Translations under genes and position numbers: made by a program | Shown: positions 1-64,000 of the stretch, in pieces | Layout of the letters: the number at the start of each line of letters is the position of its first letter | How positions within the stretch are numbered: the stretch's first letter is position 1 | Source: Onchidella celtica | Lineage: Eukaryota > Mollusca > Gastropoda > Systellommatophora > Onchidiidae | Direction: 5' to 3' | Assembly (NCBI GenBank): GCA_963931925.1 | Contig: OZ007570.1 | Coordinates: 46,418,487 to 46,482,486 of the forward strand | DNA: 64,000 bases | The notes under the pieces: model-generated | What the model was told of the DNA's origin: nothing | Database searches by the model: none | Seen by the model: the letters and a program-made list of their open reading frames with translations, nothing else

Positions 1-868
1 GCACCTCAGCAGGGCAATAACACATTATTATTTCCATAGCCATCAACATGGCAACAACATAATATCAGTTCACTAGCCTATCAACATGGCAACAATATAG
101 TATCTCATTCACTCTCATATCTACGTCCCTGTCCGTGGCCTGACTGCCACGACTTTATGTGCCTCTACTGTCCTGCACTGACAGCCTCACTTCTGGCCTA
201 TGTGTGGCCTCCGGCCCTATGCTGGCCTATCCCCTGTGCTCATCGAGGTGGCTCTGCGGCCCGTCCCCGACACCTACAAGAATAACATTACATTGGTATA
301 ATACCCTACCATTTCTATTCACTCCACCTCTCCTTACAATCCATGAAGCGTACACACACTAGTTCACCTTCCACTCACCACACATCTTACGGTAACACAC
401 CTCCATCGGAGTACACACTACTCACTCGCGCTACAAATCCATGAACTCACTTTCATCTATCGCTCATGGCGCACATTGCTATATCCAATATCAAGGACTT
501 CCACATTCCTCACATATACTTATTCACATCATGGTAATAGACGAATATAATATAATACATCAATCATAATAATCAATCAACGTTCTACATACCAGTCATT
601 ACTGGAAAGACTCTCTCCCTAGTCTTCTCGACTGCTCCCTTTATGTCCGCCCGATGGGCTCTTATTCACAGGTCCGCTCCGTCGGACCTTCTAACTTGCA
701 GTGATAGTAATCCAGCGCTTTCGCCTCATTCAGACTTCCACACCACTCATACACGCACGCTTTTCCCACTTGTCTGCATGAGTTATTTTTACTCTTCCCC
801 TTTCACGTCTTTTCCTATCCGTCTGTCGTGAGCTCTTCTTATTCTACACCCGCTCTGTAGCAATCCCC
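1..868. other. No gene recognised; possible LTR remnant
   Basis: I see no coding region. On the minus strand, a sequence starting TGTCACGAG at about 895 follows directly on the broken integrase frame and runs toward position 1. Its TG start and position would fit a 3' LTR joined to pol by deletion, but I cannot find the matching 5' LTR or a polypurine tract, so this is a guess. Around 40-115 a ~37-bp unit (ATCAACATGGCAACAA...) occurs twice in tandem. The 62- and 67-codon open frames here have no recognisable features. Confidence 0.35.
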
Positions 869-1984
869 TTAATTGCACTCACTCCACTCGTGACACTGGG
901 TCCCTTGGTCCGACAAGATCTCTTCGGGCACACCCAAACGGCTGTAGATGTTCACTAAGGCTTCTGCTACCGTTTCTGCGTCGATCTTCTTCAAGGGTGT
1001 GGCTTCGGGGTAACGAGTAGCGTAGTCTATATACACCAGGATATACCGATGTCCACCTTCACTTGGGGGGTCGATAGGTCCTACTAAGTCCACGGCCACT
1101 CGCCTAAATGGTACGTCCACTACTGGCATACTCTGCAGGTGCACCTTTGGGGTCGCTCCTTTGTTCACCGTCCTCTGGCATATGTCGCATGAGCGGCAGT
1201 ATCTCGCGACGTCACCTTCAATTCCAGGCCAATAAAAATTGCTCATAACTCTGTCTTTGGTTTTCTTCACGCCGAGGTGTCCTCCGACGATCGAGTCGTG
1301 GGCTACACTCAGTACATACTCCCTCAGTTTCTCGGGTAGTACCACTTGCCTCATAACCGTCGCCTGTCTCAGGTCCTTGTAGATCCGGTACAGTACTCCT
1401 CCATGTTTCTCAAAATGAACAGATTTATTGCCTCTATTAGTTGGGATCTTCTTCTGCTCTAACTTCCTAATGACTTCGTCTTCTTCTTGGAGTCGGATAA
1501 GTTCCTCTCTATCCACTCCCGCGTGCCGTTCTGCCCTCGGCACCTTCAGCGACGTAGACCGGTCCTTCCTCTTCTCCTGGGCCCTCGTGGTCACCGCTCC
1601 TACCATCACCTCAGTATCAGGGTCGTACGGATCCTTCGCTCCGTCCACGTTCCCGACTACTAGGTCGCAGATGGTCTCCGGGAGACACAGCGCCGTCACT
1701 TTGCCCGTCAGGTAAGGCGTCTTCACGTCGATAACGGCTTCCTCCGCCGCTAGCAAGGAGTTATCGATCCTCGCGATAAGTTTCTTCCCACCGGTGAGCT
1801 GTCCGTCGTCCACCAGTGCTCGCCGCACCACTACACCTTCACAGCCGGTATCTCTTAGGACATCTACCGCTCGATTTCCAATCAAGCCCTTCATCACTGG
1901 TAACTTCAGTTTCTCCACGGTCCTTCCGTCACTGCATCCTCCGCACGTAACAGGCACCGCTAACTGTAGCTTCCCGTCATCACC
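869..1984 (-). pseudogene. Ty3/gypsy-type retrotransposon pol fragment, protease directly followed by integrase
   Basis: A single open frame of about 370 codons on the minus strand. Residue numbers count from the GTG at 1957; the frame stays open upstream to about 1990. A retropepsin-like region carries DTG at residues 36-38. A linker containing VTTRAQ (about 122-126) and a charged stretch follow. Then comes an integrase zinc-binding HHCC motif (H220, H227, C257, C260) and the start of the integrase core, with Asp at 290 (VAVDLVGP) and Asp at 350 (LSDQGTQ). Homology stops abruptly after DQGTQ at about 896, so the third catalytic acidic residue is gone and the copy is dead. No reverse transcriptase lies between protease and integrase, as expected for Gmr1-type elements (PR-IN-RT-RH), although an internal deletion in a standard element is an alternative. 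Gag is also missing; the 5' side ends in a trinucleotide repeat. Confidence 0.88.
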
Positions 1985-2102
1985 ACGTCATCTTCACTAT
2001 CATCACTATCATCATCATCATCATCATCAACATCATCACAATCACCATCACCACCACCACCACCACCACCACCACCACCAATCATCATCATCATCATCAT
2101 GG
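1984..2102. repeat. (CAT/CAC)n trinucleotide repeat
   Basis: Runs of ATC, CAC and CAT triplets produce poly-His or poly-Asp/Gly open frames in different frames. These open frames are artefacts. The tract abuts the 5' end of the retroelement fragment. Confidence 0.95.
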
Positions 2103-2408
2103 TAGCGAAGCAGTCTTCACACAGAGAATCTAACACACTGCATGAAATCCACAATCACACATTCAATATTTTGATGACGTGTTGCTACCATTTTAAGTGT
2201 TTTATCAAAATAGAAAACTCACGCCAGTCATGATTAAAAAAAAAAAAAAAGAAAGACCAGCTCGTACTTACTGCCGGTTCAGACAGGGCGGTTTCAACCG
2301 CGACGGCTACCGCGCGTTTCCCGCTGGTATCATTCAGACAAGGCGGTTTGCAACGCGACGTTACCACAGCGGTTGACTCAAGAACTGGACATTTTAAGCA
2401 GTGTCAGG

Positions 2409-2560
2409 ATGGATGTGGAGGAAATAACATGCGTTTGGTTGTTACATCGCCGCTTGAAACGACGCAAACAGAGACAAAGACAATATTGGATTCATCCCAT
2501 TCTACGTGATAGACTAACGCACGGCATGTTTACCACCCTGTATCCAATGTTTTCTTTTAA
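2409..2560 (+). pseudogene. Harbinger transposase, N-terminal fragment
   Basis: The ATG at 2409 opens a frame of about 50 recognisable codons. It has a basic block (RRLKRRKQRQRQ) followed by WIHPILRDRLTHGMFTTL, which resembles the conserved N-terminal segment of PIF/Harbinger nucleases (the W-x-HP-I pattern before the catalytic domain). The frame continues to 2603, but similarity ends near 2560 where the opposite-strand fragment begins. The catalytic DDE domain is absent, so this copy cannot encode a nuclease. Confidence 0.7.
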
Positions 2561-2656
2561 TTACTCTGTCCTTGTATTGCGGAGATGTCATATCCCATAT
2601 TGATGGGCGTTTTTCAATTTCGGTGATCAATAAATCATTATCAAACTGATCCTCCA
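2540..2656 (-). pseudogene. MADF/Myb-like protein N-terminal fragment of a Harbinger element
   Basis: From the ATG at 2656 on the minus strand (an upstream in-frame ATG is at 2720) the frame reads MEDQFDNDLLITEIEKRP, then SIWD...YKDR...HW. The spacing of L-I-x-E-I-x-x-R-P, W/Y-D and Y-K-D-R resembles the start of a MADF DNA-binding domain. Animal Harbinger elements commonly carry a second gene of Myb/SANT/MADF type. Only about 40 residues survive before the deletion junction. Confidence 0.6.
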
Positions 2657-2942
2657 TGCTTTCTTCCTCATGCCAAGCCAGTGACTGATCAGGGGCAAAG
2701 CTTTTGTTTACATCACACATCCTGTTCTCTCATTGGCTGGCGTACTGCAAACCGAGCGGGAGACCAGCTGTGTGTGTACCATGCCTATGTGTGTAGGTAT
2801 CTCGACCCGCTGGCCGACCGCGCGGTTGCGAGGGGAAACTCACAACCGCGGCGGTTGAGGAAACGTGTGAACGATTCCATAGGCTATCATTGAAAATGCA
2901 ACCGCGCGTTTGCGGTTTAAACCGCCCTGTCTGAACCGGTAG

Positions 2943-3345
2943 TTAAGTTTGGATGTTATGTACATGTTGTTAAAAAGAAACTGAAAATCTGCTACTACTC
3001 CGCGTTTATTTTTGTTCATACAGTGTTACGTTGCAGTAATGCATTCTGTCCATGACCAAAGCACGTATTAAATTATTATTTGGAATTCAACTATGCATTA
3101 ACTTTTTGCTCATGCAGTGTTTCTTGTAGTAATTCCACGACGTAAGCAAGTATGTCAAGTCTGTCTTCAATTTGGATTTTGTATGCTCACTGTTAAACAT
3201 TCTTTTTAAACGTAAAGTCACCCACGCATTTATTTTCGTTCATACAGTGTTTCGTTGGCGATATCGTATTAACTCAATGGCGAAGGCACGTACCTCTGTC
3301 TTAAGTTTGGATTCATGTTCATTATGTTAAAAAAAAATAAAAAAA
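2943..3345. repeat. Degenerate tandem repeat, unit about 120-150 bp
   Basis: About three diverged copies share the motifs TTTATTTTYGTTCATACAGT, GCACGTA and TTAAGTTTGGATT...ATGTTGTTAAAAA. Starts are near 3000, 3095 and 3228, with the first partial copy at 2943. The Harbinger element interrupts the array. Confidence 0.6.
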
Positions 3346-3362
3346 AAGTTGAAATTCATGTA

Positions 3363-3367
<5 letters not shown>

Positions 3368-3405
<38 letters not shown>

Positions 3406-3480
3406 TATAAATATATATTTGAGTATTTGATCGGACTTGTCGGGCGGACTTGTTGGACTTGTCTTGCAAATGTGTGCGTG
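3368..3480. repeat. (GT)n microsatellite plus an isolated GACTTGT repeat block
   Basis: Perfect GT repeats run to about 3404. At about 3431-3463 the sequence CGGACTTGTCGGGCGGACTT continues with TTGGACTTG. It closely matches units of the large minisatellite 3 kb downstream (for example near 6595) and looks like a stray copy of it. Confidence 0.8.
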
Positions 3481-3869
3481 TGTCGTTAGAGTTCGATCGT
3501 TTGCTGATTTTTTTTTGTTTTTTTTTGTTCTGGGGCGTCAACAGTTAGTTTACGTGGTTTTTTTGTTGTTTTTTTGCTGTGATAATTGTCTTGCTAAGGC
3601 GGTAGTCATATGTATATAATGTGAAAAAACGATAGTTATCGACCTTCGAGGGCCAAGCTTCAAGATAAAGGACAAAAACGGTAACAAAATGGCATTGGGT
3701 CAAAACTGAGTTCTTGCCATAAGTGGCATCTTAAACCATTTCTAAACATTGTCTCAAAAGCATTTAATGATTTACGCCTCCAAAGTATTTTTGAAAAGTA
3801 TTTTGTAATCCCTTTCGAGTTACATTTTTGCAACTATCCACTGTTATCTATACTATATATATTGGAAGT

Positions 3870-4273
3870 GTATGTTTAGGCCGAATACGGCCTGTACAAC
3901 CCGGTGCTGTGCTATTTGGGCCGAAGGTATTTTAGGCAAGGGAGTGTCAATTGCCACCGCGGAATACGATTCAAGTGTGCATTGGAATGGTCAGACGGAC
4001 CTGGGGGCGTCAGGGTCTAGTCAGTTTGTATCAATGGGCGGTAGTCAGATTGACTAATCAGGCAAAAGGGGACTGGGGTAGTCACGGCAAAATGCGGTGA
4101 TAATTGACGCTACCGGAAAATGCGGTGATAATTGACGCTACATTGTACCGACACAAATTCTGTGTTTTCATAAAAACACGCCAGAACAATGCAAACTGCA
4201 AACTCGCACTATCGGCCCAAATAACCCGGAACCAGGGTTTGTTCTATTTAGGCCGTATTCGGCCCAAATATAC
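3870..4273. mobile_element. Small inverted-repeat element with GGCCGAATACGGCC ends
   Basis: The left end GTATGTTTAGGCCGAATACG mirrors the right end, which in reverse reads GTATATTTGGGCCGAATACG. A second inverted pair (CTATTTGGGCCGA / TCGGCCCAAATA) lies just inside. It contains a 26-bp tandem duplication (AATGCGGTGATAATTGACGC...) at about 4090-4141. I see no coding capacity and no clear target duplication. The superfamily is unknown. Confidence 0.6.
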
Positions 4274-6150
4274 CTAGCCATATAATATTTGTGGACTTGA
4301 GATTTTTCGTTGCAAAAGGCTTCTGGACCTCTCAACACTCAGACTTCAAATTTTATATGGTGCATCAGAATGGATGTAAGGGTGCACAGTTTTTAATAGA
4401 AGTCTCAAATCGGTGTACTTTTTTTTTGTGGAAATTTATTGTTTCGCCATCATTTAGATCTATTTGGAGTCATGGTTCGCCATTTTACGGTTTCGTTATC
4501 ACTTCCTGCGATGTGTTCACTATCAAACACACTAACTCGTGCGCAAATCATGCTGTTGTACGGGATGCGCTGGGTGTCATCTCACAAAGGCAGAGCAGTA
4601 AGACTTAATTAAAAACAAACAAACAAAAATAAAATAAACAAATAGGAATAGGCAAGACGAAGCAGGCCCATAATAACCACCCAGAACTGAAAGTAATATT
4701 CAAACCGATTTATCCCGAGCAGGGCCGGGGACCTCAGCTAGTGATGTATTATAATACGTGCGTTTTCCATGTGTGTCAAAAGGGTTTGCGTGGAATACTT
4801 CACGAAGCTGTAAAGCGCTTGTCTTGAAGTGCTATGTTCTCTCGCTGATGATAATTGTAATTCTATTCTTGTATAAATCAAGAACACAGGGCGATCCTGT
4901 TCCACTACAACTCCAAATCTACACTTTCTGCCATCTTTTATACAACCAATCCTGCGGTCAACAATAAGTGTTTTGTCACGCTGTGTTTCGACAAGTCAGT
5001 AAACAAAACCCAGCGTTTCACAATCGAAACATTAAATTTTTATATACAGCAATAAGAAATCTCCTATAGAGATGCAATAAAAAAAAAAAAAAAAACATCT
5101 CACGCCTGCTCCGTGAACAGTTACTATTGTTATTGTTGTTGTGCATTGAATTCTGTTTAGAGAAATTAAAATAAATGAATCAAAAAAAAAAAAAAATAGT
5201 GGCATGGGGACTCCAGCACACATTACCCTACATAGCTACACTACGTGTGCCGTTTGAATATGTGGTTGCGAGAGCACTTTTCCTATGACATGGACGACCC
5301 TAAGTCTAATACACTGAAGTACCAGTTGCCCCTTAAGATCTGAGGAAGTAGGTTCTAATCCGTATGTTTTGTCCGGCCTACCCCCGACCAAACTCCACCC
5401 CAACTCTCAGTCCCTCAGTAAGCGCCTCAAGGGAGGAATCTCGCCAGACCCTAAGCTTTACAGACTAGTTGGGCATGACTAGCCGTGCGAGAACCTTGGT
5501 CGACCGCCGACCTCGACGCTACATGGGAGCAGGAGCCAGTAACCACCCAGGTTTCCCACGAGTGGCTGTTCTGTACTATAAATAAATTTGGGTTTTTCTT
5601 ATATGACACACAATCCATACATTGTCTGCCGTTATGGGTTTGACCTCATTATGCATACACTCAGATATTAAATCCATTTCTCTACACACCTTGCTTAAAA
5701 TATATGGTTTTCACTCAAACACGTTCGATTAACGCCATAAGTCAAAGAAACAAGCCTTCTATTGGAAATAGTTCAATAAATGTTGTTTTTGCAAAAAGTG
5801 TAAACTACACACATGATTACCTTCCTTTGCCCTTGACATCTTCTTGACTTTTGTCTACAAATCGGAAGAGAAGTAGGAATCGATACCATTATATATTCTC
5901 GTTAAAGTGAATGTCACAACGGATTGAATACTTTCTCTTACTTTCTTGAAACTGTGGAACTGTTCATCTGCATTAAATGATTTTACGTGATGGTTTTTCT
6001 TCCTCTGGTTTACAGGTTTGAATAAAAATGAAATAGGTCTAACAAAACATTAAAATGATTTCATGATAGTTTTGCGTCTGACATTATAAGAAAGTCCCTA
6101 TTTAGCATTCCAAATTCGATACCAAATAGACACATCTATTACCAAAAAGA
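4274..6150. other. No gene recognised
   Basis: AT-rich sequence with poly(A) runs at about 5079-5096 and 5180-5197. I see no conserved coding, RNA or element structure. The short open frames (60-105 codons) show no motifs. Confidence 0.6.
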
Positions 6151-6154
6151 TGAC

Positions 6155-6400
6155 GTCACCATCCTTACCACTAAAAATTCCATAACTTCTAAATTATGGT
6201 ATACATCGTTGGTGTCGTGGCCAAACCGCCTATTCCATGGAAACAAAATTTTAAAGTAGAAGGGAAAAACTTGTCAGACTTGCCAGATCTCACCACCCTT
6301 AACACTAAAAATCCTATAACCTCTAAATTATGATAATATAACGTGGATGTCATGGTTAAACCACTTATCTAGTGGAAACAAAGTTTCACAAAAGACTTGT
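6155..6400. repeat. Diverged tandem duplication (about 130 bp) leading into the minisatellite
   Basis: Two copies of CACTAAAAATTCCATAACTTCTAAATTATG, given here as two overlapping parts CACTAAAAATTCC and ACTTCTAAATTATG, lie at about 6169 and 6302. Each is followed by a CCAAACC/TTAAACC...GTGGAAACAAA segment and then ACTTGTCAGACTTG. The GACTTGT motif that makes up the minisatellite is therefore already present at the end of each duplicated unit. Confidence 0.65.
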
Positions 6401-9400
6401 CAGACTTGTTGGACTTGTGCAACAGATTTCTCAGACTTGTTGAACCTTTGCAGTGGACTTGTCAAACTTGTCGAACCTGTGCCGGGGACTTTTTGAACCT
6501 GTCGAACTTGCTGAAAATGTCGGACTTTTCATATTTATTCGGAGCGCGAACTTGTTCGACTCATCTGACTTGTGCCATGGGATGGTTGGACTTGTGGGGT
6601 GGACTTGTTGGACTTGTGCAGCAGACTTGTCCGACTTGTGTGGTGGACTTGTTGTACTTGTCGAACCTGTGATCTGGACTTCATGGACTTGTCGGACTTC
6701 TGCAGCAAACTTGTCTGACTTGTTCTGTGGACTTGTCAGACTTGTGCGGTGGACTTGTCAGCCTCGTCAGACTTGTGCCCCTGGCTTGTTAGACTTTATG
6801 CGGCAGACTTGTTGGACTAGTGCTGCAGATTTGTCGGACATCTGTGGTGGCCTTATCAGATATGTTGAACTTGGCGGACTTGTTCGGCAAACTTTGTTGG
6901 ACTTGTGCGGCGGATTTGTCCGATTTGTCATAATTGTGCAATCAGCATGTCAGACATGTCAAGGTTGTGGGGTTTGTGCAGTGGACTTGATGGCTTGTCA
7001 GATTTGTGCGGATGACTTGTCGGATTTATTGCACCAGTGCGGCTTTGTCGAATTTGTGTTTCAGACTTGTTGGACTTGTGCGACAAACTTGTTGGACTTG
7101 TCAGACTTGTGCCCCAGGCTTGTCAAAGTTTTTCGGCCAACCTGTTGGACTTCTGTATCTCACTTGTCAGAATTTTTTGGCCAACTTGTTGCATCAGAGG
7201 TTTCAAAATTTTTTGCCAACTTCTTGGACCCGTGCCTCAGACTTGTCGGAAATTTTTGGCCAACTTGTTGGACTCTTGCGTCAAACTTGCGGATTTTTTC
7301 GCCCAACTTGTCATGAATTGTCTGTCGGACTTGTCAGACTTTTTCAGCCAACTTGTCAGACTTTTTTCAGTCAAATTGTCTGACTTGTCTGTCGGACTTG
7401 TCAGACTTGTGTGTCTTGTTTGTCAGACTTTTTTTAGACAATTTTTTAGACATGTGCCTCAGACTTGTCGGATTTTTTCAGCCAACTTCTTGGACTTGTG
7501 ATTCAGACTTCTCGGATTTTTTCAGCCAACTTCTTGGACTTGTGCATTAGCCTTATCGAAATTTTTCGGCCAACTTGTTGGACTTGTGATTCAGAATTCT
7601 CGGATTTTTTCAGCCAACTTCCTGGAATTGCGCATCGAATCTGTTGAATTTTTTCAACCATCTTCTTGGACTTGTGTATCAGACCTGTCAGAATTTTGGG
7701 GCAAACATATTGGGCTTGTCCATCGGATTTGTCAGATTTTTTCGGCCAACGTGTTGGACTCGCGTGTCAGACTTGTCAGATTTTTTCGGCCAACTTATTG
7801 GACTTGTCAGACATTTTCAGCCAACTTGTCGGTCTTGTGTGTTTGAATTGTCAGACTTCTTCCAGAAAACTTGTTGGATTTGCGTGTCGAACTTGTCGGA
7901 TATTTTTGGCCAGCTTGTTGGACTTGTACTTCAAACTTGTCGGATTTTTTCCGGCCAACTTCTTGAACTTTTGCATCGGACTTGTTGGATTTTTTGGCCA
8001 ACTTACTGGACTTGTGTGTCGGTCTTGTCGGATTTTTGGGCCAACTTTCGCACTTGTGCGTTCGACTTGTCAGAATTTTTTCAACCAACTTGTTGAACTT
8101 GCGGTCTGACTTGTCAGATTTTTTCGGCCAACTTGTTGGACTTGTGCAACAGATTATCGGAACTTTCCGGCCAATTTGTTGGACTTGTGTTTCACACTTG
8201 TTGGATTTTTTTTGGCCAACTTGATGACCTTGTTATATGTGCCTCAGACTTGCTGGATTTTGGGGCCAACTTAATGGACTTGTGCATTGGTCTTGTTGGA
8301 TTTTTTTGGCCAGATTATCAGATTGCGCGTTCGACTTGTTGGAATTTTTTTTACCAACATGTTGGACTTGTGCGTCAGACTTGTCAAAATATTTTGGCCA
8401 ACTAGTCGGACTTGTGTGTCAGGCTTATAAAAATTTACTGGCCAACTAGTCGGAGTTGTGCATCAGGCTTGTCAAACTTTTTTGGCCAACTTATCAGACT
8501 TGTATGCCAGACTTCTCGGACATTTTTGGCCAACTTGTTGGATTTGTCTGTCAGACCTGTGAACATTTTTTGCCCAACTTGTCAGACTTGTTGAAATGTT
8601 TTGGCCAATTTTTGGATTTGTGCGTCGGACATGCCAAATGTTTTTTGGCCAACTTGTTGGATTTGTATGTCTGACTTGTCAAAACTTTTCGGCCAACTTG
8701 TTGGACTTGTGCGTTAGACTTGATGGAATTTTTTGTCCAACTTGTTGAACTTGTGCGTTGGATTTCTCGGAATTTTGCAATTAACTTATTGGACTTGTTC
8801 ATCAGTCTAGACGGAATTTTTTCAGCCAACTGGTTGGACTTGTGCGACGGATTGACAGACTTTTTCAGCCAACTAGTTGGATTTCTGCGTCAGACTGTTC
8901 GGAATTTTTTGGCCAACTGGTTTTGCTTGTGTGTGGATTGTCAGATTTTCTTCGGCCAACTTCTTGGACCTGTGCGTCAAACTTGTCTGAATTTTTTGGC
9001 CAAAAAACTTCTTGGACCTGTGTGTCAAACTTGTCTGAATTTTTTGGCCAAGTTACTGTTTTCGGCAACATGTTGGACTTGTGTGTCAGACTTGTCAAAA
9101 TTTTTTGGTCAGCCTGTCGAATTGTGCATTGGACTTGTCGGAATTTTTAGACCCACTTGTTGGACTTGTAGGTTGGATTGTCAGACTTTTTTCGGCCAAA
9201 CTGTTGGATTTGTGCATCGGACTTGTTGGATTTTTTCATCCAAATGTTTGGACTTATACATCAGATTTGTCGGAATTTTTCTGCCAACTTCTTGGACTTG
9301 TGCGTTGGATCTTTCGGACTTTTTTCGCCAACTTGTTAGACTTGTTGGAATTTTTCAGTTAACTTGCTGGACTTGTGCATCTTACTTGTCAGACTTGTGT

Positions 9401-9415
9401 GGTAGATTTGTTGAA
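6391..9415. repeat. 3-kb minisatellite, 9-mer GACTTGTYG core growing into a 45-bp unit
   Basis: From 6391 to about 7100 the array is built from GACTTGTYG 9-mers and GACTTGTGCGGTG 13-mers. From about 7100 onward it becomes a regular unit of about 45 bp, roughly CGGCCAACTTGTTGGACTTG followed by TGCGTCAGACTTGTCGGATTTTT. The unit length is a multiple of three and rarely contains stops, so long overlapping open frames (up to 287 codons) appear in all three plus frames and some minus frames. These translate into L/V/C/F-rich repeats. Frequent small indels and similar openness in every frame argue against a real gene. Confidence 0.9.
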
Positions 9416-9765
9416 CTTACACTAACATTAAAACAAAAACTTGCAATTCTAAAGGGTGACAAGAAGGCATCTGAAATAGGTGGTTTTATGCATTAATTGT
9501 GTGTGTGTGTGTGTGTGTGTGTGTTTGTGTCCTGAATTTAGATCATCCAGTGAAAAGGTCATGAATTGAGGATTTGGTTTTAGATATCTCTGACCAGTTG
9601 CACGTAATTAATATTTATCCGAACACTAACCCTACTAAAAGCTTGTAATTCTAATGGGTGAAAAGGAATTAGCGTTTAAAATAGTAGGGTGCATGCGTTA
9701 TTTGTGTGTGTGTGCGTGTGTGTGTGTGTGTGTGAGTGTGTGTGCATGTGTGTGTATGTGTACGC
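9416..9765. repeat. Duplicated (GT)n-containing segment
   Basis: Two diverged copies about 215 bp apart. Each has ACTAAC..., then AACTTGCAATTCTAAAGGGTGA or a close variant, then a run ending ATGCRTTAWTTGTGTGTGTG. The GT tracts lie at about 9498-9525 and 9700-9760. Confidence 0.65.
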
Positions 9766-10099
9766 ACGCGGTTTTATGTCCGGACACTTCTTTGCAACGT
9801 GAAGAGGATTCAAACTTGTGTCTTGTGACCCCTTTCTTCCTCATTGAACACTCTAATGATTAAGCCACTTTGCTGGTTTGGGTTTGAGTTTGGAGAAAGC
9901 ACGTCGAAACGATAAAAGTCATTCTGTGCTTGGAAGAAAAAAAAAAGTGGAAGTGACATTCTGGAGAGGAGAAGAGAAAACAACAACAAAAAAAAAATAA
10001 AGTCATCCCTGATGAGTTACACACGGACGGTCTGCAGGTAACAAAGTAAACCTCCAAGCAATTGTAAAAACTTCAGTAATGAAAAGTACATTGTAAAAA

Positions 10100-10305
10100 A
10101 CAATTTTGTACCATAATATTTTGGTTCAAACTCTTAGAGAAAACGTTTTCTTACACCTATAAGCGGCAACTCATTATTTTGGTCGGACAGTAAGGGACGT
10201 ATTTCCGCTTACAAGTCACAGGCTCGGGACTGAATAATCGTCTATATTTTTGTTCGATTGTTGTTACCGGTATCAGTACTTCCATTGTAAAAGAAGCCGC
10301 TACAG
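10100..10305 (+). other. Candidate untranslated first exon and promoter region of TFG
   Basis: The TFG start codon lies 14 bases into an exon that begins after a good acceptor (TATTTCACAG at 11731-11740), so at least one upstream non-coding exon is needed. GCCGCTACAG|GTAAAT at 10305/10306 is a strong donor in a locally more CG-containing stretch, and is the best candidate I found. No TATA box was identified. This is inference only. Confidence 0.3.
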
Positions 10306-10385
10306 GTAAATATGTGAAAGTCAATATCAGAAGTCAGTTGTGAAGCAAAGATCTCCACATTGCCGTAACTGGCTCAAATAACTTA

Positions 10386-11030
10386 TCAGGGGCTGATTGG
10401 AACGTGGCAGTCAGAATACTAGATCTAGAATCTAGATCTAGATCTAGTCTAGATTCTAGATCTATTTTAAAGCCACATCTTTCTTCTTCACACACTGTGT
10501 AGTCTTATGACTTGGGCTATAGCCTACTCAGAGCTATGTCGTCAAGGTCTGACGTTTCCTGTTTGGCGTGTGATATTTTTAACCGCAACCGTGTAATCCA
10601 AAGCCTCAAACTGCATCCATAAAACCTAGACTAGATTTACATCTAATCCTGACCTCTGGCTTTGTTTTCTGTCATTTAATTCTGAGCCCGACGAGGGTCT
10701 GTGGCCCATGACCAATCATTGAACTGAATATAGATCTAGATCTAGATCACATTATTTCACAATTCATTGATCTCAGGGATGGGAATTCTCAGGAAATTTC
10801 CTGATTTCAGGATTTTCAAAATCCTGTTGCCTTAGTAAACACTATTTTGTTTGATGTCAGATATGTGAATTGGCCTTTTACTTGTTTAGTGTGTGTATGG
10901 CGGTTGGCAGTGATGGGGTGGGCATAAAATTCAGGAAGTTTCCCTGTCCTTAGTTCCCATCCCTGTGATCTAGTCTGTGTAATCATTTAAAAAATTTTAA
11001 AGATAGAGATAGATCTAGAATCTAATTGGG
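10386..11030. repeat. AGATCTAG-rich palindromic cluster
   Basis: Imperfect palindromes of TCTAGATCTAGA type occur at about 10421-10465, 10728-10747 and 11003-11022. The first can fold as a long hairpin centred near 10443. Similar motifs recur at 16790-16870 and 17193. Confidence 0.7.
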
Positions 11031-11754
11031 ATGCTTGGTTTCACGAAGATTATCATATAATTAACTTGACCAGTGTTCAGACTTCAGTATTACCATGTCA
11101 TTTTATAAATTATTAAACAGCCAGTGATGATGCAGGCTTTGTCACCTTGGCTGGTGGGGAGTTCCTGCGCCAGTCAAGAAAACACGCTAAATTACCAGTG
11201 ACTAAAGAGGGGACTTTTGAGCGGGCTTATCAAAAGGTTGTGTTTAAATAGTATTTGTATGGGACAAAGAAAGAAGAAAGAAAGAACGAAAGCGCAGGTT
11301 AGGGGAGGCCTTCATCATATTATGTTTGTTGACTTTTTGGTAAGTGGCGCGGACAGGGGGAAGACCTTCTGGCTGGTGTATCCCTTCATCAGAGGGGTCC
11401 TATTTTTGTGAAATGATATTTTTCAGTTAAGATAAATATTACTTGTAAGTTGTAGGGATGTAGCTCTGAGATACATCTGGGTATCTGGGAGAACTGGACT
11501 GGTTAATTTTCCTGCACACTGATATAATTACGTCTTGCGGTTTTGTTTTTTGTTGTGTAGAGACTATTTTTTGACGGCGGAACTCTGCATTTTGATGGCA
11601 TTTTGATGTAGTCAAATTCCAGGTGTAACTGAGATGATTTGCTCAGTAACAAGTGAAGATACCATACTGATATTGACAATTTTACTTCATTTATTATATT
11701 AAATACAGTCGAATTCATTTTCTTCCTTATTATTTCACAGTAAGACCATCCATC

Positions 11755-21861
<10,107 letters not shown>

Positions 21862-22880
21862 TGGAAATTTTGACTGCATAAATAGTGTGAAATGTTTGAT
21901 TAAGTGGATTAGCAGAGAGAGATTGTGTGCAAGTTGGCTGAGGTGTGGGGTTTGGGGCATGAGTTATTGAGAGACCTACCCCAGAACAAGTTGTCTATAC
22001 TGGAATGTCGTTACAAGTACGTACACCCCCCAAGTTTCTTGCGCTAGTGGTGCGTATTTTGTGACCACAGAGCCAGAGAGTTTCCCCTGACATGATTAAT
22101 TATCCTTTCAGATTTTATTTTTGTTTTCCTCCTGTTTTTTGGTTGAAAGGGTAGGGGGCAGGGTTAGGGATTCTGTAAGATTTAGGGTTGAGGATAAGGA
22201 TGGGGTTAAGGATAGTACATATACGTACATGCCTCTAGTGCAAAATGCTTGGGGTACATGTACATACAAGTAGCAACTTCTACACTGACATTAATTTCTC
22301 ACTTTAATTTGAAATGATGGACATGAATGCAGGTCACAGTTCTGCCCATGAATACAAGAGTGGTCTCTAACTCCACTTCAACTGATTTTGAGAAATTGAG
22401 ATTGAAATTTTTTCGCTATTGATCGTGGACTGTAGTATTTTACATAAATTGCTACAGCTGAACAGTGGATATAGCTCAGTATTTTCTCTATTTGGCTTTG
22501 TAATTACACCACAGTTCCCAAACAACAGCATTGATTTATGTATAGGAGAAGGTTGTGGTGTTGCTTATTAAAGATTTTCATATCAACCTTTCAAATGTAG
22601 ACCTGCACTGTATTTCTGTGAACTTTTCATCTGATCTAACATCACTCTTGTTCAAGGAAAGATCTTGAGGCAAAAAGTAAAAACTTTGAAGCGTTTGTGG
22701 TGTGTGACCAGCAAGACTATTCACCATTTAAAACTGAATAGAATTCTAATGATGCTGTTTCATTATGAGACTCATCTTTGATCAAACAGATCGCTTGATG
22801 CTGTGAAATGTGGAAGTGACAGGTAACAAAACACAGATTTCTTCATGGTTGTTGCTTTAGAATTGTACATTTAAAATAAA
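21862..22880 (+). other. TFG 3' untranslated region, approximate
   Basis: Sequence after the TFG stop. Candidate polyadenylation signals are ATTAAA at 22567 and AATAAA at 22875-22880. The true end is not determinable here. An inverted-repeat element (22014-22270) would lie in this 3' UTR. Confidence 0.4.
22014..22270. mobile_element. GTACGTAC-ended miniature element, copy 1
   Basis: The left end CAAGTACGTACACCCCCCAA mirrors the right end, which in reverse reads CTTGTATGTACATGTACCCC and then CAAGCATTTTGCACTAGAGG. Just inside are CCCTAAC/TTAGGG-like runs. Much of the right two thirds matches 52490-52665 in reverse orientation, so this is a dispersed family. Confidence 0.65.
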
Positions 22881-23212
22881 ATTTATAGTGGGCATGCATA
22901 AGCTTTGATTACGGGAGATGTAAACAGGAATGCACATATGCTGAACTGTTGTCCGGACCTCTTTGGGTTTCATCAATATTTTCCCACTAAATTCTTATAA
23001 TATGCTAGGATGAAGAGGATGAAAGATTTGGATTTCCATTAACAGATTCACTTCATGTGATGGAGCTTGTGGGTTGTTTGAATTCCCAAATTAAGGTTTG
23101 AGTAAAGATTACAGCTCGATTCCCTTTATAATGCTTGCTGTAGATCAGTTAAATACAGGTTGATGGAATTTCAAGATTGTTCCCCCTACAGGAAAAACTG
23201 GGTTAACATTAA

Positions 23213-23434
23213 CCCTTTCAATGTCACAGCCCTGGGACAAAGTGGCAAATTATATTACCAGAGAATCAATGCTGAAACTCTTGGAGAAGAAATTATAATG
23301 CCCTCGTTCGTATTCGCATTTAATACTTTATATCATAGATCCAACCTACCCCCAATTGACCATTATAGCAGTCTTGGTGCATTTATTTAGGAAAATGGCA
23401 GTGATCACTTTAGAGGTCTGTGACACTGAAAGGG
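23213..23434. mobile_element. piggyBac-like miniature element, copy 1
   Basis: TTAA (23209-23212) is followed by CCCTTTCAATGTCACAGCCC. The other end in reverse reads CCCTTTCAGTGTCACAGACC and is followed by CTAA, a one-base change from TTAA. Terminal CCC and a TTAA target are the piggyBac hallmark. 222 bp, non-coding. Confidence 0.75.
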
Positions 23435-23439
23435 CTAAA

Positions 23440-25680
23440 CATGTAACATTACTTGTAACATATGCAACATGAATTTTAGATTGGCTGTTCATAATTCAAA
23501 ACTTAAACTTTGGGCAGATAAAATTGCTTAATAGTGTATTCGGATATGCTTTTGCCAATTTATGAAAAGAGATTAACACATGTTGTTGAACAGTCTTGTG
23601 CAGAAGGTTGTGCTTGTTGTGACAATAAAACATTCTAATGTACACATGCCATGGATTGGATGCATAAATGATGGTTTTAATGAGCTGAGAAGAACAAACA
23701 ATTCTGCACAGCATTCAGGTTTTCATTTGCTTTTGACGCTAAAAGCTTTCTTGCATTCTCTGCCTCAACAATATCTCTTTGTATATTGTAGTGACATTAA
23801 CTTTGATGTTAACACTTCGTTGTGTTTAGAACTTGATAGGGCAGTGTTATCTCAACCTTCTAAGACATCGTTCAACTTTTGCTCACTGATGTCCCGCTAG
23901 TCATAAATTTCATTCTCATATCTCAGCATACATTCAATATGTACTACAAGTAATAATTAAGCATTAAAGCTCATTGTAGGAAATCAGGCTGAATTTGCCA
24001 TAGTTTTTAGGTATAACTTACATGTTGCAACATTCATATTCAGAACCGGGCTTTAGTTCAAGTCATATTGCTGCTCGCTGAGAAATTGACTGATTTCTTG
24101 AACAGTTCTGCACTGGTGATGCATTTGTATGGATGGATTTGCCTAAACCAAGCAAAAATTCACTACACATTTTGAGAACTAAACAGTTAGCCATACAAAC
24201 CTCTTGTTTACATGTAGTGAAAGACGACCATGAAAGTCGACATCCTCAGAATAATGCAGAGTGGTGTTTTGAGCGATTTTGTTACTGATAATAGAATAGT
24301 TCTTACTGAGACACACACATTTTTCAAATACAGAACACTTTTACTGTTTTCTCAGTGAAGTTGACTTTGTATTTTTTGTCTCGAAATTACTGAAGAATGC
24401 ATGTTTACAAATTTTTGGGATCACAGCAAAAGGAAAGAGAGCAAAAAGGCTTTCACTTTTTCACAATGAATAAGAAAAAAAAATTTAAAACACCTGTATG
24501 ATTTTGCTTGATGTTAAGAGGAACTGTTTGTTAATTCTTGGAGTAATCTGCAGAAGGTAAAAAACCATACAAATGTCCACTGAGGTGAACGGAGTGACAA
24601 AGTAAAATGTGTGTGAATTTTTATGTGTTAGAGTACGTCTGAGCCAATATCTAGCTTGTGCAAAATATATTCTATTGTTCATATGTCTTGCAAATAGTAT
24701 TGTGTACATTTACATATCTTAATCTTATCTGCTTGTTTCTGTGAGGATGATGGGACTTAACGTTATTTTATCAAAAAATTGTGCAGCATGTATCTCGGGT
24801 GTATGTGACAGTATATTGGAACGTCATTGGGTGTGCTTGAGATTGATGCAGGACATTCTACTTAGGTGGACATCTGTGGCTGAGGTGTTATCGGCTCATG
24901 TGATAAACAAAATAACTTGAAGGGAATGTAGATATATGATAACTTAAAACTTTGTTGGCCATATTCATATTAGCAAGTGTATCCCTTTTCCTTTTAAAAA
25001 CTGAACTTTTGTACTAAGTGAAAACAGATTGGACTAGTCAAAGAATAAGATGGTGTCTGAAGACCTCATAAACAGGATGGGGATGTATGGAATATTCAAG
25101 GGATGTAATAAATCATCAGAATGTTGTTACTTCCCTTATACTACTCTGAGCTTGATACCCTGTCGTTAGCTTAACCAATTTTTTGCTTCTCCTGCATTGT
25201 CAAGTTAACCAGAGAGCACTGTAAAAATATGTGAAACAAATTTGTCAAATTTAGTTGAACTTAACTGACTCATTATGATAAGCTGCTGTGAGCGGTTCAT
25301 CCAAAAAAAACACTCACTTCAAATAGTACATGAAAGTCACACTGTCAAATATTTTTGTTCTGAAATTTCCAATACTTTGGCATTTTACTAAATTATTTTA
25401 ATGCTCCTTGATAGCCATATTATGAACCCAGTTCTTTCAAAAAGGGTAGTATGAGAACTGTTCTCTGAACAAAACTAGCTGGAAGTCAATTAGTTAAAAC
25501 AACTGCCGGTCAGCTGCTAACTGGGTGGCGGAGACAAATTTTGCAAATTTGTAAAGATTTGGAAATTCACAGAATTCTGCTTAAGCGAACCGAGCTGCGA
25601 TTTTGTTCAGTCTGTGCAGGATAGTATATTTAGACTGTATGCATTTTACTTGGTGCCCCTTACCATAATGATGAACTGAA
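23440..25680. other. Intergenic, no gene recognised
   Basis: AT-rich sequence between TFG and the convergent minus-strand gene. Open frames of 72-106 codons show no motifs. An AATAAA at 23623 could serve a longer TFG transcript. Confidence 0.5.
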
Positions 25681-25686
25681 TATCTT

Positions 25687-25755
25687 CAAGAGAGATGATA
25701 ATAATAATAATACATAGCATTAACAACCAGGCTCTAAGTGCTTTACAACATTTAT
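25687..25755 (-). repeat. SINE/LINE-type 3' tail ending in (AAT)n, copy 3
   Basis: On the minus strand it reads GTAAAGCACTTAGAGCC, then a spacer and ATGCTATGTATTATTATTAT. It matches the GTAAAGCGC-TAGAGC...GCGCTATATA-(AAT)n modules at 55803 and 60561. Confidence 0.55.
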
Positions 25756-26169
25756 GTCATATAGATCACACACACAATACACAGGCATACTCAAAAAAAC
25801 TGGACATTCAAGGTATAGAACAATGACTCTTCAAGTAATGTTTAAAAGGCATAAAATTTGTTAATAGGTCACAGAAGTTCAGAAATCTGTAATACTGATA
25901 GTTCACTTTTTTTTTTTTCAGCTCTATAAAACCAGACAGTGAGATGACTGATAGTAGTTTTTGTCATGGCTGAAACAGTCTTTTTCCACCCAATAAGATA
26001 TACACATATGACTCATTGCCAAATAAGAAGACAGAAATCTCTCACAGAAGTATGCAATTTTGATTTGTAAATAGTGAATCACCTTTAGAAAATAGATGAC
26101 CCTTGAAAGAAGAAAAAGTGTAGATATACTCTTGCTCTACGGAACTGATCAATCACAGAACAAATTCAA

Positions 26170-27480
26170 CTCTTGTGGTAAGAGTTATGGCCCCTTGAGT
26201 ATTACGCACAAACAAGGCTTCTTTTTCTATTTTTATGATTGCAAAATCAACATGGGGACACATTCTTCTTGACAATGCTACAAAGGCCAACTAGTATAAA
26301 GGAGACATAGATGCATGGATGATGTTTCAACATTTCTACACGTAGTTACCACCCCCCCCCCCCCCTGACAAGGAAAATCAGTAGTCATTCAAACATTTTT
26401 TTGTTTCAAAAAGTTTATTCCAAAACTGTCAAGCATTTTAATACCAGTCACATAAGACATGCACAACTCATCAAATCAAATAATATGATGTGTAATTCAC
26501 TGGTATAAATCTAGAACGGAAAGTAGTTATGCCCCTTGAAATCAGATTATTTAACATTGGTGAGTTTTTAGCAAATTTCTAAAGGGTTATCAGCATTTCA
26601 ATATTTATGAAAGAACAAAAGATTCAAAGCTTATCATAACAAATAAACTGACATGTAATTCATGGGCAGTAATTCGAAGTTATGCCCCTTGAAATTGGAT
26701 TTTGACAAAATTTAACAGATTCTATTGAATTTCTCAAAATCTATCAGCATTTGAATACTCCTGTAAGAACTAAAATTGCAAAGCTCATTATGACAAACAG
26801 AATGGTACCTAATTCATAGGAAGAAATCTGAATGGAGAGGTAGTTATGCCCCTTGAAATTGGATTTTGACAAAATTTAACAGATTCTATTGAATTTCTCA
26901 AAATCTATCAGCATTTGAATACTCCTGTAAGAACTGAAATTGCAAAGCTCATTATGACAAACAGAATGGTACCTAATTCATAGGAAGAAATCTGAATGGA
27001 GAGGTAGTTATGCCCCTTGAAATTGGATTTTTCACAAAATTACAAGTTTGTATTGAATGTTTCAAAAGCCATCAACATTTTAATACCCCTGTAAGAAATT
27101 AAAGTGCACATTGAACCATAATGAACAAAATGATGTGTAATTCATCTGATCTGAAGTGTGAGGCAGTTATTCCCCCTGATACTGAATTTTTCACAACATT
27201 AAAAGAGAGTTATATTAAAATCTGTCTCAGTGTCTGTATTTGAATACATCCCTGTAGGATTAAAATACGACGGAAGCTCATCAAAATGAATAAAATGAGA
27301 TGCAATTCATAAAAAACATAAACCTGGAAACTGGATTTTTCACATTATCAAATATTTTTTATCAAATTTCTCAAAGAAATCAGCATTAGAATAATGTGTA
27401 CAGTTCATCGGAATAAATGAATTGACAACAAAAATAGCTGAACTGTGATCTAGTTGTACCTTTCGAAATGATATTTTTTT
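26170..27480. repeat. Tandem repeat, unit about 164 bp, 6-7 copies
   Basis: Units are marked by GTTATGCCCCTTGAAATTGG at about 26526, 26681, 26842 and 27006, with decayed copies near 26184 and 27166. Two adjacent units (about 26683-27007) are almost identical over their whole length, which indicates a recent duplication; outer units are diverged. A 20-bp poly(C) tract lies at about 26347-26366. The array ends about 50 bp before the stop codon of the minus-strand gene and so probably contains its 3' untranslated region. Confidence 0.85.
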
Positions 27481-27527
27481 AACTATGTAGCGCCATAAGA
27501 GTTATTAAAATATAAAAGCAGAACATG

Positions 27528-30500
27528 CTATTTAAACATTTTGACCATAGGAACAACATGATTGGCCACCCAGTGCGTTTTTTTCATGTCCTTTCGATTT
27601 GAAGTCCACAAAATAAAGAGGGGATCTTCATACTGATAAGAAAGGGGTAGAAAAGCCCTTGAGAGTAGTTCCCTATTCTGTGGTGGCCCCAACTGTGGAT
27701 AAAGGGATATTATTCCACATCTAAGAATTTGGGCTGCTGCATGAAGATGCCATGGACCTAAGCATTTTCCGAGCAATCTTGTGTTGAAGACTTCAGTTTC
27801 AAAAATCTGCTCTGTGTCAGACAGTGGTATATCAAGAGGAGAATCTGAAACCGAGACAATCTGGGAAATTATTGTACTTCTATCTATATCGCTACCCAAT
27901 GACAGGAAGTCTGGATCAAGATACAAATCTTTGTTTGATACAAGTTCATGGATTAAGCGACAACGAATCTGCATGTGGCAGTTTTCTGTCCCAAACACCA
28001 AAGTACTCAATGATCTGGCAACACAGTTTCCATCACCAATTGTTAAATTTGGTAAGTAACCATGAGGAGAGTTTGGAGGAGCTATTTTCAAGGCCTCAGT
28101 ATCCAGGTTTATTTTGACAGGTTTAGGGTCAATTGATATTGGAGCAAATATTTGTTTCGAACATAGAGCCTGCATTTCGAGAAAAGAAGAGCAATTCTCC
28201 AGATCATGATAAAAATCCAGAAACAAATGTTTATCTGATTTTGATTTAGTCAAAATTTTGCTGAATAGCTGCCTCTTCACAGGCCTCTTCATATTCACAC
28301 AGTCTTCACCTTCAGAAAGGTTTCCATCCCCACTGACACATTCCTCCTCAACAGCATCACCCCCCTCAATATTTCCATCCCCACCAACAAATTCCTTCTC
28401 AATAGCATCACCCCCATCAACATTTCCATCCCCACCAACAAATTCCTTCTCAATAGCATCACTCCCATCAACATTTCCATCCCCACCAACATATTCCTCC
28501 GCAACAGCACCATCAACATTTCCATCCCCACCAACACATTCCTCCTCAATAGGATTTTCATCCTCGCCAACTTCAAAAATAACAACACCAGTATTTTCCT
28601 TGTGAATATCACCACCATCAACACTATCATCTTCACACCCAGCAATCTTACTTTTAGTCATTCTTTTCGCTTTGCTTCTCTTCACACCAGTGTTGTTTTT
28701 CGTAAGCCACAAGCTTTCTTGAAATTTGGGAACATTTTGAGAAGCACATTCAATATGTAAGCCTGACAAGCATTTAGGACAAAAGCAGGACAGCTGCCTT
28801 GTTGCTATCTTTCCCTCCCTGAGGAATTTGAAAGAGTGTAATTTCTTAATTCCTTTCAAAAGTGGGACGTCAGTTGAAGTGACTGAGCGATCAACTGCAC
28901 CATTTTCTACCAGATGAAATGTCCTAATGCAGTGAGAACAATTCTCATTTGAAAGCTGAAACTGGCTTTGCAAATACTCAAAAATATCCTGGGCATTGGT
29001 AAGTGTGGCTCGACAAGAAGCAACAGACTGTGAGAGAAATGATTTGACAACACCACCACTGGAGTCACATTCACTTTTTCCATGGCGTTCGCCAAAGAAA
29101 CATCTTTCAAAATCATATGTCTGAGCCAATCTACCTAAGTGGTAAACTGGTAACCTTGATTTATACTGTGAACTACAATTGTCTGAAAAAATGATGAAAT
29201 GCAAATTAGAATTCATGGACTGAAGTGTATCATCTAAAACATATTGAACAAAATGTGAATCATGCTTCAAGTCATCAGATATGTAGACCCTGTAACAAGT
29301 CTGTTTTTTCAAGCAGTGTGAACAATGAGTGTAAATAACAACAGGATGAATGGTGACCTGATGTAATCCATAGTAAGCCGACTGAGCCTGATTCTGAAAC
29401 TGACAGGTGTAATTTTCAGCATAATCAAGTACAATAAGTGCACAATCTGTGGGCAAAGATGACTTTAATGAATTAAATTGATGACGCTGCCATTTATCCA
29501 AAAATCTGTGAAGGGTGAAAACCTGCATGCAAGAAACAAAAGTAGAAATCAAGTCACGCATTGAACAAGTTCTGCTAATCAGGTTGGTCTTTTTACCTTT
29601 GCATCTCTCATCGGCAACTTGATCCCAATATTTATATGTCACTGATGCTGTGAGGATACACTTTGCCTGTAAATTTTCCTGAAGTAAGTGAGTTCCACAC
29701 TTGTTGCATTTCCTTTCAACACATTTAAGTGAGGGCCAGTTACCTTCAAAAGGGCAAAGAGTGGAATTTAAAGCATCAGTGACAGATGATAGGGACCCTG
29801 CTACACAAAGAGGCTTAAACATTAACTGCATGTTCTCACAGGTCTCACATAAACACTGTCTGAGCTTCATGCTTTTCATTTTTAAAACATGTTTAGGCCT
29901 ACACCTAAAAAAGTTTCGCTTTGAAACCTTACATGAAGGGTATTTCGACACAAAATCCAAATATATCAGTGAAATAGGTCTATTCAACACTTTTCTCTGT
30001 TTTTTCAGTCTCTTAGAATAAAACCTCTTGTCGGGTATGTCTACAGCAACTGTATCATAAAAAGACACAATCTTCTCTTTGATGGCACTGTGTTTTTTCT
30101 TTCTTGGCTTCTTGGCACTTTGTTTAGGGGGCTCACAGCTGTCTTCTTCCTGACATGATCTACTGAGTCGAAATAGTTTCTTCTTTGTATCAGGAGAGCA
30201 GGAGTTGATCAGCTGTTTCATTATGAAAAGTTTAGTTTTCTTTGATTTAGGCAAAGTTTTGTTAACTCTCCAAACTGCACTGTACTTTGCACTTTTTGTT
30301 GGAGATGCCTCACTGCTAGCTAAAGGAGTTGTGAAGGATGTTGGAGTTGACTGTTGTGAAGGAAGTTCTGTTGACTGTTGTGAAGGAAGTGATGCTGACT
30401 GTTGTGAAGGAAGTGATGTGCTTGATTTTTTCTGTCTCCTCCGTTCATTTTCCCTTTGGTTTATGGCTGCCCTCTCTACTGGAGTCATGGATGCCCTCTG

Positions 30501-31485
30501 AATTCGTTTTCTTTCTCTCCAGTAGCTGCGAGAGTCTTGCACACTCTTTCGAGTGACCTTTTTAGGTTTCTGTATGTGATTAGGATGTGGGCTGGGCGAA
30601 TCTTTTTTGGCTGCTTGCTTTGCTCTCCTGAAATAAAGAAAGTGAATAACCTTTAATTACACACATCTGTGTAGAATTGGGGGATTTCTGTCTCTTTAGA
30701 CCAGTTTGTTTCATAAAGTCACCCCTCTCATCACGTCCAGGGAGATCATTGCGGGGATGTCTTGTCTTTACCAGATAGACCTCCCAGGCTACTACAGTAG
30801 TAATGTCAGTCATGTTGGAACATTTTTTTGAATTTTTCTTTTGTAATTTAAAGTATCAATATGCCATCTGATTCATGGAGTCAACACTTTGTTTTGTGTG
30901 TGACTGTAACATGACGCAATCTGGGGTGTTTATTGCTCACCTTCAGCCATTTCCAATGTCCAGTGCACGGAACTGCATACTTTTAAAGTGCACCTTTGAT
31001 TTTGACAGATAAGCCACAATCATTGACTTTTTCTGATGCTGTAATCCTGAACTGTGCAAAGGATGTTTTTGTTTCCATTTGCCTTCTGGTGCTGATGCAA
31101 CCAGGAGTAAACAAAGCCTTTTGTGGCAAACTGTGGACTCGAAAGGCTCTATTGCAGCATTAAAGAGCAGTCTTGAAAGTAATGAGAGCAAAATGTAGCA
31201 CTCAAAATAACTGCACAGATAAGTGCTGAAATTACCTACATAATGAAAAACAACTCACCTCAATTCCCTTTGCCTTTGGGTCTTCCTCTCTTGTCTCACT
31301 TTCTTTTGATCGCCCGACAAATTATTCAGATAAGTTGACATGTATGATTTCTGTCTCTGTTTGTACTCCTCCCATTGTTGAGGATTCACCTTTAGCCTCT
31401 CTCTATATTCAGCTTGGTATGCTGCACCACTTTTTCTTTCTGGCTTCTTGCTCTTAAAGTTCAAAGCAACGTGCCTCAATTCCAT
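27528..31485 (-). CDS. Transposase-like protein fused to an OTU-type cysteine protease domain, 1108 residues
   Basis: Two coding exons on minus: 31485-31259 (ATG at 31485; acceptor at 31504-31505) and 30627-27528, joined in phase (GAG|GTGAGT donor, TTTATTTCAG acceptor). Residues 1-140 are basic with two related motifs (AEYRERLKVNPQQWEEYKQR and SYWRERKRIQRASMTPVERA). A triple LPSQQS repeat lies at about 150-170. Cys pairs at about 332-340 and 376-396 suggest zinc binding. The core has LDYAENY (D477), FSDNCSSQYKSR (D558) and ERHGKSECDSSGG (H591, D597), a D...D...D layout resembling an RNase H-fold transposase. A second Cys cluster SCFCPKC is near 690. Five 17-residue acidic repeats with GDGN span about 770-850. 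Residues ~915-1105 look like an OTU domain: IGDGNC (D941, C944) and HWVANHVVP (H1099). The frame is fully open over 3 kb. I do not know the superfamily; it may be a live transposon gene or a domesticated one. Confidence 0.8.
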
Positions 31486-31505
31486 GCCAAACTTTGAACT
31501 ATCCT

Positions 31506-33305
31506 GTCAACAGAAATGTAACCAAATTAGAAAGTAGATCAAAATTAATTGCTTCATAAAACAATGTCATTATTTAATGAAGCGCTACCCTCTTTACATT
31601 TTTCCTTACACCTACCATACTGAATTGGACAGCATATTGGCTGTCATACATGTACATATCAAATTTTAATTATTTCCTTTTCTTATATTTCTTTATCAAG
31701 CAGTTTAGTAAAAATACCTAGACCTCACTTGAAAGAACTTCAGATACTGTAAAGCAGAATTAGGCAGAAATAATATTTAATGCTTTTATTCCCTTGATAT
31801 TTTTGATTATATGGCTTTTCTCCTTACATGGCTACAACTAAGTAAGATTCAGTTTAAACTGAAATGACGAAGAAATGTATGAGCACCTTTATATTAAAAA
31901 GTGTCAATTGCTAAATATCCATCACGTTCCTCTACTTTTTTCTGCTTAAAAGAAAAATTATATCAATGCAATGGAGCATCTCAGTCACAGTTACCATTCC
32001 TTCCTATTGCTAACCAGATCCATGAGTCAAGCACATCATTTCTCTCATTAGCCTATAATAGATTATGAAAAATATAAAAAGAATCTTGGGGACAAGGTAA
32101 ATCTCTTCCTTCTTCCAGCAAAAACAAAATTGTTTTGATTTTTTAAATAAAATAGCTGTCCTCTGAATATTTTGAAGCCTATGTCAAACAGACTTTTGAT
32201 TTTTGCACTTGCAACAGAATTTCCTCATCTAAATCAAAATTACAGTCTAGATCTAGTGTAGAAAACATCCTTAGTAAGCTTAAAAATATATTAATTTCCT
32301 TTATTTTGCACAGCAAACACATACTTAAAACTTATCCTTAAGGGACTGTCTTCTTGGCATTCTTGAGGCAAAGTAAAAAAAACAACATATGGACACTTAT
32401 AAACTGGAAAATTGCTAACCTATGACAAAACAAATCCATTCCGTTAAAAATTACATTATTCCCAGATAAACACGGGTTAAAAATATTTCTACATGCTGTA
32501 TGAGAGCTGAATTTCCTTACTTGGCCTCAATGGACAACACAAAATGGCTGTCCTGCTTCTGATTTAAAAAACAAGTAATATGGTTTGGCACAAATGTCCA
32601 AGCAGCTGCACTAGTTTAGCTTAAAACTGAACTTGATTTAAATGCTTTCATGTCATCATGTATTAGATCTAGACCTAAGCCTTGCTGAGTTTTTGAAAGA
32701 TAACTTTAGCTTGAAATCCCTTACTTGGTTTCAATGCATGTCAATGGACTGCGAAACACAACTGTCCAGGCAACTTATTGAGGAAAAGTCAAATATTTAT
32801 TGCAGTGAGATGGGAAATAGTCAGAATGAGAAGAAAATAAAAGAATACAATATAATCAGTGGTAACGTTTAACATGGTGATCAATTGTCGTCTATTTATG
32901 AAATGTATCTCTTTGGGGCCAATTCATGTCCTTACTAGGACCTCGCTGGACAGCGTAACTGATCAACAGATGGATACTGATTTGCTGTCCTGTTATGATT
33001 TCTGAAGATAAGTAAAACAAGTTCGCATGTGCTTATTGGTAATCTTTGACACATCTAATGCTAAACTGGATATATATTTTTCTGTTGTTTCCTTGTGCTA
33101 GTTGATAACACAAGTGATAATATATTATTCGAGTTTAGATCAGTACCTAAATTCATTTTACTTGGCCTCAGTCACACTCAGTGGACTGTTTACAAATTGC
33201 GGTCCACGTCATTTTGAAGACCGAGTCAACAAACATTGCCATGTTAGGCACACAATCCACTCAATATATCAAAATATATATTTAAAACAAAATTCATAAG
33301 AGCAA
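31506..33305 (-). other. Intron 1 of the OTU/transposase-like gene, with degenerate repeats
   Basis: AT-rich. Loose copies of a ~210-bp unit (CTTACTTGGCCTCAATGGAC...GGCTGTCCTG) can be seen near 32510, 32715, 32930 and 33155. No coding exon recognised. Confidence 0.45.
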
Positions 33306-33311
33306 ACTTAC

Positions 33312-33440
33312 CATTATTGAAAGGGTTCGTTGTGTGTAAAGATCAATCTTCTTCAAGGCATGTCGAAACTTTTACTCGATCTTCGCTGAAGCTGCGGGAC
33401 AGCGGCATGGCGTACGAAAGAGTTGTCTCGCATTTCGCGC
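33312..33440 (-). promoter_or_regulatory. Candidate untranslated first exon and CG-rich promoter of the OTU/transposase-like gene
   Basis: On minus, TTTCAATAATG|GTAAGT at 33312/33311 is a strong donor. It faces the acceptor TTCTGTTGACAG before the ATG exon, giving an intron of about 1.8 kb. The stretch 33330-33450 is clearly richer in CpG (for example GACCGCGCGAAATGCG) than the AT-rich surroundings. Short upstream ATGs occur. No transcript evidence. Confidence 0.4.
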
Positions 33441-34149
33441 GGTCATGAGTAAAACGAGATGCTATTAATTTGTTTTTAATTCTTTTTTTTTTCTTGTTTT
33501 CTGTTATTCATTCAACTGTGTATGTAGAAAACAAGGTTAGCATACGGAGGTTTGAAAAAAAAAGAATGTTATAAAAATTACTTCCTTCATCTTACTTTGC
33601 CTCAAAAGTTGGACAGGAATTCGAACATTCCATTTGCCAAAATTCTTTTTCCAAATTCATTGACGGTCTTTAGAAATGAAACATCCTCGATCACTTCCTT
33701 TGTCCTTAAGATTTACTGATTTGAAAGTTGTTCATAATTTGTGAGCATAATCTGGCAGTTTTTATGTTTTCAATTTTTACGGAAAGTTGGACAGCAAAAG
33801 TGAGGCATGGGTAATATAAATTTATTACGTCCAAACAATCATACAAACATCCGTCGTTTTTGTAAATGGACTAAAAATGTCAGTTTTGATTATTTTTTAT
33901 CAATTTCTGGTGGCTAAAGCTATTGTTTGTATTCCTAAAGCTTTAATGTAGTGGTCTAGACAGAACATGTCATTTTTGAGAGATTTTGGCCCCTTTTTTC
34001 AACCCACTTTTTCATACATTAAAATCAATATCTTTGAAACCAAGAAACTTTAAAAAGTACAAATGTCTAAGATGATAAATCAATCAATTTTCTACTAAAT
34101 GAGCATAAAAAAATACCCCTTTGCATACACATAATGATTAAATTAGCTT

Positions 34150-34440
34150 TGTTCATGTCAGATGGTTGCTCATTTCCCTTATTTGGCAATGAGTCATATG
34201 TGAGTAGATCTAATGAAATCTGGCTGAAGGTGAAGGACCAAATTCCTGAGAGAAACCCTCCAAAGGAGTTCTGTGAAAATTAAGATTTGCTTATGATATG
34301 AAAGATCAGCCATTTCTCTGCATTCAGGTAAAATATTTTGCTTGAATTATTTGAAATCATCTTAGAACTATTTTATTTTCATTTCGTTAAAGAGGTATAA
34401 AAACACGACCTTCAGCCCGGTTTTGTCAGATCCACCCCCA
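34150..34440 (+). repeat. Dispersed repeat family R1, copy 2
   Basis: Plus-strand copy sharing CCTCCAAAGGAG, ATTTGCTTATGATATGAAAG, TAAAATATTTTGC, GAGGTATAAAAA and CCCGGTTTTGTCAGATCCAC with the copies at 21332-21590 (minus) and 57655-57915 (plus). Confidence 0.75.
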
Positions 34441-37400
34441 CGTATTATAAATTTTGCTTACATGTCCGTTTGTGGTGTGACAGACTTCTGCCCATTACCA
34501 GATGCAACCACTGTTTGTCACCCAATATATCATTCAGATTTGAATTTTGCTTATCTAATTCATGCCGCCTTGCCTGTATGGTATTTCAGAAGCTAAACTC
34601 TTACATTTTGTATTCCATAATATGTAACCATTTATTTAAACTGGATTTCTGACCACAATAGTAATTGAATATGCTATGTCGCCTTTTTTTTTTCCTTCCT
34701 GGAAACAAAAGTGGCTAAGATGTTGAAAAAGACAGAGGATAGTAACACATGATTGCTTTTCAGACTTGTATGTTGAGAGATTCTTATTTTTGAGGCAAAG
34801 CTCTTTCTTGGCCATAGATCAAACAGGCTTTATATGTGACACCGTCTGTTAATAATTATCACCAATTCAATTGTCCAAATATGTTATTTAATCTGTCTAT
34901 AAGTATCCTATCAGTGGCATTTGTACTGCCTATTTATATCCGTGCTCGTCAGTTTGTTTCATAATCATAGCCTTAGGTCAAAACTTGCGAGACTAACACT
35001 GACAATTGAAATTATGTTAGCTATAGGAATTTTGATCTGACGTGATGATTCTGTATTGCTGTTATGAATGTATGTTACAAATCAAAACGCAATTCATTTC
35101 ATGAATGATTTTTATTTCTTTGTGCTCTGGGATTTTTGGGTCACTGTGCAATCCCATCTTAACTTAAATCATTTCACATAAGATAACACTGGATGAATGC
35201 CCACTCTATGTGTGCAAAACTTCTGTTTCATTGCTTTCTGATTCACCTCACTGCCGGCATGAAGGTGTGTGTATGTGTATGGGGAGGTATTGTCCAAGGG
35301 CAAGTATTTGTGATAATACTTTGTCAGCTGGCTTTGTCCGATGATCCTGTTTTACCTCAGAGAGAATACCAAGTGTAAGAACTAGAAATGTAATTTTGGT
35401 AAGCATCATTTTCATGTGTCTTTCTTTCTATGCTGATTTTGTTATCTTCACTTCTTTGATTGCAATTATTGACCGTGTTATAGTGGAATAGTTTTTTCAG
35501 CCAAAAGCTGTGCAATGGCAAGGCCTATTCGCTTCCTCAGATTTGTAGCCTGGTTAGAATATGATTATTATATTAACCCATTGCAGTTCATTTATGTACT
35601 TGTATTTGTACCGTTTTCGTGCAAGAGAGAGAGACTTGAAAAAATATTCACTATAAAGAAGAATGCTTTGAACTTCTAAAATATCTCAGTAAAGTTATGC
35701 CTGAAATTGAGGAGGGGGGAGGAAGTGGGTTGTGACTTGTAGACACCGGATGTACTTTATTTGCCACTATTATGCCAAGTATGGGGATCCCACTGCAATG
35801 TCAGTGCCCATGTTACCTCCTACAGATGGGCAAAAGAGCTGGTTATTGCAGATTCTATATCTTGTTTGTTCATTTTCTTTCATTTCCCTCACTTTTTAAA
35901 AAATTTATAATATATTTCCCTTCTTTTCTTATTTATTTCTGTTTACTTAGATTTTTATCCCACCCTTTGTCTTGAACCTTTTCTTTGGTGCTCGGTATGA
36001 TTGATGACTCCGGACATTGGTTAAAATATGCTAGCAAAGTTTCATAAACTTTTAGTCGTGAACATTTTTTTCAATTCAGTCAGAAACGAACAGTGTGTGT
36101 TTTTGCAGTGTCTTTTGAGATTATTCCAATTCTGTAATATGTCTTTTTAAAAAAAAAAAAATTAGTTAGCAGATGTGTACAAATGAATTTCAAAAAATCA
36201 TGTTCCATGGATATAATAAAAACATTGCTCTCATTACATGTATTATGTTGTGTAAAATGAAATACCTGTATCATGTAAAGTAAACAAATGTGTATATCAT
36301 CCATTAATTCTTGCGTTTCTGCTGTATTTTGTGTTTGGTGTGAGTTTTAGTAGGATGGAAATACATTTTTTAAATACACGTAATTCAAATCTTATCCAAC
36401 TGTCAGTTATGGTGACTTCTTTAACTTCAAACGGAAAGATTGGAACAGATGCATTATGGGCTGACTTGTTTGTAAGACAGACCATTAGATGTGCTACTTC
36501 ATTGTAATACTGTATTAGGCTGTGCCATTATTGTCCTTGTGTTTTGCATCCTCAACTAATAATTTATTTTTTTTTAATGGGGAGGGAGAGTGCATATTTT
36601 CATTTGAAATTGTTTTCATTAAGCCTGTATTATTTCTATTTTTTCTTCATTTTTGAAGAACAAGACGAAATGTTGTAAAATCAAATTATATTTACAAATA
36701 GCAACTGACAAACATGCAAGGCACCACCAATTTGGTCAATGATCATTACAAAAACATGTATGTACTTAATTAAGTAAACAACTTGTTCAGATCAAGTGTG
36801 GAACTTTGAAAGCGCATGAGAGGATGTAGAGCTGGATAAGAGGCAGATTTTAAACAATTAAAGCAAGTGCCAAACCTTGTGTTGGGATGCGCCTTTTAAA
36901 TAGTGGCAATATAGGAATTCGCGGAGAGCTGCGAGTTTGTCATAAACGGGATTGGGTAGGCTACGTACTTGACGTCAAATACGTGCGTCGACTTGAAAAG
37001 CCTTTAGTTAGACGAAATTATAACGTGAAATCATTAAGAGACTTTTACATGCTTACAAATACTGTAGAATGTAACCACACACATTTTGCTGAATGAACTA
37101 ATGTAAGCACATGTTATCCCTGCCTGTTTTGAACAAGTGCAAAAAGGGATTTGGGTCAAAGAACCTCTCCGCTGCACTGTCTTTATCTATTATTATTAAA
37201 ATGGGAAATTGTCCAAAGTGAAACGTTTTCTTGTGGTAACCTTACTGCTCCCCCCATTTATTTTTTCTATTTTAAATTCAATGCACTATGATTGTATTAT
37301 GTTCCCCACTCCGTGTCTCTTACACTGGGATCTTTACAAGTTTAGACCCTGTGTCAGGTTCTTTCCTTTCTTGCTTTGACCAAGGACATCTTTTCATATC

Positions 37401-38080
37401 GATATTCATATTATAGACGAGACACATAGGCCTGAAAGTGAAAAGATTATTCATTCAGTGCAGCTGTTTATCCATTCGTGGACTTTCTCTCTTTCTTTGT
37501 GACTGTTCTGGCTTTCATTCTGTCGTAGTTCTGCCTTCCGTTTTAAACGTGTCATAGTAATGATAAGCAAGAACTTTTACGTGTAAAGATGTCTGAGGAT
37601 TCATAAATTCTTTTCAGTGGTTTAGTACAATAACCAGCAGGTTATCTGTTCTGAACTAAAGCAGTAGCTTTTTCACTAGTAGTTACTAGTGGGTGGTGTC
37701 CTGTTACAAGTAGCAATTCCTTATTGCCCTTTCTGTACATAATATAATATAAGGCAGACGTTATGCTTTTATTAGGATTAAATTAAATGTTCATGGCAGT
37801 GGCTTGCCGTCTGAACAGAGTCCAGACAATAATATTGTAACTAAGACAAACTCTATACTTTGAACAGAGACCCTATTGGTTCACGTTTAATATTCTTTTA
37901 ACACTTGACAGCAAACAGCTTTTATGTGATATTCCTTGGGCGTCATTTTCAAATTATGGAAATTGGGGTTGCTTTGGCCAAAAGAGAAATTTGTATTGGT
38001 ATAGAATTATTGAAACTGTGTCGATAATCTGGATATTCATACTAAGTTAAATTGGGTATACCTGTACAGCACTCCTGCAC
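34441..38080. other. Intergenic, no gene recognised
   Basis: AT-rich sequence with only short open frames (up to 74 codons) and no conserved motif, RNA gene or element ends that I can support. Confidence 0.5.
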
Positions 38081-38086
38081 ATTTAA

Positions 38087-38285
38087 CCCTCTAGTTACCA
38101 AATATGGAACACTTCACAAGCACCTGGTGTTCCACATTTTGGACAATTTCTAATTTATCAGTCAATTATTTTATTTGATAATATGGTCTTTTTCTTTCCT
38201 TCTTTTTTTTTTTCAGTCATTTTAGATACATTTTGTAGGTTTCAAAATCTTTGGACACGGCACTTTATGTCTGGGCGCTGGAGGG
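38087..38285. mobile_element. piggyBac-like miniature element, copy 2
   Basis: TTAA on both sides (38083-38086 and 38286-38289). The left end is CCCTCTAGTTACCAAATATG and the right end in reverse is CCCTCCAGCGCCCAGACATA. 199 bp, non-coding. The clean TTAA duplication supports piggyBac. Confidence 0.75.
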
Positions 38286-38289
38286 TTAA

Positions 38290-40015
38290 AGGTGGCTTCA
38301 GAACAGTTCTCTCAAAGCCCGAGAAATTCCATTGACTGATTTAGCAAAATGAGTTCATTGCCCTATCGATGTTGAACAACTGGCGGTGGGAAATGCAGAA
38401 TAGAAAGAGAAGCGCTGGAGCAGAAACCTCTTTTTTAAATTCAAGCGATCAATAACTCATGTATCGAACTGCTGTTGCCAATCAATTGATCAATCAATAC
38501 CAATAACAACAACGCACATTTAAAGAGACCGCAGGTATCGTTAACAGTAAGTTATTCTGTTTGGCTACAGAAAGCCTGGAGAAGAAATTCGGTTAAATCT
38601 ATGATGAAGCGTGTGGCTTGTGAACTGTTGTGTTTATACGCTTCACTAGAGCAGTCTGAAGCTATGACTACGACGAGAAGTCATGTGTTGGATCTGGAAT
38701 TCACGTCACTAAGATGTAGGCCTAGTTTTACAGGTGTTATGTAGTAGACAAATTTTCGGCTCTTAAATTTTGGCATTTTAGCATCAGGTCTAACTAAATG
38801 GTCCGTGTTGCAAGTCTTCAGGCCTTGTTATTTTAAATACACCACCAGTACAGATATGGGTACGCAGTGATTCTAAACAGTGTAAAGCTTATTGAAATAC
38901 ACCAATTTGCGATTGTCCTAATGGTTATCGCGCTAAACTGTCTTAGGTTTACCTGTGAGGCAAACGAGAACATGGCACCTTCCTACATGTGATTAGAGGT
39001 GAAACATTCCACAAGCCTTTGGTTTTCTTTGAGAATACCCATGTTGGAGACATCAGTTGATCGACTACTTTGTCTTCAGGAAACAGCGCAGATCCCCACA
39101 AAAGAGTCTTTGGGAAGGTAAGTCGTAATACATGTATTAATGCTAGCAGATGCAGCTGTGATGTGTCTGAAGAAATTTCTGAGCTGAAGACTTTTATTTT
39201 TTAGTTTCGTTGGTTTGAAAGATACAGTATAACGATAGGAAAGAGTTCTCTAGGTCCCGCCACCCGGTCCAGATACCTAAACAGAAGGAGTATCATACGA
39301 GTTACACAACTTTCATACTATAAAAACACTTATCAAGTGGACAAACTCACTCCTAAAGTCGCGTCCTTGTAGTATCTCTACTGCGTGACTCAAGTGCCCC
39401 CCCCCCACTCGCCCCACACACACATGCACAAACCTAAATTATAATCTTATCCATACATTAATTTATCCTTTACACGCTCAAGCAGAAAACACGGGTTTAG
39501 GGTAACGAATAATAATGATAATGGATAGGGATAGGTTTAGGACATCTTGACTGGGTCGTGCATAATAAATTGCCAAGACATGATACTAGCCAATCACATA
39601 TAGTTAGTAGTTCATGCTACACGATATAAAATTCATCTCCTTTCTTAGGTTTTGTGTTTTGGAGATAACGAGATTCGATTAAGCCTTCCCTAGATTTTTA
39701 ATTTCGCGAGCAGTACGTCTTTCATCAAAGATTAGGTGAGAGAACCCTTTCTCCAAAATTGTAAATCTTCTTTTGGAAAGGCATGCACGGCTATTACTGT
39801 CACTTTCCTTGCACTTGTCGTTTAGGTTCACGCCAAGACAAATTAAGTGACACTTCACTGTTTGTAAAGCTGTCGGTGCAAGCTCGAATTCTGCTTTAAA
39901 TGACTCATTTTGTCTATCAGCTTGCTATAAATTTCTTTAAGGCTCAGTTATAAATATAGATATATATAGAGCCCTCTGTCTCTTTGGAAAATGTCCTCAA
40001 CAACTGCCTCTTCAG
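38290..40015. other. Intergenic, no gene recognised
   Basis: Nothing beyond short low-information open frames. A poly(C) tract lies at about 39397-39406. Confidence 0.5.
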
Positions 40016-40033
40016 GTGCAGTTTATAAGATTG

Positions 40034-40251
<218 letters not shown>

Positions 40252-40259
40252 AGTCCTGT

Positions 40260-41950
40260 CTGTTTTTCAGTCAGTTTATCCGTCCGCCTGCCTGTCTGCC
40301 TGTTTGTCTATCTATCTAATACGGCTGGTAGTCTGTCTGATTTCTTGTCTTCTTGACAGCCTGTATGATCAACAAATGGTACTGTTTTGTTCCCCTTTCC
40401 TCCCTTCGTCGCTTCCAAATTACAAATCTGGTTTCCATCAAACAAAATGAGGAAGTTAGGATTCATTGGGCCGATTAGCAGTAACGTTGTGAGGGGGAAT
40501 TCATTGCATTGTTTAACTACTGCCTGATGATGCACCAGAGGCCAGAAAATTTTAATGCAGCATTTGCAAACGTGGTCATTATTACCCTTGACTGATCAGA
40601 CTATCGTGCACGACGAAAACCAAGCAAAAAACAAATAAAGCTAATTGTTGCCTGAGCCTGATCTCTGAGGTCACTTTCTAAAAAGTATGACTCACAATGA
40701 GTATGGCCTTTATTTTTTTTTTTGGTAGTGAGTAAATTGTAGTTCACTGTAGTTCACCCCAAAGTGCTCGGTGTTGTATATTATTTAACATAATCTAAAA
40801 GTTAGTGCCGTACTTTTGCAATAACCAATTATCTAAATAATCTGCAAAATAATAATTTTGCGTATTGATAGGTTTACAAAACTCTTTTCAGATCTAGTCT
40901 ATATAGGGGACAACGTTTGAGAATTTTACCAATGTAATAATATCAATACGGAATTATTTAATACGACCGGTATTTGTGAAATCTAGAAGCTCTGCATACC
41001 AAGCATGAACAAGAGTACCAAATAGATCATGAGAGGCATAAAGTGGCCGTGATCACGCCGACGGGCCGCAGAACCCAAACCCAAGCTCTAGCTCACACCT
41101 GCATTATTTGACTATAAAAATTATTATCTAAATTTTGCCTGTTTCAGAAGTTTTGGATATTGCAGTCTGTTTCTGGGCGGCAGAGGTTTAAGAACACACT
41201 GGTAAACATAAAATAATAACTTCAAAAACAACACTCGGGGAATTTACTCGGAATAATTAACAGAAAATGTTTGGAGAAAAATACAGGGCCAGAAATTACA
41301 GACGTTGTAAAATCGAAAGAGTCTTGCAACTTGACTTTAGGGTGGTCTTGCATAGCGTTTGAAATTGGATACTCTTGGAATGGAAGAGCTTCTTGGACTT
41401 TAAATAGTTTGTTGTAGGCCTCTAATGGAATGTTCACTGGCACTGTTGGTGGAGTTTCCTTTATTGTATCCCTAAAGTTTGTCCCTTTACATAGTGTCAA
41501 AGTCCTTCTTTTCTTTGGTTTGAGTGAACCTATTCACGCTGAGAGTCTTTCAACAGCTTATATAGATGCACAGAAAATCCGTAGAGTCGAGCTTGAAATT
41601 GATGAAATATTATAATAATTATAAATAAAAACAAACAAACAAAGGAAATATAATGTGCGGTCTCAGCAAGGCTTGAAGCAAAGTCAAAATTAAAATCGCA
41701 AAACAATAAGTTGTCCGTAAGAAAGCCTGGCATGATGAGAAATAATACGGGCCAATCTGCATAATATTTAATTTTTGTGACATGCGGTAGCGTTTTCTGA
41801 AATATTAGAATGTTGCAATGCACTGCAGTTTCTGAACAAATCTTCTGTAATTTTCCTTGCTTTATAAAATATCCTTTCGAGAAGGAATTGCGAAGTGCGG
41901 AATTTCCAACGTTAGTCAAATTATTTAAAACACGGTTATCTTCCCCTAGG
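40260..41950. other. Intergenic, no gene recognised
   Basis: No motif-bearing open frame, element end or RNA gene seen. Confidence 0.5.
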
Positions 41951-41959
41951 CGCGAAGGT

Positions 41960-42030
41960 GGGGCATTGGGAGGGGCCTCACAGCTAGAACAGCCTAGGGC
42001 CTCTCTTCATCTAATTTCGGCCCTGTGTAA
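41960..42030 (-). repeat. Dispersed repeat end CAGGGCCGAAATT, copy 1
   Basis: On minus it reads CAGGGCCGAAATTAGATGAA, then GAGGCCCTAGGCTGTTCTAG and CTGTGAGGCCCC. This matches 61887-61945 on plus over about 60 bp. The CAGGGCCG start is reminiscent of hAT termini, but no partner end was found. Confidence 0.5.
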
Positions 42031-42054
42031 AATAAATGGTAAAAAGAAACGATC

Positions 42055-42177
42055 GTAGGTTGCAAAGCCTCGAGAAGAATTAATACAGAAATGGTACAAT
42101 AAATCACAAAGAATTTGGTCTTTCTTTTTTTCGTTCTGTCTTATCTATCCTGTTGCGCGAGGCTTTGCAACATACAA
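42055..42177. mobile_element. Very short inverted-repeat element
   Basis: GTAGGTTGCAAAGCCTCGAG on the left and, in reverse, GTATGTTGCAAAGCCTCGCG on the right, about 123 bp in all. A single further copy of the terminal motif (TTGTATGTTGCAAAGCCTCG) lies at 51361. Superfamily unknown. Confidence 0.55.
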
Positions 42178-45110
42178 CCTTTTCTCCCTGCCACATTTTT
42201 ATTTTCAGCAGCATAAATTTCAGATATTATGTTCAGGGTTTAGATACCTCACAACGTCAGTGTAGACAACAGATGCGTCAGTAAACTGAAAATATCTATT
42301 AAATGCAGCACTATTTCAAAACGGAACTATTGGATGCTGTGATGTGACAAAACCTTTATGCCTACCACCTGTCGCATCTCGTTTCTCTCTCATTTAATAT
42401 GCACAACACTGTTATTTTTATTTTTGTCTCATGTTCACTCATTACAAGTGGGCCTACAGTGCTGTACTTAATGTTGTGAGTGGGTCGATATTCCAGGGTG
42501 TATCTGTATGTTCGCCGGTCGGTATCAGGGTCCAACAGCAGTCAGGGGCGTATTCTCCTCTGTTGTGCGGGTGTTCGGTGGACGCTTCAGGTAGGGTCTC
42601 CTTCTGTCCTATCATAGCTGTTATATTCTGTCTATTATCTTACTTCTTGTTAACACAATAATTATGGCTTTTGTCGTGCCCACGTGCTTTCTATGAACTC
42701 AAACTTCTCTTTTGTAATGACGGGGGGAAAAATGCAGTCGTGTTGCGTACTGCTCTGTTGTTCTTTAACTGATCTTTTTCCAACAGGTTTTCTCTCAGAG
42801 AACACGGTGAGTTCTTATACCGTCTTTTATAGAAGACTGTGATCAGTACATGTAATATTGCTGTATGGAAGTTTACAAAAAAAAAATGTAGAAAAATGTC
42901 AAAATGTTGGAAATTTAACAAAGAATGCTTCTCCGTGTGATTTCCATCTATTGGAACTAGTGTTTTTCAGATGAACCACTCAGAGCTGCTTATACATGTA
43001 GTAGTGAATCGGCTATGAAGTGTGCATTTATTACGTGGCTTAAAGGTTTAAAGGCACCAAGAGAAAATGAACTAAATTTAGTATTATCTAAATACATAGG
43101 CTTTTAATAAAGTTTGACTAAGGTTTTGGAATCCAAAACATCCAGTACGATTCCTACCACTTCCAAGCTTTGCAAGGCAACGAGCCTCTGAACGGCTTAA
43201 GTTGGATTTTTAGATCTTCAAGTACTATTTAAATATATAGGTTTCTTACAAAGCTGGACTTTGGAATCTGAATTAATACGTTTACTACCACTGTCACATT
43301 TTGCCTGGTGTCTCCGAACGGTGCAACTTACATTTTTTGTTCTTTAGTTACATGTTTTATCTAAATATCTGGGTTTCTTATAAAGGTGGACTGCTCGGTT
43401 TCGGAATCCGAATGAATAAGTTAATAAGATTATGGCCATTGACACAATTTGCGAGATGTTGCCGAACAGCTCAAATTGGATGTTTAGGTCATAAAATAAT
43501 TACGTACACGCTGCTTCGATTTATTTGAAGAAATAATTATTGTTTAGTGTTCCGAAAATATGGTTTTCCAAGAGATCTTGCTCAGCACCCATTAAACAGA
43601 CCTCCGCACATACTGGTACAATTTTTACAGGCACCAGTGCGCAAAGGCTTGTAAACCAGTTTTTTTTTTTTTTCAAAATAAGTCATTGAACTGATACATG
43701 AGGAGAACCAGTTCCTTGTACTCTTGTTCATTCTCCCCATTCCCCCGTGTTTGTCTGATCCTCGATAGTTTTAAAAAACTTTTACCACCGTACACGAAAT
43801 GCTGAAATGGGCAACGAAACAAACATACAATGCACTATGATGAAAGAGAAAGCCCAGCAAAAGGACTGATTTAAAAAAGATTCAGCCTTTTCAAAGTGAT
43901 TTAAAGTGTTTGCTCGATACATTTATTATGTTCGGAGTATAGCTTTTCAAGTCGTCCATTCAGCGCTACAAATGAACCGTATTATTTGCATTTAAAATAT
44001 TTTCCAGCTGCCGCCATAGCTAAATCTCATGGCGGTTCTACTGAATAGGCTACACGGATTTTATTACAAAGGCTATTCACAGAGGATAACATTATAGCGC
44101 TTACGTAGTCTCTTTTGAACAGCTTAGTGCCTAATGGATACATTGGGTTCAATATGTCAATGAAAACTTTTAAAGAGCAACGTTATTAATATAATCATAT
44201 TCAACAGTCAGATGCACCCTCATTCCCCGGACGGGATGTAGATTCTGGGGGTGGGACATCATGTTTTCGGTTGTAACAGTCCAGGTCGGGTAACAGCATA
44301 GACTCGTCGCAATTGGTACCGGGCTCGGCCTCCTCTCCAGGGTATCACCACCAATAGCGGCCAACGACTCCCCACCATGGCATAGTCAAACACGTCCCCA
44401 ACATCTGTTCAGGTCGACCGGAAGGGACCTGCGATTGAATGTGAACAAGTATCTTTTTTGCCCCCTCCCTTTAAACCCAGGCGTGCTCCGAACCCCTCCC
44501 CCCGCCCCCCCTCCCCGTAGCCTAATAAACATCGTCGGAATATTTTTAAGGACATTGATATGCTGGGGACAAAGCTGAAAAGATCTGAGGTGTTTGATAT
44601 TGAAACTACTCAACAACAGAGAAAGAAATGAAGTTAACATTTACTAATATAATATATTATTTATTCATTCGTACACCGAGTTTGGCAATTTGAAATAGAC
44701 TAAAAGCCATCGAGCTTTGTACTATTCTGAATGTATAATGTGACCACAAACGCGTGGAATAAAGCGATTGAACACTTTACCATAGGGAAAACAGGATTAT
44801 AGTCAAGTAGTATGATCCTACTTGACCCGGGATATGAAAATTGATTTACTATGTAGCAGTGATTAACTTTCTGCAATATTGATATCAGTGTACTAAGCGT
44901 TCTGGATTTTAGATAATCCCACAAGTTGCAATTACTGTATAAATTACTACACAAGCATATACTATACCAAAATTCATTAAATCATTTTACACACACGAAT
45001 CCAATGCTGTAAAAAAATTCCACAATAAAACACTGCGGCCATTTTGTCTGAGAAGTTACTAGGTACACACATGTACTTGACCTGTCAGTGGCAGTATGGT
45101 ACATGTGTTT
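42178..45110. other. Intergenic, no gene recognised
   Basis: AT-rich with a C-rich patch at about 44485-44517. Open frames up to 84 codons lack motifs. Confidence 0.5.
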
Positions 45111-45124
45111 TAGCTCTTTATTTG

Positions 45125-45503
45125 AGGAGTTTTCGCTGCCATTGGCATTTACATCTCACTTTTCTTGGTTTTATATTTCTTATTCTTGTTTCTGTGTGCT
45201 TTTGAGGTGTAGTAGGGATTAGTTTTTTTACAATTTTGTCTAGCCAACGGCCTTGTTCGGCCTGCTGTTTTCGACTTTTAACTGCCAAGGTATCTTTAAC
45301 GTGTGCAACGTGCACACGGGCTCTCCGAGTTTATCGTCCTCATCCGAGAAGACTAGGTGCTCGATCCTACCTACCATAGGATCATGGTCAGAAATCTTTC
45401 CCCTGAAATAAAATTTCCAATATGCCTGCATTGACTGGGGATTGAACCCGGTACCTTCGGCTTGAGAGGCGAGCACCTTGCAATCAATCTAGACCACCGT
45501 GTC
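45125..45503 (-). repeat. tRNA-derived SINE, copy A
   Basis: Minus-strand copy of about 380 bp. The head is tRNA-like: GGTGGTCTAGATTG (A-box-like) and GGTACCGGGTTCAATCCCC (B-box). The body contains TAGGATCGAGCACCTAGTCT, CTCGGATGAGGACG, GTGCACGTTGCACACGTTAAAG and a GCAGGCCGAACAAGGCCG block. It matches copies B and C. Confidence 0.85.
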
Positions 45504-45514
45504 TAGGGGTTTAC

Positions 45515-46499
45515 GGTAAAAGCACATGTATTTCTTAGTTTGATTTGAAGTCCTTTCCTCACTACGGGCTATGCCTGGAATCATGCTTATTGCTACACTT
45601 AACAAGTTTCCCCGATGTCTAAGTCCATCACTCCCGACTGAGAATGAGAGGGGTAAAAGAAGTCACACATAAAGATGGTATTACAATTTCTCGTATACAT
45701 ATGTACTGTGATTTTTACCTAGGACATGGTGCGACTTTATTTGGAGCGCCTCTGTTCACAACCGACAAAATTGAAATTAAAAACAAACCAAAAAAAAAAA
45801 AAGCGTTTACGCTGACCAGACTACAAGCTGTACTCTACTTGGCAATGGGGGAGGTATTTGTTGTTGTTGTTGTATTTGAAAAAGAAAAGTCTCAAGGAAA
45901 CATCTATTTTATGTATAGACTACGAAAAAAAAAAATGAACCTGTCTTTTAAATGCCCCAGCTTTCAGAATAAATTTATTCATTTATTACTTGATTCAACT
46001 TTTTGAGGTTTGGGATCGTTCCGTAAAAAAAGGGGCGTCCCTTTCACTTCAGTTCTTGTTTGACTTTCTCATAACACATTGCGCAGGTCACAGCCCTTGA
46101 AGTTCAATGGATCTCCCTAAAGTGCTTGAATGGAAACAGAATACTGTACACACAACTCTTAGTGTGGACGCTAACGTCAGTGATATGATAGGAATAGAGC
46201 AGTTCGCATATCACTGTGAAAATGAAACACCCAAGGAAATGTTTACATTATGTATACCTGGTTTAAAGGGATTGGGATACGGCGTGTATTTCCTCTGCTG
46301 TAACTGCGGTCACTTATCTTCGTTCCGTTAGAATTGGCCCTGTTTTGATCCTTTTGCAGCTGGTATGACGACGGTATAGAATTTGTGAAAACTGAATTGC
46401 CAGAATGATAAGATCTGTTGAAGTATAGGAAGACAGGAAGACATATATGAACAGATTGGACAGAGAAATGAAGAGAGGGATAAAGTGAGAGAGAAAACG

Positions 46500-46500
<1 letters not shown>
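45515..46500. other. No gene recognised
   Basis: Includes a 120-codon plus-strand frame at 45644-46006 that is Lys/Phe-rich around poly(A) tracts and shows no domain. Confidence 0.5.
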
Positions 46501-46778
<278 letters not shown>

Positions 46779-46799
46779 GGGGAGGGGTTTTGGGGGTTT

Positions 46800-47550
46800 C
46801 ATACTCTCATTACCATTGAATTTTACTCTTTATAGAACAGTTAGACTGCGTCCCTTATCAACAGCCACCTATTGTTAACAAGATTATGTTGCTTAAAACT
46901 GAGATAATACTGGTATAATTTAAACGATGTATAGGATTAAAAGAAGGGAACAGGTACGCAATAATTACATAATTAATGGCATAATTATTATAATTATCCA
47001 CTAGCACATCCAGTGCCAGTTCGTGATTCAATCACTCAATCGATCGATCATCAATCAGCAAAACAACCGATCGGTCAGTTAACCCATCATAATGAACTCA
47101 CTGAGAATAAGATATGGGTGTAAAATGTGTCCCCGTTTACTGAAGAACCCCCATTGAGATATGATATAGGCCTAATAATCAGTGTAAAGTTTACCCGAAT
47201 GTCACACAACCCCCCATTAAAGTCAGTGTTTACTATGCGTGTACACACGCCTCTGCCAGTATCGCTGGATAATGACGCTGAGCACACCTGCCAGTGAGTG
47301 ATCTGCATTTTAAATTACACACACCCCAGCACTGACACAGTGACAGTTCACTGAAGGTTTACTGGTGTGAATTTTAAAATGTTTTCACATGTATCGTGAG
47401 GCGTTTCCAAAGTATGTGGTAAGAAAACTGATCATAATTATCGTAAAACGCATGCATTGATATTAATGATAACTAAACTTTTTAATGTTTATTTCTTATC
47501 CCCCCCCCCCCCCCCCGAGGATGTTGTTATAATGAGCAAACTGTTTTTCC
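46800..47550. other. No gene recognised
   Basis: Contains a poly(C) tract at about 47501-47516. Nothing else supported. Confidence 0.5.
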
Positions 47551-47556
47551 TGACCT

Positions 47557-47695
47557 GTGGCCGTATGCATAATCAATGCGTAAACTAAAGTATATACGTT
47601 AACTGGTGTTAACGCAAGAAATGAATACAATTTCTTGTGTTAACACCAGTTAACGTATTTACTTTAGTTTACGCATTGATTATGCATACGGTCAC
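47557..47695. repeat. Near-perfect foldback (long hairpin)
   Basis: The left arm GTGGCCGTATGCATAATCAA continues through GTAAACTAAAGTATATACGT to CGCAAGAAAT. The right arm is its reverse complement with about three mismatches over ~65 bp and a loop of under 10 bases near 47626. Arms this similar imply either recent origin or a compact foldback element. It contains a smaller palindrome GTTAACTGGTGTTAAC in each arm. Confidence 0.9.
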
Positions 47696-47729
47696 TGAGT
47701 TCTTGTTTGTTGTTGTATCTCTATTTTCT

Positions 47730-47815
47730 GAAAAAAAAAAACATTGGAGATCTGTTAGTATGATAATGTAGAAGAAATATAATACATTTAACAAATGCAA
47801 ACTTTGACGCTGGTT
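47730..47815 (-). repeat. Dispersed repeat shared with 55365-55440
   Basis: On minus: GTCAAAGTTTGCATTTGTTA, then TCTTCTACAT and AGATCTCCAATGTTTTT. The plus-strand partner at about 55373 has GTCAAAGTTTGCATTTGTAT, TCTTCTACAT and AGATCTCCAGTTTTT. Both are followed further on by GAACTAAGGT. Confidence 0.5.
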
Positions 47816-47819
47816 TAAA

Positions 47820-48470
47820 ATGGGCCATAGCACTTGTCCAGTTGTTTCACAAGTCCGATTTATTTTAACTCCTAATTGTAAAACCAAAGCCACAAACTAT
47901 TTAAGTCTAATTTTCTCATTTGTGTGAAAAGTGGAGTTGGAACAAACGAGAACTAAGGTCGAGTTTTATTACTCAATTTACAGATAGGGCAGAATTTTTA
48001 TATAAGTTTTTCTATTTTATATTCCACTATAAATCTGATTAAAAAGATGTACATTCTGTGCACAGATAGGGTAGTTTCTTTTTCTTTTTTGGAAGTTTTG
48101 ACAATTTTCTTCCGCTTCACGTCTAACAGAATAAATGTTAGTGAGTTGTAATGACAATTTTGTTTCAGTAAATTCCATCTGCACTGGCTTTTAACATTTT
48201 AACTGCTGTTCGTATCTCGCGAAACAATCAGGTTTCTCTCTTTAATTTTTAATATAAAATTTATTAATGTTCCCTTTACTGTTATTAATATCACGTCTAT
48301 GACAAGAATGAACGGGATGATCACCGTAACTTATGGATACTATAGTGTGCTCATTGAGGACAGTGTAATTTTGTCAAAGTCGAGGCAAATAACATGAACG
48401 CCACGAGAATTATGCAGTCGTGCACAAAGACTGGAATGTCTCTTCATTGGGAAAAAATTTCAACAAGCTT
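47820..48470. other. No gene recognised
   Basis: AT-rich sequence, no supported feature. Confidence 0.5.
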
Positions 48471-48473
48471 TAC

Positions 48474-48800
<327 letters not shown>

Positions 48801-49127
48801 CGCCTAAACTACCCGTTTCATTCAGCTAAATTACCCTCAGACTGACCTTCATCTTTCCACATAGCCATTAACTGACCTATCGACCTACGTATCCACCTAG
48901 TTCTGTGACTACTCACCTGATACCTGCCAGTCTCTTACCTACCTTCTTGCACATTCACTTACACTCGAAAAAAAACCAACTTATTTAACTTTCATATAAA
49001 AAAAATTATTGCAGTTAAGTAAACTGTAAAGCTCACTTTCAATGCTGCTGTGCATTAACGCAAAACAATAAAAGTTAGCTATAACAAGCAAAGAATAGCC
49101 GAAAACTAGGCCTAGTTTACTAGTTAA

Positions 49128-49274
49128 CCCTCTAGAGTCCAGATAGAGACTGTTCATCCATAATTTATAAAACTGACAAAACTGAGTTTAAATAGTGAAA
49201 GAGAGAGAGAGGGAGAAAGAGAAAGAGAAGAAGAGAGAGAGGAGAAAGAGAGACAGAGAGAGAGAGAGAAAGAA

Positions 49275-49308
<34 letters not shown>

Positions 49309-49422
49309 AATAAAAAATATTTTACTGTCAAAACTTAAAATCAATAAATTAGAAAAGTATTCCGAATGCAGACCATTGGGCATCAGTTTGATCTCAAATA
49401 TGGAACGCCGGACACTAGAGGG
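49128..49422. mobile_element. piggyBac-like miniature element, copy 3
   Basis: TTAA at 49124-49127, then CCCTCTAGAGTCCAGATAGA. The other end in reverse reads CCCTCTAGTGTCCGGCGTTC. The right target copy has decayed. A (GA)n microsatellite (49195-49300) has expanded inside. The end sequence is close to copy 2 (CCCTCTAG). Confidence 0.65.
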
Positions 49423-49424
49423 TG

Positions 49425-50260
49425 TTTTTGTTTTTTGTTTCCCACTATTACTTGCTGGAAAGAAGGTGAAGGCTACGGGAAAAGACTATCATGGAACACT
49501 CTTTTTTATTTGACCTGGTTATGTCCGAGCTTGTGTTAAAGCTGACAGTTATGGGACAGGCTGGACCTATTCCAGGTGAGAAATTTGCAGATTGCATTAT
49601 AAAATCTGGCAAGCGTTCATCGTTTTAGCCCACCGTGTTATTCCAGCATGTGTAAACTTTGGCACAATGAAATTCCCTTCTCCATACAATAACGGCGAGA
49701 CGGTCTGATAGATATTACAGCCTGGTTGGGAGCGAAAGTACGGCTTCACTTTAGAGCTCCGACAAAAGGTCAGCTTGTATTCGCTCCACGTCTCACTTGG
49801 TAATGTTTGGTTGAAGCCAACCACAACTTTTGCACCTTTGATAACAGAGACGACAGGAGGACAGTAACCCCTTTTGTGAGTTAGTGTTCTGTGGTCGTTC
49901 CCAACACACTTTCAGTCTCGGATATCAAATATTGGCGAAGGGCAAGACACATGAGACCCAGTCGTTACTGAGTTGGGTGTTCCATTGTGTTTTGTGTGAA
50001 AAAATATGCTTCACAGCTCCACATGTCAATGGATTGTCAACATGTTTCGTTTACAAAAGGTTCTTCTTTGTTTGTGCTTCAATAATGTGGGATTATGAAC
50101 AGTTTACAGTTTGTTCTGTGCAAGTAAAAAGAAAAGTTAAGAAAAATGAGACCAAAGGAGCAACACATGCAAAAACTAACCTTCAGATCTGGGTTTTAAT
50201 TCACTGGGTCTTGCATTGCAGAATGAAGGTGAGTTATCTTTTTTGTTCTTTTTCTTTTAC
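49425..50260. other. No gene recognised
   Basis: Includes the start of a 221-codon plus frame (49884-50549) of mixed composition that runs through the end of the next inverted-repeat element. I see no domain and regard it as chance. Confidence 0.45.
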
Positions 50261-50264
50261 GGTA

Positions 50265-51255
50265 GGTTTAACCGAAGAACCCGTTTTCGGCCCAGATAAA
50301 AAAATTCGTACCCGGTTTCGGCCCGCTGACACACCCATTTTCTTACCCGTTTTCGGCCCACTGTTTTTCCTTCATATCCTCACTAAATCTTCAAGCTCTC
50401 GAGTATCGATATGTTTTCGCTCAAACATGACTAAATCTGCCCTTCTCTGTCCGTGGATGACTAGTTTATATTATATTGACGAGGAACACACTCATGATAG
50501 TGCATCCAGGCTAATATTTTTTTCTTTGAAAACCCCGCGTTACGTTTGAAGGTTTGAAGGTCTTCCTCGTGCAGAAATTGAGGATCACTTTGTCTAAAGC
50601 ATTCAGAGAAGATGGAAGGCATTGTCACAAATAGAGGAAATGTCGGCCTGATGGTTGAAAAATACAGATTTTGCAAATAGAGAACGACAGCCTCGACAAT
50701 CGAGTGGAGGTGTATAAAGAAGAAGGTTGCAAAGCACGCCGGACTACAGACGTGGAAATAACGATCTTACTTTCAAGTTCACTCTCACACAATCGTCCAG
50801 CACTGAGTGAGGAAGAAATGTGGAAGCACAAAGCTCGTCAGACTTGCAAAAGGAAGGCAGTATATGACCCGATATGGCGACATTCCAAGATAATTTGTCA
50901 AGAACTGAGTGGATGGGGACAGAAAATTTGAACTATAAACACATGAAAGGTCTACAAAACGCCATAATCAGAAGAGGCTGAACTTGAGACAGGTTCTTTT
51001 CAAGAGCAAAGAGGAAACCTGTTTTGCTCTCTTAGAGGAGTTGAACAAAGTGGACTCGAAATTTACAAAGACACATGGCGGAGAAATCATGATATAGCCG
51101 GTGGGTGCCCAGGCTAACGGAAGAAGCAGATTCGATTATCGATCCTCTTAACCCATCACTAAATAGCAGTGGGCCGAAAAAGGGTGGGCCGAAACTGTGC
51201 AAAATATGGGATGGGTTCTGACGATGTGTGCCGAAAACGGGATCACCGAGGTTTA
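50265..51255. mobile_element. ~990-bp element with multiple inverted CCCGTTTTCGGCCC subterminal repeats
   Basis: The left end starts GTTTAACCGAAGAACCCG and holds three copies of ACCCG(T/G)TTTCGGCCC within 90 bp. The right end holds three copies in opposite orientation (GGGCCGAAAAAGGG, GGGCCGAAACTG, GTGCCGAAAACGGG) and ends GAGGTTTAAC. Inside, a plus-strand frame of 86 codons (50671-50931) is charged and unrecognised. No target duplication was resolved. Clustered subterminal repeats suggest a DNA transposon of unknown superfamily. Confidence 0.6.
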
Positions 51256-51269
51256 ACGAATTGGAGGAG

Positions 51270-52480
51270 AGGAAAGTTTACAAAAAAAACTAAACTGTTC
51301 TGAATGTGATCGATAAACTTAGGACATGACGAAGTCGAGAATATGGCAAAAAGAAAAAGTTGTATGTTGCAAAGCCTCGCGTAAGAAACTATATAGGCAC
51401 GAAATTATGAAAGGAAAAGGAAAAGGAAAAGGAAAGCTTTCGGTTAACAGGCAAAGGATTGTAATAGTATAATTATGAACATGAAATGCCAATTGGGATT
51501 TTGAGTTAGACTAGCAATATAATATATTATACCATTGCAACATACTGCTGATCAGACAAAAGGAGTCTTCGCTTCAATGCAGAGCCTGCTGTGATGAATT
51601 ATGATATTTTAACACTGCCAACCTACAGAAATTCACGTCGGAATGACGTAGGTCTGACGGCTGGGGAGATGCCATCTTTTATTTTCTTTCTGTCCTGACC
51701 ATTCCATGTCGGTAAAGTCATCTTGAGACCTCTCAGCCTCACCCAGGTAAACTATGCATAAGAAAGCACGCATTCTAAACCTTCTGTTACATACTCTTCC
51801 CTGAATCCCTGAATAGAGAATCCTATCCCACTATAACCCGTTGAAGAGCCAAGTGGAAGTCCAGCCTTGTCTCTAGTTCCTGTTAATACCATTCTTTTCT
51901 TTTGGAAAAACCACCGTTGTTTTATACTTTCTAATTCTGTTGCGATTTATTGCGTCGCTTCTTTACTGGTTCTAGTGCCTGGCCCCTCTCTCTCTCCCCC
52001 CCCCCCCACACACACACATACACACATTTTAACTCCAGTTCCTATTAGTAGTAATATTATCTTCGTGGTATCTTCGTCATCAATGGTCTTTTATCGTCCT
52101 TCTTCTTTTTCTCAAAATTATTCTTTGATGTTGCAATTCTTTGCATTGCAACGGCTTAAGTCTCTGTAAAAATTAATCATGATCATTATTAATCTTGCTG
52201 TGGTCCCGTGAGCCCGACAGATGCGACGGCCCTTCTGCCATGCCCACACTGGTAACCAATAATTTCCATTGAAATAGGTGATAATGGCATGTTATTCATC
52301 ATAGATTTTGACAAGCATACCTAGTAGCCTCAGATCCTGTTCAACAAGCAGTAGCGAGTCTTACAACAAGATAGCAAGTGCCGTTAGTGATTAATGAAAA
52401 GTCCTGGCACAGTGTTATCTGTCACTGTGTAAAGTATTGCCGAGTGTTATTTGGGCCATTTTGACAAAGGCGGTTATTGT
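51270..52480. other. No gene recognised
   Basis: Contains one isolated copy of the TTGTATGTTGCAAAGCCTCG motif (about 51361), an AAGG tract (51413-51435) and a poly(C) tract followed by (CA)n near 51996-52025. Confidence 0.5.
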
Positions 52481-52489
52481 AAGCACAGT

Positions 52490-52665
52490 ACGGGTACGTA
52501 CCCCAAGCGTTTTGCCTTAGTGGCACGTACGTACACGTACAATCCCTAACCTCGTCCTTATCCTCAGCCCTAAATCTTATCGAATCCCTAACCCTGCAAC
52601 CTACCCTTTCAACTAAAAACCAGGAGGTAAACGAAAAGAAAATCTGAAAGAATAATTAATCATTA
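52490..52665. repeat. GTACGTAC-ended element, copy 2 (partial)
   Basis: GGGTACGTACCCCAAGCGTT, then TAGTGGCACGTACGTACACG, then CAATCCCTAACC and CCTAAATCTTA. It matches 22081-22270 in reverse complement over about 170 bp, to TCTGAAAG-ATAATTAATCAT. Confidence 0.7.
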
Positions 52666-53039
52666 TAAATTAAGGCTGTTGTCAAGGAGCATTTCGGGAG
52701 GAGCTCTCTAACTGTTGAGTCACAAAAGGCTTTAATATACGTACCTCTGGGGCAAAAAACAACAAACCAACAACAAAAACTCGTGGGAAGAGGACGTACG
52801 TGCTTTGTAACGTCATCCATTGCCAAATTGAATGTTCGTTGTATGCACCGTCAATATGTTTCAATGGTTTTGGCTAAAGGTAAGGGTTAGGTTTAGCCAA
52901 TTAGTGACTTCTTTGTTGATGAAGGAACTACTGTTACAGTTAAGAAAAATGACCTCAGGGGACATATCGTCGGTTCAATGCAAGATTTTGACTTTTTTTG
53001 TAACCCTACTCTCTTGTGCTTTTCGGTCACTTTTATCAA

Positions 53040-53945
53040 AGTCCATGACAGTCTTCTGAAGGTGTCGGAGAACTTCACCTATCTTGGCAGTACACTGTCT
53101 TCCGCGGTTCGTGTTGATACTGAAATTCTCTCAAGAATCAGCAAAGCCAGCTCTGCATTTGGCAGGCTTCGAAAGAGAGTATGGGATGTCGCCGGCATTC
53201 GCACAGACACTAAGCTGAAAGTGTACAATGCTGTGGTCCTTCCCACCCTACTCTATGGGGCTGAAACCTGGACAGTGTACCAATCGCATGCCAGAAAGCT
53301 AAATCACTTTCATCTGGCCTGCCTTAGAAAGATCCTAAGGATCAAATGGCAGGATAAAATTCCAGACACTGAGGTCCTCAATCGTGCCAAAGAATTGAGC
53401 ATCTTCTGCCACCTGAAAAAAATTCAGCTACGTTGGGCAGGACATGTTGTCAGAATGCCCGACTCCAGACTCCCTAAGCAAATCTTCTTCTCTGAGCTCT
53501 CCAATGGAACGAGGAATGTTGGGGCCCCAAAGAGACGTTACAAAGACACTCTCAAGCAATCACTGAAGGCCTTTGCCATTGATGTGAGTGAGTGGGAAAA
53601 GCTCTCGCTTGATCGTGCAAATTGGAGGGCGGCCCTTACCAGAGGCAGCAAAGCATGGGAAGCTGAGTCCAGCAGGCTATCAAAAAAAGAGAACGGCGCA
53701 AGGAAAAGCCCAGTGGTACTGAACCAACGGAGCACTCTTGTCATTTATGCGGAAGGGTCTGCAGTGCAAAAATAGGACTTATCAGTCACATGAGAAGCCA
53801 TAAGTCATGAAAGAACAGTCTTTCCATTCTGTCCTCTGTGTCCTTTAGTTTCTCTTTATTGTCCATGTGTTGAAATTCTCAACAATTTCTGTTCTTTATA
53901 CCTCTGGTGTTGTTAAGGTCATCATCATACCTGATGGACGAACTA
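53040..53945 (+). pseudogene. LINE retrotransposon, 5'-truncated 3' end with RT C-terminus and C2H2 finger
   Basis: From about 53057 the plus frame reads VSENFTYLGSTLSS, then RISKASSAFGRLR, YNAVVLPTLLYGAETWT, HLACLRKILRIKWQDKIPDT, LRWAGHVVRMPD and RYKDTLKQSLKAF. This is the conserved tail of a non-LTR retrotransposon reverse transcriptase protein. Near 53685-53710, next to an A-run, the frame shifts. In the alternate frame a C2H2-type finger (HSCHLCGRVCSAKIGLISHM) and a stop at 53808-53810 follow, so the copy is broken. The 3' UTR-like sequence runs to about 53945 (GGTCATCATCATACCTGATG). The clade is not resolved. Confidence 0.85.
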
Positions 53946-54028
53946 TTATTACGGACAGGACAAAACGTTTTCAGCATACATTTTAATTCCTGTGCCACCG
54001 TGGTTTTCTTCGGGTTATGTTGTTGCTG

Positions 54029-54347
<319 letters not shown>

Positions 54348-54394
54348 CTTTGTCTGTCTGCCTGCCTGCCTGCCTGCCTGTCTGTCTGTCTGTC

Positions 54395-54425
<31 letters not shown>

Positions 54426-54464
54426 CTCTCTCTCTATATATATCTGTCTGTCTGTCTGTCATGA

Positions 54465-55675
54465 TGGCTGACACTTGTGCTGCCTGCCTCATCTAACCGC
54501 ACGCCGGCACATAAAACACCCTACAAAAGGTTTTATAGCAAACATGACATTATCATGGATCATTAGCTCTGCGACTCCACGTACTTGCTATGAAAAAATA
54601 TACACAATGAAATCCCTCGTACCGTTAACGAATACATTAACACTAATTGTTGAACAACACAGACCCGTGGTTTCCAGTTGGACTCGCTGGCGATCCCGAT
54701 TGAGTGAAATGAACTGTGTTAAAACATCAACGAGGGGTTTGTTGATTTAAAAAACAAAAGGAAGCAACAAAGACCTTTTAACACTTTGTCAGCATTACGA
54801 AATCACACCAGAACAGAGATTGTCTATGACCTCATCCTTTGTAATGCTCACTGAAAATACTTTGACACGGTAGGTCTACATTTCAACATTACTCAATGTT
54901 GAGTTGGGGTTGATGACACTTTAACGGACCCACGGCTTAGCAGGGTCTGAGCCCCATAGATCTGCCCATCAAAGCGTATATTTTGTCCTGGTCACTGGGA
55001 CCATGGGTAGGAAAACGTTTGGATGGGTCTTGGAGTGGGAAGAGGAGCACTTATGGGGATGCCCGGTGTGTTTGGATTCTGGTCCCTTTCATCAAATTAA
55101 ATCAAATCAATCAAATCATGGATATCAGTAAGAACAGTCAACCTCACAACAACCCTGACGGGCCAGTTTTGTCGGCTAAGATTTTTTATCTCTACTTTAC
55201 GGACTGTCGTCACTTCGCTACTTTAGTTCCTGTTTGTTTCAACTCCACACTTTGCACAACTAAAGAAATTCGACATTAAACGTTTGCAGCTTTAGCATTA
55301 TGATAGAGAGTTAGATTACATCGGAACTGTGAAACAGCTTGATAAATGCCACAACGCATTTTTCAAATAAATGTCAAAGTTTGCATTTGTATACCTCTTC
55401 TACATACTCAAAGATCTCCAGTTTTTCAGGAAATGGAGTAGAACAAAAAAGAACTAAGGTTTGCTACCTGAGTAGACACTCAATATGCCTCTGGATGACG
55501 TCTTCTCTGTAACCCGGAAACTAGAAGTGTCTGCACGGATTGGGAATGCCAAATAGACTTGTGGCTCGCATCTTTCTAAAAAAAACACTTTCAGTTGTGG
55601 GGTGTCATTCCCAATCCATTTATTTTCTCAATTTACTTTAATTTTGCTGTTTTAGTGTTTAATTTCTGCCATATA
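54465..55675. other. No gene recognised
   Basis: Only the 55365-55440 dispersed repeat partner is recognisable. Confidence 0.5.
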
Positions 55676-55716
55676 GTATGTTATGTGTGTGTGTGTATGT
55701 ATACAATGTATGCTTA

Positions 55717-55720
<4 letters not shown>

Positions 55721-55786
<66 letters not shown>

Positions 55787-55888
55787 TTGCAGATGGAGAG
55801 AACACGACTTTCTGTAAAGCTCCTAGAGCAAATTGTTCGGATTGGGCGCTATATAGACGATCTTCATTATTACTATTATTATTATTAC
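55721..55888 (+). repeat. (AG)n microsatellite and SINE/LINE-type 3' tail, copy 1
   Basis: (AG)n at 55721-55786. This is followed by TTCTGTAAAGCTCCTAGAGC, TGGGCGCTATATAGACG and an ATT/AAT run. It is the same module as at 60561-60640 and, on minus, 25687-25755. Confidence 0.7.
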
Positions 55889-55889
55889 C

Positions 55890-57650
55890 GAATACGCAAA
55901 AAAAACAAAAAAGAAACCTGGAAATACAGCTTAATATCTTAGGAACATTAAGCTAAAGCTGTTTCCAATTTCTCTTTAACATTTTTTGTCCTTTTTTTTT
56001 TTCGTTGTTGTTGAGTTGATTCACTAACAATTAGTCCAGAGCGGGGACAAACAAAGACAAGGCCAAGCTTCACAATTTGAACTGTTGCGGTAAGGGATTA
56101 TTTACAGAACACTGGGCGAATAAATTTTAATGTTAATGATCGCCCTGGAAAACCCATTTGGCAAATATTGTGCACACTACAGTGGACATCGTGAATTGAT
56201 AACCCAAACACTGGAATTAAAGCGGCAATAATTATAATGAGAATCGTTTGAAACAGCAGAGTATTGTGCTGATTGACGACATGATTTGTTGTCTTTGAGG
56301 CTACAGTTTAGGCCCATCCTTCCTGTCGTCTGTGCCCCTTTTAAACTGTCGAACCCGTACACAAATATTCTCTTTGGAACAACAAGACGTTTCAAAAGCT
56401 TTGGAAACAATTTCCATTGATTTTCAACCTAACCAGATTCAGTCGTTTTCAATGCAGCTTCTGATTGTTTCTTGACTAGGTTTCATTTTTCATGTTTCAG
56501 CCCCAAAACATTAATTTGTTCTATAACATGAATGTTGAGTATAAAATTTGTAAAGCCCACAGAGGTAGAGATCTGAAGTTAGAAATTATTCAGCATTTCA
56601 TTAATTTAATACCCAAAACCCCAAACCCAGAACAATACCATAGACCGGTTGATAGAGAAAATTCAGTGACATTTGCCTTGGTTTTTTTTAAATACGAATT
56701 TCCTTCTAACTTTTTGTAGTAAGTATGCACAAAAATCTTATGCTGTGCAATTATTTTTCCTGTGACAAAAGTAATGTGTGCACTGAATGCTTGTGAAAAT
56801 ATAAACTTTAATTTTTAATTTTTTTTTTCAAAATAATGATAGCACATTCTATCTCTCATGGTTAATGAAACTGTTCTGGCTTGTTTCAATATTCTACAAG
56901 TATGACTGCATTCTATGAAGTAACGTATTTACACAGGAGTCTGTGAAACTTTCTGTGCACACAGTTTAATATCCTCTGTGAGCTGATTACAAAATGTATT
57001 TGCGCGTTTAAGGACATGATCTGGGAATAAGTGGATAGAGTCCATATTATTTACTTTACACTTGCAATTGTGTTTACACAACAAGCCATACACGGACACG
57101 CCCATTTATCTTTCTGTTGATTTTCCTAGTGATCGCACCAGTACGTCCGCATTTCTGTCTGCCCACCTAATAGCGGTATTAGGGGGTTATCGTACTAAGC
57201 CCGGCACGGCACAGTCAACTGCGGCTGGCAGACAGCTTTTGTCGCCCCCGAAGTAGGGAGACATACGTGTTACGTTCTCGTTAGTGCTTGGGTTCCCACT
57301 TGACTTCATACTTCACATGTCATACTAAAACCGACACGAAACAGGCTTGTCTCAGTCCCCCGCCATCTTTATGGTATTCATTTATTATGTAGACGCGTAT
57401 TTCTCACCATATCCCAAGCTTACAACCAAACTGACAGGCATTTGCTTCTAATTATCCCTGGCCCACTGGGTTTTGATCATCAGCTTTTATATATAATATT
57501 ATATTTTTTTAAAATATCTTTCTCATTCGTTTTCTGCCTCTGTCCCCTTCTTCCTGCTGATTCTTTATGCTAATCTTTATGTGGCCGTGAATTTCCACTC
57601 CTTTTTGTTAGCATATGTTTATCTGTGTATATGTTTTATACTATGGAAGA
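55890..57650. other. No gene recognised
   Basis: AT-rich sequence. Open frames of up to 77 codons have no motifs. Confidence 0.5.
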
Positions 57651-57654
57651 CGGC

Positions 57655-57915
57655 AGGAGCATAATTTGTGAGTGAATCTGACGAAATCAGACTTAAGGTG
57701 AAAGAGCAAATTCTTGAGAAAACTCCGCCAAAAGGGGACACAATTTCTATGAAAATTGAAATTTGCTTACAATATGAAAGATTAACCATTTTTCTGCATT
57801 CAGTTAAAATATTTTGCCTGAAATCTTCGTAGAAATTATTTTACTTTGATTTTTTAAAGAGGTATAAAAATTCCACATTTAACCCGGTTTTGTCAGATCA
57901 ACCCACATTTATAAA
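57655..57915 (+). repeat. Dispersed repeat family R1, copy 3
   Basis: Shares GAGAAAACTCCGCCAAAAGG, ATTTGCTTACAATATGAAAG, TTAAAATATTTTGCCTGAAA, GAGGTATAAAAATTCCA and CCCGGTTTTGTCAGATCAAC with the copies near 21.5 and 34.3 kb. Confidence 0.75.
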
Positions 57916-58469
57916 CTCAAATTTAAATGACTCTATGTGGGCAAGGCAAGCCATAGGAACAGAGGGACCCAATAGTTAGACTCGTTGCTGATCTTTGTAA
58001 AAATCTGTAATGTTGTGTTAGGTGTATGATGCAAGTATGGTATATAATAAACTGGGACCCACGTCGGCAAGGGGCTGAACTAGGAGCAATTTGCCCAATT
58101 GGCTCAAGGTCGGCCCCTACTGTGGTATTACAATAAGCTAACAGGTTTCGTGTAGCAGCATAATTCACATAATCAGACAACGTACTGAGGCAACGCTCGA
58201 TCAATGTACACAATGACTGTCTTTTTTTTTTTGCCCCCATAGGACAAATCCTCGGCTACTGTTTACACCGTTTTTCAGTGAAAGAAAAAATCAATAAGTC
58301 TCCTTATAAACTAGACTACTTTGGTCCATTTTGTTTTTAACTCAAGTAACTGAGAGACAATGGAGTAGATTAACAGTACTGGTGTCCTCAAATGTCCTCA
58401 AAACAAGGGAAAACCAATTCCTCCAAGAAGATGCCAATACCCACTGACGCACGCATGTCCACCCATACA

Positions 58470-58866
58470 CCAACATTGGCATTAACACCTCACTTTTCTT
58501 ATCTTTATTTTTCTTGTTCTTGTTTCTGTGTGTGTGTGTGTGTGTGTGTGGTAGGGATTAGTTGCTTTTTTGGGGGGGGGGGGGTAATTTTGCCCGGGCA
58601 GCGGCCTTGTTCGGCCTGCTCTTCTCGACTTTTCAACAAGGTATCTTGAACCTGCGCAAAGTGCATATGGGTCCTCCGAATTTTTTTGGTCCCTATTCGA
58701 AAAGACGAGGTGCTCGATCCCACTTACCATAGGACCATGGACAGGAATATCCCCCCCCCCCCCCTGACAGAAAAAAAACAAATTCCAACATGCCTGCACC
58801 GACCGGGGATCGAACCCGGTACCTTCGGCATGAGAGGCAAGCACCTTGCCCTTAGTCCACCGTGTC
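58470..58866 (-). repeat. tRNA-derived SINE, copy B
   Basis: Minus-strand copy with GGTACCGGGTTCGATCCCCG (B-box, intact), GGTCCTATGGTAAGTGGGAT, GCAGGCCGAACAAGGCCG and a tail containing (CA)n. G and C homopolymers at about 58572-58583 and 58750-58763 are later expansions. Confidence 0.85.
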
Positions 58867-58879
58867 CCCGCAAGGCACA

Positions 58880-59290
58880 GAGATTAGATTAGATAGAAAG
58901 ATCTGTCTGTATGTCTACTTTTCTTTCTATCTAGAAGTAGCATTTCTCCATCCCTGTCCTCCACCTCTCTTCATGTCTTCCTCTTTTATGTTTTTCTCCC
59001 TCTCTCCTCTTCCACCCTCCCCTTTCTTCCCTTTTGTCTTCTCTTCTATTTTTTCACACCAATTCTCCCTTTTATTCTTCTTAGTATTATCTGCTGTTTG
59101 TTTCTCTTTCTTTAAGCTACTGTATTGTTGTTCCCTCGCCAGCTGTAGAATGGCATACAATACATTTCACACGAGGTTTTCTCCTCTCTCCACTGTTTAG
59201 GCGTACACGTCCTTAAGGCTTCTCCGACTCCACACAGAATCCCACTTTTGTTTCTCTAATGCCTATGTTCTGTTTTAAACCTGCCTGGCT
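58880..59290. other. Pyrimidine-rich stretch, no gene recognised
   Basis: CT-rich on plus (58940-59100). Derived open frames are low complexity. Confidence 0.5.
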
Positions 59291-59306
59291 GTGAATGGCT
59301 GGAGGG

Positions 59307-59812
59307 TAGTGATTCTCAGTGTGGGCGACGGTGTCTCTCGCCTGGGGCGGAGAGAGAGGGGGGGGGGAAGAGGGGATGTGATTGGTGGGTTTTTTTTGGG
59401 GGGGGGGATTTTGATTACCAGAGGGGCAAAAACGAAGAAAAGGTCGATAAGGAGGCGAAAACGATGAAAGGGGGGATTTGGGGTGGGGGTGGGTTGGGGA
59501 GGAGGGGCGGGCAGAACATGAATAGAAGACACTTTGGAGGGCAGATACAGGGCAGCCACTGACTGATTCAACATCATGCGTAGATGGGTTTTATGAACAG
59601 AAACGGCCTTTTAGTGTATTTGATGAAGAATACTTTCTCTTTTATAATAAATAATCAACTATTGCCATCAATAAAGTTTTGAAAAAATTGTTGTGAAATG
59701 TATCCTGTTGAGTTTGAGCAGGGGTTTTGAAGAACGGGGAGGGGGGGGGGTGGCGACAGAATTAATTTGGAGCTTAAGGGGCCGATTGCCTAGAAAAGGT
59801 AGAGAACCACTG
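59307..59812. mobile_element. hAT-like miniature element with G-rich interior
   Basis: The ends are TAGTGATTCTCAGTGTGGGC and, in reverse, CAGTGGTTCTCTACCTTTTC. The flanking octamers CTGGAGGG (59299-59306) and CTGTTGGG (59813-59820) agree at 6 of 8, consistent with an old 8-bp duplication. The interior has many G-runs (59348-59410, 59475-59520, 59735-59751). Confidence 0.6.
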
Positions 59813-60036
59813 CTGTTGGGTGAAAATGCAACACAGCCATCGAAAGGAAAGAAGAAAATCTTTTTAAAAACTCTTAGGAAAACAAAAATGGGCGTGACAA
59901 AAACTGCAGCATTACGGTGTCTTGAAACATTGGCTGGGATTCTGAATCTTATAGTGATGTTGGTTTCCGGTCCGGGGTCAGGAAACTTGTTTTGTTTCGC
60001 CCTGAAGCCACTCATGAACCACTTCTGAGTATTAAC

Positions 60037-60310
60037 AAGGTGGTCTAGAGGCAAAGTGCTCGCCTCTCATGCCAAGGGTCCCGGGTTCTAAACCCGGGCA
60101 GTGCAGGCATGTTGGAAATTGGGATTTTTCTCATATTTTCAAGTCCCTGATCCTATTGGGGGGTAGGATCGAGTACCTAGTCTTCTCGGATAAGGACGAA
60201 AAAATTCGGAGGGCCCGTGTGCACGTTGCGCACGTTAAAGACACCTTGGCAGTTGGAAATCGTAAAGAGCAGGCTGAACAGGCCGCTGCCCGGGCAAAAT
60301 TGAAATTAAT
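60037..60310 (+). repeat. tRNA-derived SINE, copy C
   Basis: AAGGTGGTCTAGAGGCAAAG (A-box region) and GGGTCCCGGGTTCTAAACCC (B-box, altered). Then come GGTAGGATCGAGTACCTAGT, CACGTTGCGCACGTTAAAGA and CAGGCTGAACAGGCCGCTGC. Closest to copy A in the body. Confidence 0.85.
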
Positions 60311-60464
60311 AGATTAAAATTAAATTATCCATATCATCCCCCCACCAGCAACAACAAAATTTATTATTCATTATTAAATATATATTATTTGTATTGTGAA
60401 TTGTGAACTGTTGTGAGTTGTGTACTGCGCCTAACAGGCTGCGTCACAATTTGCTCTGAGATAG

Positions 60465-60640
60465 AGAGAGACAGAGAGAGAGAGTGAGCGAGATAGTGAG
60501 AGAGAAAGTAGCAGTGTAGTGTGTTGAGCGCTTCGCCGGCGCTCCATTCTGCTCTGTGGTTGACAGGTTTCTTCTGTAAAGCGCATAGAGCATTTTAAAA
60601 ATGGATATGCGCTATATAAAATAATAATAATAATAATATT
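60465..60640 (+). repeat. (GA)n and SINE/LINE-type 3' tail, copy 2
   Basis: TTCTTCTGTAAAGCGCATAG, then AGCATTTTAAAAATGGATAT, GCGCTATATAAA and (AAT)n. It is the same module as at 55803. Confidence 0.7.
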
Positions 60641-60644
60641 ACGA

Positions 60645-61880
60645 CAACGTGTTTCTGTCACATTATTTTGTAAGAATGGGGCTTTATCAGCGTTTTATAG
60701 CTTTGCCTTATATGGTCGAAGTAACTACATAATTGTTCTCCATCCCTGTGGATTTGCAAGAGAAGCAGTTTTGGTCTGCAATTGAGTTGCAACAATTAAT
60801 TTATTTATTTATTTATTTATTATTTATTTATGTATTTATTTGTTTATTCATACTCGATGGACTGAAATTGCACTGAAAATGAAGACCCCCTAGAGGAATT
60901 ACCATCAGGCTTAAATATATGGCCTACTTATTCACAAAATAAAATCTTACACCACCGAAGTGAAGAACATTGCTGCACTAAATCAAACCCGTTGTCTTAC
61001 AAAAGCTAAACTGTTTTTACGTTTGTTTAATTGCAGGCACAAACAAAACAACAGCAAAGAAATAAAGAGAGTGCTTTAAAAATGCAGATTTTTTTTCGAT
61101 TTAAGGGAAGAAAAGCGAGCTGTTCGATCGTTTTGTCCAAGGCCTCAGAATTATGATTATATGTGGGTATGTGTATGGTATGTATGTGTATATGTGTGTG
61201 TGTCTGTGTGTTTGTGTGTGTAGATGTGTGTGTTAATGCGCTTGTGTTGGTGTGTGTAACAATTAGTGGACGTGTGTTGGTGAATGTATTGGTCTGTGTG
61301 TGTGTGATATTTATATGTACGTATGTGTGTGTGTGTGTGTGAGTATGAGTGCGTGTGTGCGAAAATGACGTGCGAATATCGGTTATCAGTCATTTTTTTA
61401 ATGAAAATCTGATACAACTCCAATGCTCTGGATGAAAAACTGTCAGATAATGCCAGTATCCGAAACCCTCTGTGGGTGGAATTAATGACCTAACCCACAT
61501 AAAGAGATTGTGTGTAGAGATAGTACCGGCAGGACCAGATCACTGCCACAGAGAACAGAATAGAGTCATCGTTCGGTTATCGATTTTACCTCATTTGAAA
61601 CAGAGGGTGCATGGCGGTGGGGAGGTATTGGTGATTGAACAGACAGATCGAGTATCAATCAGGAATGGCTTCGACCTACCAAATGACTGGAATCACGGAG
61701 CGATTGAGTAAGGATACACACACGGTGTAGGCCAGTAGGGCACTGTGGGGAAACCATCATTACATCGCTAAGTTGAATAGAGTACTAACTTATCGCCCTT
61801 GACGAATTATTTGCCCTTGGTGTTGTTACGCGGCATGTTATTATAGTTTCTTCTTCGTGTCTTTCACGGGCACAGCAGCA
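60645..61880. other. No gene recognised; (TTTA)n and degenerate (GT)n tracts
   Basis: (TTTA)n at about 60798-60845 and degenerate GT/GTAT repeats at about 61160-61350. The 79-codon frame at 61472-61711 has mixed composition without a domain. Confidence 0.55.
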
Positions 61881-61886
61881 AGCTCA

Positions 61887-61945
61887 GGGCCGGATTTCGT
61901 TGAAAAGAGGCCCTGGGCTATACTAGCTGTGAGCCCCACCCCAAT
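61887..61945 (+). repeat. Dispersed repeat end CAGGGCCGGATTT, copy 2
   Basis: CAGGGCCGGATTTCGTTGAA, GAGGCCCTGGGCTATACTAG and CTGTGAGCCCC match the minus-strand copy at 41960-42030. Confidence 0.5.
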
Positions 61946-62169
61946 CCCCCATCTTCACGCGCGGAGGAAGACGGAAGTGCTTTAAATAATTTGAGTATTA
62001 TATAACGCTAATGATGATGACGACAGGTGTTTAAAATTCCGCGCTTCGCAATTCTTTCTCGAAAGGTGAGCCCCCCACCCCACCCCCCCCACCCCCATCA
62101 CGTCCTCAATTTTGAGGCCCTAGGCTTCAGCCTACCTAGCCTAATGGTAAATGCAGCACCGAGCAAGCT

Positions 62170-62745
62170 GCTGGTAGGCATTCCCTCCTCCTGTCCCATC
62201 ACAGTTACATTCTCTCTATCGTCTTGCCTTTTCCTAGTCACGATGTAAGCGTTATCGCGTCAACGTGCTTACCCCAAACTTAAACTCAAAACTCCCTCCA
62301 GTAAATCCATGCTGTAGACTATTTCGCTTGTAAGCACTTTTCACATGCACCGTAGCACATTCCTTTAGGTTGGTCCCGCCGTCTCAATTTTGGTTATTTG
62401 GCTTATTTTGTTGTAAGATGTTGGTGGTCTGTGGCGCAATACCGTGCCCTCTCCTAACTCAAAATCGGAACTCTAAGATGTTTTTTAAAAAAATTAAAAA
62501 AGTTGAAAAAGGGGATGAAAGAGAGGGTGCTGCGAATGTTGACAGGTATATAAATTGTAGAAATTAGGACCAATTGGACATTTCTCGGCCCGGCCGTAAT
62601 AAACTAGTCATTTGGCTAAAATACATTAAAGTAAGAGACCGCAATGTGCCAAAGTAATTTTTTTTTTCCAAGGAGATGCAATAATAATAATGATACATGT
62701 AATAATAAATTCACGTTGCGTTCCACTTTATTAAACTTCATTTTA
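62170..62745. other. No gene recognised
   Basis: AT-rich, nothing supported. Confidence 0.5.
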
Positions 62746-62747
62746 TT

Positions 62748-63770
62748 TTATTTTATTTTTATTCATTTTCCATTTTTGTGCTAACCAAAAGAAACTGTTT
62801 AATTGTGCGAAGTTATAACCCAGATAGACAGATAGAGCGCATTCAATTCATCCTAGTAAACTAATGATGACAAGTGAATCTGACCTGGATTGACGTATCC
62901 AGTCTTTGTCCATAACAAAACAAAATAAATAAACTATAGGGCGGCCTCAAGAAAACAGAAAACAAAAACATCCAGATCTGTTCTTACAATCTGATGAGGA
63001 AGACCTGAACCGGTGGGGTTAGAGAAGCTCTGACGACCCACGGCATTAAGCCAACACAGGCTCCCCACATGGCTGTAGACCGAAAACGCCTCTTCCCGTG
63101 ACGCCCTCGATGGTACAAGACAAATTGAAAAACAACAAACAACAACAACAACTTACAATCTAAAGAGACAATGATTGTCACATCACACACGTAATGATAA
63201 ATGTGCAGATTTTTTATTTTTTTTTGGTGACTGACCTGTTTGACTCTTCTGTTATTGTTTTGATTCGTTCGCTTTCTTCTACATTTTTGTTTTGCCTTGT
63301 TTGTCTGTCCACCCATTGTCACTCTCCATCGCGAGCTTAAGACTTCCCGCTGCCAAGCAACCGGTAAACAATAAAAGCGACACCTCTCACTAAACTGAGA
63401 ATCGTTCCATGCAATATTAATTAACCCGCCCCGACAGAAATAATTAGAATTGTGCGCGGTCTGGATGTGTGGCCACTGCCTGATTGCTCTTGTCAGAGGA
63501 TGCTGTCTTGTTGCAAGTCGGTTTACTGAGATTTTCACATTCGGTTACCCGGGCTTGCCATTTATGATTACTGCCATGTTGCGGAAAGAGACAGAATAAC
63601 GCCAAATCCAAAGTTTTTTAGTAGACGAAAGAAAGTCGCATTGGACTCTGCTTTATTTTCTTTGTTGTACTTCCATTTCTGTGATACCAAAAGAAACTGT
63701 TAATCTGGTACAAAATTATAACATATAACTCAGTCAGAACAAAATAGAGCACATTTCGGTCAATAAAATG
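62748..63770. repeat. Pair of ~110-bp direct repeats about 900 bp apart
   Basis: Both copies (about 62748-62850 and 63650-63765) share TTCCATTT-TGTG, ACCAAAAGAAACTGTT, TTATAACCCA/CATA and AGAGCRCATT. Between them lies a 184-codon minus-strand frame (62984-63538) with no recognisable domain. The layout could be an old LTR-like or segmental duplication. Confidence 0.4.
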
Positions 63771-64000
63771 TGGTTAAAAACTGAAATTGTGATAGACTGG
63801 CTTATACGGTTTTTTGTTTTTTTTCATTAATCCGCAACACGACAGTTTATGTGACAAGCTCCATCCCTGACAGTAATGCCATTACCTGTTGTTTTTGGAA
63901 ATTCTGAGACAAGTCGCTAAAGCTTGAAAAGCTCCGCAGAAAATTCTTTGAGTTTAAGACCATTTTAATGAGTTTACATTAAATGCGGGACGATGTGAAC

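What the first reader, a model, noticed from the sequence alone, without database searches (positions are those of the whole stretch)
27528..33440. Intact gene fusing a transposase-like core to an OTU-type cysteine protease
The sequence shows a two-exon coding gene of 1108 residues with no internal stop. It has a D...D...D signature (LDYAENY, FSDNCSSQYKSR, HGKSECDSSGG), Cys clusters, an acidic 17-residue repeat and a C-terminal IGDGNC...NHVVP pattern. Known: OTU proteases use Asp-x-x-Cys plus His and cleave ubiquitin-type conjugates, and some large eukaryotic transposons carry protease domains. Inference: a mobile or domesticated DNA-handling protein that also removes ubiquitin-like modifiers. 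I do not recognise the transposase superfamily, and I could not find terminal inverted repeats, so both a new transposon type and a host gene remain open.
Basis: partly seen in the sequence, partly recalled or inferred. Interest (0 to 1): 0.78.

Follow-up and report, generated by a model that had tools for sequence, protein, structure and literature searches.

The report
Active transposon with built-in ubiquitin protease
A jumping gene in an animal genome makes one large protein that joins a DNA-cutting transposase to a protease of the type that removes ubiquitin tags; near-identical copies elsewhere in the same genome show that it moved very recently.

Summary
The gene is the one long gene of an 8,186-bp DNA transposon (26010-34195) with 18-bp perfect terminal inverted repeats and a 4-bp target duplication (ATAT). 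The ORF is intact and about 100% identical on four contigs of the same genome; two other full-length copies differ from the window by 0 and 1 substitutions. Two related OTU-bearing families there have similar ends; 4-bp duplications match in 7 of 7 copies with both ends read. Relatives of the core occur in scallop, clam, sea slug, sea urchin and goldfish; of these named ones only the clam protein shows the OTU. The ends fit the published Sola2 description, but no reference Sola2 transposase could be compared, so membership is likely, not shown. Transposase-OTU fusion is known in Ginger1, whose ends and Pfam integrase domains differ. Deubiquitinase activity is inferred from fold and residues.

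The parts
26006..26009 (.). left target-site duplication ATAT
26010..26027 (+). left terminal inverted repeat GACTCATTGCCAAATAAG (18 bp perfect)
   Evidence: copies on C11, C12 and C10 align to the window from 26006-26008 on
26678..27108 (.). subterminal tandem array, 164-bp period (weaker copies from about 26419 to 27266)
27528..30627 (-). main coding exon (1,032 complete codons after the split one, plus stop)
   Evidence: intact at about 100% identity on four contigs
27531..28109 (-). OTU-type cysteine protease domain, residues 850-1042; D875 (28032-28034), C878 (28023-28025), H1033 (27558-27560)
28321..28549 (-). acidic 17-residue repeat linker (51-bp tandem array), in a stretch modelled at pLDDT under 50
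28926..29450 (-). RNase H-like catalytic core, residues about 403-577; D411 (29424-29426), D492 (29181-29183), D531 (29064-29066)
29697..29855 (-). conserved Cys cluster C268, C270, C301, C312, C317, C320 (putative zinc-binding region before the core)
   Evidence: invariant in the nine rows of alignment A2
30628..31258 (-). predicted intron (GT...AG)
   Evidence: no transcript data
31259..31503 (-). upstream coding exon, basic N-terminal region
   Evidence: BLASTP to the N-terminus of Argopecten P0018, E 1e-5
31504..33311 (-). predicted first intron
   Evidence: prediction only
33312..33440 (-). putative 5' exon and start ATG (33314-33312)
34178..34195 (-). right terminal inverted repeat
34196..34199 (.). 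right target-site duplication ATAT

Best explanation
A recently active, autonomous DNA transposon of 8,186 bp, most likely of the Sola2 type. Its single protein carries a basic N-terminal region, a Cys-rich region, a DDD RNase H-like transposase core and a C-terminal OTU protease. Shown: boundaries, inverted repeats, 4-bp target duplications, near-identical copies on other contigs, intact frame, conserved catalytic residues, both predicted folds. Inferred mechanism: the N-terminal and Cys-rich regions bind the element ends; D411/D492/D531 hold two metal ions and catalyse end cleavage and strand transfer into an AT-rich target with a 4-nt stagger. The OTU domain uses C878/H1033/D875 to remove ubiquitin or a ubiquitin-like modifier, most likely from the transposase itself or from host factors at the transpososome, to prolong activity or help repair. 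Levels of belief: mobile element 0.97; RNase H-like DDD core 0.95; OTU fold 0.95; active deubiquitinase 0.7; Sola2 membership 0.7.
Against: The window protein itself matches no Pfam model at E <= 1, OTU included. The whole-protein model is of moderate confidence (mean pLDDT 65, pTM 0.42), and integrases are absent from Foldseek's 12 matches at E <= 0.001: they come from the VIA second look. A second model of the core alone could not be obtained. ATAA, two of the seven duplications, does not fit the published AWWT; two of seven further single-end flanks (ATAC, TACT) are not AWWW; and the C5 copy of family C lies in an AT microsatellite where the direct repeat could be 6 bp. No transcript, protein or activity data. 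The selection test on close copies rests on 15 differences in family C; the family B pair L015/L018 shows 0 synonymous and 3 non-synonymous.
Confidence: 0.87

Rival explanations
1. Same element, but a DNA-transposon superfamily separate from Sola2 that has converged on AT-rich 4-bp duplications.
For: No Pfam transposase family matches the window core or the 31 proteins of A3 convincingly; no sequence-level link to a named superfamily was found; no hit named as dictyostelid among 22; no listed title or abstract start of the paper searches names an OTU-bearing Sola2.
Against: End structure and duplications fit published Sola2; Sola2 is reported from bivalves (passages).
Confidence: 0.25
2. A Ginger1-type element: integrase-like transposase with C-terminal OTU.
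For: Ginger1 carries a C-terminal OTU or Ulp1 (PMC2836005, passages); the fold neighbours of the core in the VIA list are retroviral integrases.
Against: Duplications are AT-rich, not CCGG/CCGT; ends are GACTC, not TGTNR; no rve or H2C2 Pfam match, while these models do hit a Gypsy-type ORF elsewhere in the window.
Confidence: 0.03
3. A domesticated host gene carrying transposase and OTU domains.
For: Long intact frame, predicted introns, few protein changes in a related family.
Against: Several near-identical copies at unrelated sites with inverted repeats and target duplications.
Confidence: 0.02
4. Mobile element as described, but the OTU domain is not a working protease and serves only to bind ubiquitin or to scaffold.
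For: No activity data; Pfam OTU is above its cut-off in only three of the proteins scanned and below it or absent in the rest, the window protein included.
Against: Asp-x-x-Cys present in 13 of 27 rows examined and the His in 12 of these 13 (the 13th, P0005, is cut short); lower dN than the rest.
Confidence: 0.2

Closest known systems
Sola2 DNA transposons (PMC3627910, section 11 read; PMC10294476, passages)
   Same: Short terminal inverted repeats (18 bp here; 12-21 bp published), AT-rich 4-bp target duplications (ATAT, AAAT), one large transposase; reported from molluscs (bivalves)
   Different: C-terminal OTU protease not mentioned in the passages seen; transposase sequence not compared; two duplications are ATAA
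Ginger1 DNA transposons (PMC2836005, passages)
   Same: Transposase fused to a C-terminal OTU protease, 4-bp duplication, integrase-like RNase H fold
   Different: CCGG/CCGT duplications, TGTNR ends, 40-270 bp inverted repeats, Gypsy-type integrase with zinc finger and GPY/F
OTU deubiquitinases (Pfam PF02338; OTUD3, A20, Cezanne, nairovirus OTU)
   Same: Fold, Asp-x-x-Cys and His
   Different: Part of a transposase; sequence diverged beyond Pfam detection in the window protein
Mya arenaria 'VRTN-like protein' (P0024, source's own name)
   Same: Same core motifs and a homologous OTU (31%, E 7e-22)
   Different: Lacks the stretch with the beta1 Asp (gap at D411); relation to vertnin not tested

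Membership tests
Sola2 | AT-rich 4-bp target duplication | tested here: met
   7 of 7 copies with both ends read: ATAT x4, AAAT x1, ATAA x2; definition from PMC3627910; 5 of 7 fit AWWT exactly
Sola2 | short terminal inverted repeats (12-21 bp) | tested here: met
   18 bp perfect in the window family
Sola2 | transposase homologous to reference Sola2 transposases | not tested
   No reference sequence within reach; PMC2727372 and PMC3093488 are not held; none of 22 hits of A2 is named as dictyostelid
Sola2 | DDD/E RNase H-like catalytic core | tested here: met
Ginger1 | C-terminal OTU or Ulp1 protease | tested here: met
Ginger1 | CCGG/CCGT duplication and TGTNR termini | tested here: not met
   ATAT/AAAT and GACTC; definition
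Ginger1 | Gypsy-type integrase domains (rve, H2C2) | tested here: not met
   No Pfam match at E <= 1; positive control at 872-1987 in the same window. Fold-level kinship to integrases is not excluded
Kolobok / piggyBac | TTAA duplication | tested here: not met
   TTAA from PMC9587614 passages, which give 3-5 bp duplications for the KolobokP branch, so length alone does not exclude that branch
KolobokP | long terminal direct repeats around an internal region | tested here: not met
   Self-comparison of 26010-34195 finds only internal repeats, none shared by the two ends; definition from PMC9587614 passages
Kolobok, hAT, P, MuDR, Dada | C/DxxH motif between the second Asp and the last acidic residue | tested here: not met
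   Absent from the window protein and from 26 of 27 rows (only P0011 has one); definition
OTU protease (PF02338) | OTU fold and Asp-x-x-Cys...His | tested here: met
   homologues P0002, P0003, P0035 above the Pfam cut-off; the window protein itself has no Pfam hit
OTU protease (PF02338) | isopeptidase activity on ubiquitin or ubiquitin-like proteins | not testable with these tools
   needs biochemistry

The most novel reading that the evidence does not exclude
An animal-wide, recently active DNA-transposon superfamily, distinct from all named ones, with a transposase fused since an early date to a working deubiquitinase, which it needs to stabilise its own transpososome or to counter ubiquitin-based host control.
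Probability: 0.17. Interest if true: 0.75.

Novelty: new variant of a known kind. Interest (0 to 1): 0.47.

Why it matters
It gives a complete, apparently recently mobile element in which transposase and a ubiquitin-type protease are one protein, with several near-identical copies and defined ends. That makes an old suggestion testable (made for Ginger1 and others in PMC2836005, passages): that the ubiquitin pathway takes part in transposition. The wild-type and Cys-to-Ala proteins can be compared on the same ends. It also extends transposase-OTU fusion beyond Ginger1 and gives transposons that Pfam does not see, in molluscs and echinoderms among others, a recognisable signature.

Tried and rejected
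Domesticated gene: rejected by near-identical copies with ends and target duplications. Ginger1: rejected by ends and duplications. KolobokP: no terminal direct repeats, no C/DxxH motif in the window protein. Prokaryotic or viral relatives: no tblastn match in phages; IMG/VR (20 pattern matches, none confirmed) and GTDB genomes (30 pattern matches, none confirmed) were searched with two short peptide patterns each. D462/D466 (ISDDLxHD) as catalytic residues: rejected, because each is Asp in only 24 of 27 rows. Sequence relatives of the core in the PDB: none at E <= 1. NCBIfam on seven proteins: nothing informative. DUF7869 (PF25273) as the name of the core: only 1 of 31 proteins (P0031) matches, below the cut-off; a paper search found 0 papers. 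Rfam: none at gathering threshold in the window. OTU as a single later acquisition: the tree of 36 of 38 proteins (P0008 and P0035 dropped for short core) puts OTU in several subclades, but many 'no OTU' rows are truncated predictions, so absence cannot be scored. Vertnin link suggested by the label of P0024: not tested; the pig vertnin paper (PMC3024977, passages) reports an IS3/IS911-type HTH motif. Paper searches on OTU with transposons or Sola2 (neighbouring terms in 30, 58, 63, 102): no listed title or abstract start names an OTU-bearing Sola2; full texts were not read for this, and Repbase Reports and subscription journals are not covered. The fold lists named no transposase superfamily for the core; the top 50 of VIA hold retroviral integrases; absence from such a list excludes nothing.

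Full report
Observation. On the minus strand an open frame of 1,042 codons runs from 30656 to 27528. No transcript data exist here. The N-terminal exon resembles the N-terminus of a scallop homologue (E 1e-5), which supports the model weakly.

Mobility. A 25-bp perfect inverted repeat flanks the gene (two matches in the window, 0 of 100 shuffles with two). The window lies in a 1.14-Gb assembly of 43 contigs. The ORF is intact at about 100% identity on C4, C11, C12 and C16, split between two frames on C10 and broken on another part of C16; 56 matches in all, with 44 of 2,174 candidates scored, so a lower bound. Alignments with the C11 and C12 copies cover the element from end to end; C12 runs 39 bp past the right end into a repeat that both flanks share, and the C10 copy lacks the right end. 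Reading the junctions gives element ends GACTC...GAGTC with 4-bp duplications: window ATAT, C11 ATAT, C12 AAAT. Window and C11 differ by 0 substitutions (2 gap positions), window and C12 by 1. Two other OTU-bearing families have related ends: B (GAGTCATTGCC, 10,514 bp, ATAT) and C (GAGCCATTGTC, 8.33 kb, ATAA, ATAT, ATAA). Thus 7 of 7 two-ended copies have matching 4-bp duplications; 48 of 5,040 permutations keep that; one of them (C on C5) lies in an AT microsatellite where 6 bp match. Seven further single ends give ATAT, ATTT, ATAT, ATAT, ATAA and, against the pattern, ATAC and TACT. The C16 2.2-Mb copy has an intact ORF, but its left end was not found in the stretches fetched.

Selection. 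Family C copies L021 and L024 differ by 11 synonymous and 4 non-synonymous changes (dN 0.0017, dS 0.0169), 3 and 1 of them in the OTU part. Family B copies L015 and L018 show 0 and 3. Between families dS is saturated or nearly so, and the OTU part has lower dN (0.40-0.47) than the rest (0.51-0.60) in three comparisons. The OTU appears to be maintained with the transposase.

Relatives. Homologues of the core came from Argopecten, Mya and Diadema, Elysia and goldfish and from proteins without organism names. Of the named ones only Mya shows the OTU motifs (for Argopecten, Mya and Diadema; sequences of Elysia and goldfish); the Elysia entry is a fragment of 449 aa, and the goldfish protein has another C-terminal part. 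None was found in phages, IMG/VR or GTDB genomes. The OTU of the distant Mya protein is homologous to that of the window, so the fusion is probably old.

Comparison. The Sola2 description that I read (PMC3627910, section 11) gives 12-21 bp inverted repeats and AT-rich 4-bp duplications (AWWT; ATAT, AAAT, ATTT). Bivalves hold Sola2 (PMC10294476, passages); the species of this window is not known. That is the best fit, but sequence membership was not tested. Ginger1 (PMC2836005, passages) is the precedent for transposase plus OTU; its ends, duplications and integrase domains differ. KolobokP, frequent in bivalves and with 3-5 bp duplications, has terminal direct repeats that this element lacks (PMC9587614, passages). 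So it works like other cut-and-paste elements with a fused protease, and is probably an OTU-bearing branch of Sola2.

Mechanism. Shown: ends, duplications, recent copies, conserved residues, predicted folds. Inferred: zinc and N-terminal regions bind ends; three Asp catalyse cleavage and transfer with a 4-nt stagger; the OTU removes ubiquitin-type marks from the transposase or host factors. The substrate is unknown. Subterminal tandem arrays (164, 234/173 and 194 bp periods in the window family, B and C) may add binding sites.

Noticed in passing
34196-34440 (also 57664-57907 + and 21346-21567 -): A dispersed repeat of about 245 bp with its own inverted ends begins exactly at the right target duplication. 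The C12 copy also abuts this repeat family, with the repeat in the opposite orientation and ATGTGAGTAGATC next to the element in both: possible target preference.
   Followed up: partly
26419-27266: 164-bp tandem array with GTTATGCCCCTTGA motif near one end; related families carry subterminal arrays of other periods, possibly transposase binding sites.
   Followed up: partly
872-1987 (-): Gypsy-type integrase fragment: Integrase_H2C2 75 bits, rve 33 bits.
   Followed up: no
39941-40450, 46243-46829, 48358-48845, 53874-54496: Several long tetranucleotide arrays that translate to SIYLSIYL or SINQSINQ in several frames.
   Followed up: no
P0024 (Mya arenaria): A source calls this core-plus-OTU protein 'VRTN-like'; whether vertebrate vertnin descends from such an element was not tested.
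   Followed up: no
P0010, P0022, P0023, P0034: Relatives of the core in another lineage (goldfish included) show no OTU and carry a different C-terminal part with a shared HPHG motif, seen by eye; they group together, with P0031, in the tree.
   Followed up: partly
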